Assembly: GCA_902802535.1 (NCBI GenBank)
Contig: CADCML010000003.1
Location: 80,272-144,271 of the forward strand
Direction of reading: 5' to 3'
Origin: an uncultured Bacteroidia bacterium
Lineage (GTDB): Bacteria; Bacteroidota; Bacteroidia; Bacteroidales; F082
DNA length: 64,000 nt
The stretch's first letter is position 1; each line of letters starts with the position of its first letter. Below are positions 1 through 64,000 of this stretch, piece by piece. Position numbers and translations under genes: made by a program. The notes beneath the pieces were generated by a model. The model did not search any database and was not told where the DNA came from. It saw only the letters and a list, made by a program, of their open reading frames with translations.

Positions 1-712
1 TGACAGCTTCCTGCTCAACATTGCAAAAATGGGCGACCTTCATGCGAATCTCGTCACTTAGTTCGTGCTCAGTGCGCAGCACCAAAATATCGGGCTGGAT
101 ACCCTGTCCTTGCAACTGCTTCACACTCGTTTGCGTAGGCTTGGTCTTCAGTTCACCAGCGGCGGCCAAATAAGGCACGTAGGTGAGATGTATGTTCAAG
201 GCTCTACGTGAGCCCAACTCCCACCTCAATTGTCGGATGGCCTCGATGTAAGGCAACCCCTCAATATCGCCGATGGTGCCGCCAATCTCGGTGATGACAA
301 AGTCAAAATGCTCCTTGGTGGCATTCAGCAGAATCCTGCGCTTGATCTCATCAGTGATGTGAGGTACCACTTGGATGGTCTTGCCGAGGTAGTCGCCACG
401 GCGTTCACGCTCGATGACGCTGAGGTAAATGCGTCCCGTGGTCACACTGTTGTCGCGCGTAGTCTGTATGCCGGTGAAACGCTCATAATGCCCAAGGTCG
501 AGGTCGGTCTCAAAGCCGTCGGCCGTCACGTAGCATTCACCGTGTTCGTATGGGTTCAGCGTGCCAGGGTCGACGTTGATGTAAGGGTCAAACTTCTGAA
601 TGGTGATTTTATAGCCGCGTGCCTGCAGCAGCTTTCCAATTGAAGCCGAGATGATGCCTTTCCCCAACGAGGAAGTCACACCACCAGTAATGAAGATATA
701 CCTAGTTTCCAT
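1..712 (-). CDS. pyrG: CTP synthase, N-terminal part (gene runs off the left edge)
   Basis: This is the first 237 codons of CTP synthase, which converts UTP to CTP using ATP and glutamine in the cytoplasm. Reading leftward from ATG 712-710 the protein starts [19 protein letters not shown], the amidoligase P-loop of the family. It continues with a [20 protein letters not shown] stretch and the [14 protein letters not shown] segment that binds UTP and magnesium. The glutaminase domain of the usual ~535-residue protein lies outside the window. A promoter-like TACCTTTG on the minus strand sits about 30 bases upstream. The gene is divergent from the acetyltransferase at 819. The identification is secure; only completeness is unknown. 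Confidence 0.96.
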
Positions 713-738
713 AGTGCCATTTTTTGAAAAATAAGCCG

Positions 739-746
739 CAAAGGTA
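739..746 (-). promoter_or_regulatory. pyrG promoter, -7 element
   Basis: The minus strand reads TACCTTTG, matching the Bacteroidetes -7 consensus TAnnTTTG, 27 bases before the pyrG start codon. No clear -33 TTG was identified. Confidence 0.5.
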
Positions 747-789
747 ATGTTTATTCCGATAAATGAAAACAAATGTGGAAAATTAGGCG

Positions 790-797
790 TAACTTTG
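790..797 (+). promoter_or_regulatory. Promoter -7 element of the acetyltransferase gene
   Basis: TAACTTTG matches TAnnTTTG and lies 21 bases before ATG 819. It falls downstream of the earlier in-frame ATG at 747, so that upstream start is unlikely to be transcribed and 819 is preferred. Confidence 0.5.
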
Positions 798-818
798 CAG
801 CACGAAATCAAAATTACC

Positions 819-1442
819 ATGAACATCCGATTGGAACAACCTCAAGACTGGCGCGAGGTGGAGAACCTCACCCGCGAGGCATTCTGGAACGTCTATCGTC
901 CGGGGTGCACCGAGCATTATGTGCTCAACCAATATAGATCCAACCCCGATTTCATCCATGAGCTGGATTTTGTGATGGAGGAAGACGGAAAAATCATCGG
1001 TCATGTGATGTTTTCAAAAGCCGAAATCACCCTTGATGATGGAACCGTGTTCCCCTCATGGACTTTTGGCCCCATCAGCATCCATCCCGAATACAAGCGC
1101 AAGGGCTACGGCTTGAAACTCCTGAACTACGCGCTTGAAAAGGCCAAAGCCATGAGCATCGGACTGCTCTGCATGGAGGGCAACATTGATTTTTACAAAC
1201 ACGCGGGCTTCGACCTCGCCAGCAAACTGAAAATACATTATCACGCCGAGTCGAGAGAATCCGAAGTGCCGTATTTCCTTGCACAAGAGTTGATTGCAGG
1301 CTATTGGAACGGTCGGGAAGGCACTTATTGTCCGCCAAAAGGTTACTTTGTGGCTGACGAGAATCCCAAGGCATTCGAGGCGTATGAGGCGACTTTCCCA
1401 CCGAAAGAAAAGAAAATATTACCTGGACAACTATTTCAATGA
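819..1442 (+). CDS. GNAT family N-acetyltransferase
   Basis: A 207-residue protein starting [20 protein letters not shown], the usual first strand and helix of GNAT enzymes, which transfer an acetyl group from acetyl-CoA to an amine. The acetyl-CoA loop is at about residues 90-105 ([18 protein letters not shown]), followed by a [16 protein letters not shown] segment typical of motif B. The C-terminal ~60 residues ([23 protein letters not shown]) resemble the tail of small YhbS-type members. An in-frame ATG at 747 lies upstream of the promoter, so 819 is preferred. The substrate cannot be inferred. It is transcribed away from pyrG and followed by an unrelated gene 53 bases on. Confidence 0.88.
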
Positions 1443-1495
1443 ACTTTTGAGACCGCATCAGAGTGGATTAACAACAACATTAAAAGATAACAATT

Positions 1496-2230
1496 ATGGA
1501 AAACGAAATGAAATTTTGTCAGAGCTGCGGAATGCCTCTGAATGATCAAGTGCTCGGCACCAACGCCGACGGCAGCAAGAACGAAGAATATTGCATGTAT
1601 TGCTATAAGGACGGTAAGTTCCTGCAAGACTGCACGATGGACGAGATGATTGAGCACTGCGCCCAATTTGTGAACGAAGTCAACAAGGGGCTGCCCCAAC
1701 CCATCACGAAGGAAGAATACATCGGGCAGATGAAGATGTACTTCCCGCACTTGAAACGCTGGCGCGAAACCATGAAGGTGACGGACGAGGCCATGCCTGA
1801 AAATCCTGCCTTGGCGGGTGTTAAGAACCTTATTGCCCAAATGGCTGATACATTGCCTATTACCATGATTTCATCGGTGGACGATGAAGGCTATCCCTGC
1901 ACCAAGGCGATGCTTTCGCCTCGAGTTCGTGAGGGCATTAAGGTGTTCTATTTCACCACCAACACCTTCTCGCTGCGTGTGGCGCATTACAAAGCGAACC
2001 CCAAGGCCAGCATCTATTTCTACGATGGGGAAGGTTTCAAAGGCATGATGCTTCGTGGCACGATGGAGGTGCTGATGGATGCCAAAAGCAAGGAGATGAT
2101 TTGGCGCGATGGCGACACTGAGTATTACCCCGGCGGCGTAACCGACCCCAACTATTGTGTGCTGAAATTCACTGCCACGGATGGCCGCTTCTATAGCGAT
2201 TTCTATCCAAGGAGTTTTGTTATTGAATAA
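1496..2230 (+). CDS. Zinc-ribbon / pyridoxamine-5'-phosphate-oxidase-like fusion protein
   Basis: A 244-residue fusion. Residues 4-80 hold a putative zinc ribbon, with CQSCGMPL followed by a YCMYCYKDG pair giving four cysteines, plus the MDEMIEHCAQFVNEVN helix normally attached to this domain. Residues 100-244 look like a split-barrel flavin-binding domain of the pyridoxamine 5'-phosphate oxidase superfamily (general stress protein 26 type): MADTLPITMISSVDDEGYPCTKAM, then VFYFTTNTFSLRVAHYKANPKASIYF. Such proteins usually bind FMN or related cofactors, but their reactions are mostly unknown. The start codon is the first ATG after a TAA-rich spacer. The next gene begins five bases after the stop, suggesting co-transcription. 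Confidence 0.85.
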   Translation: MENEMKFCQSCGMPLNDQVLGTNADGSKNEEYCMYCYKDGKFLQDCTMDEMIEHCAQFVNEVNKGLPQPITKEEYIGQMKMYFPHLKRWRETMKVTDEAMPENPALAGVKNLIAQMADTLPITMISSVDDEGYPCTKAMLSPRVREGIKVFYFTTNTFSLRVAHYKANPKASIYFYDGEGFKGMMLRGTMEVLMDAKSKEMIWRDGDTEYYPGGVTDPNYCVLKFTATDGRFYSDFYPRSFVIE

Positions 2231-2235
2231 ACAAA

Positions 2236-2643
2236 ATGGTAAAACTTCAGAAATTCTTGACCTTGTTCATCGGCATCGGTGCAGTGGTCGGTGCCTTGAT
2301 GATGTGGATTGACCCCTCAGGCCAAAAGTGGGGCATGGAACCACTACTTGAAATGCTGAGGGCCAAAATGCCTTGGCCCGATGTCTTTTTTAAAAACTTC
2401 ATCCCTTCGGGCTTCGTGTTATTGGCAGTGAATGGCCTCACTCAGTTTTTGGCAACAATTCTTTTGTTCAAAAAACATCGCCTCGCGCCTCACGCTGTTT
2501 TCGCCTGCGGCATCATCCTCATGCTTTGGATTGTCCTCGAATGGTGGGTGTGGGGTTTCAATTTTATGAGCAACATCTATTTTGTGTTTGGTTTGGTTGA
2601 GGCTGTTGCCGCTGTGATTAGTTTGAGAAGACAAAAAAGTTGA
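2236..2643 (+). CDS. Small four-helix membrane protein of unknown function
   Basis: A 135-residue hydrophobic protein with about four transmembrane segments: residues 5-25 (FLTLFIGIGAVVGALMM), 55-75 (PSGFVLLAVNGLTQFLATILLF), 85-105 (HAVFACGIILMLWIVLEWWVWG) and 112-128. The last helix ends in a basic LRRQKS tail, predicting a cytoplasmic C-terminus. It starts five bases after the flavin-barrel gene and is probably in the same transcript. I do not recognise a named family, and no catalytic motif is visible. Confidence 0.7.
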   Translation: MVKLQKFLTLFIGIGAVVGALMMWIDPSGQKWGMEPLLEMLRAKMPWPDVFFKNFIPSGFVLLAVNGLTQFLATILLFKKHRLAPHAVFACGIILMLWIVLEWWVWGFNFMSNIYFVFGLVEAVAAVISLRRQKS

Positions 2644-2723
2644 TTTTTTAAGGCGTGGCTTTAGGGTTGCTTCTTGAAACTATAATAGAGCGTTTAGGCT
2701 TCTTTTTGGCAAATTATTATTGC

Positions 2724-2750
2724 TTGTTTGCGGGGTTTATAGTATTTTTG
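2724..2750 (+). promoter_or_regulatory. Promoter of the RhuM-like gene
   Basis: TTG at 2724-2726 and TATTTTTG at 2743-2750, spacer 16. It lies 18 bases before ATG 2769. Confidence 0.45.
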
Positions 2751-2768
2751 TGCCATAATTGTAATGGT

Positions 2769-3203
2769 ATGAATCAAAACGAAAACACGGTTTCTTTGCC
2801 TACTTCAATAAACAAAGGCGAAATTGTACTGTATCAGCCCAATGATAACATTAGACTTGAAGTAAGGTTAGACAAAGAAACGGTCTGGCTCACGCAACAA
2901 CAAATTGCCGATTTGTTTGGTGTAAAGCAACCAGCTATCTCAAAACACATTGCAAATATCTATAAATCAGGTGAATTAGAAGAAAGTAGCACATATTCCA
3001 TTTTGGAATACATGGGTAATGACGGGAAACAATTGTACTCCACAAAAGCCTATAATTTGGATATGATTCTTTCTGTTGGCTACAGGGTAAACAGCATCCA
3101 TGCCACCCGATTTCGTCAGTGGGCAAACTGGGATATTCATAAACTGGAATGGAACGAGGAGAAAGAGGAATTTGAATACAACCAATACAAAACGTACGAA
3201 TAA
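2769..3203 (+). CDS. RhuM-like protein, C-terminally truncated
   Basis: 144 codons matching the N-terminal part of the RhuM/virulence-protein family. The sequence reads IVLYQPNDNIRLEVRLDKETVWLTQQQIADLFGVKQPAISKHI, a winged-helix-like DNA-binding region, followed by the family hallmark YNLDMILSVGYRVNSIHATRFRQWA. Family members are usually about 330 residues and continue from this RQWA motif. Here homology stops abruptly and the last ~22 residues (HKLEWNEEKEEFEYNQYKTYE) look unrelated and charged. The gene is therefore probably a decayed or truncated copy. RhuM genes are commonly part of accessory regions. ATG 2769 is preferred to upstream codons because a promoter lies just before it. Confidence 0.65.
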   Translation: MNQNENTVSLPTSINKGEIVLYQPNDNIRLEVRLDKETVWLTQQQIADLFGVKQPAISKHIANIYKSGELEESSTYSILEYMGNDGKQLYSTKAYNLDMILSVGYRVNSIHATRFRQWANWDIHKLEWNEEKEEFEYNQYKTYE

Positions 3204-3235
3204 GGTATTGTGCTCAATAATAACACAATAAAACA

Positions 3236-3769
3236 ATGAGACAATTGCCCAATACGCTATCGGCACTCAGATTGCTCGGGGCAATTGTTCTCTTGTTTTG
3301 CGACGTGAAAGGCATCGCTTTTTGGTCTGTCTATCTTTTTTGTGGCATCAGCGACATGCTCGACGGATTTCTGGCGCGCAAACTCAATGCTGCAACCCCT
3401 TTCGGTGCTGTATTGGACAGCGTGGCAGACCTTTGTTTTGTAGTATGTTGCTGTTGTAAGTTGATACCCGTATTGGAGTTCCCGTTATGGATGTGGATAT
3501 GGTGCGGAATGATAGCCATCATAAAATTGATGAACCAAGCATTCGCATTGGTATTATTCAAAAGATGCATCTTTCTTCACAGCATTGCGAACAAGGCGAC
3601 AGGATTGCTGCTCTTTGTTGGAATACCTTTGGCATTATTCATTGAATCAATAATTCCTTTCATTATCGTAGCCATCATCGCCACCTTCGCTGCGATTCAG
3701 GAAGGACATCTTATCCGAACAAAAAAAATTCAAATTGATGTCACCTTTTGCCTTCCAAACTTGTTATAG
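3236..3769 (+). CDS. CDP-alcohol phosphatidyltransferase family membrane protein
   Basis: A 177-residue membrane enzyme carrying the CDP-alcohol phosphatidyltransferase signature at about residues 38-66: SDMLDGFLAR, then GAVLDSVAD, i.e. DxxDGxxAR...GxxxDxxxD, whose aspartates bind the metal and CDP-linked lipid donor. Such enzymes exchange CMP for an alcohol such as glycerol-phosphate, serine or inositol in phospholipid synthesis. About five or six hydrophobic segments follow. The alcohol acceptor cannot be told. It starts 32 bases after the truncated RhuM-like gene and may share its transcript; no regulatory signal is obvious. Confidence 0.85.
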   Translation: MRQLPNTLSALRLLGAIVLLFCDVKGIAFWSVYLFCGISDMLDGFLARKLNAATPFGAVLDSVADLCFVVCCCCKLIPVLEFPLWMWIWCGMIAIIKLMNQAFALVLFKRCIFLHSIANKATGLLLFVGIPLALFIESIIPFIIVAIIATFAAIQEGHLIRTKKIQIDVTFCLPNLL

Positions 3770-3820
3770 GAGCGAACTGGTTCAGAAAACAGAAGTCTAA
3801 CAATTTAAAACAAAAAGAAA

Positions 3821-4303
3821 ATGGATAGCAATTTAGTTTGGTTGAATTTTGTCGACACGATTCCCGTTATTGCATGTGGATGCGTACTTCCTATTGTGTT
3901 TATTTGGCTGGAAACGCGTCGTAAAATTAACGAGTCAAGAGACCGTATGCAAATTGTAACGACGGCCATCGAGAAACATCCTGACATGGATGTCGAAGAA
4001 CTGATGAAAAAAATTTCATCCAAGAAAAAGTCGCTGAAGGAAAAACTGCTCGCGAAACTGCTTTGGGGCTGCATCACCACTATACTGGGCATCGGCTTGA
4101 TTGGATTTGGCATCTTCCTTATTAATACAATAAGCAAAGATACACAGAAGATTCACATGGCAGACGATGTTCAGACCGCCATTGCTTTCGGCGTGATTCT
4201 TCTGGCCATAGGTGCCGCCTTCATCATCAACTATGGCGTGGGTAGAAAGATGCTCGCCAAGGAGATTGAGGCAGAGGAAAAACAGATGACAAAACAGGCA
4301 TAA
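3821..4303 (+). CDS. Membrane protein with central charged region (DUF6249-like)
   Basis: A 160-residue protein with an N-terminal transmembrane helix (residues 14-30, IPVIACGCVLPIVFIWLE), a soluble lysine-rich linker (residues 32-75) and two more helices (about 82-105 and 118-140). It ends in a charged KEIEAEEKQMTKQA tail. The layout resembles the DUF6249 family often found next to ECF sigma genes in Bacteroidetes. It ends three bases before the sigma factor gene, so the three genes 3821-5181 look like one operon. A role in sensing or modulating the sigma factor is inference from position only. Confidence 0.7.
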   Translation: MDSNLVWLNFVDTIPVIACGCVLPIVFIWLETRRKINESRDRMQIVTTAIEKHPDMDVEELMKKISSKKKSLKEKLLAKLLWGCITTILGIGLIGFGIFLINTISKDTQKIHMADDVQTAIAFGVILLAIGAAFIINYGVGRKMLAKEIEAEEKQMTKQA

Positions 4304-4306
4304 TCC

Positions 4307-4783
4307 GTGACGCGTGAAGGATTCATAGAACTTGTGGAACGTGAGCAGGAGGCCTTGCGTGGCTTCTTGCTCTACCTCTGCTGCGGCAACAAGGAAGAGG
4401 CTGACGACATCGCACAGGATGCGTTGGTGAAAGCCTATCTCTCGTCGGCGGGCTATCAGGAGAAGGGGAGGTTCCGCTCGTGGCTTTTCAAAATCGCTCA
4501 CAACACTTTCCTCAACCATAAAGCGAGCCTGCGCTACACGGAAAGCATCGAGGAGGCAAGAACACTCGTCAGCAACAATGCTGCCGATGCTTCTTTCGAG
4601 CACCAAGACCTCTATTTGGCTTTGCGCACCCTACCGCCCAAAGAGCGCTCGGCCATCACGCTGTTCTACCTCAACGGATACAATATCAAAGAGATAGCCG
4701 CGATTACCGAGGCATCGGAAGATGCCGTAAAAAAACAACTCTCACGGGGACGTGACCAACTGAAAGAAAAACTGAAGCTATGA
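4307..4783 (+). CDS. ECF-type RNA polymerase sigma factor
   Basis: A 158-residue sigma-70 family protein of the extracytoplasmic-function class. Region 2 is at about residues 10-75 (ADDIAQDALVKAYLSS, FRSWLFKIAHNTFLNH), which melts and reads the -10 region. Region 4 is at about residues 105-155 (LPPKERSAITLFYLNGYNIKEIAAI and DAVKKQLSRGRDQLKEKL), the helix-turn-helix for the -35 element. The start is GTG, three bases after the upstream membrane-protein stop; no ATG fits better. Its stop overlaps the next start by four bases (ATGA), strong evidence of translational coupling to the putative anti-sigma gene. Confidence 0.93.
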   Translation: MTREGFIELVEREQEALRGFLLYLCCGNKEEADDIAQDALVKAYLSSAGYQEKGRFRSWLFKIAHNTFLNHKASLRYTESIEEARTLVSNNAADASFEHQDLYLALRTLPPKERSAITLFYLNGYNIKEIAAITEASEDAVKKQLSRGRDQLKEKLKL

Positions 4784-5181
4784 ACAAAGACAAAGCCTTA
4801 GAGGAACTTTTCCTCGCCCAGAAACCCCAATTCGATGATAGCGAAGCCTTTATGGCCTCGCTCAACAAACGTTTGGATGCCGTGGAGTACATCAAACAGC
4901 ACCAAGAGGCCACGATTCGTCGCTACAAGATGGCTTTGGTGGTGGCTTTTGTCGTGGGCATTATCAGCGGCGGCATCACCATCGTCTATATGCTTTCCAT
5001 GCCCGTCGGGGTGCCGCTTTTCACCTTCCAAGTGCAAACGGGCTGGCTCTCATGGCTTGCCACAAACTCCCGACTGCTGACTACCACGGCGCTCTCTTTA
5101 TTGGTTACGTTTGGGCTTATCAGCATTGTCAGTAATATTCAGGATATTAGGAACATGAGAGTTGACCATGCGTTGCAATAG
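4780..5181 (+). CDS. Putative membrane anti-sigma factor
   Basis: A 133-residue protein with a soluble N-terminal part of about 50 residues (DKALEELFLAQKPQFDDSEAFMASLNKRLDAVEYIKQHQE) followed by two transmembrane helices (about 52-72 and 95-115). Its ATG overlaps the sigma factor stop by four bases. This cytoplasmic helix plus membrane anchor arrangement, directly coupled to an ECF sigma gene, is what anti-sigma factors look like. I see no zinc-binding HxxxCxxC motif, so the assignment rests on context. The soluble helical part could be the sigma-binding segment. It is the last gene of the operon. Confidence 0.65.
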   Translation: MNKDKALEELFLAQKPQFDDSEAFMASLNKRLDAVEYIKQHQEATIRRYKMALVVAFVVGIISGGITIVYMLSMPVGVPLFTFQVQTGWLSWLATNSRLLTTTALSLLVTFGLISIVSNIQDIRNMRVDHALQ

Positions 5182-5226
5182 TCAAAACTAATAAAGATTA
5201 TCAATGGGTCACCAAGGGAATCGTAC

Positions 5227-5763
5227 TTATGACTTTGACATAATTGGTAATAATGGCATAGGGATTGCTTTTAACTCCAATTTGACTTTATCTTGGAAAT
5301 TGTTTTTTGATAGAAAATATTCCTGTAATTCTTTTTTTATCAGTGCTAATGTTGGTACGACAAGCCAAAAGTTCAATTTCTTATCATTGTATTGCTTTGA
5401 AAGAAACGAAGATGCATTATAAAGAATCCATTCTATTTTCTGTTTCCCAAAACAAGCGCGAGATTTGGTTGAAAACTTGCACTGGATATAGGCTTTGAAA
5501 TCGTCTTTGCTGATAATGATGTCCATTCCACCATCAAGAAACCCTTTGTGTAAGCCTAGGTATTCAACTTGGAAACCTTCCTCTTCATATTTTTGGCCAA
5601 CATACTTTTCGTAAATATAACCCCAATCACTGGAATCTAAATCGGAATATTGGTACTTATGAATAGTGCAGTTGCCTGTTTTAGAAATGATTCTGACAAC
5701 ACGACTATTATGGTCAATTTCTAATCGACCTTTTGACAGGTTTGATGCTACATGCTTTGTCAT
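5227..5763 (-). CDS. Mrr-like restriction endonuclease domain protein
   Basis: A 178-residue protein whose centre carries the Mrr-type nuclease fold. It shows WGYIYEKYVGQKYEEEGFQVEY (glutamate on the first helix), then GGMDIIISKDD (catalytic aspartate) and YIQCKF (the Q-x-K version of the PD-(D/E)xK motif). These enzymes cut DNA, often modified DNA. No separate DNA-recognition domain is obvious in the first 45 residues (RLEIDHNSRVVRIISKTGNC). The gene is AT-rich compared with the sigma operon it faces, and lies 54 bases downstream of the AAA ATPase on the same strand. The two may form one transcript. The fold is well supported; the target is unknown. Confidence 0.75.
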   Translation of the reverse strand: MTKHVASNLSKGRLEIDHNSRVVRIISKTGNCTIHKYQYSDLDSSDWGYIYEKYVGQKYEEEGFQVEYLGLHKGFLDGGMDIIISKDDFKAYIQCKFSTKSRACFGKQKIEWILYNASSFLSKQYNDKKLNFWLVVPTLALIKKELQEYFLSKNNFQDKVKLELKAIPMPLLPIMSKS

Positions 5764-5817
5764 ATATTAGGAAAAACTCTAAATATTCTCATTGGTACAT
5801 GGTGGAAGCCATACAAA

Positions 5818-6957
5818 TCAAATCCGCTTCAACCAAAGGCCGAGAAAGCGGTCATACACGATGTAACCTTCGGAAGTCTGATAGACCAAATCCTTATCAA
5901 CCAACACTTTCAATGCCGACTTGACACTGCTGGCACTGGGCAGTTCAAAGCGTTTGATAAACTCATTGCCCAACGGCTGTTCAACAACATCCGCATGGGC
6001 AATGGCTTTGAGCAGACTGAACTGGTTGTCGGTCAAAAACGAGACAAGCATCTGATAATGTGATGCCAAGGCATTGACATGAAACAGAATAGCCTCGATC
6101 GCTTGTCTGTCCGTTTCCACCTTTTTCCCCTGCTCGTACAACCGATTCAGGATGGCTTGCAGATACCAAGTATAGCCGTCGAAACGCTGATAGATATTAT
6201 GGAACACCTCTGGGCTGAACGAGCCTTTCTTTGCCTCAAAGAACTTTCTGGCAAAATCATAGTAGGTTTCCTCTTGAAGTGGCTCCAGATTCATCAGTTG
6301 CGTACTCTGATAGAAAGGCCTATTGGGAGCACAAAACATCTCTTCCATCAAATGCTTCTTGCTACCGGAAAAGATAAACTTCACATGGTGTATAAACTGG
6401 ATATAGGAACGCAACATGGCCTCGGTGCCTTTTTCAGGATATTCCGTAATTTGCTGAAACTCATCGATGGCTAAATACACGGGCTTGTTCAGGTCGTTCA
6501 GATGGGTGAAGATGCTCTTGAGCGTGTATTCAGCCTGCACAGGAACCACGCTGACGGAAACAGTGGGCAATCCAGTCATCAAATCAGGGGTAATCGTAGG
6601 CCGTAATCCCTTGAAGAAATCCAGAACCTTGTTGCCAAACGACTTCTCCCTTTCCAATGCGTCTTCGATAACTGCCCTGCACAATGTTTCCACAAATTCC
6701 TGTAGGTTTTTGGTCGAGAAGATGTCAACATAAATGCAAATAGCATCCTTGTTTTCCTTCTTAATTTGATAGAATGCGTGGTTTATTAGCCCTGTTTTTC
6801 CTATTTTTCTTGGAGAAATTAGGGTTAAATTGCGCCCATTATTGAGTGCAGAAATCATGTTTTTTGTTTCTTCCTCACGATCGCAGAAATATTCTGGACC
6901 TTCATATCCCTGATAAACAAACGGATTATCAAGTTGTTTCTGTTTTGCTTTTGCCAT
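5818..6957 (-). CDS. AAA ATPase of the archaeal-ATPase (STAND-like) family
   Basis: A 379-residue ATPase. Near the N-terminus, YEGPEYFCDREEETKNM is followed by Walker A SPRKIGKTGL and a Walker B region VYLAIDEFQQI about 150 residues later. The C-terminal third holds a winged-helix-like segment (NQFSLLKAIAHADVV, SASSVKSALKVLVDKDLVY). Bacteroidetes carry many such proteins; none has a clear general function, and some act in defence. ATG 6957 (MAKAKQKQ) was chosen over an in-frame ATG at 6975; both lie downstream of a good promoter. The promoter-to-start interval contains two copies of a palindrome, suggesting dedicated regulation. The Mrr-like nuclease lies 54 bases downstream. Confidence 0.8.
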   Translation of the reverse strand: MAKAKQKQLDNPFVYQGYEGPEYFCDREEETKNMISALNNGRNLTLISPRKIGKTGLINHAFYQIKKENKDAICIYVDIFSTKNLQEFVETLCRAVIEDALEREKSFGNKVLDFFKGLRPTITPDLMTGLPTVSVSVVPVQAEYTLKSIFTHLNDLNKPVYLAIDEFQQITEYPEKGTEAMLRSYIQFIHHVKFIFSGSKKHLMEEMFCAPNRPFYQSTQLMNLEPLQEETYYDFARKFFEAKKGSFSPEVFHNIYQRFDGYTWYLQAILNRLYEQGKKVETDRQAIEAILFHVNALASHYQMLVSFLTDNQFSLLKAIAHADVVEQPLGNEFIKRFELPSASSVKSALKVLVDKDLVYQTSEGYIVYDRFLGLWLKRI

Positions 6958-6985
6958 AACGATATGTGTTTTCATTGCGTAAATC

Positions 6986-7009
6986 TCGTAACGAAACTTT
7001 CGTAACGAA
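6986..7009. promoter_or_regulatory. Paired palindromic repeats before the AAA ATPase gene (candidate operator)
   Basis: TCGTAACGAA occurs at 6986-6995 and again at 7000-7009, 14 bases apart. The second copy extends to TTCGTAACGAA, a near-perfect 11-base palindrome. Both lie in the transcribed leader, between the minus-strand promoter at 7022-7029 and the start codon. They fit an autoregulatory operator, which is inference. Confidence 0.4.
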
Positions 7010-7021
7010 CTTTTCGCAATG

Positions 7022-7029
7022 CAAAAATA
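7022..7029 (-). promoter_or_regulatory. Promoter -7 element of the AAA ATPase gene
   Basis: The minus strand reads TATTTTTG (TAnnTTTG). A second TATTTTTG faces the other way on the plus strand at 7032-7039, making a back-to-back pair. Confidence 0.5.
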
Positions 7030-7166
7030 GATATTTTTGTTTTAATTGCCATATTTTTCGCTGTTTTAGAAACTTTTTTTGTAGTCTGTTGTAATTATTC
7101 CGTTTTTCCTGCGACTAAATAAGCAAACGATGAAAGCAAAAATAGAGACGAAAGAATTAGAGAAAG

Positions 7167-7197
7167 GGCGCAGTCGCAAAGCGATTGCGCCTTTTTT
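7167..7197 (+). terminator. Rho-independent terminator without an upstream gene
   Basis: GGCGCAGTCGC (7167-7177), loop AAA, GCGATTGCGCC (7181-7191), then TTTTTT. The 11-bp stem has one G-T pair. No plus-strand gene precedes it for about 2 kb, so it may end a short RNA starting near 7045, or act as an attenuator ahead of the sstT-like gene. Confidence 0.65.
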
Positions 7198-7198
7198 G

Positions 7199-7206
7199 TA
7201 TTTTTG
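7199..7206 (+). promoter_or_regulatory. Promoter -7 element of the sstT-like gene
   Basis: TATTTTTG directly after the terminator T-run and 24 bases before ATG 7230. No good -33 TTG was found. Confidence 0.45.
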
Positions 7207-7229
7207 CGGCATAATTCCAAAAACATGCC

Positions 7230-8459
7230 ATGAATAAAGCCGCCCAAATCATCAAGAAATACACCAACGTCAGCCTGATGCTGCGCATCTTTATCGGACT
7301 GGTCATCGGCGCGGTGTTGGGGTTGTTGGTGCCTTCGTGGACAGGCATCGGCATCCTTGGCAGGATGTTTGTCAGTGCCTTGAAAGGCATCGCCCCTGTG
7401 TTGGTTGCAGTGTTGGTGACCTCGTCCATCGCCAAGGCGGGCAAAGGGCACGGGCAACGTTTCGCCGCCTTGATTGGAGTCTATATGTTGAGCACCTTCA
7501 TCGCGGCCATCTGTGCGGTGGTTGGTAGTTTTTTGTTCCCCGTGACTTTGCAATTGGCAGAAATGCCCGAGATGGAAGGTGCAGCGGGCTCGCTGTCGGA
7601 GGTGTTCACCAACCTGCTGACGGGTATGCTCACCAACCCCATCATGGCCATCGCCAATGCCAACTACATCGCCATCTTGTTTTGGTCCATCATCATCGGC
7701 ATTGCCCTCTAGAAATTGGCTAATAGAACCACCATTGCCGTGGTCCACGATTTTGCCACGGTGATTTCAAAAGTAGTGAAATGGATTATCGAGTTCGCCC
7801 CGTTCGGCATCCTCGGACTGGTCTTCACTACCGTGTCGGAGAACGGCCTTGAGGTCTTCACGACATACGGTCACCTGTTGCTGCTTTTGGTGGGCTGCAT
7901 GTTGGTCAACACCATGGTTTTCAATCCACTCATTTCTTTTGTCGTGTTGCGGAAGAACCCTTATCCGTTGTTGTTCACTTGCTTAAAGGAGAGCGGGCTG
8001 AATGCCTTTTTCACACGCTCCTCGGCGGCCAACATCCCCATCAACATGGCATTGTGCAAGAAACTCAATCTCGATGAGGACTTTTATTCCGTCAGCATTC
8101 CTTTGGGTGCTACCATCAACATGGATGGTGCCGCCGTGACCATCACTGTCTTTGCACTTGCCGTGGCACACACTGTAGGTGTGGAGGTCAGTTTCGCTTC
8201 GGCGGTGTTTTTGGGTCTTATTGCCACCCTCGGCGCTTGCGGTGCCTCGGGCGTGGCGGGTGGTTCGTTGTTGCTTATCCCGATGGCCTGCTCGTTCTTC
8301 GGCATCGGCAACGATGTGGCGATGCAGGCTGTTGCCATTGGTTTCATCATTGGCGTGGTGCAGGACTCCATCGAGACCGCCCTCAATAGCAGCGGCGATG
8401 TGTTTTTCACTGCCACGGCGGAGTATTATGACAGGAAGAAATCCAATAAACGAATTTGA
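7230..8459 (+). pseudogene. sstT: Serine/threonine:sodium symporter (SstT-like) interrupted by an in-frame TAG
   Basis: A dicarboxylate/amino acid:cation symporter family gene, closest in feel to SstT, which imports serine and threonine with sodium. The first part (7230-7712, 160 codons) starts MNKAAQIIKKYTNVSLMLRIFIGLVIGAVLGLL and ends IIIGIAL before TAG at 7710-7712. The same frame continues without interruption to 8459 with [21 protein letters not shown] and the conserved [14 protein letters not shown] and [14 protein letters not shown] transport motifs. Together they make about 409 residues, the family's normal length. A C-to-T change from CAG would explain the stop. It could be a genuine nonsense mutation, a sequencing error, or two expressed fragments. 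Confidence 0.8.
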
Positions 8460-8489
8460 CCAAACACAAAGTAAGTTTTCATCACTTAT

Positions 8490-8518
8490 TTGCCATATCA
8501 GAAAAAAGCGTATATTTG
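8490..8518 (+). promoter_or_regulatory. Promoter driving the restriction-modification leader
   Basis: TTG at 8490-8492, an 18-base spacer, then TATATTTG at 8511-8518, a full match to the Bacteroidetes consensus. Transcription would begin near 8524, giving a leader of about 330 bases before the restriction gene. Confidence 0.6.
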
Positions 8519-8703
8519 CAAATGAAAATGAACGCTAATTGTTTCATTTATATATAAACAGTCAAAACAATAAAATCAAATCATAGAACACTAATAAAAT
8601 AAGAATAAATAGAATATAAAATAGCGTTTGCAATTTATTTGGCACTGCCTTGAAACCTAGGAAATTTCAATTCGTAGTTACCAATCTGAATAAGTCTTCA
8701 AAC
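8519..8703 (+). other. AT-rich 5' half of the restriction-modification leader
   Basis: This gene-free stretch is strongly AT-rich. AACGCTA at 8531-8537 can pair with TAGCGTT at 8622-8628. TTGAAA at 8650-8655 can pair with TTTCAA at 8665-8670. No convincing coding sequence is present. Confidence 0.4.
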
Positions 8704-8851
8704 GTCCTGCGTAAGCGTGGACGTGGACTTATCAATGGTAACGGGCAATTCCTAGGGCCTCAAGGCGTGGATAAGAAAACATCCGCGCTTCTTATGTGCC
8801 CTGCCGCATTGCCCGCAAGTCCGATAAATGCCCACGCTCAAACGACAGGAC
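8704..8851 (+). ncRNA. Unidentified structured RNA: six nested helices just before the restriction gene
   Basis: Six helices nest inside one another to form a single rod. P1 GTCCTG 8704-8709 with CAGGAC 8846-8851. P2 AGCGTGG 8714-8720 with CCACGCT 8832-8838. P3 GGACTT 8725-8730 with AAGTCC 8817-8822. P4 CGGGCAAT 8742-8749 with ATTGCCCG 8808-8815. P5 AGGGC 8754-8758 with GCCCT 8798-8802. P6 GCGTGGAT 8765-8772 with ATCCGCGC 8781-8788 (one T-G pair), closed by an 8-base loop. Internal loops are small and asymmetric; the largest is 11 bases opposite 1, between P3 and P4. The last paired base is four bases before ATG 8856, so the rod could control ribosome access. I recognise no riboswitch, ribozyme or 6S/SRP/RNase P signature. 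It might instead act as a DNA palindrome. Confidence 0.6.
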
Positions 8852-8855
8852 AAAT

Positions 8856-11800
8856 ATGATAGATATAGAGAAAAGTCCCATCCTCAACAATCCCTACGAG
8901 GAACCGGCTTGGCACTATGACACCGATCTCGAAGGCAACTTGGATTACGAAAGGATACTTGAAGGCCGACGACCATATACGTCACAAATAGGCATCCAGC
9001 CCAAACAGGCAGGCAGCGACACGCTGTTTCATGGATCGGACATTGAGGATAGCGACCCCAATGCAGAGTTTATCAACCGTATGAGGCGCATCGTGAAGCA
9101 ATGGCGTGAAACTGACTATCCTCATACTACACGAGTCACCCGCGAGTTGCTTAACTTTTGGTTTTGCAACCCTGAACGGCAACACTTCCAACGCCTTTTC
9201 TTTTGTCAACGTGAGGCAGTAGAAACCGCTATCTACCTAAACGAAGTGGCCGATAGTGACCCAAATATGGGTCGTCATATTCTCAACCAATTATCTACTC
9301 GACAGCATAGCGTCTCGGAAGATAGCGCCTTTGTATTGCCACGGACGGCCTTCAAAATGGCTACAGGCACAGGCAAAACCGTGGTGATGGCCATGCTGAT
9401 ACTCTATCACTACATTAACAAGCGCGAGTATCACAACGACACCCGCTTTGCCGACCATTTCCTCATCGTGGCGCCAGGCATCACTATTCGCGATCGTCTT
9501 GGTGTGTTGTTTATTGACGACAAGGCCAATTTCAACGTAGCCAACGACTATTATCATAAACGTTGGTTGATACCTGAATCCTATCGTCACTTGATGGGCG
9601 GTCTCAATGCGGCCATCACCATCACCAATTACCATGTGTTTGAGCCAAAGATATTTACAGGAAAGAAATCAAGTCCGTTGGATGGCAAGTTGGTGTACAA
9701 CAGCGATACAGGTGAAATGGAAAAATGCAATGACAAAGAACCTTTCAGCAGTGTCATTTCGCGAGTGTTGGGACGTAACATGAAAGGCAAACGCATCGTG
9801 GTAATCAACGATGAAGCACATCATTGCTACCTGCCCAAGACATCTTCCTTGTCAAAAAAGGATGAGGAAACACAGGAAACCGAACAGGAGAATGAGAAGG
9901 CTATGGTTTGGTATGAAGGGTTGCGTCAAATGAAACTCCTCGGCTATCGCATTCAGAACGTTTACGACTTGTCTGCTACTCCCTACTATCTGAAAGGTTC
10001 TGGTTATGAACCTTATTCTCTCTTTCCTTGGGTGGTGAGCGATTTCGGTTTGGTTGATTCCATCGAAAGTGGTTTGGTGAAGATTCCTTTTCTGCCTACA
10101 TACGACAACAGCGATGACCTCACCGAACCAAAACTGCGCAATATCTATGAACACATTCGTACCGAGTTGCCAAAGAAAGGACAACGTGGTGCGCGAAAAG
10201 CAGCCAAAGCCGAAGGAAAAGACATAAAAAACGAGGTTGAGCAGGCTCCAAGGTTGCCAGAATTGTTGACTATGGCGTTGGAGCAGTTCACTCGCGACTA
10301 TGAGAAATATGACCAAGGCTTGAGGCAAAACGACGAGTCAAAAATTGACCTTTTCTCTACTCCGCCTGTTTTCATCGTGGTTTGCAACAACACCACCGTT
10401 TCCAAAGAGGTTTATAAATACATTGCTGGCTATGAAACTATCGGTGCTGATGGCAAACGCATTTATGTGGATGGTCACTTCAACATTTTTTCCAACTATC
10501 ACAATGGAATGCCCAAAATCAAGCCACCAACCTTGATTATCGACAGTGAAGCAGTGGACAACGCCGCAGGCACCATTGATGATGAGTTCAAGCGGGTGTT
10601 CCGTGATGAGATTGAAACTTTCCGCCGTGAATACGCTGTGTTGCATGGCAGTGGCAGTGCCGACCGCTTGACAGAAGGTGATATTTTGCGTGAAGTGGTT
10701 AATACGGTGGGCAAGCCTGGGATGTTGGGCGGTCATATACGTTGCGTAATATCCGTTTCAATGTTGACCGAAGGCTGGGATGCCAACACAGTGACCCACG
10801 TTTGCGGTGTGCGTGCTTTCGGTAGCCAATTGCTTTGTGAGCAGGTGGCCGGTCGTGCGTTGCGCCGAGTGAGTTACGAATTGAAAAAGTATGATGCCAC
10901 AACTGGCGAGGAATTGCCCGAAGGAAGCAAACGGACCAAAGACGTGGTGCTGAAATTCCCGCCCGAGTATGCCCATATCATAGGCGTGCCCTTCAAAACC
11001 TTCCGTGGTGGTGCCACTCCGCCTCCTAATCCACCCAAACCCAAGACGGTGATAAAAGCATTGCCCGAACGCAAGGCGTTGGAAATCAAGTTTCCCAATA
11101 TCGAGGGTTATCGCAGTGAATCACCCGATGGCGAATTACGTGCTGACTACACTGACCATTACAAGTTCTGCCTCAATTTCAACGACATTCCCACCGAAAC
11201 CACCATGGGAAATCCCATTGAAAATCCTGACAAAAATCATGTAGTGCTCAAAAGTGACTATCGCGAGTTGCGCGATGCCGAAGTGGTTTATGAACTTACC
11301 CGACGGCTGATTCACTACAAGTTCAGCGACCGCGAAAACGGAGTCCAATTCCATCTTTTTGGAAAACTGAAACAGATTGTGCAGCAATGGTATGACAACC
11401 AAATAGAAATATTGGGTGGTGATGGCAGCAAGGAAATGCGTCGGTTGGTTGTCTTTTGGGATGAGAAAAAGACAGCTGACAACATCTACGAGGGCATACG
11501 CAAGGCCAACGCCAACAATGAGCGTATCACCGCCATTCCAAATTATTACAATCCCGAAGGTTCTTCTGAATATGTTTTCGGTTCCACCACCAAGGAGGTA
11601 TATCCAACCGTGAAGAGCCATGTCAACTTTGTGGTGGCCGATACCGATAGCTGGGAACAAAAGGCCGCCAAAGCATTGGAGCAGTTGCCCCAGATACAAA
11701 GTTATGTGAAAAATCATTTCCTTGGATTCTACATTCCGTATTTGGAAAACGGAGTGGAACATCGCTATATGCCCGACTTCATCGCCCAAGTCATTACCGA

Positions 11801-12008
11801 AGAGGGCGAAATGGTCAACCTCATCATTGAAATCAGCGGTTTCAGCAACGACCGCACTGGCGGCAAGGCGGCCAAACGCTATTACACTACCAACTATTGG
11901 CTTCCGGCTGCCAACAACATGCAAACCTATGGCCGTTGGGACTTCTTGGAGATCAATGATATTGACAACATCAAAGCATTACTTATTGAGAAAATAAAAC
12001 AATTATGA
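8856..12008 (+). CDS. Restriction enzyme helicase-nuclease subunit (type III Res-like, BPTD_3080-like)
   Basis: A 1050-residue superfamily 2 helicase with a C-terminal nuclease. Motif I is MATGTGKT at 168-175. Motif II is DEAH at 319-322, followed by motif III LSATPYYLKG. A motif VI-like segment, VAGRALRRVSYE, lies in the second RecA domain. The C-terminus carries a PD-(D/E)xK-like core: MPDF around 973-975 and IIEISG around 990-995. The expected catalytic lysine after the glutamate is a serine (E-I-S). Size and pairing with a DPPY methyltransferase fit type III or BPTD_3080-type systems. ATG 8856 (MIDIEKSPILNNPYEEP) is chosen; an in-frame GTG at 8796 lies inside the structured leader. The stop overlaps the methyltransferase start by four bases (ATGA), so the two are co-expressed. 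Confidence 0.88.
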   Translation: MIDIEKSPILNNPYEEPAWHYDTDLEGNLDYERILEGRRPYTSQIGIQPKQAGSDTLFHGSDIEDSDPNAEFINRMRRIVKQWRETDYPHTTRVTRELLNFWFCNPERQHFQRLFFCQREAVETAIYLNEVADSDPNMGRHILNQLSTRQHSVSEDSAFVLPRTAFKMATGTGKTVVMAMLILYHYINKREYHNDTRFADHFLIVAPGITIRDRLGVLFIDDKANFNVANDYYHKRWLIPESYRHLMGGLNAAITITNYHVFEPKIFTGKKSSPLDGKLVYNSDTGEMEKCNDKEPFSSVISRVLGRNMKGKRIVVINDEAHHCYLPKTSSLSKKDEETQETEQENEKAMVWYEGLRQMKLLGYRIQNVYDLSATPYYLKGSGYEPYSLFPWVVSDFGLVDSIESGLVKIPFLPTYDNSDDLTEPKLRNIYEHIRTELPKKGQRGARKAAKAEGKDIKNEVEQAPRLPELLTMALEQFTRDYEKYDQGLRQNDESKIDLFSTPPVFIVVCNNTTVSKEVYKYIAGYETIGADGKRIYVDGHFNIFSNYHNGMPKIKPPTLIIDSEAVDNAAGTIDDEFKRVFRDEIETFRREYAVLHGSGSADRLTEGDILREVVNTVGKPGMLGGHIRCVISVSMLTEGWDANTVTHVCGVRAFGSQLLCEQVAGRALRRVSYELKKYDATTGEELPEGSKRTKDVVLKFPPEYAHIIGVPFKTFRGGATPPPNPPKPKTVIKALPERKALEIKFPNIEGYRSESPDGELRADYTDHYKFCLNFNDIPTETTMGNPIENPDKNHVVLKSDYRELRDAEVVYELTRRLIHYKFSDRENGVQFHLFGKLKQIVQQWYDNQIEILGGDGSKEMRRLVVFWDEKKTADNIYEGIRKANANNERITAIPNYYNPEGSSEYVFGSTTKEVYPTVKSHVNFVVADTDSWEQKAAKALEQLPQIQSYVKNHFLGFYIPYLENGVEHRYMPDFIAQVITEEGEMVNLIIEISGFSNDRTGGKAAKRYYTTNYWLPAANNMQTYGRWDFLEINDIDNIKALLIEKIKQL

Positions 12009-14635
12009 ACAACAAGCATAAACCAGTCGATGCCATCAAGCACGACAACGACACCCGCGCCACCATTCCCACCACAGAACTTGCTGGTAGCGAAGCGGCT
12101 GCCGTTTCCGATGAAAAGCAAAGCAGTTACGATACCTTTCGCCACGAATTTAACCGTGGTCGCGACCCCGAACTTTATTGGTTGAACAAGTACAACAACG
12201 ATGACGAAGAAACCCAACGTAGCGACTTACGGGTAGATATTCGCAGTCTCTACGTCCACGAACAGATACGTCCAGAAATGCTTATCAATAATTTGTATAG
12301 CATTGGTGAACAACGCCGTAACGAAAATCAAGGATTGCTCTTTGACGAGGCGGAAATCCCCAATGTCATCGAAGACGAATTGGCGCGTGTCACCGAGTAT
12401 TATCGCCATACTGACAAATGGAAGAATCGTTTGGTGCAAGGCGATTCGTTGTTGGTGATGAATTCACTGTTACGGCGTGAAGGTATGGCTGGCAAAGTCC
12501 AATGCATCTATATGGATCCTCCCTACGGCATCAAGTTTGGCAGCAACTGGCAAATGAAACTTAATAGTCGCGAGGTAAAGGACAACGACCAAAATATCAG
12601 CGGTGAACCCGAGATGATTAAGGCTTTCCGTGACACTTGGGAGTTGGGCATCCATAGTTACCTTTCCTACTTGCGTGACCGCCTCGTATTGGCTCGTGAA
12701 CTGCTCACCGAAAGTGGCTCCGTTTTTGTGCAAATCAGCGATGAGAATGTTCATCTTGTCCGGAATATTATGGATGATGTGTTTGGGAGCGAGAATTTTG
12801 TTAGTCAGATTATTTGTCAAAAAACAACAGGTGCAGGTAGTCCTGGCGAATTAACTGCGCCCGCAACGGTAGCGGATTATATTGTTTGGTATGCAAAAGA
12901 TAGAGAAAACTATAAATATAGAAAGGTCTTTTTACAAAAAGAATTTGGAGGAGATGGTTCAACAGCATACAAAAAAATCGAACTTGCTGATGGAACAAGA
13001 ATGTCGATTAGTGATTGGGAAAAGAAAAACAATACGATATTTGACTATTCGCACAAGCCAAAAGGAGCAAAGGTGTATGGATTAGACAATTTGACCTCAC
13101 AATCAGGCGGAGAAAATGCGAGATTTCCCATAGAGTATAATGGGAAAATTTATACGATTAATAATGGCAGTTGGAAAACATCAAAAGAAGGCATAAACAC
13201 TTTACTACAAAAGAGACGAATTGATGCTTCATCAAAAGGGGGGCTTGGTTATATCAGATATTTTGAGGATTTTCAATATATGCCAGTTTCTTGTTTATGG
13301 ACCGATACAGTAGGACAAAACCAGTTTGGAGGAGATAAACTATATGTAGTGCAAACAGGAAACAAAGTCATTCAGCGTTGCATCCTAATGACCACCGACC
13401 CAGGCGACCTTGTGCTTGACCCCACTTGTGGCAGCGGTACCACGGCGTATGTTGCAGAGCAATGGGGCAGACGTTGGATTACCATCGACACCAGCCGTAT
13501 CGCCCTCAACATCGCCAAGAAGCGGTTAACTACAGCGGTGTTTCCCTACTACGAGCTGTATGACAAAAGCGCAGTGCCAGACATACGGCAAGGCTTTGTC
13601 TATAAGACCGTGCCACATATCACCCTTAAATCGCTGGCCAACAACGAACCTGCTGAAGAAGAAGTGCTCTATGACCAACCTATTGAGGATAAGAAACGGA
13701 TGCGTGTGAGTGGTCCCTTCACAGTGGAAACACTGCAAAGTTACGATGTTACTTCGCCTGATGATGTCGCTCTCACTGCCACCGAAGCGGAGGAAAACTT
13801 GCGTTTTCAGCAACGTATCTTCAGTCACCTGCAAGCCAATGGTATACGTAATGGCGACAGCACCCAGCAGGCTAAATTCATCAGCGTGGAAGCCGTTGCC
13901 AATCCTTACCTTAACGCCAAAGGCATCTATAGAGATGAGGAAAGCCGCGAGCGGTTGGTGTATTTTCACATCGGGCCAAAGTTTGGCACCGTCAGCCGTC
14001 AGGCCGTCAATGCGGCAGTCAAGGAGTTCAGAGAGACCAAGTTACAGGAAGGTGCTTCATGGTTGGTGCTGTTGGGATTCTCGTTCGAGGACACCATCAA
14101 CGACAAGGACTACAACCTCGGCCAGTTCACCGTCAGCAAGGTGCGTATGCACGACGACTTGATGCAAGAAGGTCTATTGAAGAAAGACACCAAAGCAGGT
14201 TCGTTCATCACCATCGGAGAACCCGACATTGTTTTAGTGAAAGACTCCGCTGACACCTGCCACATAGAGATTCGTGGTTTGGACATCTACGACCCCATCC
14301 GCGATGATGTGAAAGCCCGCTCGGTAGAAGACATTGCATATTGGGAGTTGGACAGCGACTATAATGGCCAGATGTTCATTGTGCGCAGTATGCACTTCTG
14401 TGGTGGCGAGAAGAAAGAGTTTGACGCTTGGCGCAAAGGTCTCAGCAACGCTGCTTCGGCCTTCACCAAAAAGAATGCCGAGCGCACCCTTCGTATGACC
14501 TTCAGCGACGAGTTATGGGACACCCTTTATGCTTTCCGCAGTGAGCCACTACCTTACAAACAAGGTACACGTCTTGCTGTTCGCGTAGTTTCACAATTTG
14601 GCGAGGAAAGCACTAAAGTGATTGGGATGGAGTAG
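12005..14635 (+). CDS. Site-specific DNA methyltransferase, beta-class (Mod subunit)
   Basis: An 876-residue adenine or cytosine-N4 methyltransferase that protects host sites from its partner nuclease using S-adenosylmethionine. Catalytic motif IV DPPY is at 171-174, before the cofactor motif I DPTCGSGT at 472-479; this order defines the beta class. The ~200 residues between them (about 248-456, bases 12745-13375) should hold the target recognition domain. They are visibly AT-rich, with AAA/AGA/ATA-heavy codons unlike the balanced flanks, suggesting that the specificity segment was swapped in. The 400-residue C-terminal extension has no motif I recognise. Start ATG overlaps the restriction-subunit stop. 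Confidence 0.92.
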   Translation: MNNKHKPVDAIKHDNDTRATIPTTELAGSEAAAVSDEKQSSYDTFRHEFNRGRDPELYWLNKYNNDDEETQRSDLRVDIRSLYVHEQIRPEMLINNLYSIGEQRRNENQGLLFDEAEIPNVIEDELARVTEYYRHTDKWKNRLVQGDSLLVMNSLLRREGMAGKVQCIYMDPPYGIKFGSNWQMKLNSREVKDNDQNISGEPEMIKAFRDTWELGIHSYLSYLRDRLVLARELLTESGSVFVQISDENVHLVRNIMDDVFGSENFVSQIICQKTTGAGSPGELTAPATVADYIVWYAKDRENYKYRKVFLQKEFGGDGSTAYKKIELADGTRMSISDWEKKNNTIFDYSHKPKGAKVYGLDNLTSQSGGENARFPIEYNGKIYTINNGSWKTSKEGINTLLQKRRIDASSKGGLGYIRYFEDFQYMPVSCLWTDTVGQNQFGGDKLYVVQTGNKVIQRCILMTTDPGDLVLDPTCGSGTTAYVAEQWGRRWITIDTSRIALNIAKKRLTTAVFPYYELYDKSAVPDIRQGFVYKTVPHITLKSLANNEPAEEEVLYDQPIEDKKRMRVSGPFTVETLQSYDVTSPDDVALTATEAEENLRFQQRIFSHLQANGIRNGDSTQQAKFISVEAVANPYLNAKGIYRDEESRERLVYFHIGPKFGTVSRQAVNAAVKEFRETKLQEGASWLVLLGFSFEDTINDKDYNLGQFTVSKVRMHDDLMQEGLLKKDTKAGSFITIGEPDIVLVKDSADTCHIEIRGLDIYDPIRDDVKARSVEDIAYWELDSDYNGQMFIVRSMHFCGGEKKEFDAWRKGLSNAASAFTKKNAERTLRMTFSDELWDTLYAFRSEPLPYKQGTRLAVRVVSQFGEESTKVIGME

Positions 14636-14654
14636 ATTGTTTTATAGGTAATCC

Positions 14655-14733
14655 TCAATACCGCTCCACAAAATCCCTAACCAGCCTAAAGACAGGCTCA
14701 TAACTATTGAAAACAGCGTTCTCGTTATGACCT
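14655..14733 (-). pseudogene. C-terminal remnant of a duplicated M28 peptidase gene
   Basis: Read leftward, this strip encodes NENAVFNSYEPVFRLV and then RDFVERY plus a stop. That is nearly identical to the C-terminus of the intact M28 peptidase ending at 15409 (KNAVFDSYEPVFRLV, RDFVERY, stop). The nucleotide match includes the same stop region (tcaataccgctccacaaa). Similarity disappears beyond about 14735. The acetyltransferase gene at 14871 now separates the remnant from the complete copy. Confidence 0.75.
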
Positions 14734-14768
14734 TTTAACCAATTTGTCTGAGTCAAGGATAAGAGTTC

Positions 14769-14799
14769 TTGTGGAAACGGGACTTATTCTATACTTTTG
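14769..14799 (+). promoter_or_regulatory. Promoter of the RimJ/RimL-type acetyltransferase gene
   Basis: TTG at 14769-14771, a 20-base spacer, then TACTTTTG at 14792-14799, followed by a 71-base leader to ATG 14871. Confidence 0.55.
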
Positions 14800-14870
14800 C
14801 AGCATAATAGAGCTACGCAAAATGAGTATGTAAAGACTGCAAATGGCGAAGTTGAAACAACCTCATAAAG

Positions 14871-15404
14871 ATGGAAACAAATAGAATACTATTGCGCCCA
14901 TGGCGCGACGATGACGCAGAAGCACTTTTCAAATACGCCTCAGACCCTGAAGTCGGGCCTCGCGCCGGATGGCCGCCACATCAGTCGGTGGAGGAAAGCC
15001 GCGAGATTATCCGAACGGTTTTCGGCGGCGAAACCATGTGGGCAGTTGAGTGGAAAGAAACAGGCGAGGCCATCGGCTGTGTGGGTTACCTCCCAGCGGC
15101 CTCATCGAACTTGCAAATCGACGAAAACCAATGCGAGGTGGGCTATTGGATTGCCCATCCCTATTGGGGGAAAGGCATCTGCACGGAGGCTCTTCAACTG
15201 GTCATCGACCATTGTTTCAACGAAAAAGGCTTCACTATCCTCTGGGGTGACTATTTCCTTGACAATCCCGCTTCAGGCCGCGTGATGAAGAAATGCGGTT
15301 TCGTGGATACAGATGAGGAAACACGATGCCCCAAGCTGGAAGTCGGCGCAGACCGTCCTGTAAAAGTGATGAAACTGACAATCGAACAGTACCGCCGAAA
15401 TTGA
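14871..15404 (+). CDS. GNAT acetyltransferase, RimJ/RimL type
   Basis: A 177-residue acetyltransferase beginning METNRILLRPWRDDDAEALFKYASDPEVG, the diagnostic opening of RimJ/RimL-like GNAT enzymes. The acetyl-CoA loop is HPYWGKGICTEALQLVIDHCF (about 102-122), followed by the NPASGRVMKKCGF motif. Members acetylate ribosomal protein N-termini, antibiotics or small amines; the substrate here cannot be told. It stands alone with its own promoter, between a remnant and an intact copy of an M28 peptidase tail, so it may have arrived with, or after, that duplication. Its stop is four bases from the convergent M28 gene. Confidence 0.9.
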   Translation: METNRILLRPWRDDDAEALFKYASDPEVGPRAGWPPHQSVEESREIIRTVFGGETMWAVEWKETGEAIGCVGYLPAASSNLQIDENQCEVGYWIAHPYWGKGICTEALQLVIDHCFNEKGFTILWGDYFLDNPASGRVMKKCGFVDTDEETRCPKLEVGADRPVKVMKLTIEQYRRN

Positions 15405-15408
15405 AACT

Positions 15409-16662
15409 TCAATACCGCTCCACAAAGTCCCTCACCAGCCTAAACACAGGCTCGTAGCTGTCGAAAACAGCGTTTTTGTAGGTGTCGAAGATGGTGTGGT
15501 AGTATGGGAAGGCGTCGCCTTCTTGGTTCTCAAGGAAGATGCATGGCACGTGGCGCGTGGCGAAAGGGTAATGGTCACTGTTGCCGGCCAACTCGCCACG
15601 GTTCAGGCTCTTGAAATAGTGCTGTTTGTCGTTGATTTGTTCAAATAGGGCAAAGCCGCGCATTCCCTCATCGCTGACCTCGCAATATTGCACGGGATTG
15701 TTGTCCCCAATCATGTCGATGTTGAAGAGATACTTGATTTGCTCCAGCGGCACGATGGGGTTCTTGGCATAAAACTCCGAGCCGCGCAAGTTGGCGTCCT
15801 CGCCTGAAAAAGCGATGAAATACATGTCGTATTCGGGGCGGTTTTTCGCGTAATATTCGGCCAAAGTCACGATAGTGGCAGTACCCGAGGCGTTGTCGTT
15901 GGCTCCAGCGTAATACACATTTTTGCCGAGGTTGCCGAGATGGTCGTAGTGCGCCGTGAAGACATAGCAACTGTCGTGCTTGCGGCCTTCCACCTTGGCG
16001 ATAACGTTGAAAAGTCCGTAGTCCTTCAGGAACTTATTGTCAACATCCACGCGGATAGATTTCACGCCCTCGATGGCTTCAGGCGTCACCCAAATGATGG
16101 GCTTCTCCACCACGCGATGGCCGTAAGCCTTATAGAATTTGATAGGCGAAGTCCAAGTGTTGATGATTCCCGCGTTGGGGCATTCGCCTGGTTTTTGAAG
16201 GCGACCGAAAGCCTCATGATGACGATAAGAGAACCAGAACTCACAGACCACGAAACAGTTGGCGTATTCGGGCTTGGCCAAGTCCGCAAACATCTTTTCT
16301 GGGTCAAAATTCAGGGTATCAACATGATATACAGGAAATGTACCGTGTGCACCAGGAGAGTATTCACGCATGGAGAAATCCACGCCTGGGTTGAGTTTCT
16401 TTCCGTCGGCCCACATTTTCATCTTTCCAGGGAAAGTGTTGATGTCGATGGTGAAAGGTTGGCAGACGACCTCGTCGACACCCACTTTCTCGAATTCCTT
16501 TTTCAAATACGTTCCAGCCTTGTTGGCCCCACCTCTGGCATAGCCACGACCTTGGTACTTCGCGGAGCTCAACTCCTTGACAATCTGCTTGTAATGTGTC
16601 AGATTCTGGGCGTTTAGTTGCATGGCAACAAAGGCCAGCATGATAATGAATAGTTTTTTCAT
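15409..16662 (-). CDS. Secreted M28 family zinc aminopeptidase
   Basis: A 417-residue protein with a signal peptide (MKKLFIIMLAFVAMQLNAQ, cut near residue 19). The M28 catalytic core has HYDHLG (His238 and Asp240 region), GANDNASG (bridging Asp256) and FSGED (residues 285-289), where most relatives have an AEE-type pair. NIDMIGD and NSDHYPF further on supply the remaining ligands. It should release N-terminal residues from peptides in the periplasm or outside the cell using two zinc ions. It has its own promoter at 16686-16693. A 3' fragment of a second copy lies at 14655-14733. Confidence 0.9.
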   Translation of the reverse strand: MKKLFIIMLAFVAMQLNAQNLTHYKQIVKELSSAKYQGRGYARGGANKAGTYLKKEFEKVGVDEVVCQPFTIDINTFPGKMKMWADGKKLNPGVDFSMREYSPGAHGTFPVYHVDTLNFDPEKMFADLAKPEYANCFVVCEFWFSYRHHEAFGRLQKPGECPNAGIINTWTSPIKFYKAYGHRVVEKPIIWVTPEAIEGVKSIRVDVDNKFLKDYGLFNVIAKVEGRKHDSCYVFTAHYDHLGNLGKNVYYAGANDNASGTATIVTLAEYYAKNRPEYDMYFIAFSGEDANLRGSEFYAKNPIVPLEQIKYLFNIDMIGDNNPVQYCEVSDEGMRGFALFEQINDKQHYFKSLNRGELAGNSDHYPFATRHVPCIFLENQEGDAFPYYHTIFDTYKNAVFDSYEPVFRLVRDFVERY

Positions 16663-16685
16663 TGCTACAATGGTTTAAGATTTTG

Positions 16686-16693
16686 CAAAACTA
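16686..16693 (-). promoter_or_regulatory. Promoter -7 element of the M28 peptidase gene
   Basis: The minus strand reads TAGTTTTG, 24 bases before the start at 16662. Confidence 0.45.
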
Positions 16694-16703
16694 CAAAATA
16701 ACT

Positions 16704-16967
16704 CTATCGCTCCACAAACGTCACATGCACTATGTCACCAAAAGTTTTCCCAATCTTCTTGCGAATGTCTTTCCTAAGTCCAATGATATGGCACGGCGTT
16801 CCCATGCGGACGATTTGTCCGTCGTATGGCACTCCATCGAAGGTGGCATGAACCAGTAGCCGGCCCTTGCCAAACAGTGCCTTGATGTCGAAAGGCATCT
16901 CCACGTAGGCGGCATCCATGTCCTCGTTCTGGAGGATGACGGCATCGAATTCCAATAATGCTGGCAT
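16704..16967 (-). CDS. DUF1905 domain protein
   Basis: An 87-residue protein matching the DUF1905 pattern from end to end: [21 protein letters not shown], then [39 protein letters not shown] and GDIVHVTF. The domain is often found alone or fused to a YdeI-type domain; its biochemical role is unknown. It lies 29 bases downstream of the metallo-hydrolase on the same strand, so bcp, the hydrolase and this gene may form one transcript. No catalytic motif is apparent. Confidence 0.82.
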
Positions 16968-16996
16968 GGCTTTTATTGGTTTACAAAGTTCTCGTC

Positions 16997-17740
16997 TTAT
17001 TCGTAGTGCCTGATTCTTACTTCTACGCCATCGGTTTTCAACATGTCAGCAATGCCGCTCACATCGGTTTGGCCGTAATGGTAGGGGAACAGTGTTTTCG
17101 GCTTGATTATCCTTGCCGCGCGCACTAGTTGGTCAACAGTCATGGTATAAGGCTGATTGCAGGGCAGGAAAGCAACATCGATGTCTTTGATGTCGGCCAT
17201 TTCAGGAATGTCCTCGGTGTCGCCGGCAATGTAGATTCTCAGTCCATCGACGGTGAGGATGAAGCCATTGTCGCGACCTTTAGGATGGAACTGAAGATGC
17301 CCTTCGGTGATGTTGTAGGCGGGCACAGCTTCCAAAGTCATTTCGTCATTGAGGGTCAGGCGGTCGCCATTGGCCATGACGGTGCCATAGCCCAACATGC
17401 TGGCGCAACGTTGATTGGTGATGAGTTGCGTTTCCTTTTTGGTGAGCGCACGAATGGCAGCAGTGTCAAGATGGTCGAAATGCTCATGCGTGACGAGGAT
17501 ATAGTCAGCCTTGGGGAAAGTTGTGTAGTCGATGATGCGGTCGCCCATCTTGCTCACAGGGTCGATTTCTATCTCCTTCCCGTCAAACTCAATGCGGATG
17601 CTGGCATGAGTCAAGGCATGGAAGCGAACGGTCTTTCCGCTCGACGTCACGAAGGTGTCGGTCTCATAAGCATCGGCAGACGCGCCGTGGCCACAGGCCG
17701 ACATGAGACCTAAAATTAGAGGTAATGCGATGATTTTCAT
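16997..17740 (-). CDS. Metallo-beta-lactamase-fold hydrolase, lipoprotein
   Basis: A 247-residue protein with a lipoprotein signal ([12 protein letters not shown]; lipidated Cys16) and an MBL-fold hydrolase domain. The zinc motif THEHFDHLD (HxHxDH) is at about residues 84-92. A later IYIAGDTED supplies the bridging aspartate, and FPYHYGQTD the last histidine. The arrangement is like UPF0173/UlaG-type hydrolases. Lipidation places it at a membrane facing the periplasm. Its start overlaps the bcp stop by four bases (ATGA), indicating co-translation with the peroxiredoxin. The substrate is unknown. Confidence 0.85.
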
Positions 17741-18180
17741 AATATTTGTGCTGTATGATTCTTAGTGTCGACTTTACCAATAGCATCAATAATAACACCC
17801 TCTTCATCAATGATATAGGTGGTGCGGAGCGTGCCTTCGGTTACCTTGCCGTACATTTTCTTCTCGCCCCAAGCTTCGTAGGCTTTCAGGATGGTCAAGT
17901 CGGTGTCGGCAATGAGGTGGAAAGGCAGGTTGTATTTGGTGATGAAGCGTTGGTGAGAGGCGGCACTGTCGCGGCTGACACCCAAAACGTTATAACCCAA
18001 CGATAGGAAACGCTCGTAGTTGTCGCGCAGGTCGCAGGCCTCAGCAGTGCAGCCTGGGGTGCTGTCCTTGGGATAGAAGTAAAGCACCAGTTTCTTTCCG
18101 GCAAAATCACTCAGTTTGACGAGGTTGCCGTTCTCGTCTTGCCCTTCAAAATAAGGGGCTTTTGTTCTTTTTTGTAGCAT
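17737..18180 (-). CDS. bcp: Thiol peroxidase, Bcp-type peroxiredoxin
   Basis: A 147-residue peroxiredoxin that reduces hydroperoxides with electrons from thioredoxin. LVLYFYPKDSTPGCTAEACDLRDN carries the peroxidatic cysteine (TPGCT) and a resolving cysteine five residues later (AEAC), as in Bcp. The downstream GVSRDSAASHQRFITKYNLPFHLIAD segment is also typical. The open frame extends upstream to 18297, but ATG 18180 gives the normal family N-terminus (MLQKRTKAPYFEGQDENGN) and lies just after the promoter. It is translationally coupled to the MBL hydrolase gene. Confidence 0.93.
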   Translation of the reverse strand: MLQKRTKAPYFEGQDENGNLVKLSDFAGKKLVLYFYPKDSTPGCTAEACDLRDNYERFLSLGYNVLGVSRDSAASHQRFITKYNLPFHLIADTDLTILKAYEAWGEKKMYGKVTEGTLRTTYIIDEEGVIIDAIGKVDTKNHTAQIL

Positions 18181-18207
18181 GGTTTGAATGTGTTTGATTG
18201 GTGGATG

Positions 18208-18215
18208 CAAAAATA
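18208..18215 (-). promoter_or_regulatory. bcp promoter, -7 element
   Basis: The minus strand reads TATTTTTG 28 bases before the bcp start, supporting ATG 18180 as the start. Confidence 0.5.
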
Positions 18216-18251
18216 CACAATTTGTCTCCAATTCTGACAAAAACAAATAAT

Positions 18252-18282
18252 TTGCCCATCTTTTGAAAAACCTGTACTTTTG
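18252..18282 (+). promoter_or_regulatory. Promoter of the polyferredoxin gene
   Basis: TTG at 18252-18254, a 20-base spacer, then TACTTTTG at 18275-18282, 15 bases before ATG 18297. Confidence 0.55.
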
Positions 18283-18296
18283 CCAAAAATTTCCCA

Positions 18297-19115
18297 ATGA
18301 AAAAATACAAGACAGGCATCATTCTATTTATGGTTTTTGAGGCCATTGCCGTTTCTTTGTGGCTTTCGACGGGAAGCCTATTCTTCTTGCTCAACTTCAC
18401 TTACATCGGCACCTGCATTGCGGTTGGGAATGTACTTATGGTGAAGAAATGGAAGTACGCCCGCGAGTTTGTCCAATTTACCGTGGGAAGCTATATGCTC
18501 GTGTTCCTCGGATTGATCTGTCACGAGAATATGCAGATGGAAGGCTTTTGGTATTACCTTTTCTCTGGATTTTTCGGAGCAGGAGTATTGCATTACGCCA
18601 TCGCCAAAATTTTTGGTCCGCTGTTGTTTGGTCGAGGTTGGTGCGGCTATGCCTGCTGGACAGCTATGATTCTTGACCTGCTGCCCTATAGAACGCCTGC
18701 AAGCCCAAGGAAAAGCATAGGATGGATACGCTATGTCATGTTTGGCCTGTCACTTGCCTTGGTCGTTCTGCTCATGTATTTGGGCAAAGCCAACAAAACC
18801 ACGATGTTTTATCTTTTCGTGGCGGGGAACGTGTTGTATTATGCGGTCGGAATCATCCTTGCCTTGGCATTAAAAGACAACCGCGCTTTCTGCAAATACA
18901 TTTGTCCGATAACGGTTTTTCTGAAGCCAATGAGCTATTTCTCGGCACTGCGTATCAAATGCGACGAGGAAAAATGCATCCACTGCGGCAAATGCTTGAA
19001 AGTTTGTCCGATGGATGTGGAAGTCAACCGCAATGCGCGCAACCGAAAGAACGCCACCGAGTGCATCCTTTGCCAAAAGTGCAAGAAAGCTTGTCCTGTT
19101 AATGCTTTAAAATGA
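18297..19115 (+). CDS. Membrane 4Fe-4S polyferredoxin (NapH/NosR-like)
   Basis: A 272-residue inner-membrane protein with about five transmembrane helices and two 4Fe-4S clusters. GRGWCGYACW (about 119) and FCKYICP (about 203) are the membrane cysteine motifs of the NapH/NosR/RdxA-like family. The C-terminus carries two ferredoxin motifs, CIHCGKCLKVCP and CILCQKCKKACP. Such proteins pass electrons between the membrane quinone pool and soluble partners. No nitrate, nitrous oxide or cytochrome oxidase gene is nearby, so its partner is unknown. It has its own promoter, divergent from bcp. Confidence 0.9.
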   Translation: MKKYKTGIILFMVFEAIAVSLWLSTGSLFFLLNFTYIGTCIAVGNVLMVKKWKYAREFVQFTVGSYMLVFLGLICHENMQMEGFWYYLFSGFFGAGVLHYAIAKIFGPLLFGRGWCGYACWTAMILDLLPYRTPASPRKSIGWIRYVMFGLSLALVVLLMYLGKANKTTMFYLFVAGNVLYYAVGIILALALKDNRAFCKYICPITVFLKPMSYFSALRIKCDEEKCIHCGKCLKVCPMDVEVNRNARNRKNATECILCQKCKKACPVNALK

Positions 19116-19149
19116 CCCCGATTTTCGTCCTTCGCACTCTGAAAACAAC

Positions 19150-20415
19150 ATGCACAAAACAAGGAAAGCCCTACTACTGACATGGTTTCTCGCTTTTTTT
19201 GCGGGACAGGTTTTTGCCCAAGAGCATCCGCGCGTGTTGTTCATCGGCAACAGCTACACGCAGGTCAACAACCTTCCGCAAATGGTGACCGACATTGCAC
19301 TTAGCATGGGCGAGAACATGGAGTATAGCAGCAACACCCCAGGCGGTTGCACTTTCGAGATGCACTGTCACAACCAGTCGATGACGTTGATTTGCGAAGG
19401 CGGATGGGATTTCGTGGTGATGCAGGAACAAAGCCAACTTCCGGCATTTCCGATGGATTCGGTTGAACTCTATGTGTTTCCTTTCGCGCAGCAATTGGTC
19501 GATTCCGTGTATGCCCACAATCCCTGCGCCGAGCCAATGTTTTACATGACTTGGGGACGCAAGAACGGCGATACAGAATTTGGCTATCCACCGATGGACA
19601 CTTACGAGGGCATGGACAGCCTTCTATACGCGCGTTACATGCAGATGGGCGAAGACAACGACGCTTCGGTGTGTCCCGTGGGCCGTGTGTGGCACTATCT
19701 CCGTGACCACAATGCGGAAATCGAGCTTTACATGACGGACGGAAGCCATCCCACTTTGGCGGGAAGCTATGCCGCAGCTTGTGCTTTCTATACCATGTTC
19801 TTTGGCCGCGACCCTGACAGCATCAGCCACAATGCAGGCCTCGACGAAACCGCCGCCCGTGCCATACGATCGGCTGTGCATGAGGTAGTGTACGACTCTC
19901 TTTGGAGATGGCAACGCCCCTCGCCGAAGGCTGGGTTTGTGGTCGACAGCGTGGATTACCTCAACGTCCGATTTGTGAGCAAAGCCAAACTCTTTGAAGA
20001 ACAAGGATGGTCCTTCGGTGACGGCGAAACTCTGCAAAGCACCGACACCATGGTTTGGCACACCTTCCCCGAGGGTGGCGTTTATCTAGTGAGGCAAGTC
20101 GTGAGTCGCCATTGCATGGCGGATACAGCATGGCAATTTATCAGAGTAGAAGCACCTGTGGGCGTTGTAGAAGGAAACAATTTGTCGGCAATCTCAATCA
20201 GTCCCAATCCCGCTGACGATGAAGCGGTATTGCATCTCCCCGAAGGAATGGCCGCCGAGATCGTTCTTTACGGCATTGATGGTCGGGAAATATGGCAGAA
20301 AGAGATGAAAAATCCTCGCAATACGATTGCATTACAAGGATTTCCATGTGGACTTTATGTGCTGAAAGTCGCTACATCGCAGGGCACCGTGTTGAGACGG
20401 CTCGTCAAGCGATGA
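19150..20415 (+). CDS. Secreted SGNH/GDSL hydrolase with T9SS sorting tail
   Basis: A 421-residue exported protein. A signal peptide (to about residue 24, VFAQ-EHP) is followed by an SGNH hydrolase domain: the GNSYT nucleophile (Ser35) and a DGSHPT block (Asp197, His200) complete the catalytic dyad. A PKD-like beta region follows (WSFGDGETL, then a HTFPEGGVYLV strand). The last ~80 residues (ISISPNPADDEAVLHLP, GIDGREIWQKE, GLYVLKVATSQG, RRLVKR) are a type A T9SS sorting domain, so the protein should cross the outer membrane by the type IX system. It probably removes ester groups from polysaccharides or lipids; the substrate is unknown. Confidence 0.88.
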   Translation: MHKTRKALLLTWFLAFFAGQVFAQEHPRVLFIGNSYTQVNNLPQMVTDIALSMGENMEYSSNTPGGCTFEMHCHNQSMTLICEGGWDFVVMQEQSQLPAFPMDSVELYVFPFAQQLVDSVYAHNPCAEPMFYMTWGRKNGDTEFGYPPMDTYEGMDSLLYARYMQMGEDNDASVCPVGRVWHYLRDHNAEIELYMTDGSHPTLAGSYAAACAFYTMFFGRDPDSISHNAGLDETAARAIRSAVHEVVYDSLWRWQRPSPKAGFVVDSVDYLNVRFVSKAKLFEEQGWSFGDGETLQSTDTMVWHTFPEGGVYLVRQVVSRHCMADTAWQFIRVEAPVGVVEGNNLSAISISPNPADDEAVLHLPEGMAAEIVLYGIDGREIWQKEMKNPRNTIALQGFPCGLYVLKVATSQGTVLRRLVKR

Positions 20416-20527
20416 ACTGGTTATTTTGCCGGCTCCCACTTGCAGCGGACGGGCGACACGATGGCGCCTTCTTTCCTTTTGTTTTTATTATTAAAGTAAA
20501 TAGGGAGTTTCCCTTCAGAAATTTCAT

Positions 20528-21190
20528 TTAGGCTTTCCCATTCACGTGCCAACGAATGATTTTGTTCTTCTTCAAATTAATATTCATTTCCCAATAGCAA
20601 TCACCGCCGTCCAACACTACGTTGTATCTCTCGGAAAACAATTGGTCATATTTTTCGCAACTGCAATTCACATTCACGCACAAATCACCATCCTTGTTAT
20701 AGTAAAAGAAATATTGTCTTCCATAATCAGCATATCGCTTGTTGATGTGAAAAAACTGGTTTTCAACTTCTTCATTGCATACACACTTGGCCAACGCGTT
20801 CTCTGCAAGTTGCACATCCTCAATCGTAACCGTCTTTTTGAAGTTTACGAAACTGGTATCGCCGACCCAAATGACTTGCAGAAGGGTGTCAATTCCTGTA
20901 GGAACAAGTGCATAGCCCACCAACATGGTATCCGAAACACATCGATAGAACATGGTGAGTGTATCGATTGAAAAACTTGAATATTCGATACTGTCAATTG
21001 GGGATTTGTAATGCCTCGGATAATGCTCATACAAGGACATTCCTGTTATTTTTATTGGCTTAACTGGTGAGTCGGATGTCGTGGGAGACTCGTTTTCGGA
21101 GGAATCAGTCGTCGTAAAAGAACCGCACCTGCAAGAGAGCAAGCATCCTATGATGCAAGTCGTCAGACCGACAAGGAAAAACTTTTTCAT
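20528..21190 (-). CDS. Lipoprotein of unknown function
   Basis: A 220-residue predicted lipoprotein. The signal peptide ends at a lipobox (GCLLSC, lipidated Cys), followed by a serine/threonine-rich tether (TTTDSSENESPTTSDSP). The remaining domain has paired cysteines (CVC, then NVNCSCEKYDQLF) and no family I recognise. The frame can begin at TTG 21199, but ATG 21190 (MKKFFLVGLTTC) is the natural start. It has its own promoter (21220-21227), back-to-back with that of the next gene. The 112 bases between its end and the SGNH gene contain nothing I can identify. Confidence 0.75.
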   Translation of the reverse strand: MKKFFLVGLTTCIIGCLLSCRCGSFTTTDSSENESPTTSDSPVKPIKITGMSLYEHYPRHYKSPIDSIEYSSFSIDTLTMFYRCVSDTMLVGYALVPTGIDTLLQVIWVGDTSFVNFKKTVTIEDVQLAENALAKCVCNEEVENQFFHINKRYADYGRQYFFYYNKDGDLCVNVNCSCEKYDQLFSERYNVVLDGGDCYWEMNINLKKNKIIRWHVNGKA

Positions 21191-21219
21191 GGCTTTCAAA
21201 TGGTTTTGTCAATGAATTG

Positions 21220-21277
21220 CAAAAATAAGGGTTTCTTGCTTTCGTTTGTCCGTCTGTCGAAAAAAACACTACTTTTG
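21220..21277. promoter_or_regulatory. Divergent promoters between two genes of unknown function
   Basis: Minus strand TATTTTTG at 21227-21220 serves the lipoprotein. Plus strand TTG 21245-21247 with TACTTTTG 21270-21277 (spacer 22) serves the membrane protein and rules out an in-frame start at 21246. Confidence 0.5.
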
Positions 21278-21305
21278 CAGGCAAAAGCAATCAGTCCAAA
21301 TACTA

Positions 21306-22106
21306 ATGAAAACACTACTTCAAATATTGAAATTGGTTCCATTTCCAATCGTTACGGCGGTAATCATCCTGATATGGAAAGATGTCCTTTTTGGTGCGAT
21401 GATTGCGGCGGCTTTATGGTGGCTGACGATACCAGCCATCATCCTATCCATCGTGTTTTTCTTCATGGGATTGCATCGGCGTGATAACTGGGAACACGCA
21501 GCAGTCATTTTGGGCATTGCCAATTTGTTACTATTCATCATTTTTCTTCTTGTGCAGTTGCCAAAGCAACATTGCGATGCCGACACTATGGGAAAACATT
21601 ATGAGAAGTACCATACAGAGATGGAAGAACTTCATTGTTATGTTAAAGCCTCTGTTGCAGACAGTTGTGGCGTTATGTTAGAATTTAGCGGAAACAAAAT
21701 TGAAAGTTTTCGTGTTCATGGTCCATTGGATGACAAGTATTTTGGAGGGCGAAAAAAGGATGTGCTCCAACTCAAAGACTCTTTAATGACCGTGGTAGGA
21801 TTAACCGATGAGGAGTTTGATGGAATCCACCAAAGGCTTAAGTCTATGGATTGCATAGGCATCCGTTACTCTCAAACCACCCCTGAAAGCATAAGCATTA
21901 TGTTCCGTTATGTAGAATTTGTGCTTTACAGTTACAACATCTACTCGCGTCCCATGACTGATGAAGAAAAGCACACTGCAATGAAATACCCTGAATTTAT
22001 TCCTTATAATGAATACTGCACTTTTGAGTTTGAGGGTGGAGCCATTGGGCCTCAATCCTGGGGTGATGAAAAAGATGACTATTTAAATCAGCATCAACCG
22101 TGGTAG
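21306..22106 (+). CDS. Membrane-anchored protein of unknown function
   Basis: A 266-residue protein. The first ~90 residues contain three hydrophobic segments (residues 8-22, 28-52 and 62-85, the last AAVILGIANLLLFIIFLLVQLP). A soluble C-terminal domain follows, rich in charged and aromatic residues (ESISIMFRYVEFVLYSYNIYS, PYNEYCTFEFEGGAIGPQSW). I recognise no family. ATG 21306 is used because the open frame further upstream overlaps the promoter. The gene ends 31 bases before sdhC, so read-through into the sdh operon is possible. Confidence 0.7.
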   Translation: MKTLLQILKLVPFPIVTAVIILIWKDVLFGAMIAAALWWLTIPAIILSIVFFFMGLHRRDNWEHAAVILGIANLLLFIIFLLVQLPKQHCDADTMGKHYEKYHTEMEELHCYVKASVADSCGVMLEFSGNKIESFRVHGPLDDKYFGGRKKDVLQLKDSLMTVVGLTDEEFDGIHQRLKSMDCIGIRYSQTTPESISIMFRYVEFVLYSYNIYSRPMTDEEKHTAMKYPEFIPYNEYCTFEFEGGAIGPQSWGDEKDDYLNQHQPW

Positions 22107-22137
22107 TGTTCGTTTTAACCAAGAAATTTTATCCATA

Positions 22138-22785
22138 ATGAATCTCCCAAAAATACACTCCATTTCAAAGAAAATCTTTGTGGCACTTCTTGGTGCCTTC
22201 TTGAGCATCTTTCTATTGTTCCATGCCGCCGCCAACCTGCTCATTCTCCGCAACGACGGTGGCAAATGGTACAACGCTTTCTGCGATTTCATGGGCACAA
22301 ACTATGTCGTCAAAGTGTTTGAAATCATTTTGTTAGGCACATTTCTGCTCCACATTGTCCTATCGATTTGGTTGGCCATCACCAACAAAAAGGCGCGACC
22401 TGTTGGTTACCACAAACCCCAGCGCAGCAAGACGCACACCGGCTCGAAACTGCAAGTCTGGACGGGCATCCTCATTCTCGTCTGCCTCATAGCGCATTTC
22501 ATGGACTTTTATTTCGTGAAAATCGGCCTCGTGGACGGCAACCTCAACTTCTATGAGCAGGCGCGCGAGAAGTTCCAAATTCCACATATTGCCATTGCAT
22601 ATTTGATATTTTTTGTTGTGGTTTGGTTCCACATGCGCCACGGTTTTGCGGCCATGTTCCAAACTTTAGGTCTTTACAATTATAAATACGGCAAGGCCAT
22701 TGAGATTATCGGCATCATATTCGCCACGGTCGTCTGCCTGATGTTTGCCGTTGTTGTTATCGTCACATTCTTTCAAGCCGCTTGA
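22138..22785 (+). CDS. sdhC: Succinate dehydrogenase/fumarate reductase cytochrome b subunit
   Basis: A 215-residue membrane subunit with five hydrophobic segments, the single-subunit di-heme b558 type found with Bacteroidetes and Wolinella-like complexes. Candidate heme histidines lie in the helices: LLFHAAANLL, LLHIVLSIWLA, LIAHFMDFY and WFHMRHGFAAMF. It anchors the flavoprotein and iron-sulfur subunits to the inner membrane and exchanges electrons with menaquinone. In an anaerobe of this kind, the complex most often works as a fumarate reductase. The sdhA start lies 209 bases downstream, beyond a large palindromic repeat. Confidence 0.92.
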   Translation: MNLPKIHSISKKIFVALLGAFLSIFLLFHAAANLLILRNDGGKWYNAFCDFMGTNYVVKVFEIILLGTFLLHIVLSIWLAITNKKARPVGYHKPQRSKTHTGSKLQVWTGILILVCLIAHFMDFYFVKIGLVDGNLNFYEQAREKFQIPHIAIAYLIFFVVVWFHMRHGFAAMFQTLGLYNYKYGKAIEIIGIIFATVVCLMFAVVVIVTFFQAA

Positions 22786-22851
22786 TATAAAATAATGAGC
22801 AAATTCAGTTTACATAATAGACGCAAGACTACGAGACGTGAAACTTAACAT

Positions 22852-22947
22852 CGCTTTGCGTCATCGCGAGGCACGAAACGATCCAGGGTTGAAAATGAAA
22901 CCCTAAATGGATTGCTTCGTCGTTCCTCCTCGCAATGACGCGAAGCG
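22852..22947. repeat. Palindromic interspersed repeat between sdhC and sdhA
   Basis: Two arms of about 45 bases are imperfect reverse complements: CGCTTTGCGTCATCGCGAGG opens the element and CCTCGCAATGACGCGAAGCG closes it, with AGGGTTGAAAATGAAACCCT at the tip. The core (CGTCATTGCGAGG, GAACGAAGCAATCC when inverted) is a widely scattered bacterial palindrome. A half copy lies at 24976-25015. In RNA it would form a long hairpin that may set the sdhC to sdhA expression ratio. Confidence 0.75.
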
Positions 22948-22994
22948 GCAGAAAAGTCCCGCCGTCCCGTGTTGCGCGTCAAAAAACATAGATA

Positions 22995-24971
22995 ATGAAT
23001 TTAGACCCTAAAATACCAGCCGGTCCACTCGCCGAGAAATGGACCAACTACAAAGCCTCGCAGAAATTGGTCAACCCGGCCAACAAGCGCAAACTCGACA
23101 TCATCGTGGTAGGCACAGGCTTGGCTGGAGCCTCGGCAGCCGCTTCGTTAGGTGCCTTGGGCTTCAATGTGGATATTTTCTGCATCCAAGACTCGCCGCG
23201 TCGCGCCCATAGCATTGCTGCCCAAGGCGGTATCAACGCGGCCAAAAACTACCAGAACGATGGCGACAGCGTGGAACGCCTTTTCCGCGACACCATTAAA
23301 GGCGGCGATTATCGTGCCCGTGAAGCCAATGTCTATCGTTTGGCCGAGGTTAGCGGCGCCATCATCGACCAATGTGTGGCGCAAGGCGTGCCCTTCGCCC
23401 GCGATTATGGCGGATTGTTGGATAACCGTTCTTTCGGCGGCGCACAAGTCAGCAGAACCTTCTACGCCAAAGGCCAGACAGGACAACAACTTTTGCTCGG
23501 TGCTTACGGTGCCTTGAGCCGTGAGATAGCACGAGGTACGGTGCGATTCCACGAACGCCGTGAGATGATGGATTTGGTCATAGTCGATGGTCGTGCAAGA
23601 GGCATCATTGTCCGCAATCTCGTCACTGGCGAATTGGAACGCTATGCCGCCCATGCCGTGGTATTGGCCACCGGCGGTTACGGTAATCTTTATTATCTTT
23701 CCACCAACGCCATGAATAGCAACGGCAGCGCAGCATGGGTGTGTCACCGGAAAGGTGCTGCCTTCGCCAATCCTTGCTATGTGCAAATCCACCCGACTTG
23801 CATCCCCGTTCACGGCGATTACCAATCGAAACTGACCTTGATGAGCGAGAGCCTCCGCAACGATGGCCGCATTTGGGTACCCAAGAAAAAGGAAGATGCC
23901 GAGGCCATCCGTGCGGGCAAGTTGAGAGCCATCGACATTCCCGAAGAAGACCGCGATTATTATTTGGAACGCCGTTATCCCGCTTTCGGTAACCTCGTTC
24001 CCCGCGATGTGGCTTCTCGTGCCGCCAAAGAACGCTGTGACGCAGGTTACGGTGTTGGCACGGGCTATGCCGTCTATCTTGACTTTGCCGATGCCATCCA
24101 ACGCCTTGGAAAAGAGACCATTGAAGAAAAGTACGGCAACCTCTTCCAGATGTACCAGAAAATCACCGACGAAAACCCTTACGAAACGCCGATGATGATT
24201 TATCCCGCCATCCATTACACAATGGGCGGGCTTTGGGTGGATTACGAATTGCAGACTACCATTCCTGGTCTGTTCGCCGCCGGCGAGGCCAACTTCAGCG
24301 ACCACGGCGCCAATCGTCTCGGTGCCTCCGCACTGATGCAAGGACTGGCTGACGGTTATTTTGTGCTGCCCTATACTTTGCAAAACTATCTCGCCGACCA
24401 AATCAATATAGGCAAGATTTCATCCACAACCCCCGAATTTGACGCGGCGGAAGATGCTGTACGGCAACGCATTAACCGTTTGATGAGCGAGCAGGCAAAT
24501 CGTTTGCAACTACAGAAGTCCACGAAAGCGAGGCCTAAATTTTATACGGTTGATGATTTGCATAAACGTCTTGGAAAGATCATGTGGGAATATTGCGGCA
24601 TGGAGCGTAACACCGAGAGCCTTACGAAAGCCAAGGAACTGGTTTCTGAATTGGAAGCCGATTTCTGGAAATACCTATTGATTCCCGGAACGGCCAACGA
24701 ATTCAACCCCGAGCTGGAGAAGGCCTGCCGTTTGGAGGACTACTTCGAGCTGGCGCAACTCGTCATCGCCGATGCCTTGCACCGCGAAGAATCCTGTGGC
24801 GGGCATTTCCGCTCCGAACATCAGACTGCCGATGGCGAAACCCTCCGCGACGACGAGCATTTCATGTACGTAGCGGCATGGGAATACCAAGGTCACGGCC
24901 AACCTGAGACGATGGAGAAGGAACCGCTCAATTACGAACATATTCAAATCGCTACGCGAAATTATAAATAA
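22995..24971 (+). CDS. sdhA: Succinate dehydrogenase/fumarate reductase flavoprotein subunit
   Basis: A 658-residue catalytic subunit that interconverts succinate and fumarate. The FAD dinucleotide motif [12 protein letters not shown] begins at about residue 38. [11 protein letters not shown] (His72) is the histidine that carries covalent [11 protein letters not shown] and the [25 protein letters not shown] block belong to the active site and FAD domain. [14 protein letters not shown] closes the flavin site. Length and sequence style match the Bacteroidetes/B. subtilis-Wolinella type. It is expressed with sdhC and sdhB, and both spacers hold copies of the same palindromic repeat. Confidence 0.96.
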
Positions 24972-24975
24972 CCGA

Positions 24976-25015
24976 ATCCCTGGATTGCTTCGTTCCTCGC
25001 AATGACGCGAAGCGT
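24976..25015. repeat. Half copy of the palindromic repeat between sdhA and sdhB
   Basis: CTGGATTGCTTCGTTCCTCG then CAATGACGCGAAGCG repeats one arm of the element at 22852-22947. On the other strand it reads as the familiar CATTGCGAGGAACGAAGCAA motif. Confidence 0.7.
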
Positions 25016-25035
25016 CAACAGAACAACTGACAACT

Positions 25036-25794
25036 ATGAACTTCACACTACATATTTGGAGACAGGAAAATGCCCGCGCTAAGGGTCATTTCGAGACTTA
25101 TCCTTTGGATAACATCTCGCCCGACTGCTCTTTCCTTGAGATGCTCGATATCCTGAACGAGCGGCTCATTAACGACTGCATCGCGCATCCCGTTTGCTTC
25201 GACAACGACTGCCGCGAGGGCATTTGCGGCATGTGCGGACTCTACATCAACGGGCGTCCTCACGGCAACGACGACGGCATCACCACTTGTCAACTCCACA
25301 TGCGCAAATTCCACGATGGCGACGACATCTGGATTGAGCCTTGGCGTGCCAAGCCTTTCCCCGTCATCCGAGACCTTGTGGTGGACCGCTCCGCTTTCGA
25401 CAAAATCATCCAAGCGGGAGGCTACATCAGCACCACCACTGGCGGTGTCCCCGATGCCAACACCATCCTGATTCCAAAACATGCCGCCGACATGGCTATG
25501 GATGCGGCTTCGTGTATCGGTTGCGGGGCTTGCGTGGCGGCTTGCAAGAATGCCAGTGCCATGCTGTTTGTTGGTGCCAAGATAAGTCATTTGGCTTTAT
25601 TGCCGCAAGGCCAAATCGAGGCCGCAGACCGTGTCAAGAAAATGGTTGCAAAGATGGATGAGTTGGGTTTCGGCAATTGCACCAACACATACGCTTGCGA
25701 GGCCGAATGCCCGAAACTCATCAAACGGCAGAATATCTCACGGCTCAATCGGCAATGGATTGGGGCGTTGTTTGGACGAGACCGAAAGGATTGA
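25036..25794 (+). CDS. sdhB: Succinate dehydrogenase/fumarate reductase iron-sulfur subunit
   Basis: A 252-residue electron-transfer subunit. [17 protein letters not shown] (Cys54-Cys67) with a later cysteine (ITTCQLH) forms the plant-type 2Fe-2S site. [15 protein letters not shown] and [15 protein letters not shown] supply ligands for the 4Fe-4S and 3Fe-4S clusters. It links the flavoprotein to the membrane b-heme subunit. The N-terminus [22 protein letters not shown] is typical of the Bacteroidetes form. The start is 65 bases after sdhA, past a half palindromic repeat; its stop lies one base from the end of the convergent comM gene. Confidence 0.95.
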
Positions 25795-25795
25795 A

Positions 25796-27328
25796 TCAGC
25801 TCCCCCAATTGTCCCTGTCCAAACTCCTATAATTAATAGCCTCCGCCAAATGTCCAGTTTGAATGTTCTCGCTGTCATCGAGGTCGGCGATGGTGCGGGA
25901 AACTTTGAGGATGCGGTCGTAGGCGCGGGCTGAGAGTCCGAGACGGTTCATGGCGTTCTTGAGGATGTTGCGGCAGTCCTCGTCCAAGTCGCAGTATTTC
26001 TGGATGAGTTGAGAGGTCATTTGTGCGTTGGCGTGGATGGTCGGATAATCCGCATAACGTTTCTCTTGTATCTTCCTCGCCTTGATGACGCGCTCGCGCA
26101 CCACCCCACTCGACTCGCCTCTTTGCTTGTCGGCCAAATCCCGATAGGCCACAGGCACGACTTCAACATGCAGGTCGATGCGGTCCATGAGCGGCCCACT
26201 GATGCGATTAAGATACTGTTGCACCATACCGGGCTTGCAAGTGCATTCCTTGTCAGGATGATTATAATAACCGCAAGGGCATGGGTTCATCGCAGCTACC
26301 ATCATGAAATTGGCCGGAAAATCAACCGTCATTTTGGCTCGCGAGATGGTCACGATGCGGTCTTCCATTGGTTGGCGCATCACTTCAAGGACGGTGCGCT
26401 TGAACTCGGGCAGTTCGTCAAGGAAAAGCACACCATTATGAGCCAACGAAATTTCTCCAGGCTGCGGATAGGTGCCGCCGCCCACCAAACCCGCATCACT
26501 GATGGTGTGGTGCGGACTGCGGAACGGCCTCGTCCTGACCAATGAAGCATTACGTCCAACCAATCCTGCCACAGAATGGATTTTGGTGGTTTCCAAAGCC
26601 TCGGCCATGGTCAAAGGTGGCAAAATGGTGGGCATCCGCTTGGCCAACATGGTCTTACCACTTCCTGGAGGACCAATGAGAATCACATTGTGACCACCCG
26701 CAGCAGCAATCTCCAAGGCACGTTTGATGTTTTCCTGCCCTTTCACGTCGCTAAAATCGAATTCGCAGTTGACCTCCTGCCACGACTCTGCCATGTCGAC
26801 GGTCACGGGTTGGATTTCCTTGCCGCCGTTCAAAATCGAGACGACTTCGTGGATGTTTTCCACGCCATACACTTCCAGTCCCTCCACTACGGCGGCTTCG
26901 CGCGCATTGGACTTGGGAACAATAAGTCCCCGAAAGCCGTCCTGTTTCGCTTTGATGGCGATGGGTAAAGTGCCTTTGATGGGTTTGAGTGTGCCGTCAA
27001 GGGAGAGTTCGCCCATGATGATGAACTGCTCCAGCAAATCCGTATTCACTTGCTCCGATGCCGCCATAATGCCAATGGCAATGGGCAAGTCGTAGGCCGA
27101 GCCTTCCTTGCGGATGTCGGCGGGCGCCATGTTGATGACGATTCTCTTGTGGGGATAATAATAGCCAAGGTTGGCGATGGCCGCCTCAATGCGTTGCTGG
27201 CTCTCCTTGACCGCGTTGTCGGGCAGGCCGACCAGATAAAAGTTGATACCTCTGTCGATGTTCACCTCAATGGTGACCTGAATGGCTTCAATGCCGAAAA
27301 GGGCGCATCCGAATGTCTTTACTAACAT
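25796..27328 (-). CDS. comM: YifB/ComM family Mg-chelatase-like AAA ATPase
   Basis: A 510-residue protein: N-terminal Lon-protease-like fold (residues 1-170), AAA domain with Walker A GPPGSGKT at 219-226 and Walker B GVLFLDELPEF, and a C-terminal Mg-chelatase-like region (MTSQLIQKYCDLDEDC, SARAYDRILKVSRTIADL). A cysteine-containing insert (NPCPCGYYNHPDKECTC) is typical of the family. In naturally competent bacteria, ComM is a hexameric helicase that extends branch migration during transformation. The gene has a promoter-like CATCTTTG at 27364-27357 and an unusual set of phased repeats upstream. It converges with sdhB. Confidence 0.93.
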   Translation of the reverse strand: MLVKTFGCALFGIEAIQVTIEVNIDRGINFYLVGLPDNAVKESQQRIEAAIANLGYYYPHKRIVINMAPADIRKEGSAYDLPIAIGIMAASEQVNTDLLEQFIIMGELSLDGTLKPIKGTLPIAIKAKQDGFRGLIVPKSNAREAAVVEGLEVYGVENIHEVVSILNGGKEIQPVTVDMAESWQEVNCEFDFSDVKGQENIKRALEIAAAGGHNVILIGPPGSGKTMLAKRMPTILPPLTMAEALETTKIHSVAGLVGRNASLVRTRPFRSPHHTISDAGLVGGGTYPQPGEISLAHNGVLFLDELPEFKRTVLEVMRQPMEDRIVTISRAKMTVDFPANFMMVAAMNPCPCGYYNHPDKECTCKPGMVQQYLNRISGPLMDRIDLHVEVVPVAYRDLADKQRGESSGVVRERVIKARKIQEKRYADYPTIHANAQMTSQLIQKYCDLDEDCRNILKNAMNRLGLSARAYDRILKVSRTIADLDDSENIQTGHLAEAINYRSLDRDNWGS

Positions 27329-27391
27329 GATTGTGGGGGTTTAAAAATTCATGCTGCAAAGATGCAAACCTTGTCAAGAAAAAGCCGTTGA

Positions 27392-27438
27392 ACAAACGTT
27401 TGTAGTCGACTGTAAACGTTTGTTGTCGTTTGCTGTCG
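27392..27438. promoter_or_regulatory. Phased operator-like repeats upstream of comM
   Basis: ACAAACGTTTGT at 27392-27403 is a perfect 12-base palindrome. AAACGTTT recurs at 27414-27421. A longer unit GTTTGTnGTCG occurs at 27398-27408 and 27418-27428, with GTTTGCTGTCG at 27428-27438. Spacings are 20 and 10 bases, so copies lie on one face of the helix. They sit about 30-75 bases upstream of the comM -7 element. Confidence 0.5.
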
Positions 27439-27464
27439 GATATATTGCTGATTATCAGAATATA

Positions 27465-28463
27465 TTACTTTTTCGGTTTGTAACCTGAATCTTGAAAGAT
27501 ATTCTGCAAATCCTTCCGCTGCATCAGTTTTTGGAGTGTGGTTTCATTGTTTGAAACGAATGAGCGGATGATGTTCAGGCCGAAAAACTCGCCAAGGCGC
27601 GAGGGGGCGTCGTTGCTGTAGGCCTGTGTAAAAGGACCGTCGCCAAAGAACATCATGTAGGCATCCAATCCTGCATCGTAGAGACGGCGGTTGCCCACAA
27701 CGTCGGCCCACATTTGGCCTTCATTTTCCACCGCCCAATGCCATTGGTCTGACGAATATCCAAGCAAAACGCTATCAGGCATTTCGGGGCACATCGCCTC
27801 AACGAAGAAGTTCAAGCGGCCGCAAAACACCATCTCGTCCACCACCTGACCTTGTTTCCGCCATTCGTATATGTAACTCATATACAATTCCTTAGCTACA
27901 TCTTTCGCTAAGGTTGCCTTACTTGTGCGCACCTGCATGTATCTCGGCATCCCGATTTGGTCGTAGATCTCTTCATCATCGAGATACCAATCCAAGGAAA
28001 TCACCAACTGGTTATCAATAATCTGAACGGGCGGCTCATCGGGATGGACACCCGTGATGCAGGTGAAAGCCTTCTTAGGAAGCTCAATGTCAGGGTAATA
28101 GTAATGGAAATGCGCCAACACATCCTCCACCATCGGTTCCACTTGCCTCAAATCGGGGAAGACGGCTTTCGCCTTTTGATACAAGACGATGCTGAACGGG
28201 TCAGTGGCAAAATCCTTGAGATATTGCACCGCCTCGAAATTGGTGAGGTCACCGCTGAGGAACACGCGATAGCGGTCTTGGATCTTCATCAGCTCGTTTT
28301 GGAAGTCGGCCGTGTCGAGAGCGAAGAGCTCAGCTTCGTACCGATCGAACTCAAGGTCGTAGGGCTCTGTTTTGATATCAAGTTTGGCCTTGTAGGCGGG
28401 CTTTTTCTCTTGGCATGAGGCCATCATTAGGCAGATGGCGAGGATGGATAGTATTCTGTTCAT
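27465..28463 (-). CDS. gldB: Gliding motility lipoprotein GldB-like
   Basis: A 332-residue lipoprotein (signal ILAICLMMASC, lipidated Cys17) with the overall GldB sequence plan. The N-terminal part reads FDRYEAELFALDTADF and later MKIQDRYRVFLSGDLTN. The middle contains NQLVISLDWYLDDEEIYDQIG and MPRYMQVRTSKATLAKDVAKELY. GldB is one of the lipoproteins required for gliding and type IX secretion in Flavobacterium; in non-gliding Bacteroidales the homologue probably serves secretion or envelope functions. It lies 67 bases downstream of cinA on the same strand, with a small GCCCC-TAC-GGGGC palindrome between. Confidence 0.75.
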   Translation of the reverse strand: MNRILSILAICLMMASCQEKKPAYKAKLDIKTEPYDLEFDRYEAELFALDTADFQNELMKIQDRYRVFLSGDLTNFEAVQYLKDFATDPFSIVLYQKAKAVFPDLRQVEPMVEDVLAHFHYYYPDIELPKKAFTCITGVHPDEPPVQIIDNQLVISLDWYLDDEEIYDQIGMPRYMQVRTSKATLAKDVAKELYMSYIYEWRKQGQVVDEMVFCGRLNFFVEAMCPEMPDSVLLGYSSDQWHWAVENEGQMWADVVGNRRLYDAGLDAYMMFFGDGPFTQAYSNDAPSRLGEFFGLNIIRSFVSNNETTLQKLMQRKDLQNIFQDSGYKPKK

Positions 28464-28513
28464 TATCTTTGTGTTATGGGCAGGGACTTACGTCGCCTGC
28501 TTACTGGTCTGTC

Positions 28514-28526
28514 GCCCCTACGGGGC
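28514..28526. repeat. Short GC palindrome between cinA and gldB
   Basis: GCCCCTACGGGGC, inside GTCGCCCCTACGGGGCT. It resembles short palindromes scattered in many Bacteroidales genomes. It is too short to act as a convincing terminator. Confidence 0.35.
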
Positions 28527-28530
28527 TCGG

Positions 28531-29775
28531 TTAATCAGTTATTTGCTGGCGCAACATCTCATAGGCCATGATGGTGGCGCGGTTGATGACATTCTCGCGA
28601 TCCTTGCCAAAATTGAAGCGTTTGGAAACGATACCTTTGGCGGAAGCCACGCCAATCCACACCGTGCCGACGGGGTTTTCGTCCGTGCCGCCGCCTGGAC
28701 CTGCAACACCCGTGGTGGCCACACCAAAATCAGCTTCCATCAGCTCGCGGACGCCTTTAGCCATGCTCTCAACGACTTCCTGACTCACGACACCGTGTTC
28801 TTCTATCGTTTCGGCAGGCACACCCAACACCTTGGTTTTCATCGATGTGGCATAAGTGACCGCCGTCCCTTTGAAGACCTCCGAACTGCCCGGAATCAGG
28901 GTGATGACATGAGCGATATTGCCACCAGTGCAACTCTCCGCCGAGGCGAAAGTCATACCTTTGTTTAATAAAAGGTCGAAGACCGTGCGCTCGATGGGCT
29001 GGTCTTGCATGGAGAAGATGTACTCGGAAATCAATCGGGTCAACTTTTCGACTTGGTCGTCCAAAGTGGAGTGAAGCAAGTCAGCATCCTCATGTCTCCC
29101 GCTCAGGCGCAGGCGCACCACGCCATATTGCGGCAAATAGGCCAAGGAAAGGAAATCGGGCATAGCGTCTTCCCAATCCCTTATCTTGTCAGCCAAAAAC
29201 GACTCGCCGATGCCCGTGGTCATGATGACACGCTTCTCGTAAGGAACGGCATGAAAGCGCTGCTTGATGCGCGGAAGCAACTCATCCGTAAAAATACCTT
29301 TCATCTCAAACGGCACACCCGGCATGAAAGCAAAGACCACACCGTTTTTCTCCAACCACATGCAAGGAGCCGTGCCGTAGGTGTTCGGAATGTATTCACA
29401 CGCTTTCGGCAACATCGCCTGACTTCGGTTGCGCTCGCTCATCTGGAATCCACGGCGATTGAACAGTGAAACCACATTGTCGTAGGCCGCTTGGCAAAAC
29501 TCCAACTCGGTGCCAAAAAACTTGCAGACCGTCGGCTTAGTGATGTCATCGGCAGTAGGTCCCAATCCGCCCGTTACCAAAACGAGATCGGCATCCATGC
29601 AGGCGTTAAAAGCATCAAGGATGGCTTTTTCGGAATCGCCGATGGTGAGTGTGGAAGTCAGCTGGAAACCCGCAGCCGAAAGTTGTTCGCCAAGCCAAGC
29701 TGCATTCGTATTAATCACTTGACCGATAAGCAGTTCGTCACCAATCGAAATGTTCTTTATGACTATTTCTTTCAT
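28531..29775 (-). CDS. cinA: CinA family nicotinamide-nucleotide amidohydrolase / competence-damage protein
   Basis: A 414-residue two-domain protein. The N-terminal half is a MoCF-type domain (SIGDELLIGQVINTNAAWLGEQL, LVTGGLGPTADDITK). The C-terminal half is the CinA amidohydrolase domain (SAESCTGGNIAHVITLIPGSS, ATTGVAGPGGGTDENPVGTVWIG), which deamidates nicotinamide mononucleotide for NAD recycling; the N-terminal part of relatives cleaves ADP-ribose. The open frame extends to 29823, but ATG 29775 (MKEIVIKNISIGDE) is the normal start, and a promoter (TATCTTTG at 29800-29793) lies between. It is followed by gldB on the same strand. Confidence 0.93.
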   Translation of the reverse strand: MKEIVIKNISIGDELLIGQVINTNAAWLGEQLSAAGFQLTSTLTIGDSEKAILDAFNACMDADLVLVTGGLGPTADDITKPTVCKFFGTELEFCQAAYDNVVSLFNRRGFQMSERNRSQAMLPKACEYIPNTYGTAPCMWLEKNGVVFAFMPGVPFEMKGIFTDELLPRIKQRFHAVPYEKRVIMTTGIGESFLADKIRDWEDAMPDFLSLAYLPQYGVVRLRLSGRHEDADLLHSTLDDQVEKLTRLISEYIFSMQDQPIERTVFDLLLNKGMTFASAESCTGGNIAHVITLIPGSSEVFKGTAVTYATSMKTKVLGVPAETIEEHGVVSQEVVESMAKGVRELMEADFGVATTGVAGPGGGTDENPVGTVWIGVASAKGIVSKRFNFGKDRENVINRATIMAYEMLRQQITD

Positions 29776-29792
29776 ATCCGTCCAAATTTGTG

Positions 29793-29859
29793 CAAAGATA
29801 GGCCATTTTTCGGCTATCATCATGAAAAAAACGTCAATTCAAAATATTTCGTATTTTTG
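29793..29859. promoter_or_regulatory. Divergent promoters of cinA and the nucleoside phosphorylase
   Basis: Minus strand TATCTTTG at 29800-29793 serves cinA and excludes the upstream in-frame start at 29823. Plus strand TATTTTTG at 29852-29859 lies 23 bases before ATG 29882. Confidence 0.5.
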
Positions 29860-29881
29860 CGGTTTTTAAAATGAAATTGAT

Positions 29882-30763
29882 ATGAATCAACCCATCCCAG
29901 CATCGCAACTGATCCTCAACAACGAGGGCGCGATATACCATCTGAACCTGCATCCCGACCAACTGGCCGACGATATCATTTTGGTCGGCGACCCCGGCCG
30001 CGTCAGCGAAGTTTCCACTTTTTTTGACAAAATCGAGGTGAAACGCCAAAACCGTGAAATTGTAACCCATACAGGTTTCTTCAACGGCAAGCGCATCACC
30101 GTGCTCAGTACTGGCATGGGCACCGACAATCTCGACATTGTCATGAACGAACTCGATGCCTTGGCCAACATTGACCTGAAGACGAGGATGCCCAAGGAAG
30201 GGCACCGCACTTTGAACCTTATCCGCCTCGGCACCAGTGGCGCGCTACAGCCCGACATCGAAGTCGAAAACAGCTTTGTGGCTACACGCTATGCCATCGG
30301 CTTGGACGGCTTGCTGTATTTCTATGAGAAACACAAGGAAGCAAATGAAATCGCTTTGCGCGACGCTTTCATCGAGCAGATGGACTACCCGAAGGATCTG
30401 CCTCTCCCCTACGCCGTGGAAGGCTCAAAGGAACTGTTTGACCGTTTGGGACAAGGCTATTATCATGGCATAACCGCCACAGCACCAGGTTTCTATGGAC
30501 CGCAAGGCCGCACTTTGAGGACACGTCTTGCCTATCCCGAACATAACCACAAAATGGAAGCCTTCAACTATAATGGCTGGCGCATCTGCAATTTCGAGAT
30601 GGAGTCGTCGGCACTTTACGGCCTCGGCAAGATGATGGGCCACAACTGCTTGACTATCTGTGCAGTGATAGCCAACCGCGTGACTGAAAAGTTCGCCTCC
30701 GACTATCATCCTTACATAAAAACATTGGTTGTAAACACATTGGAAAGACTCTCATCAAAATAA
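29882..30763 (+). CDS. Nucleoside phosphorylase (uridine phosphorylase-like)
   Basis: A 293-residue enzyme of the PNP/UDP phosphorylase family, which splits nucleosides with phosphate into a base and ribose-1-phosphate. IILVGDPGRVSEVSTFF is the phosphate-binding GDPxR motif. STGMGTDNLDIVMNEL and IRLGTSGALQPDIEV follow as in uridine phosphorylases, and ICNFEMESSALYGLG supplies the ribose-binding glutamate. Members of about 290 residues occur across Bacteroidetes as salvage enzymes for uridine or related nucleosides; exact base preference cannot be read by eye. It is a single gene ending at a strong bidirectional terminator. Confidence 0.9.
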   Translation: MNQPIPASQLILNNEGAIYHLNLHPDQLADDIILVGDPGRVSEVSTFFDKIEVKRQNREIVTHTGFFNGKRITVLSTGMGTDNLDIVMNELDALANIDLKTRMPKEGHRTLNLIRLGTSGALQPDIEVENSFVATRYAIGLDGLLYFYEKHKEANEIALRDAFIEQMDYPKDLPLPYAVEGSKELFDRLGQGYYHGITATAPGFYGPQGRTLRTRLAYPEHNHKMEAFNYNGWRICNFEMESSALYGLGKMMGHNCLTICAVIANRVTEKFASDYHPYIKTLVVNTLERLSSK

Positions 30764-30780
30764 AGAGGATTCCTTACACG

Positions 30781-30818
30781 AAAAAGCCTGACGGGTTCAA
30801 TACACCGCCAGGCTTTTT
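30781..30818. terminator. Bidirectional rho-independent terminator
   Basis: AAAAAGCCTG at 30781-30790 pairs with CAGGCTTTTT at 30809-30818, with further ACGG/CCG pairing inside. A-run and T-run on opposite sides let it serve the phosphorylase gene and the convergent beta-barrel gene. Confidence 0.8.
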
Positions 30819-30839
30819 CGTTTTCTCCAATCCAATGGT

Positions 30840-31517
30840 TTAATGCATCACGCCCACTTCGAGGCCGATAAAATTGTTGCGAAGGATGCTGCCCGTCTGT
30901 TGCTCCAAGGTTTTTACGAAAGTGTTGGTAAAAGCATGGTCGAAGGTAAACTGGACAAAGGCCGACAGATTCCTGTTGATTTCGTATTCCGCACCCACGC
31001 CGAAAACCATCGATGCTTGAAACAAGCGGTATTGGTTCGTGCAATTGTTGTAATTCTCGGACGAAACCCAATAAAAAGTATAGTTGTCCTTGCCGATGTC
31101 CCTGACATTGAAACTCATGCCTCCACCCGCCTCTACAAAGGCCTTGAACGAATCCACGATATCGAATTTGACCTTAATCTTGAGCGGAACCTCGACATTG
31201 ATTGCCTTCAGTCGGCGCGCCACATGCACATCGGTCTTTTCCAAGAAATCATCCACATAACGGTGGTCGGTGAAAGTGTATCTCATCCGTATCAAATTGA
31301 GGTTGGCACCCGAAGAAACCGCGATGTTTTCCGTCAAATGATAGTCGACCACCAAACCCGTACGAAAGCCCAATCCGAGGCCGTCGTTTTTTGCTGCAAT
31401 GGAACCCGAACTGGCCCAATTGAACGTCGGACCAAATTTCAAGCCGATTCTCGTCTGAGCATAGCCACTCATGGCAACCACAACTACAAAGCTGATTATC
31501 AATGATATTCTTTTCAT
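30840..31517 (-). CDS. Outer membrane beta-barrel protein (PorT/OmpW-like)
   Basis: A 225-residue exported protein with signal peptide MKRISLIISFVVVVAMSGYAQ, followed by alternating amphipathic strands (TRIGLKFGPTFNWASSG, LGLGFRTGLVVDYHLTENIAVSSGANLNLIRMRYTF). A C-terminal strand ends in VGVMH. This is an eight-strand-type outer membrane beta-barrel of the PorT family. Function within the family is varied, from structural porin to T9SS assembly, and cannot be assigned. The frame extends to 31562, but ATG 31517 gives the signal peptide. It is divergent from a second barrel gene of the same type. Confidence 0.8.
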   Translation of the reverse strand: MKRISLIISFVVVVAMSGYAQTRIGLKFGPTFNWASSGSIAAKNDGLGLGFRTGLVVDYHLTENIAVSSGANLNLIRMRYTFTDHRYVDDFLEKTDVHVARRLKAINVEVPLKIKVKFDIVDSFKAFVEAGGGMSFNVRDIGKDNYTFYWVSSENYNNCTNQYRLFQASMVFGVGAEYEINRNLSAFVQFTFDHAFTNTFVKTLEQQTGSILRNNFIGLEVGVMH

Positions 31518-31537
31518 AACAACAAGATTTTGAGCTA

Positions 31538-31595
31538 CAAAAGTAATTATTTTTGCCGACATTTCCCCAAAATTGAAAAATGATTCTTACTTTTG
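31538..31595. promoter_or_regulatory. Divergent promoters of two beta-barrel genes
   Basis: Minus strand TACTTTTG at 31545-31538. On the plus strand TATTTTTG at 31548-31555 and TACTTTTG at 31588-31595. The two barrels may be co-regulated. Confidence 0.5.
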
Positions 31596-31634
31596 CCGCA
31601 AATTCATCAAATTATTCACTAAAACTCATTGAAA

Positions 31635-32360
31635 ATGAAAAAGACGTTTTTACTGATTGCAGCCCTGCTGATGATGGGTAGTGCAGCATTCGCAGGTGGC
31701 GGCTTCGACATCGCCATCGGCCCGAAAGTCGGTTTCCAAACCGCCAAACTCTCCTACGAAAAAGCCGACATCAAAGCGGGATTCGCCAACCATTTCACCG
31801 CTGGCCTCTTTGGCCGCGTCACCATTGGCCGTCTCTATGTGCAACCCGAAGTGCTTTACTTCAAGACTTCCAACCTATTTGATGTGAATGTCACGGGAGA
31901 AGACGAATATTTCAACATCCCGACGGGTGCCAACGTGAACCTCACCCTGAACCAAATGAACCTTCAAGTGCCTGTGTTGATTGGTGTCAACATTCTTGAC
32001 CTCGACCTGCTCACCTTACGTGCCCAAGTGGGTCCGACGGCCAACTTTGTCCTCAAGTCGCAGACCTTGATCGACTACACCGTTTCCGCCACTGGCAGCG
32101 ACGGCTCACAAATGACCCAAGAAGGGAATGTCAGTTCGGATTCCGACCAGTTCAACACCAAAACCATCTCTTGGGGACTGCAAGCCGGCCTCGGTGTCGA
32201 CGTGTGGAGATTTACGCTCGACGTCAACTACAACTTCGGCCTGAGCAAAGTTTTCGGTGCCTTGAATGACACACCGCTTGGCGAAACCTTCGATTTCACC
32301 AACGTCGACAACACCAAGCAGAACCTGTTTATGGTGACCGTGGGCTTCAAGTTCCTGTAA
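31635..32360 (+). CDS. Outer membrane beta-barrel protein (PorT/OmpW-like)
   Basis: A 241-residue protein with signal peptide MKKTFLLIAALLMMGSAAFA, then strands such as FDIAIGPKVGFQTAKLSY, GLFGRVTIGRLYVQPEVLYFKT and TLNQMNLQVPVLIGVN, ending in the outer-membrane signature LFMVTVGFKFL with a C-terminal aromatic-X-Leu. It is a PorT-type beta-barrel, a paralogue in style of the divergent neighbour. The frame begins at TTG 31629, but ATG 31635 is the likely start. It ends at a strong bidirectional hairpin. Ligand or partner unknown. Confidence 0.8.
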   Translation: MKKTFLLIAALLMMGSAAFAGGGFDIAIGPKVGFQTAKLSYEKADIKAGFANHFTAGLFGRVTIGRLYVQPEVLYFKTSNLFDVNVTGEDEYFNIPTGANVNLTLNQMNLQVPVLIGVNILDLDLLTLRAQVGPTANFVLKSQTLIDYTVSATGSDGSQMTQEGNVSSDSDQFNTKTISWGLQAGLGVDVWRFTLDVNYNFGLSKVFGALNDTPLGETFDFTNVDNTKQNLFMVTVGFKFL

Positions 32361-32384
32361 TCCATAGATTTAAAAACAAAAAAG

Positions 32385-32415
32385 AGCGTTGTACATCTTT
32401 ACGATGTGCAACGCT
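32385..32415. terminator. Bidirectional rho-independent terminator
   Basis: AGCGTTGTACATC (32385-32397), loop TTTAC, GATGTGCAACGCT (32403-32415), flanked by A-rich and T-rich runs. A 13-base stem with one mismatch ends the beta-barrel transcript. Confidence 0.8.
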
Positions 32416-32436
32416 TTTCTTTTTTTGACATTTTTT

Positions 32437-32466
32437 TGCCGCATCAAGGAATTTTGTCTATTTTTG
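32437..32466 (+). promoter_or_regulatory. Promoter of the aminopeptidase P gene
   Basis: TTG 32437-32439, 19-base spacer, TATTTTTG 32459-32466, then 20 bases to ATG 32487. This excludes the longer frame starting at 32406. Confidence 0.6.
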
Positions 32467-32486
32467 AAATTCCAAAATCGCATGAT

Positions 32487-33779
32487 ATGAATACACCTAT
32501 TCCAAACCGCCTTTTCGTCAGAAACAGGGCCAATTTTGCGGCACAACTGCCGCCCAAGTCGGTGGCCGTTTTCACCGCCAACGAACCCATGCCGCGCAAC
32601 GGCGACCAGTTTTTCCCGTTCCGCCAACAGTCTGATTTCTTTTACCTTACAGGCATCAACGAGGAGAACGCTTTTCTCCTCATCGCACCCGATTATCCCA
32701 TTGAGGAATTGCGCGAAATCCTTTTCATCGAGCCTTACGACGAGGTGAAAGCCACTTGGCAGGGCGAGATGCTCGACAACGCCCATGCCGCCGAGCTTTC
32801 GGGTGTGAAAACCGTCAAAGGCAGCGACGCGTTTTGGTCGGTGCTGAACGACATCGTTTTTTCGGGCTATGGCGACACGATTTTCCTGAACAGCTATGAA
32901 TACCCGAAATATGAGTGCAACACGGAAACTATTCAACAGCGTTTCGTCAAGAAAACCAAGGCGTTGTACCCTATGCACAACTATGGTCGCACCGCCCCGA
33001 TTCTCAATGCTTTGCGCATGGTGAAATCGGAGGAGGAAATTAAGATCATTCAACAGGCCTGCGACATCACAGGCAAGGCCTTCCGCCGCTGTTTGGAAAC
33101 CGTAAAGCCGGGGATGAACGAATTTGAGGTACAGGCTGAAATCGAGTACATCTTCAAACGCAACAACGCTTCCGGCCACGCCTTTGCGCCCATCGTCGCG
33201 GGTGGAAAGAACGCCTGCTGTTTGCATTACTCGAAAAACCAAAGCCTCCTGGACGAGGGCGACTTGATTCTTTTCGACATCGGCTGCGAACTGAAAAACT
33301 ATTCCTCCGACCTCAGCCGCACCATACCTATTAATGGCAAGTTCACCCAACGGCAAGCCGACTGCTACAACGCCGTCCGCCGCGTGATGAAGGAAATCAT
33401 CAAGCTCTATCGCCCCGGCGGCACCATCAACCAAATCAATGAAACGACATACAAGTTGATGGAGCAAGAAATGATAAAACTTGGTTTGTTCACCGCCGAG
33501 GACGTGAAAAAACAGAATCCCGACAAGCCGCTTTACAAGAAATATCTGATGCATGGCATATCACACCACATTGGCTTGGATGACCACGACAACATTGACA
33601 AGTTCAAACCTTTTGCGCCTGGCATGATACTCTCCTGCGAGCCAGGGCTTTACATCCGTGAAGAAGGCATCGGCATCCGTATTGAGGACGACCTTTTGAT
33701 TACCTACGGCGAACCCATCAATTTGTTTGAGGGATTGCCAACGGAAATCGAGGAGATTGAGGCGGCGATGAAAAAATGA
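32487..33779 (+). CDS. pepP: Xaa-Pro aminopeptidase (M24B, aminopeptidase P)
   Basis: A 430-residue cytoplasmic metallopeptidase that removes an N-terminal residue preceding proline. The N-terminal domain contains FFPFRQQSDFFYLTGINEENAFLL, typical of aminopeptidase P. The pita-bread catalytic domain has all five metal ligands: LILFDIGCELKNYSSDLSRT (two aspartates), MHGISHHIGLDDHD (histidine), CEPGLYI (glutamate) and GIRIEDDLLIT (glutamate). ATG 32487 follows a good promoter. It is immediately followed by a second, divergent-in-sequence M24 peptidase with its own promoter. Confidence 0.93.
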   Translation: MNTPIPNRLFVRNRANFAAQLPPKSVAVFTANEPMPRNGDQFFPFRQQSDFFYLTGINEENAFLLIAPDYPIEELREILFIEPYDEVKATWQGEMLDNAHAAELSGVKTVKGSDAFWSVLNDIVFSGYGDTIFLNSYEYPKYECNTETIQQRFVKKTKALYPMHNYGRTAPILNALRMVKSEEEIKIIQQACDITGKAFRRCLETVKPGMNEFEVQAEIEYIFKRNNASGHAFAPIVAGGKNACCLHYSKNQSLLDEGDLILFDIGCELKNYSSDLSRTIPINGKFTQRQADCYNAVRRVMKEIIKLYRPGGTINQINETTYKLMEQEMIKLGLFTAEDVKKQNPDKPLYKKYLMHGISHHIGLDDHDNIDKFKPFAPGMILSCEPGLYIREEGIGIRIEDDLLITYGEPINLFEGLPTEIEEIEAAMKK

Positions 33780-33788
33780 TTATTTTTG
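33757..33788 (+). promoter_or_regulatory. Promoter of the second M24 peptidase gene
   Basis: TTG 33757-33759 inside the pepP tail, 21-base spacer, TATTTTTG 33781-33788 directly after the pepP stop. It leaves a leader of about 175 bases before ATG 33968. A 38-codon open frame (33814-33930) lies in that leader. Confidence 0.5.
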
Positions 33789-33967
33789 CAATTTAAACAA
33801 AACCAACAAAACAATGCAAAACTTCAACATTGAACGGATGCGGCTCGGCAACCGCCTCGACGCTGGAAAGGAGCCGGTTGGCGACTTTCCACGTGAGAAA
33901 AAAGTTTTGGAGGTTTTGCAGGTTTTGTGACCAAACAATTAACAACAACAAACAAATCAACAACAAT

Positions 33968-35389
33968 ATGTTCAACAAAGACGTTTACAGTGGCCGTCGC
34001 GCCACATTGAAAAAGATGATTCAGAAGGGCATCGCCTTCTTCCCGGCCAACAACGAAGCACCCTTCAACTACCCTGACAACACCTATATCTACCGTCAGG
34101 ACAGCAATTTCTCCTACTATTTCGGCCTCAACCACCCCGACTTGGTCGGCGTCATCGACTTTGAGACGGGCGAGGAAATCCTCTTCGGCGTGGAAGTCAC
34201 CATCGACGACGTGATTTGGTGCGGCCCCCTGCCCTCGCTGAAGGAACAGGGCGACTGCATCGGCATCACCGACTGCCGCGACTTCAATAAATTCGGCGAA
34301 TACATCCAACAGGCTTTGGCCAAAGGTCGCCAAATCCACATCCTGCCGACCTATCGCGCTGATACGAAGATTCAATGCTCCGAGTGGCTTGGATGCCAAA
34401 TTAATAAGGTGCAGGAATATGTCAGCCTCGAACTCATCAAGGCCGTCATCGCCATGCGCGAGGTGAAGAGCGACCTCGAAATCGCTGAGATGGAACGCGC
34501 TGCCAACACCGCCTATTACATGCACACCACAGCTATGAAGATGTGCAAGCCCGGCATGATTGAGCAAGAGATTGCCGGCGTGGTGGAAGGCCTCTCGCTG
34601 TCGGGCGGCGGCCCTGTGTCGTTCCCCGTCATTTTGAGTGTCGATGGTCAGACCTTGCACAACCACGGTCACCACAACGTGCTGAAGGAAGGCCGCATGA
34701 TGGTCTGCGACGCTGGTGCCGAAACGGAGAACTATTACGCCTCCGACTTCACCCGCACCACGCCCGTAGGCGGCGTGTTCAACCAACGCCAGCGCGAGAT
34801 CTACGAGATCGTATTGGCTGCCAACCAAGCCGTAGCCGAACAAACGCGCCCCTACATGCCTTACATGGTGATGCACACCCTCGCCTGCCGCACCTTGATT
34901 GAGGGTCTGAAAGGCGTCGGCCTTATGAAAGGTGACACCGAAGAAGCCCTGATGAACGGTGCCCATTGGCTGTTCATGCCTCACGGCCTCGGCCACATGC
35001 TCGGCATGGATGTGCACGACATGGAAGGCCTCGGCGAGACCTACGTGGGCTACGATGACATCACACCACGCTCCAAAAAACTGGGCTTCAGCGGCTTGCG
35101 CTGTGGCAAGACCCTAAAACCGGGCTTCGTGGTCACCGACGAGCCTGGCATCTACTTCATCCCGACCCTCATCGACATGTGGAAAGCCGAAGGCAAGTTC
35201 AAGGAGTTCATCAACTACGACAAGTTGGAGACTTACAAGGACTTCGGTGGCATCCGCATCGAGGACGACCTGCTCATCACCGCCGACGGCAACCGCATCC
35301 TTGGCAGACCGATTCCCAAGACCGTCTCAGAGGTCGAGGAGATATGCGCCCAAGGGCGGGAATGGATTAAGATGACGGGAATGTATTGA
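33968..35389 (+). CDS. M24 family Xaa-Pro peptidase
   Basis: A 473-residue second M24 peptidase. The catalytic half again shows the five ligands: MMVCDAGAETENYYASDFTRT (two aspartates), MPHGLGHMLGMDVHDMEG (histidine), VTDEPGIYFIP and GGIRIEDDLLITADG (glutamates). The N-terminal domain (SGRRATLKKMIQKGIAFFPANNEAPFNY) differs from pepP, so it is likely an aminopeptidase P or prolidase with another preference. ATG 33968 (MFNKDVYSGRR) is favoured by the canonical N-terminus. The gene ends at a symmetric palindrome that can stop transcription from both sides. Confidence 0.92.
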   Translation: MFNKDVYSGRRATLKKMIQKGIAFFPANNEAPFNYPDNTYIYRQDSNFSYYFGLNHPDLVGVIDFETGEEILFGVEVTIDDVIWCGPLPSLKEQGDCIGITDCRDFNKFGEYIQQALAKGRQIHILPTYRADTKIQCSEWLGCQINKVQEYVSLELIKAVIAMREVKSDLEIAEMERAANTAYYMHTTAMKMCKPGMIEQEIAGVVEGLSLSGGGPVSFPVILSVDGQTLHNHGHHNVLKEGRMMVCDAGAETENYYASDFTRTTPVGGVFNQRQREIYEIVLAANQAVAEQTRPYMPYMVMHTLACRTLIEGLKGVGLMKGDTEEALMNGAHWLFMPHGLGHMLGMDVHDMEGLGETYVGYDDITPRSKKLGFSGLRCGKTLKPGFVVTDEPGIYFIPTLIDMWKAEGKFKEFINYDKLETYKDFGGIRIEDDLLITADGNRILGRPIPKTVSEVEEICAQGREWIKMTGMY

Positions 35390-35400
35390 TTATTTTTTCT

Positions 35401-35458
35401 CACGCAGAATCCGCAGAACCATGGGACAGTATTCTCAAGATTCTGCGGATTTTGCGTG
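35401..35458. terminator. Long palindrome between convergent genes (bidirectional terminator or repeat)
   Basis: CACGCAGAATCCGCAGAA (35401-35418) pairs with TTCTGCGGATTTTGCGTG (35441-35458), 18 bases with one mismatch and a 22-base loop. There is no strong T-run next to the stem, so it may be an interspersed repeat. Confidence 0.55.
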
Positions 35459-35466
35459 TAATAGAA

Positions 35467-37989
35467 TCAAAACTCCATCACCAACTTAACATTGACATAC
35501 CTCGGCGTCAAGTAATTCGGGGCGCCGTAGTAACGGTTGTCGATGTATTTCACCCAGTTGTAGGAAATCACATTCGGGATGTCCAAAAGGTTGAAGACAT
35601 CCACGCTGATGAACATGTTGCGAATGTAGCGCAGCGGATTGCCCTTGCTGAAACTGGTAGCTTCGCTGATGAGCTGCTTGCTGAAGCCGATGTCGACGCG
35701 GCGATAGGCAGGATAACGGCTCGAAGTGGAATAGAAATCGGAGTTGTTGTCGTTGACGGGCAGACCCAAGCCGAAGGTCAAGGTCATGTTGACGCGCCAC
35801 GTTGGGAAACCAGGGATGTAATCCTGGAAGAACAGCGAGAAATTGATCAACTGGTTGGACGGACGGTAATGCCAGCCCAAGGCTACGGTATCGGCCACTT
35901 GGTCGTCACTATGATTGTAGAACGGAAGCGTATCGCCATGAATACCCACCAAAAGATAATCACCGCGGATGTCTTCCCTTGCCCGCATGAACGAAAGGCT
36001 CGCCCAGCTGTCGATTCCCTTCACGAACTCACCATTCACCTTGAAATCGAGACCCGTGACATAAGCTCGCGCCGACTGGTCGGCATAATAGCGGATGCGC
36101 ACATTGTCGATGTCGTATGGAATAACATGGGTGTACCATTTGAAATACGCCTCCGTGGTCAGGATGAAAGGCCGATTGAAAGCACGGAACTTGAAGTCGT
36201 TGCCCGCCACAATCTGATACGACTGCTGCGCCTTGGCATCCTTGAAGAGGCTTCCATCGCGGTTGCGGATTTCGCGATAAAACGGCATTTGGCTATACAC
36301 GCCTCCCGAGAGCCGATAAACGGTTTCATTTTTCACATTCTCAGGCTTATAGGCAATACCTGCCCTTGGGCTGACATACACCTTTTTATTATAGCCCCAA
36401 TAACAGGCCCTCAAACCGCCCGTAATGACCAACTCGCCCTTTTCCTTAACAGGAATGGTCCAAGAGTTCTGCACAAAGCCATCCAAGTTGTTGATGGAAA
36501 GCACGTTGTTCGTTTTATGTATGAAGTCCATCCCGATTTCCGGCAACACTTCAGGATAGCCGCCAATCACATCGGGAACATGGGGCAGACTATAGCCCGC
36601 CGAGTCCATCATCTGCCATTCGTCCACCACGTCGTTGATTTCCTGATGTTGGAAACGGAGGCCCCACTTCAGCAGGCAGTTGTCGAAAGCATAAAGGCCT
36701 TTGTGGTCGAGGTTGTAGACTTGCGCGTAGAAGCCGTTACGGGCATGTTTGGTGAGTGTTCCCACCTCATGGTTTTCAATCACTTCGCCAAACTCCTCGG
36801 AACCGAATGACGTGTTGCGGATGCCGAAGAAATACTGTTCCCGTATGTCGAAAGTTTCGGTCTCGTAGGCCGAATAGGCAGAGGCTATCCATTTCAGGTT
36901 CAAGTCTTTATTGGGTTTGTAAGACAAAGTCAAGGCACCGAGACCCGTGGTATAGTCGTCGATTTCCTGACCGTCGAAATACACGTTCAGCTGCAACGGG
37001 AGGTCGATAGTGCCGAAGTTGATTTGCGCATTTTGGGGAATCAGCATGTAGCGGTTCTTGGAGTAATAGCCCAAAAACGACAGTCCCCATTCCTCATTGA
37101 ATTTAAAGTTGAACAAGGCTTGCGCATCGGTGAAGTTGGGCCTGTAGTCGCCCTTGGTGTTCATCATGCCGAGGGCCAAGGCCGTGTTTTTGTAGCGCGC
37201 CCCGACCAAATAGCTGAACTTTTCGTTTTTCGTCGCACCTTCCACATGGGCTTCGGCACCCAAAAGGCTCAGGTTCAAAGAAGCCGCAAACTCACGGGGA
37301 GTTTTGTATGTCACGTCGAGCACCGACGACATCTTGTCGCCATACTCGGCTGCAAAACCGCCTGCCGAAAACTCGATACTGTTGACCAACTGCGAGTTGA
37401 CGAAACTCAGTCCCTCCTGCTGCCCCGACCCAATCAGGAACGGACGATAGATTTCGATACCGTTCACGTAAATCAGGTTCTCGTCAAAATTGCCGCCACG
37501 CACTCGATACTGCGAACTCAACTCGTTGTTCGACACCACACCAGGCAAGGTTTTGATGAGGGTTTCCACTCCCCCACCCATCGAAGGCAACAAGGTCGCT
37601 TGTTTCGCATTGAGTCGCGTCAAGCTTGAAGCCTCGGTGGCACGGTCGCTGATGATGGCGTCGGGAAGTACCGTGGCGGATGATTTCAGCACCATATCCA
37701 ATTTCCGTTTCTCGCCACTTTTCAGGCGTACCGTGGCCTTCTGGGGTTCATAGCCGACGAACGAAAAATGGATGGTCCAGGTGGAATCTGACAAGAGCGA
37801 TAGTTCATAGTAACCTCGCGAGTTGGTCGTGTAGCCCACCAACAATTCGGGGACAACCACATTGACCATTTCGATGGGATGTCCCTGTTCGTCGATAACC
37901 TTGCCGTAGACCGTTGCCGTCGGCAGCTGCTGGGCCGAGGCAAAAAGGGTGAAGAACAACAACGCTGTGAGGATGAACTTTGCTCGCAT
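35467..37989 (-). CDS. TonB-dependent outer membrane receptor with N-terminal carboxypeptidase-regulatory-like domain
   Basis: An 840-residue outer membrane transporter. The signal peptide (MRAKFILTALLFFTLFASAQ) precedes a CarboxypepD_reg-like beta-sandwich (TATVYGKVIDEQGHPIEMVNVVV, TNSRGYYELSLL). The plug domain (LLPSMGGGVETLIKTLPGVVSNNELSSQYRVRGGNFDENLIYVNGIE) and a 22-strand-type barrel ending YVNVKLVMEF follow. It takes up a ligand across the outer membrane with TonB-ExbBD energy. No SusD partner is adjacent, so it is not a typical polysaccharide locus; the ligand is unknown. The frame runs to 38031, but ATG 37989 gives the signal peptide. Confidence 0.9.
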   Translation of the reverse strand: MRAKFILTALLFFTLFASAQQLPTATVYGKVIDEQGHPIEMVNVVVPELLVGYTTNSRGYYELSLLSDSTWTIHFSFVGYEPQKATVRLKSGEKRKLDMVLKSSATVLPDAIISDRATEASSLTRLNAKQATLLPSMGGGVETLIKTLPGVVSNNELSSQYRVRGGNFDENLIYVNGIEIYRPFLIGSGQQEGLSFVNSQLVNSIEFSAGGFAAEYGDKMSSVLDVTYKTPREFAASLNLSLLGAEAHVEGATKNEKFSYLVGARYKNTALALGMMNTKGDYRPNFTDAQALFNFKFNEEWGLSFLGYYSKNRYMLIPQNAQINFGTIDLPLQLNVYFDGQEIDDYTTGLGALTLSYKPNKDLNLKWIASAYSAYETETFDIREQYFFGIRNTSFGSEEFGEVIENHEVGTLTKHARNGFYAQVYNLDHKGLYAFDNCLLKWGLRFQHQEINDVVDEWQMMDSAGYSLPHVPDVIGGYPEVLPEIGMDFIHKTNNVLSINNLDGFVQNSWTIPVKEKGELVITGGLRACYWGYNKKVYVSPRAGIAYKPENVKNETVYRLSGGVYSQMPFYREIRNRDGSLFKDAKAQQSYQIVAGNDFKFRAFNRPFILTTEAYFKWYTHVIPYDIDNVRIRYYADQSARAYVTGLDFKVNGEFVKGIDSWASLSFMRAREDIRGDYLLVGIHGDTLPFYNHSDDQVADTVALGWHYRPSNQLINFSLFFQDYIPGFPTWRVNMTLTFGLGLPVNDNNSDFYSTSSRYPAYRRVDIGFSKQLISEATSFSKGNPLRYIRNMFISVDVFNLLDIPNVISYNWVKYIDNRYYGAPNYLTPRYVNVKLVMEF

Positions 37990-38057
37990 GAAAGGATAAC
38001 TGAAAATGTCTGAAAATATTATCTGTCCCACCCGATTTGGGGCAATTCAAACAAAAA

Positions 38058-38082
38058 AGCCGCTGCGCAAGGCACAGCAGCT
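38058..38082 (-). terminator. rpmB terminator
   Basis: On the minus strand AGCTGCTG (38082-38075) and CAGCGGCT (38065-38058) form a stem followed by a T-run. It separates rpmB from the TonB receptor downstream. Confidence 0.7.
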
Positions 38083-38108
38083 CTATTATGGTTCACATCG
38101 GCAATGGA

Positions 38109-38351
38109 TTACCAACGTTCAAGGTTACCCTTTGCAGAAGCATCCAAGATGGCTTGATAGATGCCCTTCTTGTTGATGGTACGCATGCCGGCAGCCGAAA
38201 CCTTCAGCACAATCCATTCATCCCATTCCGGAACATAGAACTTCTTGATTTTCAAATTCGGCTCGAATGTTCTCTTGGTCTTCTTGTTGGAGTGAGAAAC
38301 ATGGTTACCGTGCATGACCTTTTTTCCTGTAATTTGACAAACTTTTGACAT
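38109..38351 (-). CDS. rpmB: 50S ribosomal protein bL28
   Basis: An 80-residue ribosomal protein. MSKVCQITGKKVMHGNHVSHSNKKTKR is the conserved bL28 N-terminus, followed by NLKIKKFYVPEWDEWIVLKVSAAGMRTINKKGI. It is part of the large ribosomal subunit. In many Bacteroidetes rpmB is followed by rpmG and a small DUF4295 gene; here neither is present and a terminator ends the transcript directly. Near-certain. Confidence 0.96.
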   Translation of the reverse strand: MSKVCQITGKKVMHGNHVSHSNKKTKRTFEPNLKIKKFYVPEWDEWIVLKVSAAGMRTINKKGIYQAILDASAKGNLERW

Positions 38352-38471
38352 GACTCTTTATCCTTTATTATTTACACTTGTCTTTTTCTAATGGGCTGCA
38401 AAAATACACAAAATTTCGTTTCGCAAACCTTTTCGTGAAAAAATGTGTCAAAAAAAAGTGCTTTTCAATCC

Positions 38472-39380
38472 TCAGTTCTTCACATGCACATCCACCTGCG
38501 GGAACGGGAAATGAAGTCCTTCCTCTGGGAAAGTCTTGTAAACCAATTCGTTCATCCTGAAAAACACTGCCCAATAGTCTTCGGGCTTCACCCTCGCACG
38601 AACAGTAATGTCGATGGAGTTGTCGCTCATTTTGATGAGTTCAATAATGGGTGCAGGCTCTTTCAGGATGCGTGCATCGGCGTCGCAAAGGCGTTGCAGC
38701 ACGGCCTTGGCCTGGTCGTAGTCGTCGCCGTAAGAAATGGAAAACACCCAGTCCAGACGGCGGTCGGTTTCCTTGTTGAAGTTGGTGACGGGTCCTGTAG
38801 AGAGCGCACCGTTGGGTAAGATAACCGTCTTATTGTCAGGGGTTAGGATATGCGTACTGAAAATCTGAATCGAGTTGACCCGACCCTCATAGCCTTGTGC
38901 CGCAATAAAATCGCCCACCTTGAAAGGCTTGAACAGCATGATCATCACGCCGCCCGCAAAATTCTGCAAGGTGCCGCTCAACGCCATGCCGATGGCCAAT
39001 CCCGCCGAAGCCAACAACGCCACCAACGAACTGGTGTTGATGCCCAAAATGCCGACGATGGCCAAAATGAGGAAGAAGGTCAACAGCACCGAAACAAGGC
39101 TCATTACAAAAGAATTGAGCGAAGGGTCGGTGTTGCCGCGCAGCAACACTTTCGTCAAGCCCTTCTTAATCAGCTTAATGACCCAACGGCCCAAAATCAG
39201 CACCACGATGGCCGCCACCAGCTTGATGCCAAACGGGACAAGGTATTCCTTCACCAAATCCGGAAGCCAGTCCGACACTGGCGAGGTGGCCAGTTTCTTT
39301 ACGCCTTCCACCATCGAATTGACTGCGGTAGTGTCCTGAATGTTCTCTGCTACTTGCTCAACAAGGGTATCGTTTTCCAT
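38472..39380 (-). CDS. MscS-family mechanosensitive channel
   Basis: A 302-residue inner-membrane channel. After a ~55-residue N-terminus come three transmembrane segments: FGIKLVAAIVVLILGRWVI, MSLVSVLLTFFLILAIVGIL and the pore helix SLVALLASAGLAIGMALSGTLQNFAGGVMIM, whose alanine/glycine packing is the MscS hallmark. KPFKVGDFIAAQGYEGRVNSI begins the beta domain. It releases solutes when membrane tension rises. ATG 39380 is chosen since the promoter at 39402-39409 lies just upstream, excluding the longer frame to 39404. Confidence 0.92.
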   Translation of the reverse strand: MENDTLVEQVAENIQDTTAVNSMVEGVKKLATSPVSDWLPDLVKEYLVPFGIKLVAAIVVLILGRWVIKLIKKGLTKVLLRGNTDPSLNSFVMSLVSVLLTFFLILAIVGILGINTSSLVALLASAGLAIGMALSGTLQNFAGGVMIMLFKPFKVGDFIAAQGYEGRVNSIQIFSTHILTPDNKTVILPNGALSTGPVTNFNKETDRRLDWVFSISYGDDYDQAKAVLQRLCDADARILKEPAPIIELIKMSDNSIDITVRARVKPEDYWAVFFRMNELVYKTFPEEGLHFPFPQVDVHVKN

Positions 39381-39401
39381 ATTTCCAAAAAATTTCGGGT
39401 G

Positions 39402-39409
39402 CAAAGGTA
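39402..39409 (-). promoter_or_regulatory. Promoter -7 element of the MscS gene
   Basis: The minus strand reads TACCTTTG, 22 bases before ATG 39380. Confidence 0.5.
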
Positions 39410-39454
39410 AGCATTATTCATTTATTATGTAATTTAGCACCCCAAATTCGTATT

Positions 39455-40051
39455 ATGAACCTTGACAAAATAAAATCCTACTGCAATGACCCAAAAAACC
39501 GCAGCACGGTCAATGTTGGGTTGTTTATCTTGTTGATAGTCAGCTCTCATTTTCTCTATTTAGGATGGCAGGCGTTGGATTACTGGCCCGTCGGAAAGCT
39601 GGTTCACAAGCTGATGGTCTGGTCAGTCGATTTGGTCTACAGCCAATCTTGTTGGATGTTGGAGCACGTTTTCCGCATCGACATCACCACCATCACATCG
39701 AAACGACTCATCACCACGCTTAACAACGAAGGCGGCTGGGCTCGGGTCATCATCGCGCCCGAATGTGCCAGCCTGAAACAATGGATGCACTGGCTCTTCT
39801 TAATGATTCTTTTCCCCGGTCCGTGGAAGCACAAACTGTGGTACATCCCCGCCGGATTGGTCATCATCGAATGGACCAATGTCATCCGCATTTGCGGCGT
39901 GCTGATGATGCAAATTCCGTGGCCAGGCTCTTTCCACCTCGCGCACGACTATATATTTAAGGTGTTTTTCTACCTTGTCATCTTCCTCATGTGGATGCTC
40001 TGGGTGGAGAAATTCTACAATCCGTCATTAAAAGCCAAGCAACATGAATAA
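39455..40051 (+). CDS. Lone exosortase/archaeosortase-family protein
   Basis: A 198-residue integral membrane protein with about five transmembrane segments and the exosortase catalytic set. Cys104 lies in APECASLKQWMHW, Arg145 in NVIRICGVLM, and His161/His164 in FHLAHDYIFK at the final loop. Exosortases are membrane cysteine proteases-transpeptidases that process C-terminal sorting tails. The size resembles the compact Bacteroidetes types (XrtF/XrtX-like) that lack the extra domain of EpsH. No PEP-CTERM-like target protein, polysaccharide cluster or partner regulator is visible nearby. The stop overlaps the ROK gene start by eight bases, implying co-translation with a sugar kinase. Confidence 0.82.
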   Translation: MNLDKIKSYCNDPKNRSTVNVGLFILLIVSSHFLYLGWQALDYWPVGKLVHKLMVWSVDLVYSQSCWMLEHVFRIDITTITSKRLITTLNNEGGWARVIIAPECASLKQWMHWLFLMILFPGPWKHKLWYIPAGLVIIEWTNVIRICGVLMMQIPWPGSFHLAHDYIFKVFFYLVIFLMWMLWVEKFYNPSLKAKQHE

Positions 40052-41135
40052 CAGTCCTATCATCCTCATCCTCGATGCCGGCGGCACGGGGTTCAAGTTC
40101 TCAGCCGTGCAAGACGCCCGCGAAATCATCGAGCCTTTCACCATTCCTTCGGCGGCATCCACCTTGGAAGAGGTGCTGCAAAAGCTCATCACGGGCTTTC
40201 ACGAATGCGAAAAACGTTGTGGCGCCAAGGCCGAAGCCATCAGTTTCTGCTTCCCGGGTCCCGCTGACTATCCCAACGGCATCATAGGCGACCTGCCCAA
40301 CCTGCCCACTTTCCGTGGCGGCATCCCACTGAAGCAAATGCTTGAGAATGAATTTCATGTGCCTGTTTTCATCAATAACGATGGTGACCTATTCGTCTAC
40401 GGCGAGGCCCTCGGTGGACTTCTACCCGAGGTAAACCGCATCCTTGAGGAGCGAGGCAACCCGAAACGTTACAAGAATCTTTTCGGCGTGACGCTCGGCA
40501 CGGGCTTTGGCGGCGGCATCGTCATTGATAAAGTGCTGCTCAACGGCGACAACTCGGCCGGCGGCGAGATTTGGTGCTCGCGCAACTGCCTCTATCCCGA
40601 CGCCATCGCTGAGGACAGCGTCAGCATTCGCGCCGTGCGTCGTGTCTACGCCCGCGAGGCCGGCATCGCCTTCGACGAGGCACCACAGCCTTACGACATC
40701 TTCCGCATCGCGCAAGGCGAGCAACAAGGCAACAAGGAAGCTGCCCTAAAAGCTTGGGACGAACTGACTACCGTGTTGGCCGACGTCATCGGCAACGGTC
40801 TGCGTTGCACCGACGGCCTTGTGGTTATCGGTGGCGGACTGTCGGGCGCATGGCCAGTTTTCATGCCTATGCTCGTCAGCAAACTCAACGAGCCTTACCG
40901 CGCCAACGGCAACGTCATCCCGCGCATGGAAACCGAGGCCTTCAACCTGATGGACCCCAAGGACATTGAGAGGTTCACCGCCAAGTCGGGCAAGATGGTG
41001 AAGGTGCCGTTCAGCGACCAAGAGGTGTGGTACGACCCCTCGAAACGCGTCGGCATTGGCATCACCAAACTCGGAACGTCATCGGCAGTGGCCGTCGGAG
41101 CGTATGCTTTCGCGATGGAGCAGCTGAAGAAATAG
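40044..41135 (+). CDS. ROK family kinase/regulator-like protein
   Basis: A 363-residue ROK protein. The phosphate-binding loop LDAGGTGFKFSAV opens the actin-like fold; GVTLGTGFGGGIVIDKVLLNG and VIGGGLSGAWPVF are the other nucleotide-site segments. The usual CxCGxxGCxE zinc motif of bacterial ROK kinases is absent; here the region reads GGEIWCSRNCLYPDAIAED. There is no DNA-binding N-terminus, so it is an enzyme rather than a repressor. It probably phosphorylates a sugar such as glucose or an amino sugar. It overlaps the exosortase gene upstream and ends before a small terminator. Confidence 0.85.
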   Translation: MNNSPIILILDAGGTGFKFSAVQDAREIIEPFTIPSAASTLEEVLQKLITGFHECEKRCGAKAEAISFCFPGPADYPNGIIGDLPNLPTFRGGIPLKQMLENEFHVPVFINNDGDLFVYGEALGGLLPEVNRILEERGNPKRYKNLFGVTLGTGFGGGIVIDKVLLNGDNSAGGEIWCSRNCLYPDAIAEDSVSIRAVRRVYAREAGIAFDEAPQPYDIFRIAQGEQQGNKEAALKAWDELTTVLADVIGNGLRCTDGLVVIGGGLSGAWPVFMPMLVSKLNEPYRANGNVIPRMETEAFNLMDPKDIERFTAKSGKMVKVPFSDQEVWYDPSKRVGIGITKLGTSSAVAVGAYAFAMEQLKK

Positions 41136-41178
41136 CCTCTATCCCCTATCTTTTTGACTATCAAAACGGGAAAATTTA

Positions 41179-41195
41179 TCAACACCCTCTGTTGA
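41179..41195. promoter_or_regulatory. Inverted repeat upstream of nrdJ
   Basis: TCAACA (41179-41184), five bases, TGTTGA (41190-41195). The left arm forms part of TTATCAACA, which also occurs at 41310-41318 and resembles a DnaA box variant. It is the only obvious operator-like site before the ribonucleotide reductase gene. Confidence 0.3.
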
Positions 41196-41200
41196 AAAAT

Positions 41201-41223
41201 AAACGCCCAAAAAAGCGTTTTTT
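41201..41223 (+). terminator. Terminator after the ROK gene
   Basis: AAACGC (41201-41206), loop of eight, GCGTTT (41215-41220), then TTT. Short but has the expected T-run. Confidence 0.5.
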
Positions 41224-41320
41224 CACGGCGGGATATGCTCTTCTTTCCTATCTTCGCATACTGATTTCAAACTGAAAACGAGCATTTTGCTTTTGCTTTA
41301 ATACCTTAATTATCAACAAA

Positions 41321-44125
41321 ATGAACTCACACCATACCACTTTGGAAACCGACGGGGACTTATTCAGCGGCTTGGATGAAGCCACAATAGAACAGCCGAA
41401 GCCCGTTTCATACGACAAGATTATCGAGACCCGAAAAAACGCCAACTTCGCAGCCGAAAGCTTCGAGGCTTTGGATGAGGTGCAACTTGTCGAGAAAAAG
41501 GCCGAAACGGAGCCTCTGGAGCAGCCCAAAGTGGAGGAAAAACCAAAAATCGAGTATCACGCCCATCCCATCGAGGAGGTGAAGGAGGCCGCCAAGCAAT
41601 ATTTCCACGGCGATGCCTTGGCCGGTGACGTATGGGCCAACAAATACGCCCTCAAGGACAGCGACGGCAACACCTACGAACTGACACCCGACGAGATGCA
41701 CCACCGCATCGCCCGCGAGATAGCCCGCATCGAGAGGAAATATGCCAACCCGATGAAGGAAGAGGAGATTTACGAGGTACTGAAGGACTTCCGTTACATC
41801 GTGCCTCAAGGCAGCCCCATGACGGGCATCGGCAACGACTTCCAGATTTCGTCGCTGTCGAATTGTTTCGTCATCGGCAACAACGGCGACTCCGACTCCT
41901 ACGGCGGTATCATGAAGACCGACCAGGAGCAGGTGCAGCTGATGAAACGTCGCGGCGGCGTGGGTCACGACTTGTCGCACCTTCGCCCCACGGGCAGCCC
42001 GGTGAAAAACTGCGCTTTAACCTCCACCGGTGTGGTGCCTTTCATGGAACGCTTCTCCAACTCCACCAAAGAGGTGGCCCAAGACGGCCGTCGCGGCGCC
42101 CTGATGATGACCATCAGCATCAAGCACCCCGACTCGGAAGCTTTCATCGACGCGAAGATGACTCAAGGCAAAATCACCAACGCCAATGTTTCGGTGCGCC
42201 TCACCGATGAGTTCATGCAATGCGTCAAGGAAGGTAAGCCTTTCATCCAGCAATATCCCATCGACTCGCCCAATCCGAAAATCACCAAGGAAGTGGATGC
42301 CCGCGCCTTGTGGAACAAGATTATCCACAACGCATGGAAGTCGGCTGAGCCTGGTGTGATGTTTTGGGACACCATCATCCGCGAATCCATCCCCGACTGC
42401 TACGCCGACCTTGGTTTCAAGACCTTGAGCACCAATCCCTGTGGTGAGATTCCGCTCTGTGCCTACGACAGCTGCCGACTTTTGGCCATCAACCTTTACA
42501 GCTATGTCGACAACCCGTTCACGCCCGAAGCACGTTTTAACCACCAACTCTTTTCGAAGCATGTGGCCATCGCCCAACGCATGATGGACGACATCGTAGA
42601 CCTTGAAATCGAGAAGGTGGACACGATTTTGGCCAAAATCGAAGCCGATCCCGAAGAAGACGAGGTGAAACGCACCGAAATCAACCTTTGGAAACACATC
42701 AAAGAGAAGTGCCTGCAAGGACGGCGCACGGGCATCGGCATCACCGCCGAGGGTGACATGCTGGCCGCTTTGGGCAAACGCTATGCCTCCGACGAAGCCA
42801 TCGCCTTCTCGACTGAAATACAGAAACTTTTGGCTTACAATGCCTATAAATCGTCGGTCAACTTGGCCGAAGAACGCGGCAAATTCCCCATGTACGATCC
42901 CAAACGTGAGGAAAACAACCCTTTCATCAAGCGGATGCGCGCTTTGGACGAGGACCTTTACCAGAAGATGATTCGTGTGGGTCGGCGCAACGTCGCCATG
43001 CTGACCATCGCACCTACGGGCACCGTCAGCATCTGCACCCAGACCACCTCGGGCATCGAGCCCGTCTTCATGGTGGCCTACAAACGCCGCCGCAAGGTGA
43101 ACCCCAACGACAAGGACGTCCACGTGACCTTCACCGACGTGACGGGCAACTCGTTTGAGGAATACAACGTGTTCCACCACAAGTTCATCACATGGCTCGA
43201 AGTGAACGGTTACAATGTGGATGAGGTGCTGCATTATGACGACGAAAAACTCAACGCCGTCATTGCACAATCACCTTATTATAAAGCCACTGCCAACGAC
43301 ATCGACTGGGTGAACAAGGTGAAGATGCAAGGCTCGATGCAGAAATGGGTTGACCACAGCATCAGCGTAACGGTGAACGTACCGAAAGAGACAACCGAGG
43401 AGCTCGTCAGCCAAATTTACATGACCGCCTGGGAAAGTGGATGCAAAGGCATGACCATCTACCGCGACGGCTCGCGCGACGGCGTACTGGTTTCGAAAGA
43501 CGAAAAGAAAGACGGCTCTTCGACAGGCTCAGGCTCAAAAGAAGCCAAGGCGCAAGGCAACGCCCGTCCCGACGACATCCACGAGAATTCCGCCCCGCCT
43601 CGCCCGAAGGAGCTGGAATGTGATGTAGTGCGTTTCCAGAACAACTACGAGAAATGGATTGCCTTCGTGGGCATACTTCATGGCAAACCTTACGAGATTT
43701 TCCTCGGCAAGGCCGAAGGTTTCTTCCTGCCGCCGTATGTCGATAAGGGTGTGATTATCAAGGAGAAAATCAAAGGCGAGTCCTCGCGCTACGACTTCCG
43801 CTACACCGACAAGGACGGCTACGAAGTGATGATGCAGGGACTGTCGCGCTCGTTCAACAAGGAATACTGGAACTACGCCAAGTTGATTTCTGGCATTTTG
43901 CGCCACGGAATGCCCATCCAATATGTGATTGAACTGGTGCAAAACCTCAACGTGGAGGAAGACAGCATCAACACATGGAAGAACGGCATTGCCCGTGCAC
44001 TGAAGAAATACGTCCCCGATGGCGTGGTCGACGAAAAAGAAAAATGCCCCACCTGCGGTGAGAAGCTCGTCTTCGAGGACGGCTGCAAGCACTGCCGCAA
44101 CTGCGGCTACTCCAAATGCGGGTAA
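41321..44125 (+). CDS. nrdJ: Adenosylcobalamin-dependent (class II) ribonucleotide reductase
   Basis: A 934-residue class II reductase that makes deoxyribonucleotides using adenosylcobalamin. SNCFVIGNNGDSDSYGGIMKTD contains Cys182 of the redox pair; NPCGEIPLCAYDSC holds the radical cysteine region (Cys374/Cys380). RRGGVGHDLSHLRPTGSPVKN and TIAPTGTVSICTQTTSGIEPVF are further active-site blocks. A C-terminal zinc-ribbon-like module (CPTCGEKL, CKHCRNCGYSKCG) is typical. The first ~75 residues form a charged extension (KAETEPLEQPKVEEKPKIEY). No cobalamin riboswitch is visible upstream. Its presence makes B12 acquisition essential unless another reductase exists elsewhere. Confidence 0.96.
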   Translation: MNSHHTTLETDGDLFSGLDEATIEQPKPVSYDKIIETRKNANFAAESFEALDEVQLVEKKAETEPLEQPKVEEKPKIEYHAHPIEEVKEAAKQYFHGDALAGDVWANKYALKDSDGNTYELTPDEMHHRIAREIARIERKYANPMKEEEIYEVLKDFRYIVPQGSPMTGIGNDFQISSLSNCFVIGNNGDSDSYGGIMKTDQEQVQLMKRRGGVGHDLSHLRPTGSPVKNCALTSTGVVPFMERFSNSTKEVAQDGRRGALMMTISIKHPDSEAFIDAKMTQGKITNANVSVRLTDEFMQCVKEGKPFIQQYPIDSPNPKITKEVDARALWNKIIHNAWKSAEPGVMFWDTIIRESIPDCYADLGFKTLSTNPCGEIPLCAYDSCRLLAINLYSYVDNPFTPEARFNHQLFSKHVAIAQRMMDDIVDLEIEKVDTILAKIEADPEEDEVKRTEINLWKHIKEKCLQGRRTGIGITAEGDMLAALGKRYASDEAIAFSTEIQKLLAYNAYKSSVNLAEERGKFPMYDPKREENNPFIKRMRALDEDLYQKMIRVGRRNVAMLTIAPTGTVSICTQTTSGIEPVFMVAYKRRRKVNPNDKDVHVTFTDVTGNSFEEYNVFHHKFITWLEVNGYNVDEVLHYDDEKLNAVIAQSPYYKATANDIDWVNKVKMQGSMQKWVDHSISVTVNVPKETTEELVSQIYMTAWESGCKGMTIYRDGSRDGVLVSKDEKKDGSSTGSGSKEAKAQGNARPDDIHENSAPPRPKELECDVVRFQNNYEKWIAFVGILHGKPYEIFLGKAEGFFLPPYVDKGVIIKEKIKGESSRYDFRYTDKDGYEVMMQGLSRSFNKEYWNYAKLISGILRHGMPIQYVIELVQNLNVEEDSINTWKNGIARALKKYVPDGVVDEKEKCPTCGEKLVFEDGCKHCRNCGYSKCG

Positions 44126-44166
44126 GCTAAGACAGAAACAGTTGTTTTTTTATCTTCATAATGGCG

Positions 44167-44200
44167 GGTCGCCGGTGCTCTTGTGCCGGCGACCATTTTT
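44167..44200 (+). terminator. nrdJ terminator
   Basis: GGTCGCCGG (44167-44175), 10-base loop, CCGGCGACC (44186-44194), then ATTTTTT. A strong perfect 9-bp GC stem. Confidence 0.85.
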
Positions 44201-44219
44201 TGGATTCCCTTCAGGAATC

Positions 44220-44987
44220 TCACAATTGGAACAAAGCCTTTGCATTAGCCGTCGTAGCAGCAGCCAATTCCTCAACGGGAATTTGTAAGATTTCTGCAAT
44301 CTTTTGCGCCGTATGAACCAAAAAAGCCGGCTCATTGCGCTTGCCGCGACAGGGAACGGGAGCCAAATAAGGCGCATCGGTTTCCAAAACGATTCTATCC
44401 AAGGGCAAGTTGGGCAGATAATCTTTCAAGCCACAATTCTTGTAGGTCGTCACGCCGCCCAAACCGAGGTGGAAGCCCAAATCAAGGTAGACTCTCGCTT
44501 CGTCTTCTATCCCTGTGAAACAATGCATGATGCCATGTAAACCGCCATCCTGCTTGTGTTCAAGGATTTTCACCATCTTGTCGAAGGCATTGCGGCAGTG
44601 GATGGAGAGCGGTAGTCCAAGTTGTTTCGCCCAGTTGAGTTGGGTCTCGAAAGTGTCGATTTGCTGCTTCTCGAAAGTCGCGTCCCAATAGAAATCAAGA
44701 CCGACCTCCCCTACTCCGACATAAATGCCTCGTTCCAGTTCCTTTTCCATCTGACTCAGCACTTGCTTGTAGTCCTCTTTGACTTCTTCAGGTTGTAGGC
44801 CCATCATCGCGCGAGTACAGTCGGGATATTGCTCATGCAATTCGAGCATTGGCGCGATGGTCGAGGCATCTACATTGGGCAGGAGCATCATTTTTACTCC
44901 TGCTTCCAATGCTCGTTGGATGGCCTCGTTACGGTCAAGGCTGAACTGGTGGTCGTAAACGTGAGTATGGGTATCGACGAAATACAT
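44220..44987 (-). CDS. tatD: TatD family metal-dependent hydrolase
   Basis: A 255-residue TIM-barrel hydrolase. MYFVDTHTHVYD gives the first metal histidines. GVGEVGLDFYWD, LPLSIHCRNAFDKMVKIL, GIMHCFTGIEDEA and RIVLETDAPYLAP are the remaining conserved blocks. TatD proteins act as DNases or related phosphohydrolases involved in DNA quality control. The frame starts at TTG 44993, but ATG 44987 is natural and lies two bases after the hflX stop. It is the last gene of the trpS-hflX-tatD transcript and converges on nrdJ. Confidence 0.92.
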   Translation of the reverse strand: MYFVDTHTHVYDHQFSLDRNEAIQRALEAGVKMMLLPNVDASTIAPMLELHEQYPDCTRAMMGLQPEEVKEDYKQVLSQMEKELERGIYVGVGEVGLDFYWDATFEKQQIDTFETQLNWAKQLGLPLSIHCRNAFDKMVKILEHKQDGGLHGIMHCFTGIEDEARVYLDLGFHLGLGGVTTYKNCGLKDYLPNLPLDRIVLETDAPYLAPVPCRGKRNEPAFLVHTAQKIAEILQIPVEELAAATTANAKALFQL

Positions 44988-44989
44988 AA

Positions 44990-46183
44990 TCAATACAAGA
45001 AATTATCATACGGATACCGTATCGCGTGCATATCGCGAATCTCTTTGTAAAGCAAATCCCTAAACTCCTGATAGTTGTCGCGGTTTTTGGCAGAGATGAA
45101 GATGCAGTTGTCGTTCATCTTGGCCATCCAGGTCTGTTTCAGTTCCTCATATGAGACATTACGCTTGGTGGGCGGAGTGAGGTCATCGGGGTCTTTCTCC
45201 TCCCAAGTGTAGGCATCGATTTTGTTGAAAACAACGATGGTCTTCTTGTCGGCGCAGCCCAACTCGGCCAAGGTTTGGTTCACCACCTCCATCTGCGCCT
45301 CGAAGTCGGGATGCGAAATGTCAACGACATGGAGCAGGATGTCCGACTCGCGTACCTCGTCCAAAGTCGACTTAAACGACTCCACCAAATGATGCGGCAA
45401 CTTGCGGATAAATCCCACTGTATCAGACAATAGGAACGGCAAATTCTCCACCACCACCTTGCGCACAGTCGTGTCGAGCGTGGCGAAAAGCTTGTTCTCG
45501 GTATAGACCTCCGACTTGCTCAACAGGTTCATAATCGTGGATTTGCCCACGTTGGTATAGCCAACGAGCGCCACACGCACCAATTTACCACGGTTCTTGC
45601 GCTGCACGGTCTTCTGCATGTCGATTTCCTTCAGTTTCTCCTTCAAGAGCGCAATGCGGTCCAAAATCAGTCGACGGTCGGTCTCAATTTGGGTTTCACC
45701 CGGACCGCGCATTCCGATACCACCGCGTTGGCGTTCCAAGTGTGTCCACATGCGGGTCAAGCGAGGCAAAAGGTATTGGTATTGCGCCAGTTCCACCTGC
45801 GCCTTAGCGTGTGCCGTGTGTGCATTGGAGGCGAAAATGTCGAGAATCAAACTCGTGCGGTCGAGGACACGGCACTCCAAGGCCTGCTCCATGTTGCGGG
45901 CTTGGGTCGCGCTCAGTTCGTCGTCGATGACGGCAATCTCGATGTTCTCCGCCTTGATGTACTGGTGAATCTCCTCCAACTTGCCTGAGCCTAAATAAGT
46001 TACGCTGCTCGGATGATCCATGGCCTGCACGAAACGTGCCACGGGCACGCCGCCAGCCGTTTCGAGCAAAAACGCCAGTTCGTCCAAATATTCGTCGGTA
46101 CGCTCGCGGCCTTGCTTTTTCGAGGCCACAGCAATCAGCACTGCCCTTTCGGGAATTTTTTCGTATGTGATAAAGTCGCCCAT
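44990..46183 (-). CDS. hflX: GTPase HflX
   Basis: A 397-residue ribosome-associated GTPase that splits stalled 70S ribosomes. The N-terminal HflX domain contains VTYLGSGKLEEIHQYI and LDIFASNAHTAHAKAQVELAQYQYLLPRL. The GTPase domain has G1 GYTNVGKST (208-216), G3 DTVGFIRKLPHHLVESFKSTL and G4 FNKID. GGIGMRGPGETQIETDRR is a strict family signature. Its ATG overlaps the trpS stop by one base (TAATG), and its stop is two bases from tatD, so all three are translationally linked. Confidence 0.95.
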   Translation of the reverse strand: MGDFITYEKIPERAVLIAVASKKQGRERTDEYLDELAFLLETAGGVPVARFVQAMDHPSSVTYLGSGKLEEIHQYIKAENIEIAVIDDELSATQARNMEQALECRVLDRTSLILDIFASNAHTAHAKAQVELAQYQYLLPRLTRMWTHLERQRGGIGMRGPGETQIETDRRLILDRIALLKEKLKEIDMQKTVQRKNRGKLVRVALVGYTNVGKSTIMNLLSKSEVYTENKLFATLDTTVRKVVVENLPFLLSDTVGFIRKLPHHLVESFKSTLDEVRESDILLHVVDISHPDFEAQMEVVNQTLAELGCADKKTIVVFNKIDAYTWEEKDPDDLTPPTKRNVSYEELKQTWMAKMNDNCIFISAKNRDNYQEFRDLLYKEIRDMHAIRYPYDNFLY

Positions 46184-47178
46184 TAGTATTGTCTAAATCC
46201 AATAATTTTCCTCACCTCATTCAAAGTCTTCGCCGCGCTCTCGCGGGCCTTTTCGGCACCCATGCGGGCGATGCGGTTGAGTCTTTCTTCGTCAGAGGAA
46301 AACTCCACGATGCGCTCACGGATGGGCGCGATGGTTTTCACCAAGTCGTCGGCCAACTGTTTCTTCATGTCGCCATAGCGAATGGAGCAGTCGTTCCATT
46401 TCTCATCGAAGTATTTCACCGTTTCGGGCTCACTGACGATATTCATCATCGTGAAGAGATTTTGAATCACCTCGGGCTTGGGACTGTTGGGCTCGGTCGG
46501 ACCGCTGTCGGTAACGGCACGCATCACCTTCTTGCGCATGGTCTTTTCGTCCTCGAAGAGATAGATGCAGTTGCCATCGCTCTTGCCCATCTTGCCGCTG
46601 CCGTCCAATCCCGGCACCTTGATGGCATCGCCACCGAAGTAGTAATTTTGCGGTTCGGGGAAGAAGTCCACCTTATATATATTATTGAAACGGCGGGCGC
46701 ACTTGCGGGCCATCTCCATGTTCTGTTCTTGGTCCTTGCCCACGGGCACCCATTTGGCGCGGTGTTGCAGAATGTCGGCGGCCATGAGAGTCGGATAGGT
46801 GAAGAGGCCGGCGTTCACATTATCAGGCTGTTGGCGAGCCTTTTCCTTGAAGGTCGTCACGCGGCCCAGCTCACCGATGTAGGCGTTCATGTTGAAATAG
46901 AGATACAACTCAATCGTCTCAGGCACATCACTTTGGATGTAGATGGTGGCCTTTTCAGGGTCGATGCCGCAGGCGAGGTATTCGGCCAAGATAGTGCGGG
47001 CCGATTTCTGTATGTTTTCAGGCGTGGGATGCGTGGTCAACGAATGCCAGTCGGCAATGAAGAAGTAGCAGTTGTAGTCTTCCTGCATCTTCACAAAACT
47101 GCGCACGGCGCCATAATAATTGCCAAGGTGAAGGTTTCCTGTGGGGCGAATGCCGCTCAAAACGATGTCTTTTGCCAT
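46183..47178 (-). CDS. trpS: Tryptophan-tRNA ligase
   Basis: A 331-residue class I synthetase that charges tRNA-Trp. VLSGIRPTGNLHLGNYYGAV carries the HIGH-type motif and GSGKMGKSDGN the KMSKS motif. ADWHSLTTH, NAGLFTYPTLMAADIL and VPVGKDQEQNMEMAR are further TrpRS blocks. ATG 47178 (MAKDIVLSG) follows a promoter at 47204-47197, excluding the frame extension to 47199. It heads the trpS-hflX-tatD operon. Nothing here suggests tryptophan attenuation of this gene. Confidence 0.95.
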   Translation of the reverse strand: MAKDIVLSGIRPTGNLHLGNYYGAVRSFVKMQEDYNCYFFIADWHSLTTHPTPENIQKSARTILAEYLACGIDPEKATIYIQSDVPETIELYLYFNMNAYIGELGRVTTFKEKARQQPDNVNAGLFTYPTLMAADILQHRAKWVPVGKDQEQNMEMARKCARRFNNIYKVDFFPEPQNYYFGGDAIKVPGLDGSGKMGKSDGNCIYLFEDEKTMRKKVMRAVTDSGPTEPNSPKPEVIQNLFTMMNIVSEPETVKYFDEKWNDCSIRYGDMKKQLADDLVKTIAPIRERIVEFSSDEERLNRIARMGAEKARESAAKTLNEVRKIIGFRQY

Positions 47179-47196
47179 AGTTCTAGAATTTGGTTG

Positions 47197-47204
47197 CAAA
47201 AGTA
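47197..47204 (-). promoter_or_regulatory. trpS operon promoter, -7 element
   Basis: The minus strand reads TACTTTTG 19 bases before ATG 47178. Confidence 0.5.
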
Positions 47205-47209
47205 AGAAA

Positions 47210-47236
47210 AAAAGCCCGCTCTAAGAGCAGGCTTTT
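47210..47236 (-). terminator. rng terminator
   Basis: AAAAGCCTGCTC (minus strand, 47236-47225), loop TTA, GAGCGGGCTTTT (47221-47210), followed by more Ts. One mismatch. It ends the rng transcript just before the trpS promoter. Confidence 0.8.
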
Positions 47237-47285
47237 CGAGGTTTTTTTGTGGCAGCACTTCCTTTGGCAGGCTCAGGAATCTCCT

Positions 47286-48878
47286 TTAGAGCTTGATGTC
47301 GTCGCCGTTGGCGTTTTGGAAGTTGTACTGCAGCATGTGGAACTCGGGCATCGACTGCACCTTGAATTTCTTGCCGTATTTCTTCATCCATTTGCGACGA
47401 ATCGAAAACAGCCCGTCTATGCAGAGATAAGAATAAATGAAGGGATGCACCTGCAAGGTCAGATGATTCTCGTTCTGGTCGACGAGGAGGTACTTGAGGT
47501 GGTTTTCGATTTCGTCGATGAAGAGGATGGCGGGGCGGATTTTGCCTTCACCGTCGCAGACGGGGCATTTCTCCTGCACTTGCACCTCGGTCTCAGGACG
47601 CACACGCTGTCGTGTGATTTGGATGAGGCCAAACTTGGTGGCGGGCAGAATGTTGTGCTTGGCGCGGTCGTGCGACATGGCTTCAACCAGCACGTCAAAC
47701 AGTTCCTTGCGGTGTTTGGCTTCATGCATGTCGATGAAGTCGACGATGATGATGCCGCCCATGTCGCGCAGCCGCAGCTGTCGGGCGATTTCCTTGGCGG
47801 CCATGACGTTCACCTCGAAGGCGTTGTCCTCTTGCGAGTTCTCCTTGTTCAAGCGATGGCCACTGTTGACGTCGATGACGTGCATGGCCTCGGTGTGTTC
47901 GATGATGAGGTAGACACCGTTTTTGATGGTGACCACGCGACCGAAAAAGCCTTTGATTTGCTTGGTGACGTTATAAAAGTCGAAGATGGGGTCCTTGCCT
48001 TTATAAAGTTGCACGATTTCAGCCTTTTTCGGTGCGAAGGCCTTGATGTTGTTCTGGATTTCTTCATAGAGTTTCTCGTCGTTCACATGGATGTTGTTGA
48101 ACGACTCGTTGAGCAAATCGCGCAGCATGACGCTGGTTTGGTCCATCTCGCTAACCATCTTGCCGAAGTTGGTCATCTTCTTCATCTCAATGGTGCATTG
48201 CTCCCATTTGGAGATGAGTGACCTAAGGTCGGCATCAAGGTCGGCCACCTTCTTGCCTTCGGCGACGGTGCGGATGATGACGCCGTAGTTGGCGGGCTTG
48301 ATGCTCTGGATCAGTCGGCGCAAGCGGTTGCGTTCCTCGCTGCTGCGGATTTTTTGCGATACCGAAATGCGGTTGGAGAAGGGGACGAGGACGAGGTAAC
48401 GGCCTGCAAACGAGATTTCTGCCGTAATTCTCGGTCCCTTGGTGTGGATGGGCTCTTTGGCGATTTGCACGGGCAACAGGTCGCCCACAGCAAGCCAATC
48501 GCCGATTTTGCCGTTCTTTGGCAGGTCGGGCTCAAGCTTGAGCTTGTCCATGGCCACATCGTCGCCGGCCACGACCTGTTTCTTGTACTTGATTAGCGAG
48601 CTGGCCTGCATGCCGAGGTCGAGATAGTGCAAGAAGGCCTCCTTGGGATAGCCCACGTCAACAAAGGCTGCGTTGAGGCCCGGCAGGATTTTCTTCACCT
48701 TGCCCAAATAAACATCACCAACCGCAAACTGGTTGTTGGTCTTTTCTCTGTGAAGTTCGACAAGTATGTTGTCCTCCAGAAGAGCGATGTCAACCTCCGA
48801 AGCGTGCGAATTGATGACCAAATCGCGCGTCACTGTCTTCTCTTCCAATGCAACCTCTTGCTGTTGTTCTTCAGACAT
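47286..48878 (-). CDS. rng: Ribonuclease E/G family endoribonuclease
   Basis: A 530-residue endoribonuclease. An S1 RNA-binding domain occupies about residues 38-125 (VGDVYLGKVKKILPGLNAAFVDVGYPKEAFLHYLDLG). The catalytic DNase I-like domain has HVIDVNSGH and GGIIIVDFIDM (magnesium-binding aspartates). CPVCDGEGKI is the zinc-link motif. The C-terminal degradosome scaffold of RNase E is absent, so it is RNase G-sized. It processes rRNA precursors and turns over mRNA. The gene lies downstream of hup and the 29-residue gene, separated by a terminator-like hairpin. Confidence 0.93.
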   Translation of the reverse strand: MSEEQQQEVALEEKTVTRDLVINSHASEVDIALLEDNILVELHREKTNNQFAVGDVYLGKVKKILPGLNAAFVDVGYPKEAFLHYLDLGMQASSLIKYKKQVVAGDDVAMDKLKLEPDLPKNGKIGDWLAVGDLLPVQIAKEPIHTKGPRITAEISFAGRYLVLVPFSNRISVSQKIRSSEERNRLRRLIQSIKPANYGVIIRTVAEGKKVADLDADLRSLISKWEQCTIEMKKMTNFGKMVSEMDQTSVMLRDLLNESFNNIHVNDEKLYEEIQNNIKAFAPKKAEIVQLYKGKDPIFDFYNVTKQIKGFFGRVVTIKNGVYLIIEHTEAMHVIDVNSGHRLNKENSQEDNAFEVNVMAAKEIARQLRLRDMGGIIIVDFIDMHEAKHRKELFDVLVEAMSHDRAKHNILPATKFGLIQITRQRVRPETEVQVQEKCPVCDGEGKIRPAILFIDEIENHLKYLLVDQNENHLTLQVHPFIYSYLCIDGLFSIRRKWMKKYGKKFKVQSMPEFHMLQYNFQNANGDDIKL

Positions 48879-48918
48879 AGTGTTTTACTTTGGGGTTAAC
48901 AATTTGATTGATAAAACA

Positions 48919-48955
48919 ATAACACAACATCGGGATTTCACCGACGCTGTGTTAT
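48919..48955 (-). terminator. Terminator-like hairpin after the hup transcript
   Basis: ATAACACA (48919-48926) pairs with TGTGTTAT (48948-48955), continued by an imperfect inner stem ACATCGG/CCGACGC around a 7-base loop. On the minus strand it is followed by TGTTTT. Confidence 0.6.
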
Positions 48956-48981
48956 CATTCTTGTTTAGGCTCAAGAAGAGC

Positions 48982-49071
48982 TTATTTCTTCTTGTGTCTG
49001 TCCTTTCTCAAGCGTTTTTTGCGCTTGTGTGTCGACATCTTGTGTCTTTTGTGTTTCTTACCGTTTGGCAT
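48982..49071 (-). CDS. 29-residue AURKAIP1/COX24-domain (ribosome-associated) protein
   Basis: A very short gene encoding 29 residues, starting MPNGKKHKRHKMSTHKRK and ending in RHKKK: almost entirely lysine, arginine and histidine. This matches the AURKAIP1/COX24-domain peptides conserved across Bacteroidetes, whose mitochondrial relative (mS38) sits in the small ribosomal subunit. Binding to rRNA is therefore likely. It begins 26 bases after hup on the same strand and probably shares its transcript. Confidence 0.78.
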   Translation of the reverse strand: MPNGKKHKRHKMSTHKRKKRLRKDRHKKK

Positions 49072-49097
49072 AGTATAAGGATTTTACTAGTTGTTTC

Positions 49098-49370
49098 TTA
49101 CTTGACAGCGTTCATGAAGGTCTTGGCAGGCTTGAAGGCCGGAATCTTATGGGCCGGGATGGTGATGGCGATGTTCTTGCCAATATTACGGCCAGTCTTC
49201 TCAGCTCTCGTCTTGATGATGAAGCTGCCGAAGCCTCTCAAATAAACGTTTTCACCTTTGGCCATGGAGCTCTTTACAACTTCCATGAAATTTTCAACAA
49301 CATTCTGGACAGCACCTTTTTCAATGCCGGTCTTGCTTGCGATTTCAGCAACGATTTCTGCTTTAGTCAT
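49098..49370 (-). CDS. hup: HU-family DNA-binding protein
   Basis: A 90-residue nucleoid protein. MTKAEIVAEIASKTGIEKGAVQNVVENFMEVVKSSM is the helical dimerisation body. GENVYLRGFGSFIIKTRAEKTGRN leads into the DNA-binding arm GKNIAITIPAHKIPAFKPAKTF, with the arm-tip proline in TIPAHKIPAF. It binds and bends DNA without strong sequence specificity. Its promoter is at 49427-49420. The order hup, short basic peptide, rng next to divergent mutY is a familiar Bacteroidetes arrangement. Confidence 0.95.
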   Translation of the reverse strand: MTKAEIVAEIASKTGIEKGAVQNVVENFMEVVKSSMAKGENVYLRGFGSFIIKTRAEKTGRNIGKNIAITIPAHKIPAFKPAKTFMNAVK

Positions 49371-49419
49371 TTTTTCTCTTATTTTATAGTTAGTTATTAT
49401 GTTTGTTGTAAATTTGCGG

Positions 49420-49427
49420 CAAAGGTA
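49420..49427 (-). promoter_or_regulatory. hup promoter, -7 element
   Basis: The minus strand reads TACCTTTG, leaving a ~45-base leader before ATG 49370. Confidence 0.5.
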
Positions 49428-49513
49428 CGAACATTTTCGATACGTAGACCCAATTAATGCAATTTTTTTTCTTCTAATGAGTTATAAATAAAGAATTTCG
49501 CAGCAAAAAGGCG

Positions 49514-50563
49514 ATGAATCACATACAAGACACCTTAATTAATTGGTACGCCGCAAACCGTCGCGACCTGCCATGGCGACACGACCCGACACCTTATCAG
49601 GTGTGGATTTCAGAGGTCATCCTGCAACAAACACGGGTCAATCAGGGGTGGGAATACTACCTCCGCTTCGTCGGGAAATGGCCCACCGTAACCGACCTTG
49701 CCGCCGCCTCCGAAGAGGAAGTGCTGAAAATGTGGCAAGGGCTCGGCTATTACTCGCGTGCCCGCAACCTGCATACGTGCGCCAAACAGGTCGTGAAGCA
49801 ATACAGCGGAGCGTTCCCCGCCGATTTCGAGCAGCTCAGAAAACTGAAAGGCATCGGCGACTATACGGCTGCGGCCATTGCTTCCATTGCCTTCAACCTG
49901 CCCCATGCCGTGGTTGACGGGAATGTGTATCGCGTGTTGGCCCGCCTCTACGACATCGATACACCTATTAATATTAATGAGGGGCAAAAACTCTTTGCCC
50001 GCCTCGCCGACGAGCTCCTCAACCGCGAGCAACCCAGCCTCCACAACCAAGCCATGATGGAATTCGGCGCGTTGCACTGCACGCCCAAAAATCCCAACTG
50101 CCTGCTGTGCCCGCTGCAAGCCCAATGCCTCGCCTTCGCCCACCAAACCGTGATGCAACGTCCCGTGAAACTGCAAAAGCTGAAAGTCACGACTAGGTAT
50201 TTCAACTATTTGGTTATCAGAATTGAAGGCAGCATTTACCTCCACAAACGCAGCGATGACGACATCTGGAAAAACCTTTACGATTTTCCGTGCATTGAAA
50301 GCGAACAGCCGATGACGGTGGAAGAAGTCATAAGTTCGGAAAAGTTCGTTCATCTCATTGAAAACAAACATTTTACCATCATCAAGGTTTCACCAACTTT
50401 CACCCACAAACTGACCCATCGCACCATCCTTGCCCAGTTCATCGAAATAAAACTTGAACAAAAATTGTTGCAGATTGAAACAAAAGATTTAATTTTGGCC
50501 CGTGAAACGGAATTGGGTAGCTTCCCCATCCCTCGCTTAATCGACTTATACTTAAACACTTAA
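49514..50563 (+). CDS. mutY: A/G-specific adenine DNA glycosylase MutY
   Basis: A 349-residue base-excision enzyme that removes adenine paired with 8-oxoguanine. The catalytic glutamate lies in WISEVILQQTRVNQGW. The helix-hairpin-helix is LRKLKGIGDYTAAAI, with the catalytic aspartate in VVDGNVYRVLARL. The 4Fe-4S loop is C-x6-C-x2-C-x5-C (ALHCTPKNPNCLLCPLQAQC). The C-terminal domain (RYFNYLVIRIEGSIYLHKR) is the NUDIX-like 8-oxoG sensor. It heads a conserved mutY-ssb-gldE-gldD run. Confidence 0.96.
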   Translation: MNHIQDTLINWYAANRRDLPWRHDPTPYQVWISEVILQQTRVNQGWEYYLRFVGKWPTVTDLAAASEEEVLKMWQGLGYYSRARNLHTCAKQVVKQYSGAFPADFEQLRKLKGIGDYTAAAIASIAFNLPHAVVDGNVYRVLARLYDIDTPININEGQKLFARLADELLNREQPSLHNQAMMEFGALHCTPKNPNCLLCPLQAQCLAFAHQTVMQRPVKLQKLKVTTRYFNYLVIRIEGSIYLHKRSDDDIWKNLYDFPCIESEQPMTVEEVISSEKFVHLIENKHFTIIKVSPTFTHKLTHRTILAQFIEIKLEQKLLQIETKDLILARETELGSFPIPRLIDLYLNT

Positions 50564-50583
50564 ACTCTTAAAAAGACAGCAAC

Positions 50584-51042
50584 ATGGCAAGCTTAAACAA
50601 AGTCATCTTGATAGGCAGACTCGGGAAAGACCCCGAAGTGACTACTTTCGACAACGGCAACCGCAAAATCACAGCAACCTTGGCTACATCCGAGCGCTAC
50701 CGCGACCGTGAGCAGAATTGGGTGGAACAAACCGACTGGCACAACATCGTGGTTTTTGGCAACCTGGCCAACGACATCGCTGATGGCCGCCGCAACTACT
50801 CGAAGGGCGACCTCATGTATGTGGAAGGCAAGCTGCGCAACCGCCAATACACTGACCAGCAAGGAATTGTACGCTATATCTCGGAGGTCATCGCCGACAA
50901 GATGATGCAGATGGCACCCGCACGCCCCGTCCAACAGTCGTCCTACGGCCAGCCTTACACCCCCGCCCCAGAACCCACACCAGGCTACATGCCACAAAGC
51001 AACCCAACCGCACCCGACGAAGGCAACGACTTGCCATTTTAA
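50584..51042 (+). CDS. ssb: Single-stranded DNA-binding protein
   Basis: A 152-residue SSB. The OB-fold occupies about residues 1-110 (LNKVILIGRLGKDPEV, TDWHNIVVFGNLANDIA, KGDLMYVEGKLRNRQYTDQQGIVRY). A proline/glutamine-rich linker (PEPTPGYMPQSNPTAPDEG) leads to the acidic C-terminal tip NDLPF that docks replication and repair partners. It lies 20 bases after mutY, consistent with co-transcription. Near-certain. Confidence 0.96.
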   Translation: MASLNKVILIGRLGKDPEVTTFDNGNRKITATLATSERYRDREQNWVEQTDWHNIVVFGNLANDIADGRRNYSKGDLMYVEGKLRNRQYTDQQGIVRYISEVIADKMMQMAPARPVQQSSYGQPYTPAPEPTPGYMPQSNPTAPDEGNDLPF

Positions 51043-51073
51043 CGGAATTATGCGCCATGTCAGAATAATTTTC

Positions 51074-51081
51074 TAATTTTG
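51074..51081 (+). promoter_or_regulatory. Possible internal promoter before gldE
   Basis: TAATTTTG, 26 bases before the TTG start of gldE. It could give gldE-gldD transcripts independent of mutY. Confidence 0.4.
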
Positions 51082-51107
51082 CCGCGCAAAACATAAATGA
51101 TACGATT

Positions 51108-52448
51108 TTGGAAACACCCGACCCTGACCCTCTCATAGGACTCCTGACCGTTGTTTCAAACAACTTTTTCACTGGATTTACCGTCAACGCCATTATTGGA
51201 CTGGTTGTACTTTTGCTGCTCCTTATCGCCTCTGGCCTAATTTCGAGCAGCGAAACGGCGTTTTTCTCACTCCAGCCTGCCGACGTCGACGATTTGGAAT
51301 CGCGCGACGACGCCAAGAGCAAACTTGTGCTCAAACTCCGTGAAAAGCCTAAAACCCTGTTGGCCACCATCTTGATTGGCAACAACTTCGTCAACGTGAC
51401 CATCACTCTGCTGTCGACCTACATCATGGCGCAGCTGTTCGACATGGCCAACTACCCCGTGGCGGCCTTCTTCTTGGAAGTGGTTATCGTCACCTCCCTC
51501 ATCCTCATCGCCGGCGAAATCACGCCGAAAATCTACGCCAGCAAGCGTCCCGTCAAAGTGGCCCGATTCATGGCTCGACCTTTGCGTTTCCTCATCGGAT
51601 TATTCAAGCCGTTGAGCAAGCCTTTGGTCAACTCCACTTCGTTCATGGACAAGCACTTGGAAAAGAAAAAGGGCGAAATCTCGATGGAAGACCTCTCGAC
51701 CGCCGTCGACATCGCCACCGAGGAATCGACCCCGCTGGAAGAAAAACAAATGCTGAAAGGTATTGCCTCTTTCAGCGAAAAAGAGGTGAGCGGCGTGATG
51801 ATTCCGCGCGTCGACATCATCGGCGTGGAGAAAGGCATGGAGTTCACCGAAATGCTGGCCATCGTCATCAAGAGCGGATTCTCGAGGATTCCCGTCTATG
51901 ACGAGACGTTGGACAAGATGACCGGCATCCTTTATGTGAAAGACCTCCTCCCCTACCTTGACGCGCAATCCTATGAGTGGCAGAAACTCGTCAGACCCGC
52001 GTTCTTCGTGCCCGAAAACCGCAAGATCAACGACCTGTTTCAGGACTTCCGCGAGAAGAAAATCCACATCGCCATCGTGGTGGACGAATATGGCGGCACT
52101 TCAGGCCTGATTACGATGGAGGACGTCATCGAGGAAATCGTGGGCGAAATCAACGATGAGTTCGACCAAGTCACCGAAGAGGAACACTACAAGAAGCTTG
52201 ACGACGGCAGCTATCTCTTTAAAGCTCAGACCAGTATCGTCGACTTCTGCAAGGTATTCGGCGTGGATGAAGGCTATTTCGAACCCATGCAAGGCGAAGC
52301 TGAAACCCTGGCCGGACTCATTCTCGAAATTGAGGGACGCATCCCTGAAATCGGGTTCAAGTTCAACTTCGAGAAGTTCCACATGGAGATTACCGATGCC
52401 GACACGAAACGCATCAAGGAAGTGAAAGTTATATTTGATGAAGAATAA
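51108..52448 (+). CDS. gldE: Gliding-motility-associated protein GldE (CNNM/CBS/CorC_HlyC)
   Basis: A 446-residue membrane protein of the HlyC/CorC family. A CNNM (DUF21) membrane domain (residues 25-180; [44 protein letters not shown]) is followed by two CBS domains ([62 protein letters not shown]). A C-terminal CorC_HlyC domain ends at [15 protein letters not shown]. Position immediately before gldD identifies it as GldE. The start is TTG 51108; no in-frame ATG precedes it after the promoter. Its 3' end overlaps gldD by 11 bases. Confidence 0.88.
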
Positions 52449-53025
52449 GATATCCATATTGCTTGCGGCCTTGGCCATCGTCCTAGGCGCCATTTCGTGC
52501 GACGACGACGACAACTATCTGCCCAAGCCGCGCGGCTATTTCCGCATCGACCTGCCCGAAAAAGCCTACGCCAAAGTGGACACCATAGAACGCTACAGTT
52601 TCGAGTGCCCGCAATACGCCCTTATCACACACGACCCCTATTCGCCCGACGAAAAGAACTGGGTCAACATCGAAATGCCCGATTTCAAAGGCTCCATCCA
52701 CTTGACACACAAGTCGGTGGACGGCAACTTAGGCGAGTATTTGGAAGACGTCCATACCATGGTCACCAAGCACCTACAAAAGGCCAATGGCGTGCGCGAC
52801 AGCCTGATTGTCAACGAAGAACATGATGTTTACGGCCTCTTCATTGAGATGGACGGCAAAGGCGTGGCCACCCCGATGCAATTCTACCTGACCGACAGCA
52901 CCCGCAACTTCGTCCGCGGTGCCCTCTACTTCAATTTCCAGCCCAACAACGACTCGATGCAGCCCGTCATCAACTTCATCCGCGCGGACATCGACCACTT
53001 GATTGAAACTTTTGAGTGGAAATAA
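52438..53025 (+). CDS. gldD: Gliding motility lipoprotein GldD
   Basis: A 195-residue lipoprotein. The signal peptide ends at LGAISC, followed by an acidic DDDDN run and YLPKPRGYFRIDLPEKAYAKVD, the canonical GldD opening. TRNFVRGALYFNFQPNNDSMQPVINFIRADIDHLIETFEW is the conserved end. GldD is needed for gliding and T9SS function in Flavobacterium. A TTG three bases earlier is in frame, but ATG 52438 is the likely start. Overlap with gldE implies translational coupling. Confidence 0.9.
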   Translation: MKNKISILLAALAIVLGAISCDDDDNYLPKPRGYFRIDLPEKAYAKVDTIERYSFECPQYALITHDPYSPDEKNWVNIEMPDFKGSIHLTHKSVDGNLGEYLEDVHTMVTKHLQKANGVRDSLIVNEEHDVYGLFIEMDGKGVATPMQFYLTDSTRNFVRGALYFNFQPNNDSMQPVINFIRADIDHLIETFEWK

Positions 53026-53038
53026 TTTGAGGTTTTTG

Positions 53039-53125
53039 CCCTTTCTTTCAACAAAAATCCCTATTTTCGCGGCGCGAAAAATATTTGCGCCGATGTAAAC
53101 ACAGTATTCACTTTTAAAGAAAGGG
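53039..53125 (+). promoter_or_regulatory. corA upstream region with complementary purine/pyrimidine tracts
   Basis: CCCTTTCTTT (53039-53048) is exactly complementary to AAAGAAAGGG (53116-53125), which lies at the usual ribosome-binding distance from ATG 53135. Between them CGGCGC (53070-53075) pairs with GCGCCG (53087-53092). A weak TATTTTCG at 53062-53069 could be a promoter that would start RNA after the first tract, in which case the long helix would not form. Confidence 0.35.
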
Positions 53126-53134
53126 GGAAGGCCT

Positions 53135-54052
53135 ATGATTAACAGCCTGAAAATCGGGAACTTGACTTGGCGTCATCTCAACAACCCAACCGAGGAAGAC
53201 TTTGAATTCCTGAAAGACCGATTTCACTTCCATCCTTTGGACATCGAAGACTGCAAATCCGTCAACCAACGCCCGAAAATCGACATCTACGACGATTATT
53301 ATTTCCTCATCCTCCACTTCCCCAACTTCGACCGTCAGAACAAGTTCGTGAAAATCAAGGAAGTGAAGATTTTCTGGGGCAAGGACTACATCATTTCCAT
53401 CGAGAAGAACCCTTGGGGCGTGTCGCAACTCTTTGAGGAATACGAAGAGCGCATCCAAAACGAGGAGGAAATGAACATCCGCACCTCCGACACCCTGCTC
53501 TACCGCATCCTCGAAAAACTGATGACTGAATCGGTGTACCTGTTGCGCAAAGTCGGCTTGGACGTCGAGTTAATCAATCGCGAGTTACTGCAGGAAAAAC
53601 AGGTGAAAATCATCGAACGCATCAGCGTGACGCGCAAGAACCTCATCCTCATCAACACCATTTTCAAGCCGCAGTTGAGGCTCTTCCACCTCTTCGAAAC
53701 GGGCAAAGTGCGTGGCTTCACAGACGATGTGGAGTACATGGAAGACTACTGGGGCAACATCCTCGACTACCTACAAAAGGTGTGGGACATGACCGAGGAT
53801 TACGAAGAATTGATTGAGGGTCTCTCCATGACCTTCGACTCGATGCAGACCAACAAGACCAACGAAACGATGAAAATCCTGACCCTCGTTTCGACTATCA
53901 TCCTGCCTTTGACCTTCATCACGGGCCTTTATGGCATGAACGTTGCCCTGCCGTTACAGGAGTTCCCTTGGGCATTCTGGGCCATAATGGGATTTATGAC
54001 AGTGGTGGCGGCTGGATTCTATATCTATTTCAGGCACAAGAAGATGATGTAA
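53135..54052 (+). CDS. corA: CorA family magnesium/divalent cation transporter
   Basis: A 305-residue CorA channel. The cytoplasmic funnel domain (residues 1-240) includes FEFLKDRFHFHPLDIEDC and coiled stretches such as LLRKVGLDVELINRELLQEKQVKIIERISVTRKNLILI. Two C-terminal transmembrane helices follow, with the GMN pore motif in ITGLYGMNVALPLQ, and a basic RHKKMM end. It imports magnesium, or cobalt/nickel, down the membrane potential. A purine-rich AAGGGGGAAGG precedes the start, unusually Shine-Dalgarno-like for this phylum. Confidence 0.94.
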   Translation: MINSLKIGNLTWRHLNNPTEEDFEFLKDRFHFHPLDIEDCKSVNQRPKIDIYDDYYFLILHFPNFDRQNKFVKIKEVKIFWGKDYIISIEKNPWGVSQLFEEYEERIQNEEEMNIRTSDTLLYRILEKLMTESVYLLRKVGLDVELINRELLQEKQVKIIERISVTRKNLILINTIFKPQLRLFHLFETGKVRGFTDDVEYMEDYWGNILDYLQKVWDMTEDYEELIEGLSMTFDSMQTNKTNETMKILTLVSTIILPLTFITGLYGMNVALPLQEFPWAFWAIMGFMTVVAAGFYIYFRHKKMM

Positions 54053-55114
54053 TCATTTCACCAACAATTTCTCGTACTTCACCACGGAATTGTTGCGCAT
54101 CAGCTTGACGATATAACAACCTCTGCTGAAATCGGAGGGTAGCGTCATGGTGAAATCGCCGACAGCATTACCAGTGGCTTTGAGCAACTTACGGCCACTC
54201 AAATCGCAGAGGACAATAGCATCAAACTGGTTGGTGTTTCCGCTTACATGCAGGGTTTGCCCGGCTTCAACGGGATTCGGAAACAGGCAAACCGTCCCGG
54301 TAACTTCCTCGATGGCGTTCCAAGTTGGATCCCAAATCATGCGGGCATATTCTGGATGGTCGATGAAGGGGTTGCGGTTGTGCTGGTAGTCGTTGTAGAT
54401 GGTCTCGTTGCGTTCTTTTTCCTTGTCGCTCACAGGGTCTTGCTCATTCCAGCGCATCAGCATATTGATGGCCCACTGTTTTATTTCCGATTTGTTGGTC
54501 ATGTCGCTTGAGCCCCAACCGCCGTCTTCGCTGTAGTAGCGCACGCTCATATACATCAAAGCGCGGGCAAAGTCGCCCTTGTATTCGTCGATAGGCTCAA
54601 ACGCCGTTCCCGAAAAGCCAGAGGTCTTGCAAGTACCTAATTTTGAGCCGTTTCGTGAAGTCCATGATGCTGCTCCGACCTCACCAAAGGCATTGTTGCC
54701 ACGCTTGTTGTTGACGTAACCGTCTACAGGAAAGATGTGGTGCAAGTCGGAACGCGGAATCGATTGGTCATTGAACCAACTCGAAGGCCACGAGTGCTCG
54801 CGATTGTAGCAGTCGCCTTCGCTATCGTATTGACCACATTGGTCTTGGCCGAGGTGATAAATGTAAGGCGGGTTGCCGTTGGGCTTGTCGGAATACATAT
54901 CCCACACCACACCGTTACCTTTGTTGTCGGTGCTCCAGAAAGCGCTCCACAGGTTGCTGTAGGAAACCTGAGTATGCCCTTTGACAATATTGTGCAAAGC
55001 CACCTTCAACTGATTGCCTGTCAATCCGTTGGCAGAATTGTAGTAGTTGGCTGGCTGCGCTGAAACCATCAGCGCGAAAATTAGACCTATAAACAAGAAA
55101 ACTGTTTTTTTCAT
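54053..55114 (-). CDS. Secreted endonuclease I family nuclease with T9SS sorting tail
   Basis: A 353-residue exported nuclease. A signal peptide (MKKTVFLFIGLIFALMVSAQ) precedes an endonuclease I (EndA/NucM) domain: LWSAFWSTDNKGNGVVWDMYSD, CYNREHSWPSSWF (the catalytic histidine is in NREHSWP), SDLHHIFPVDGYVNNKRGN and IDEYKGDFARALMYMSVRYY. The last ~75 residues (CLFPNPVEAGQTLHVSG, LCDLSGRKLLKATG, GCYIVKLMRNN, YEKLLVK) are a T9SS type A sorting domain. It should degrade extracellular DNA for nucleotide scavenging. Its nuclease domain closely matches that of the large protein at 59902. The leader holds tandem TTAAATC repeats. Confidence 0.92.
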   Translation of the reverse strand: MKKTVFLFIGLIFALMVSAQPANYYNSANGLTGNQLKVALHNIVKGHTQVSYSNLWSAFWSTDNKGNGVVWDMYSDKPNGNPPYIYHLGQDQCGQYDSEGDCYNREHSWPSSWFNDQSIPRSDLHHIFPVDGYVNNKRGNNAFGEVGAASWTSRNGSKLGTCKTSGFSGTAFEPIDEYKGDFARALMYMSVRYYSEDGGWGSSDMTNKSEIKQWAINMLMRWNEQDPVSDKEKERNETIYNDYQHNRNPFIDHPEYARMIWDPTWNAIEEVTGTVCLFPNPVEAGQTLHVSGNTNQFDAIVLCDLSGRKLLKATGNAVGDFTMTLPSDFSRGCYIVKLMRNNSVVKYEKLLVK

Positions 55115-55120
55115 GGAATT

Positions 55121-55165
55121 TTAAATCCTTAAATCTTAAATCCTTAAATCTTAAATCATCAAATC
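55121..55165. repeat. Tandem TTAAATC-type repeat
   Basis: TTAAATC recurs four times with 7- and 8-base spacing (55121, 55129, 55136, 55144 and 55151 regions), ending with a diverged ATCAAATC. It covers the stop codon of the MntP-like gene and the leader of the nuclease gene. Confidence 0.65.
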
Positions 55166-55720
55166 CGTAAACAAATACAATATCGCGATGATGAAGAGGA
55201 ATACCGCCGCCGAGAACTCAACGAAACTCAGCTTGCGAATCATCTTGGGCTCGAAAGGGATGCGAGCTGCGAAAAACGACCACAGGAAGCCTGCCGCTGC
55301 CACGACAAGAAAGAACCATCGGCCGAAAGGTAGGAAACAGAAGCCCATGAACGACATCAATAGCGTATTGAATGCTGCCATGATGGAGAGCAGGATGAAA
55401 TCCCATTCCTTGCTGACGGTGTACATCATCTTGCCTTTGAGGATGCGCATCGAGTCGACGAACAACTTGACGGCCACCACAAGCATCATGGCGAAGACCA
55501 GATAGGGCGCGAAGTCGTCGACAAACAAGTGTGACAACAATTTGCCTAAGTAATAGCCGACAAGTGCCATCAAGCCTTGCGACACACCGAAAACCAAAGA
55601 AACGAGCCATCGCTGCGACGGTTTGTCGTCAACCGCGACCAAGCCCACCGAGCGTGTTGCCACGGCTGTGGTCAGGCAGAGAATGTAGAGGATGCTGATG
55701 ATGATTGAAGCGGTGGTCAT
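55151..55720 (-). CDS. MntP-like (DUF204) six-helix membrane protein, probable cation efflux pump
   Basis: A 189-residue protein with six predicted transmembrane helices. WLVSLVFGVSQGLMALVGYYLGKLLSHL matches the second helix pair of MntP/YebN manganese exporters, and MMLVVAVKLFVDSMRILKG the family's helix after it. The first helix lacks the usual intramembrane aspartate (normally in a LDAFAVS-type motif; here TAVATRSVGLVA). Transport activity or ion choice is therefore uncertain. Its own promoter is at 55735-55728. Its stop codon lies within the tandem repeats before the nuclease gene. Confidence 0.65.
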   Translation of the reverse strand: MTTASIIISILYILCLTTAVATRSVGLVAVDDKPSQRWLVSLVFGVSQGLMALVGYYLGKLLSHLFVDDFAPYLVFAMMLVVAVKLFVDSMRILKGKMMYTVSKEWDFILLSIMAAFNTLLMSFMGFCFLPFGRWFFLVVAAAGFLWSFFAARIPFEPKMIRKLSFVEFSAAVFLFIIAILYLFTDLMI

Positions 55721-55727
55721 AATGCCG

Positions 55728-55735
55728 CAAAATTA
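55728..55735 (-). promoter_or_regulatory. Promoter -7 element of the MntP-like gene
   Basis: The minus strand reads TAATTTTG, 8 bases before ATG 55720, which implies a very short leader. Confidence 0.45.
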
Positions 55736-55774
55736 CACAATATTTCCTAATTGTGGCTGTTTTGTGACAAAACA

Positions 55775-55808
55775 ATTCGGGGAAGCCGAATCTTCGGCCT
55801 CCCCGAAT
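55775..55808 (-). terminator. tnaA terminator
   Basis: ATTCGGGG (55775-55782) pairs with CCCCGAAT (55801-55808), and GCCGAA (55785-55790) with TTCGGC (55793-55798): a near-perfect 14-bp hairpin followed on the minus strand by TTGTTTTG. It lies 23 bases after the tnaA stop. Confidence 0.85.
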
Positions 55809-55830
55809 CATAATCGTTTGCGCTTCAGAA

Positions 55831-57207
55831 TCAGCCCAATCTCTTGAACTGGCAGGTGAAGTGGCGCATCAGTTCGGCTTCCCAAGTGATTTCGAGGCCA
55901 CGCTTGATGCTGTCGCGACGGTCGTAGACGTTCTTCAGGGCTGCAGCAATCACGTCCATGTGGTTGTTGGTGTATACACGGCGCGGGATGCAGAGGCGCA
56001 CGAAGTCGTTGCCACCAAAGCGGTTCTGGCGGGTGACCGGGTCGCGGTCGGCGAGGACGTAACCAATTTCGCAGGCGCGAATGCCAGCTTCAAGATACAA
56101 CTCGCAGGTCAAGGTCTGGGCGGGGAACTCTTCCTTCGGGATTTGGGTCAACACCTTGTCGGCATCGACGAAAATAGCGTGACCACCGGCAGGACGCTGG
56201 TAAGGAATACCGTATTCATCGAGTTTGGCAGCCAAATAATGCACCTGCTTGATGCGGGTCTCAACCATCTCAAATTCAATGTTTTCCTTCAGACCGACGG
56301 CCAAAGCGTCCATGTCGCGGCCGTTCATGCCGCCGTATGTCAGGAAGCCTTCGAAGGGGATGCAGAACAACTTGGCACCTTCGTACCAGTCCTTCTTGTT
56401 GGTGGCGATGAAGCCGCCCATGTTGACGAGACCGTCTTTCTTGGCACTCATGGTCATCGAGTCGGCATAGCTGAACATCTCCTTGCAGATTTCGCGCAGG
56501 GTCTTATCTGCATAACCTTCCTCGCGGGTCTTGATGAAGTAGGCATTCTCAATGAAACGGGCACTGTCGATGTTGACCGGCACACCGTATTTGTGGCACA
56601 ATTCGCAGGTCTCGCGGATGTTTTTCATGCTCACGGGCTGACCGCCAACGGTATTGTTCGTCACGGTGAGGACAAAGAACGGCACGTTGCCCTTGTTCTC
56701 TTTCAGCACCTTCTCCAATTTCTCGAGGCTGACGTTGCCCTTGAAAGGCACTTCAAGTTGGGTGTCGTAGGCTTCGGGCACGGTCACGTCGATGGCAAAG
56801 GCCTTGCGGCTCTCGATATGGCCCTTGGTGGTGTCGAAATGGGCATTGCCCGGGATGACTTGTCCAGGTTTTACGAGATATGAGAACAACACATTCTCGG
56901 CGGCGCGGCCTTGGTGAGTCGGGATAACAAATTCGAAACCAGTGATTTCAGTGATGGTGTCTTTCATGTGATAGAACGAACGAGCACCGCCATAGCTCTC
57001 GTCGCCCATCATCATCGCGCTCCACTGGCGGTCACTCATGGCACCGGTGCCACTGTCGGTCAGCAGGTCGATGTAGACGTAATCCGATTTCAGCATGAAG
57101 ATGTTGTTGTGGGCCTCTTCGAGCCACTTTTCGCGTTGTTCGCGGGTGGATTTCTTGATAGGTTCAACCATCTTGATTTTCCACGCTTCTGCAAATGGTA
57201 ATTCCAT
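55831..57207 (-). CDS. tnaA: Tryptophanase
   Basis: A 458-residue PLP lyase that splits tryptophan to indole, pyruvate and ammonia. The PLP lysine is in SMTMSAKKDGLVNMGG. NIDSARFIENAYFI and PTHQGRAAENVLFSYL are conserved cofactor-site blocks. Near the C-terminus EAGIRACEIGYVLADRDP matches tryptophanase (AGIRAxEIG); tyrosine phenol-lyase has an arginine in the corresponding MERG segment, so tryptophanase is preferred, although IPRRVYT occurs in both. The promoter at 57410-57403 lies ~195 bases upstream, and the long leader holds a short open frame and alternative hairpins. It ends at a strong terminator. Confidence 0.92.
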   Translation of the reverse strand: MELPFAEAWKIKMVEPIKKSTREQREKWLEEAHNNIFMLKSDYVYIDLLTDSGTGAMSDRQWSAMMMGDESYGGARSFYHMKDTITEITGFEFVIPTHQGRAAENVLFSYLVKPGQVIPGNAHFDTTKGHIESRKAFAIDVTVPEAYDTQLEVPFKGNVSLEKLEKVLKENKGNVPFFVLTVTNNTVGGQPVSMKNIRETCELCHKYGVPVNIDSARFIENAYFIKTREEGYADKTLREICKEMFSYADSMTMSAKKDGLVNMGGFIATNKKDWYEGAKLFCIPFEGFLTYGGMNGRDMDALAVGLKENIEFEMVETRIKQVHYLAAKLDEYGIPYQRPAGGHAIFVDADKVLTQIPKEEFPAQTLTCELYLEAGIRACEIGYVLADRDPVTRQNRFGGNDFVRLCIPRRVYTNNHMDVIAAALKNVYDRRDSIKRGLEITWEAELMRHFTCQFKRLG

Positions 57208-57300
57208 GATATTGTTTGATTTAAAGATTTAATATTGAAATATTTAATGTTTGGATAATTTGAAAGCTATTGATTCAGAAAAGAAAAACGGGACACTTTC

Positions 57301-57316
57301 CTGAGAAGGTGCTCAG
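57301..57316 (-). promoter_or_regulatory. Hairpin in the tnaA leader (candidate attenuator)
   Basis: On the minus strand CTGAG-CACCTT-CTCAG overlaps the stop of the leader open frame. An alternative stem CACCTTC/GAAAGTG (one mismatch) uses the same bases and is followed by TCCCGTTTTTCTTTTC. Mutually exclusive stems next to a T-run resemble attenuators. Confidence 0.4.
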
Positions 57317-57372
57317 AAACGGTCGCGTTCCTTGATGTTCAAGTAAACCATATTACTAAAGATGTGGGGCAT
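57313..57372 (-). CDS. Possible 19-residue leader peptide upstream of tnaA
   Basis: Reading from ATG 57372 the frame is MPHIFSNMVYLNIKERDRF then TGA, beginning about 24 bases after the likely transcription start and ending inside a hairpin. Size and place resemble TnaC, the leader peptide that stalls ribosomes on free tryptophan in Escherichia coli. It contains no tryptophan codon and does not end in proline, so a different inducer or chance is possible. Confidence 0.35.
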   Translation of the reverse strand: MPHIFSNMVYLNIKERDRF

Positions 57373-57402
57373 ATCAATAATAAGGTGCTTTCAAAAAACG
57401 CT

Positions 57403-57410
57403 CAAAGATA
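57403..57410 (-). promoter_or_regulatory. tnaA promoter, -7 element
   Basis: The minus strand reads TATCTTTG, giving a leader of about 190 bases before ATG 57207. Confidence 0.5.
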
Positions 57411-57453
57411 CGGAATTTTTGGGTTTCACAAGCGATTTCAACAAGATTTTTCC

Positions 57454-57461
57454 TATTTTTG
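57454..57461 (+). promoter_or_regulatory. Promoter -7 element of the adhesin-like T9SS protein gene
   Basis: TATTTTTG, 18 bases before ATG 57479; it excludes a longer in-frame start at 57362. Confidence 0.5.
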
Positions 57462-57478
57462 CTTCAAATTTGAACCTC

Positions 57479-58579
57479 ATGAAAAAACTTATCTTAACGC
57501 TATTGGTTTGTCTGACCACAACACTCGCCATGGCAGGCAACGTTCTCAACGAAGGCTTCGAATACGCCAACCACGACCTCGAAAAGCCCGTCGGCTGGAC
57601 TTGCGACGACAATTCCTGGCTCTGCGGCTACCTCGAAAAAGACCACAGCAGAATGCCGCATACGGGCAATTGGTATGCTTTCAGTAACGCTCAAGACTCG
57701 TGGATGTACATGCCCATGTACCTGATTGAGAGCATGAAATACCGCTTCACGCTGTGGGCGATTACCGACGGCAGTTTCCAGTTTGAAATCTGGGCCGGCA
57801 GCGCGCCCCATCCCGATGACATGCACACGCAATTCTTTTCCACGACCATCGAAGGCGGCGAATATGAACGGATTTCCGCTTTTGTGGAAACAATTCCCCC
57901 CGATTGTCATTATATCGGCATCCGCGCCATCGGCGACAACCGCGACGCTTATCTCACCATCGACGACATCGAGATTGACATGGTGGAACAATATAGCTTT
58001 GAGGCTGAACCAATTACAGGCGATACATCAATGTATCCTGGCACCCAGGCCGTCTTCCATTATCTCGTCCACAACACGGGCTACGACCCCGTCGATGTCT
58101 CCATGCATCCCTCCAACGAGTACTTCACCGACTTCAGTTGCTATGCCAACGGTGTCAGTGGGATGACCATTGCCACACAGCCTGACGAGACCGTCGAAGT
58201 GACCATCTACGCCACACTACGCCCCGAAGTGGAGCCTGGCACGGTGGCTTGGCTCGACATCATGATGACCATCCCTTGCAATTGCAACACGGCCATGGTG
58301 ACCTTCTGGGTGACACCGCTCGACCCCACTGGCATATCGGAAAGCAACATGCCGATAATCAATGTTTTCCCTAATCCTGCCATCAATTTCGTAACTGTTG
58401 AGGCAGAGGATTTGCGACACGTCAACGTGTTTGACGAAACAGGAAAAATGATAAAGAGCGTCTCCGCCAACGGAAACGCTCTTCAACTTGACTTAAGCGA
58501 CTTGAAACCTGGCGTTTATTTCATCTCCATCAGCACCCGCGCCACTTCCTCTTTCGTGAAGCCGATTCTGAAGATGTGA
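57479..58579 (+). CDS. Secreted choice-of-anchor J (cleaved-adhesin-like) protein with T9SS sorting tail
   Basis: A 366-residue exported protein. The signal peptide MKKLILTLLVCLTTTLAMAG leads into a jelly-roll domain of the choice-of-anchor J/cleaved adhesin type: NVLNEGFEYANHDLEKPVGWTCDDN, then MYMPMYLIESMKYRFTLWAITD and YLTIDDIEIDMVEQ. A middle beta-sandwich (residues 185-290) follows. The tail (NVFPNPAINFVTVEAEDLRHV, VFDETGKMIKSVS, LKPGVYFISIST, SSFVKPILKM) is a T9SS type A sorting domain. It is likely to bind surface or extracellular ligands. Its last 64 bases overlap, on the opposite strand, the end of the next gene. Confidence 0.85.
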   Translation: MKKLILTLLVCLTTTLAMAGNVLNEGFEYANHDLEKPVGWTCDDNSWLCGYLEKDHSRMPHTGNWYAFSNAQDSWMYMPMYLIESMKYRFTLWAITDGSFQFEIWAGSAPHPDDMHTQFFSTTIEGGEYERISAFVETIPPDCHYIGIRAIGDNRDAYLTIDDIEIDMVEQYSFEAEPITGDTSMYPGTQAVFHYLVHNTGYDPVDVSMHPSNEYFTDFSCYANGVSGMTIATQPDETVEVTIYATLRPEVEPGTVAWLDIMMTIPCNCNTAMVTFWVTPLDPTGISESNMPIINVFPNPAINFVTVEAEDLRHVNVFDETGKMIKSVSANGNALQLDLSDLKPGVYFISISTRATSSFVKPILKM

Positions 58580-59808
58580 CTTGGTAACAGGTTGAAAATC
58601 CTGTGTTCGGCGAGGAAACGACTTTCGCCGCCGCCCGTGATGTTGAGCATCACCACATCATTCGTTTTCACCACATCCTTTTCGATGGCTTGCTGCAATG
58701 AGGCTGTCGCCACGGCTGCGGCATGGTAAATGTCGATGCCCTCGGTTTCCTCAAACAATGCCTTTGCAGCATTGGCTTCAGCATTACTGACGGCAAAGAT
58801 GTCGCCGTTGGTGTCCTTCAGCGCATCATAAAGTCCTCCGGCAAGGCTGTATGGCGGTTTGCGGTTGGAAAGCACGGGAGCGCAAATCTCAGCGGCATCG
58901 CGACGGGCTTGGTCGGCATCGTATGGCAGCATAGGGCGCGAGTCGGCACGCCAAGCGTCGTACATCGGGACAAAAGGTTTGTTTTGCGACACCATCAAGC
59001 GAGCCTTGTGGGTACCAAAACGGCCATCCTCAATGAAACGCAAATTGGCCTCCCAAGCGGCGATGGCACCCGTGCCGCTGCCAACGGCCTGGAAGTAGAA
59101 ATCAGGAGTGCGGCCAATGAAGGTCGTGGCCGACATCATCGTGGTGCCCATGCCATCGCGGCGGGCGATGTTCTTGGCTCCGCCTTCGGCCAAATACCCT
59201 TCCAACTCACAAACCACATTCGAGAGGTTGATGGCATCGAAATAATCGCTACCCGATTCGGTGGTGATGAGTTTCACGCAGGGATTCAACGGCTTGTCGA
59301 ACCACAGTGCCTTGATGTTGTCTTGTGGAACACAAAGCAGCAGACGGATGCCGTTGTCGGAACACACCTTGGCGAAAGCGCGAGCGGTGTTGCCTGCCGA
59401 GGCCACCACCAGCACCTTGTCCTTCAACTCGTCGCCCAATCGGGCACACACCGAATAAGCTTCCATCTCTTTAAACGAGCAGGTCGTCATGCACGCATTG
59501 CGTTCAGGCCACCATCCGTTGAAGGTGATGTACAAGTTATCTAAGCTCAATCGTTGGGCTAATTTTTCACTCTTGTAAGTAACAGGTTCTGAAGGGTTTT
59601 GCAACATCGTCTTGATGGGCAGCCAGTCGGCGTAACGGTAAAGACCCAAGCCCTCGCCTTCCTTGACGGTAAGTTGTTTCTTCTCGTAGACAGGACGCAC
59701 CATACTCGGTTTGTCGCATTGCTTGTCGTCCAAAGTCCAGCCTTCGTCGCTGAAAACACGGCCTGTGGCCACGGTTTGCAGCTGATATTTCGTAGGAGTA
59801 AACGTCAT
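58516..59808 (-). CDS. Cysteate synthase-like PLP enzyme (threonine synthase fold)
   Basis: A 430-residue fold-type II PLP enzyme. Lysine in TTCSFKEMEAYSV binds PLP; SAGNTARAFAKVCSDNGI is the substrate loop and QAVGSGTGAIAAWEA the phosphate-binding loop. NITGGGESRF near the end is typical of threonine synthase-like enzymes. Compared with threonine synthase, the N-terminus (TPTKYQLQTVATGRVFSDEGW) and LLLCVPQDNIKALWF match the cysteate-synthase branch, which makes cysteate from phosphoserine and sulfite. In Bacteroidetes cysteate feeds sulfonolipid (capnine) synthesis. ATG 59808 follows a promoter at 59842-59835. Threonine synthase remains an alternative. Confidence 0.75.
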   Translation of the reverse strand: MTFTPTKYQLQTVATGRVFSDEGWTLDDKQCDKPSMVRPVYEKKQLTVKEGEGLGLYRYADWLPIKTMLQNPSEPVTYKSEKLAQRLSLDNLYITFNGWWPERNACMTTCSFKEMEAYSVCARLGDELKDKVLVVASAGNTARAFAKVCSDNGIRLLLCVPQDNIKALWFDKPLNPCVKLITTESGSDYFDAINLSNVVCELEGYLAEGGAKNIARRDGMGTTMMSATTFIGRTPDFYFQAVGSGTGAIAAWEANLRFIEDGRFGTHKARLMVSQNKPFVPMYDAWRADSRPMLPYDADQARRDAAEICAPVLSNRKPPYSLAGGLYDALKDTNGDIFAVSNAEANAAKALFEETEGIDIYHAAAVATASLQQAIEKDVVKTNDVVMLNITGGGESRFLAEHRIFNLLPSHIFRIGFTKEEVARVLMEMK

Positions 59809-59834
59809 GATTTTCCTGTTTTGCAATTCTGCTG

Positions 59835-59842
59835 CAAAAATA
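59835..59842 (-). promoter_or_regulatory. Promoter -7 element of the cysteate-synthase-like gene
   Basis: The minus strand reads TATTTTTG, 27 bases before ATG 59808. Confidence 0.5.
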
Positions 59843-59901
59843 GGAAAAAAGTAAATATACCGATTGTAAAGACCTTTACTATTTTTGTCAGTCCAAAAAA
59901 C

Positions 59902-62900
59902 CTACTGAGCCTTGAACACCAAACGGAACCGAGAAACGTCGTCTGTAGTTTTGGCAGTGAAGGTGTAGGTGGCGGGTTGTCCTGGATTGTTTCGCTCCAC
60001 TCGCAAATGCTCTGCATTCAACGGAGTTAATGACGGAGAGAGGAGATCTACATCGGCACCCGTCAATTTGTCGATGAGATGGAGGTAGTCAAGACCGAGG
60101 CCTTGGACATCCACCGTAAGGGTCTGTGTCCCGTCACAAAGCGATTCGAAACATAGGTCCAAGACATTGACACCATCGCGCACCAGCATTACAAATGGTT
60201 TGCCCTCACTAAGGAAATAGAGACTTGAATGTTGCCCCTTCATGCTCAGCAGTGGCATACTGACACCCTTGTTCAGCTTGACATAAGCCTTCTCCTCCCC
60301 CACGCTGACGCAAAGGTATTGGTCCTCCACAGGGCTTTCGCCTCTATTGTTTTGCGGATTAAGTGTCACCGTCTGGTTTTCAGCATTGGCCTTCACCAAG
60401 AAACCGTAACCCACTGGAACTGTGGCAGCTGTGGTATAAACCCAATCCTCATTGTTATTGAGATAATAATAGCCGTCTGAAACGCTTTCTGTCTTCTCAA
60501 AACTGATGTCATGCGCTGTAGGGTTGCCTAGCAAGTTGAAGCCGCGGATGGGATTGACAGTATTGGCATAACCCAGTTGCACAGTTTGCTCCACATTGCC
60601 GTTGTTCAACGTGCCAGTCATGCGCAAAGTGGTGGCAGGATTATGGGCATAGAGATAGCCTTGGCCTGAAACCATACTGAAACCATTCCCCTGTTTATGG
60701 TTCTCCCATTCCAAAGTGCCGCCTTCGTTATAGGCATAAAGGTCGTAGTCGTCGCCCGTCATCGTCCCGGCAGGAGCATACGAAATGAAAGGCGAAGCAA
60801 TGGTGTACCAACCGTCATTGCCCGAATAAGCGTTGACACCTTTCTTCATCGTGGCCATCACGCCGGCATTATGGTGGATGAGTTGTCCCCCATCTTCAAG
60901 AACCAATTGATTGGCATTGTTGCAGGTAGCCGTACCGCTGACCGTAAGTGTGACACCACTCTCGACAATGTGCTTGTCGAAAGAGAAAATCGTAGCAATG
61001 GTTTCACTTTCGGTGTGGTCGTATTCCTCGCTGCGGATGAAAAGGCAAACCGCCTGCTGACCTGAGGCATAACAAGAGAATATGTTACTTGAACTATTAT
61101 ACATAATGGTATGCCTATTCACATTGGAATCAATGGTTTTGATGGTCGCCTGATTATTCCCATTCAAGGCAATCGTCCATTTTCCGGCATTGGTCAGATC
61201 GGTTTGTGTTTTCAGAGAATTGTTATTACCAGTACCAGCGGCATAGAGATACCCACCATTATTGCCCCAATTGGCATCATAGAAAGTCCAAGCACCGCTT
61301 TGTCCGCCCAAAGTCAATTCGCAAACGTTGCTGCCAATGCTTGCAATGACATTGTTGCTGATCGTGACTGCTGCGGCAGCACGATTGTTGGTGTTCTGGG
61401 TTTTCCCCAAGGCTTTTCCAGCCGAAATATTCACAATCAAATATGTCCTTCCAGTCACGAGTTGGTCGGTGGAAGTGACCAAATAATACTGCTGCTCAAA
61501 AGGCAACCCGACATAAACGAACACCGCACCCACCGTGACATCGCTGGCGGGCATCACAAATTGGTTATTGTCGACCGTAACAGCGTTGTTTTGGGCATCC
61601 CTGACCGTCCAATGGTCGAGTTCATAACCTGCGTCGGGAGTAGCTGTAAGGGTGATGGTGGTGCCTTCAATGGCTTCCTCCTCATCAGCACTGATACTGC
61701 CGTTTTCCACATCGGCAAGATTAATGCCGTAAACCTCAATCTTTTTGTAGAGCTGGATGGTTTGCTGATTAGTATATGAACTTGACTTATAGTATCGGAA
61801 ACGAGTTTGATTATTAGACGCATTGTACCTCAAATGGCTCGAACTGCAAACAATGTCCGCATTGCCATCAATAATGGAAATCGTATTCACATAGTCATCG
61901 GTTGGGCTTGTCTTCAACGCATTGCCATCGCTAATATTGCCGATATATAAACCACTTGCGCTCTTGATGGAATACCCACCAGATTTGGCGGTAATCGTAA
62001 AGACGGAGGCATCTGTGCTGCTATTTGACTCGATGTTGTTCGCAAAAATCGTGACTCCAATCGTGTTGCCAACGGCATCCAAAGCGTCCAAGCTTCCATC
62101 AAAAGCGAGGTTCCCGTTTTCATACACAATCAAATAATTGCCATTGGTAAGTTCCTCAGAACTGGTCACTTTCTCATAACCACCGATGCCTCCGTGCCAA
62201 TTTGGGTCCCAAATCATGCGGGCGTATTCCGGATAGTCGATGAAAGGGTTTCGGTTGTGCTGGTAGTCGCTGTAAATGACATTGTTTCGGTCGATTTCCT
62301 TCTGGCTGACAGGGTCATTGTCGCTCCAGTCCAACAACATTGTGATAGCCCAGTCCTTGATGTTGGATTTGTTGGTCATGCCGCTCGTGCTCCAGTCGGA
62401 ATCCTCGCCATAGTAGCGCACACTCATATACATAATGGCGCGAGCGAAGTCGCCCTTGTACTCATCGATAGGCTCAAAAACGATGCCGTAATAGCCCAAA
62501 GAGGACTTGCAACTGCCTAACTTCGAGCCATTTTGCGAAGTCCATGACGCGTTGTTTACCTCACCGAAAGGATAATTGCTCCTTTGGGCGTTCACAAAGC
62601 CGTCAGAAGGAAAGACATGGTGCAAGTCGCGGCTTGGAATGGTTTGGTCGTTGCCATTGAACCAACTCTGGGGCCACGAGTGCTCACGGTTGTAGCAGTC
62701 GCCTTCCTGCTCGTATTCGCCGCATTGGTTTTGGCCAATGGAAAAAGTATAAGGTGGAGTTCCATTAGGAATGTCGGAATACATGTCCCACACCACTCCG
62801 TTGCCTTTGTTGTCGGTGCTCCAGAAGGCATTCCAAATGTTTTGATAGGAGATGGTCGTATGATCTTTGATAATCTCGTGCAAAGCCACTTTCAATGAAT

Positions 62901-63006
62901 CGCCGGTTTTTCCGTTGGCATTGCTGTAATAACCGTCGGGGATTTGAGCCCACAAATTAAAGCTCGTCAGCACGAGCACAAGGAGGGTTGCCAAAAGTCT
63001 GGACAT
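59902..63006 (-). CDS. Large secreted multidomain endonuclease I protein
   Basis: A 1034-residue exported nuclease. Signal peptide (MSRLLATLLVLVLTSFNLWAQ); endonuclease I domain at about 22-275 (AFWSTDNKGNGVVWDMYSD, CYNREHSWPQSWF, RDLHHVFPSDGFVNAQRSN), very similar to the nuclease at 54053. Two long beta-rich regions follow (TSSEELTNGNYLIVYENG and TDQLVTGRTYLIVNISAGKALG), separated by a Bacterial-repeat-like module (ITLTATPDAGYELDHWTVRD and later MPASDVTVGAVF). The C-terminus ends TYTFTAKTTDDVSRFRLVFKAQ, a tail frequent on Bacteroidetes surface proteins but not a classic type A sorting domain. ATG 63006 is chosen for its signal peptide. Probably digests extracellular DNA while attached to the surface. 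Confidence 0.88.
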   Translation of the reverse strand: MSRLLATLLVLVLTSFNLWAQIPDGYYSNANGKTGDSLKVALHEIIKDHTTISYQNIWNAFWSTDNKGNGVVWDMYSDIPNGTPPYTFSIGQNQCGEYEQEGDCYNREHSWPQSWFNGNDQTIPSRDLHHVFPSDGFVNAQRSNYPFGEVNNASWTSQNGSKLGSCKSSLGYYGIVFEPIDEYKGDFARAIMYMSVRYYGEDSDWSTSGMTNKSNIKDWAITMLLDWSDNDPVSQKEIDRNNVIYSDYQHNRNPFIDYPEYARMIWDPNWHGGIGGYEKVTSSEELTNGNYLIVYENGNLAFDGSLDALDAVGNTIGVTIFANNIESNSSTDASVFTITAKSGGYSIKSASGLYIGNISDGNALKTSPTDDYVNTISIIDGNADIVCSSSHLRYNASNNQTRFRYYKSSSYTNQQTIQLYKKIEVYGINLADVENGSISADEEEAIEGTTITLTATPDAGYELDHWTVRDAQNNAVTVDNNQFVMPASDVTVGAVFVYVGLPFEQQYYLVTSTDQLVTGRTYLIVNISAGKALGKTQNTNNRAAAAVTISNNVIASIGSNVCELTLGGQSGAWTFYDANWGNNGGYLYAAGTGNNNSLKTQTDLTNAGKWTIALNGNNQATIKTIDSNVNRHTIMYNSSSNIFSCYASGQQAVCLFIRSEEYDHTESETIATIFSFDKHIVESGVTLTVSGTATCNNANQLVLEDGGQLIHHNAGVMATMKKGVNAYSGNDGWYTIASPFISYAPAGTMTGDDYDLYAYNEGGTLEWENHKQGNGFSMVSGQGYLYAHNPATTLRMTGTLNNGNVEQTVQLGYANTVNPIRGFNLLGNPTAHDISFEKTESVSDGYYYLNNNEDWVYTTAATVPVGYGFLVKANAENQTVTLNPQNNRGESPVEDQYLCVSVGEEKAYVKLNKGVSMPLLSMKGQHSSLYFLSEGKPFVMLVRDGVNVLDLCFESLCDGTQTLTVDVQGLGLDYLHLIDKLTGADVDLLSPSLTPLNAEHLRVERNNPGQPATYTFTAKTTDDVSRFRLVFKAQ

Positions 63007-63033
63007 AATGAAGCCTGTTTTCAAATGGATGGG

Positions 63034-63041
63034 CAAAAATA
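63034..63041 (-). promoter_or_regulatory. Promoter -7 element of the large endonuclease gene
   Basis: The minus strand reads TATTTTTG, 28 bases before ATG 63006. Confidence 0.5.
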
Positions 63042-63081
63042 TGGATTTTTGGGTTTGAACTGTATCAAGGTGCATAAAAAA

Positions 63082-63103
63082 GGCGGCAACTTACGTTACC
63101 GCC
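63082..63103 (-). terminator. exbD terminator
   Basis: GGCGGTAAC (minus strand, 63103-63095), loop GTAA, GTTGCCGCC (63090-63082), then TTTTTT. One mismatch. It ends the exbD operon before the large endonuclease promoter. Confidence 0.85.
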
Positions 63104-63128
63104 CATGAGGTTTGTTGATGGGAGAAAC

Positions 63129-63599
63129 TTAGTTCTCCAAGACACTGCCTTTCAGTGTCGTGTAATTGATACGGAAGGCACCCACCTTACGAAGTTCCTG
63201 CTTCACGTCGGTGACGACACCCATACGGGTATCCTTGTGCACCTTCAAAGCCGTGGTCAGCAAGGGGATGTCGGCAGGGTTGCGCGAGTCGCGTTCCTTC
63301 TGGATCCAGTCGGCGATGTCGGCCGGAGTGGCGAAGGCATCGTCCAATTGGATACGCGATTCGGTACCGAGTTTACTATCGCGCGGTGCGCCGATATAGA
63401 TGGAGCTCACCAAAGCCTTGTGCTCGAGTTTCTGGATCTCAGAAGCCTTCGGCAGGGGTGATGCCTTCACCTTCAGTTCGACATCACGCATCGTGGTCGT
63501 AATCATGAAGAAGAATATCAACATGTAAACGATGTCAGGCAGTGAAGAGGTGCTCACTTGCGGCACTTCTTTCTTTCCTTCTTTTCTGAATCTTGCCAT
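63129..63599 (-). CDS. exbD: ExbD/TolR family biopolymer transport protein
   Basis: A 156-residue inner-membrane protein. After a short basic N-terminus (MARFRKEGKKEVPQVSTSSLPD), one transmembrane helix IVYMLIFFFMITTTMRDVEL carries the family motif, with the proton-path aspartate in LPDIVYMLIFFFM. A periplasmic domain ends with LRKVGAFRINYTT. It couples the proton motive force to TonB with ExbB. It lies 14 bases after another exbD copy; tandem exbD genes are normal in Bacteroidetes. Confidence 0.93.
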   Translation of the reverse strand: MARFRKEGKKEVPQVSTSSLPDIVYMLIFFFMITTTMRDVELKVKASPLPKASEIQKLEHKALVSSIYIGAPRDSKLGTESRIQLDDAFATPADIADWIQKERDSRNPADIPLLTTALKVHKDTRMGVVTDVKQELRKVGAFRINYTTLKGSVLEN

Positions 63600-63613
63600 A
63601 TCTCTATCCTCCT

Positions 63614-64000
63614 TTACTTTTTGTAGTCAACGGGCTCGGCCTCACTGACACGCACAGGCACAGCCTCGTTGAGCGCCTTGGTTTGATCTTCATTGAGTTG
63701 GCTAACCGACTTGTGCCAGGTCTTCTGGGCCAGTTCTTCCTTCATCTCATTGAAGGCGCGTGCCAACTCATTCTGCACACTGATATACATAGCATACGAC
63801 GTACCGCGGTCATTCTGCAGTGAGATGACACCTTTCGAGGTGAGGATTTCGCCAATGCCTTCGCCGAAGGTCTTGGGTTCCACCTCAGGAGCGGTTTCGT
63901 CGTTTGGACGCGGGGTCATGAATTCTTTGGCGAGGTCCTTCAACATGCTAATGTCGGAAGGACGGCCATTGACCAACAACCTGTCGCTCTTGTTTACCAT
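63614..64000 (-). CDS. exbD: ExbD/TolR family protein, C-terminal part (gene runs off the right edge)
   Basis: The visible 128 codons are the periplasmic part of an ExbD protein: SDRLLVNGRPSDISMLKDLAKEFM, then GVISLQNDRGTSYAMYISVQNELARAFNEMKEEL, a dimerising helix, and a charged end EAEPVDYKK. The methionine at the window edge (codon 64000-63998) reads MVNKSDRLL and is very likely internal, since the transmembrane helix that should precede it is missing. It is in tandem with, and 14 bases before, the second exbD. Confidence 0.85.
   Translation of the reverse strand: MVNKSDRLLVNGRPSDISMLKDLAKEFMTPRPNDETAPEVEPKTFGEGIGEILTSKGVISLQNDRGTSYAMYISVQNELARAFNEMKEELAQKTWHKSVSQLNEDQTKALNEAVPVRVSEAEPVDYKK

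Follow-up and report, generated by a model that had tools for sequence, protein, structure and literature searches.

What fills the space between a promoter and the first start codon of a restriction–modification (RM) operon, and what might it do there? The question arises in a 64,000-nucleotide stretch of DNA from an uncultured Bacteroidia bacterium (Bacteroidales, F082) – hereafter the window – in which a first-pass annotation, made from the sequence alone, had described a leader of about 330 bases ending in an unbranched RNA rod directly upstream of a restriction gene and a methyltransferase gene. The rod was proposed to control translation of this pair, or else to be an independent structured RNA or a DNA palindrome. 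Judged by comparison with related sequences, positions 8622–8855 are one copy of an RNA family, a leader of roughly 230 bases that is often found several times per genome in the Bacteroides group. This family is real: it is supported by covariation and lacks an Rfam match, and there is strong evidence that it has mutually exclusive pairings and a conserved terminator. From 5′ to 3′, the leader consists of the motif M, the P1 5′ strand, the hairpin H1 (with helices P2, P3 and P4), the strand AP, the terminator hairpin T with its U-run, the strands DS and seg5, and the start codon (Table 1).

Table 1. Predicted features of the leader and its operon, as positions in the window, with the alternative partners of the leader strands
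Feature	Position	Strand	Details
Predicted Bacteroidota-type promoter	8489..8518	+	−33 TTTG 8489–8492, 18 nt spacer, −7 TATATTTG 8511–8518
First part of leader, A/T-rich, poorly conserved	8519..8621	+	Conservation profile
5′ motif M	8622..8642	+	Family form xAGC-GUUN-GCUx-UUURUUC; here TAGCGTTTGCAATTTATTTGG; partners seg2, seg5 or own small hairpin
P1 5′ strand	8646..8663	+	Outer and inner parts split by conserved AAA; R1 alignment, covariation
Hairpin H1	8677..8742	+	P2 8677–8683:8736–8742, P3 8690–8696:8726–8732, P4 8702–8710:8715–8724; contains seg2 (about 8689–8703), P4 3′ strand, seg3 (8725–8733)
Rod of the first-pass annotation	8704..8851	+	Alternative fold of P4 strands, seg3:seg5, AP:DS and T
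Rod, outer runs (predicted fold)			8704–8709:8846–8851, 8710–8712:8842–8844, 8714–8720:8832–8838, 8722–8724:8828–8830, 8725–8730:8817–8822
Rod, inner runs (predicted fold)			8742–8749:8808–8815, 8753–8758:8798–8803, 8761–8762:8795–8796, 8763–8772:8781–8790
Strand AP	8742..8767	+	Partner P1 5′ strand or DS
Terminator hairpin T and degraded U-run CTTCTTA	8763..8794	+	In the family, T3′ also pairs with P4 3′ strand
Strand DS	8798..8815	+	Partner of AP in read-through RNA
Strand seg5	8817..8838	+	Partner M (closing helix) or seg3 (outer rod)
Restriction gene, BPTD_3080 family (NF046055; Pfam ResIII)	8856..12008	+	First gene behind leader
DNA methyltransferase (Pfam N6_N4_Mtase)	12005..14635	+	Second gene
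Exclusive pairings of seg2			M or seg3
Exclusive pairings of P4 3′ strand			P4 5′ strand or T3′ (directly before U-run)
Exclusive pairings of AP			P1 5′ strand or DS beyond U-run
Exclusive pairings of M			seg2 or seg5 (just before start codon)

The consensus promoter claimed at the head of the leader is matched by promoter-like sequence at 8489–8518, whose TTTG and TATATTTG boxes are of the Bacteroidota type; a sigma-70-type scan, which does not cover Bacteroidota promoters, misses it. Of 145 copies of the family, 86 have TAnnTTTG in the 128 nt preceding the motif, compared with a mean of 8.7 and a maximum of 20 in 200 mononucleotide shuffles. The idea that the motif is itself the promoter was set aside, given this canonical −7 box upstream. 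A short ORF of 11 codons (8522–8557, ATG AAA ATG ... TAA) stands at the very start of the leader in the window. Among the 77 representatives with a promoter, however, only 12 have an ATG ORF of at least six codons starting before the motif – not a consistent feature – and attenuation through a leader peptide was rejected on this ground. Further upstream, two ORFs in the same frame (7230–7712 and 7716–8459), with just an in-frame stop and a single codon between them, resemble one membrane-transporter gene that may be interrupted or contain a sequence error. The neighbours at 5227–5763 and 5818–6975, both on the minus strand, have from their translations the look of a restriction-endonuclease-type fold and of an ATPase, respectively, and neither has an NCBIfam match at E up to 0.001.

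Folded alone, 8704–8851 does form one unbranched rod, with 51 predicted pairs in nine uninterrupted runs, of which the 39 pairs in six helices originally reported are a fair simplification; its last paired base, 8851, indeed lies 4 bases before the ATG at 8856. The predicted energy is −65.9 kcal/mol, whereas dinucleotide shuffles average −42.1 (sd 3.9; z −6.2) and none of 1000 reaches it, and the leader as a whole (8519–8860) is unusually stable too (z −4.7, 0 of 100 shuffles). The rod is nevertheless not the whole feature, as the conserved element of the family begins at 8622, 5′ of the rod. When 8622–8858 is folded with the motif included, the rod together with M:seg2 (−81.0 kcal/mol) is not optimal: the combination of H1, AP:DS and M:seg5 reaches −83.5 kcal/mol, and that of the P1 rod, H1 and M:seg5 reaches −78.7 kcal/mol. 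In the longer stretches 8519–8860 and 8519–8870, the rod is part of the best fold. What had been presented as the structure is, by predicted energy, one of at least three leader folds within 5 kcal/mol. It consists of AP:DS enclosing T, extended by seg3:seg5 and by the P4 strands paired with the last bases before the start codon.

How widespread is this element? In the window's own genome, blastn picked up a second copy, on another contig and with 72% identity, and similar sequence was found in 50 of 199 relatives at E up to 0.001, some of these matches being short. A covariance model, R1, was built from 18 copies and shortly calibrated, with rough E-values; the window copy reaches 160.6 bits under this model (8622–8794), and 10 matches, down to 31.8 bits, occur in its genome at E up to 0.01. 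R1 also matches in 108 of the 199 relatives, own genome counted (E up to 1e-4), with 88 of 99 genomes of the window's genus represented and up to 11 matches in a single genome. In wider samples, matches occur in 105 of 393 genomes of the order (E up to 1e-3) and 24 of 395 of the phylum (E up to 1e-4). Because these many-genome searches scored 3 to 14 candidates per genome, the copy numbers are lower bounds. The exact 19-base motif TAGCGYTTGCTATTTRTTC is present in 16 of the 393 order genomes, its reversed control in none, and a scan of a species-genome collection yielded at least 116 stretches with the motif; among the 80 matches listed from it, nearly all belong to Bacteroidales or to groups placed within Bacteroidales, and a Balneolaceae locus has the motif without an R1 match. 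Many loci were chosen by the exact motif TAGCGTTTGCTATTTRTTC, so the conservation of the motif within that subgroup is true by construction. A phage or plasmid origin was considered and rejected: viral contigs gave one exact motif match, without an R1 match, and blastn matched the window copy to no plasmid or phage.

Searches of Rfam 15 at the gathering threshold returned nothing in the window, in agreement with the earlier failure to match any known RNA class, and nothing at 16 further loci. At 17 divergent loci nothing was returned over the copies, the three hits lying elsewhere (DUF805 RNA twice at locus L244, and one tRNA); a relaxed search gave two window hits below the gathering score and none for one divergent copy. 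At L244, one DUF805 RNA (RF03081; 980–1045) is situated between the divergent copy (781–939) and the gene, and the second hit is at 1944–2012.

The 5′ part of the element, from P1 through P4 to T, was assessed in several alignments. In a MAFFT alignment of 18 copies its pairs are kept in 93.2% of cells, against 81.2% in shuffled alignments and 32–45% in slid controls – the structure being favoured over its slid versions because it was drawn from one of those rows – and 120 cells have changes on both sides, against 43 in shuffles. Two model-fitted alignments, A3 (95 distinct rows) and A5 (52 rows), which retain a few reverse-strand or cut-off matches, both have 95.2% of cells paired, with changes on both sides at 42 of 43 and 41 of 43 pairs, respectively, counts that lean toward the structure by construction. 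RNAalifold, applied to a first MAFFT alignment of 31 copies, recovered only P4, the terminator hairpin and a motif hairpin; P1–P3 were missed, we think, because they are poorly aligned in that set, and the remaining helices emerged with the hand-picked 18-copy seed, a structure drawn from one row, and the covariance model. P1 has invariant unpaired bases, and internal loops are conserved both within P1 (GAAA/ACCUC) and between P3 and P4 (GNAAA). Covariation is strong, and the element is a structured RNA located in a leader that very probably is transcribed, in line with the first-pass annotation.

An alignment-free test – in which the duplex energy of a copy's own strands is compared by permutation with that of strands from other copies – allowed individual pairings to be examined. 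From 206 R1 matches with enough flank, 124 representatives at no more than 85% similarity were obtained, reduced to 123 by removing one with an empty segment – whose placeholder energy had distorted several absolute values in the set of 124 – and to 119 by removing four reverse-strand chance matches. Since kinship among copies inflates the permutation scores, we rely on a strict set of 32 representatives (similarity ratio at most 0.72) and on direct compensatory changes. Seven pairings score in both the 119 copies and the strict 32: M:seg2 (z −15.7 and −8.1), seg2:seg3 (−16.5 and −9.1), M:seg5 (−9.9 and −5.3), P4-3′:T3′ (−16.2 and −9.3), T5:T3′ (−10.0 and −6.1), and the two discussed below, AP:DS and seg3:seg5. 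The P1 5′ strand with AP reaches z −42.8 and P2 −47.1 in the 124 copies, and P1 −21.6 in the strict set. Control pairings gave z −0.2 (M:seg3), +1.5 (P1-5′:seg2) and +3.0 (P1-5′:DS) in the 124 copies; −0.7 (seg3:dsA), −1.9 (AP:dsB), −0.2 (P4-5′:T5) and −1.4 (P4-5′:T3′) in the 119; and +0.4 (M:seg3) and +1.7 (P1-5′:seg2) in the strict set, where the intended negative control seg3:dsA rises to −2.9. The P4-5′:P4-3′ figure for the 119 copies is not clean, as the P4 windows overlap in the loop. A candidate antiterminator, M:T5, scored z −3.9 in the 119 copies but not significantly in the strict set (z −1.4, 415 of 5000); it is kept as no more than a possible pairing. Two unplanned pairings in the 119 copies, seg3:T5 (z −10.1) and M:dsA (−4.5), also score, so the network may be richer than our model of it.

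Covariation, for which the first-pass annotation had proposed a covariance model, is strong in the inner helix of its rod and weaker in the outer parts. The inner helix, 8742–8758:8798–8815, is AP:DS (z −18.6 in the 119 copies, −8.5 in the strict 32), whereas the outer seg3:seg5 scores −4.8 and −3.8; in the strict copies, the remaining extensions score −7.0 (P4-5′ with the pre-start bases) and −2.3 (P4-3′ with the seg5 region), less than the AP:DS core.

M is complementary to seg2, a strand also used by P3. On A3, where this pairing is outside the model, 94.7% of its cells pair, against 32–48% when slid, and one pair switches from A-U to G-C in 26 sequences. Shuffles already pair 92.0% of the cells, because M hardly varies in the motif-selected set, and 47 of 500 shuffles reach four pairs with changes on both sides. 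Read directly from their sequences, divergent copies show M and seg2 changing in concert. Similarly, P4 covaries (as helix 5 in all three alignments) while its 3′ strand also covaries with T3′. Comparison of the copies' sequences establishes that several leader strands have two mutually exclusive, co-varying partners.

Which process do these competing pairings serve? Of 119 copies, 105 have a U-run of at least four behind T (70 of the 83 RM-type copies and 35 of the 36 others), compared with 10 of 119 in a downstream control window, and this conservation points first to transcription termination. The family has both the stem and the U-run of an intrinsic terminator, and it has an alternative pairing that withholds a terminator strand, with P4 competing against P4-3′:T3′. 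In the 36 divergent copies, pairing of T3′ with the local T5 is slight (z −2.1) and its pairing with the P4 3′ strand is good (z −7.5), and the letters of the strand before the U-run change together with those of the P4 3′ strand. Unlike most of its relatives, the window copy has kept its stem and pairing strands but has a degraded U-run (8785–8795, CTTCTTATG), and a terminator scan called none in it. It may therefore read through constitutively or act mainly after transcription, and its function is less certain than that of the family.

The leader most likely acts as a switch that stops or permits transcription of the gene behind it, as far as its sequence allows this to be judged, and we put the probability that the family is a bistable cis-acting transcription attenuator, spread across Bacteroidota, at roughly 60%. 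In one state, M:seg2 together with P4-3′:T3′, or the local hairpin T, would form an intrinsic terminator at which RNA polymerase stops; in the other, P1 and H1 would withhold the P4 strand from the terminator, and transcription would enter the gene. The choice between the two might be made by a small molecule, a protein, the speed of the polymerase or a second RNA. With P4 formed there would be no P4-3′:T3′ stem, and with P4 broken – for instance by M:seg2 – the strand would be freed. After read-through, AP:DS and M:seg5 could form a closed leader with the terminator hairpin inside it, and the rod of the first-pass annotation (AP:DS and seg3:seg5, with M:seg2) would be a competing late fold that may influence translation too. 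Partition-function folding of the RM-type copies favours P1 and H1 until the U-run has been made; among the 36 others, P1 is retained in 92% of full leaders. When leaders are folded at equilibrium as far as the U-run, seg2:seg3 (H1) persists in 97–99% of copies, so the state with P4-3′:T3′ would need kinetics or a factor.

The same late pairings could instead make the leader mainly a translational switch, in which refolding before the start codon (M:seg5, seg3:seg5, AP:DS) gates the ribosome and the U-run hairpin is incidental or serves RNA trimming. Such a role would suit the position of seg5, which adjoins the start codon and co-varies with M, the broken U-run of the window copy, and the folding of full-length RM-type leaders, in which at least four pairs are expected for AP:DS (dsA) in 78%, for M with the seg5 region (dsB) in 70%, and for seg3:seg5 in 18%. 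The U-run is widely kept, however, and the start codon is unpaired in all three compared folds of 8622–8858, and we consider this alternative unlikely on present sequences. About as doubtful is a ligand-sensing riboswitch – a special case of the attenuator, with the two folds as its expression platform – whose putative aptamer for a metabolite or nucleotide second messenger would comprise the P1 and P3/P4 loops. While the invariant unpaired P1 bases, the alternative folds with a terminator, and the presence of several copies per genome before unrelated genes are all in keeping with it, the targets share no pathway pointing to a metabolite, and the conserved P3–P4 bulge is also explained by pairing with M. 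A further alternative, considerably less probable than these two, is that the element produces a small RNA of its own, terminated at the U-run, and that the gene behind merely borrows its promoter. A promoter-like sequence and a terminator would be expected to yield a discrete RNA, but DS and seg5, which are located past the terminator, co-vary with AP and M, and the gene behind follows too regularly.

This regularity is evident in the genes themselves. In 95 of 113 copies, an ORF of 100 codons or more begins on the same strand no further than 170 nt from the model end; the corresponding counts are 17 of 111 for the mirror position and 0 of 108 for the opposite strand over that interval. The start codon, taken as the first ATG of the longest such same-strand ORF – a rule that partly sets the spacing – has a median distance of 228 nt from the motif start, with 86 of 105 within 195–260 nt. 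Pfam searches of 107 first downstream proteins found N6_N4_Mtase (15), N6_Mtase (12), Eco57I (6), MmeI methyltransferase (6), EcoRI methylase (5), D12 methyltransferase (4), HSDR_N_2 (4) and ResIII (4), counts that overlap, as some proteins match more than one family. None of these methyltransferase and RM families is among the commonest 25 of 100 Pfam families of 103 upstream neighbours, in which DUF1016_N is the most frequent (7). PADLOC models behave likewise: downstream, methyltransferase models lead after mad2 (23), with 15 members for one type III model, for example, and upstream the candidate family PDC-S02 leads with 7. Of 105 downstream proteins, 27 contain the motif [DNS]PP[YFW], as does 1 of 104 upstream proteins. 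When 30 of the 46 copies selected by motif in the species-genome scan were drawn at random, the first gene belonged to a DNA-methyltransferase or RM family in 17 (one of them below the Pfam cut-off), a share that applies to the motif-selected subgroup.

Divergent copies often precede proteins that, from their translations, look secreted, with the appearance of a signal peptide or lipoprotein signal. Of seven other copies scanned in the window's genome, three stand before methylases (one each of EcoRI, N6_N4 and Eco57I type), three before proteins without a family, and one before a protein that carries a secretion sorting domain. In the genome of loci L216 and L003 (G000:C47), another copy precedes an N6_N4 DNA methylase, so that several RM-type genes of a single cell lie behind variants of this leader. 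Three of the 199 relatives have a BPTD_3080-type gene, and as the RNA is directly upstream of it in all three (divergent in two, at 54.9 bits), the leader goes with the gene at these loci; most leader copies serve other genes. A delay of nuclease expression, which the first-pass annotation had in mind, is not the general purpose of a leader that is not RM-specific and also precedes methyltransferases and secreted-looking proteins.

The motif also occurs without the rod: AGCGTTTGC, with an A/T-rich stretch upstream, is found directly before DUF1016/YhcG-like nuclease genes (L274 at 2165, 3364, 4482 and 4931; L275 at 2996; L119; L136), 16–31 nt from the ATG at the sites measured. At L274, four gene starts of DUF1016/YhcG appearance are followed by a full copy of the RNA (6022–6192) with larger genes. 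Such sites may be a shared start region, a cassette boundary or a target in trans.

A recurrence of this kind before each gene of an array is what a cassette boundary might produce, and the dispersal of 10 matches in one genome is, to the letter, the repetition of a palindrome at unrelated sites that the first-pass annotation had named as counting against its proposal. The element might be a DNA repeat or mobile element (a MITE, REP-like sequence or recombination site) with palindromes acting at the DNA level. We regard this as the least probable reading of all, since the copies covary in structure, have a strong position and strand preference before a gene, and carry a promoter upstream, and since the window copy has no blastn match in plasmids or phages. 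The copies are divergent, the second one in the same genome included, and stand before same-strand genes. Structural covariation and this placement argue for an RNA family, not an inert repeat.

A large, multicopy, co-varying leader before many RM types offers a handle on the safety and timing of Bacteroidota RM operons, and, if one signal controls its copies, restriction, other defence genes and surface proteins would be linked in one regulon. Tentatively, and with less confidence than the attenuator itself, one may imagine a phylum-wide class of RNA switch, not described in the literature searched, that places RM, other candidate defence, and surface or secreted genes under one signal, for example a nucleotide second messenger, a NusG-type factor or a phage-induced RNA; the DUF1016-like motif-only sites would also belong to this regulon, and leader fragments complementary to the motif could reach them in trans.

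Known transcription attenuators with intrinsic terminators include trp-type leaders, T-box elements and terminator riboswitches. The leader family resembles them in having a promoter, a structured leader, exclusive pairings, a stem with a U-run, and a gene behind. It differs in lacking a consistent leader peptide, in the further conserved pairing after the terminator, and in its targets, proteins of restriction and methylation and proteins that look secreted. Leaders of horizontally acquired operons with a short conserved element soon after the transcription start are known from the RfaH/ops and JUMPstart systems, and the family likewise has a short conserved element early in transcripts of variable operons, its TAGCGT being shared with ops. 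Unlike ops and JUMPstart, the element pairs with its own leader, and JUMPstart (RF01707) has no match in the window or at 33 further loci.

Several candidate structured RNAs of Bacteroidota have been described – 6S-Flavo, Flavo-1, Bacteroidales-1, Bacteroides-1 and Bacteroid-trp (PMC2864571; Flavo-1 also in PMC9723704, as far as the available portions of both go) – and none of these five Rfam motifs was found over the copies in the window and at 33 further loci at the gathering threshold. A full-text literature search brought up no paper that we recognised as describing the family, nor did we recognise it in the available parts of PMC8040213, PMC2864571, PMC7366714, PMC9723704, PMC3874152 and PMC12707154; supplementary tables lie outside the scope of such a search, and an earlier unnamed listing is possible. 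According to the accessible part of PMC8040213, a survey of the human microbiome lists 3161 candidate RNAs, and terminator-like palindromes from Bacteroidetes are among them: HMP2_4205 and HMP2_1032, for example, are reported as palindromes of 106–132 bp near TPR or TonB genes. With the leader family these share predicted Rho-independent terminators, occurrence in Bacteroidetes and proximity to genes, and the two may overlap. RNA control of RM operons in which the nuclease gene comes first is described, in the portions available, for EcoRI and Eco29kI (PMC3874152, PMC12707154), where the regulators are antisense RNAs from reverse promoters, whereas the family described here is a sense-strand leader, and one common to non-RM genes too.
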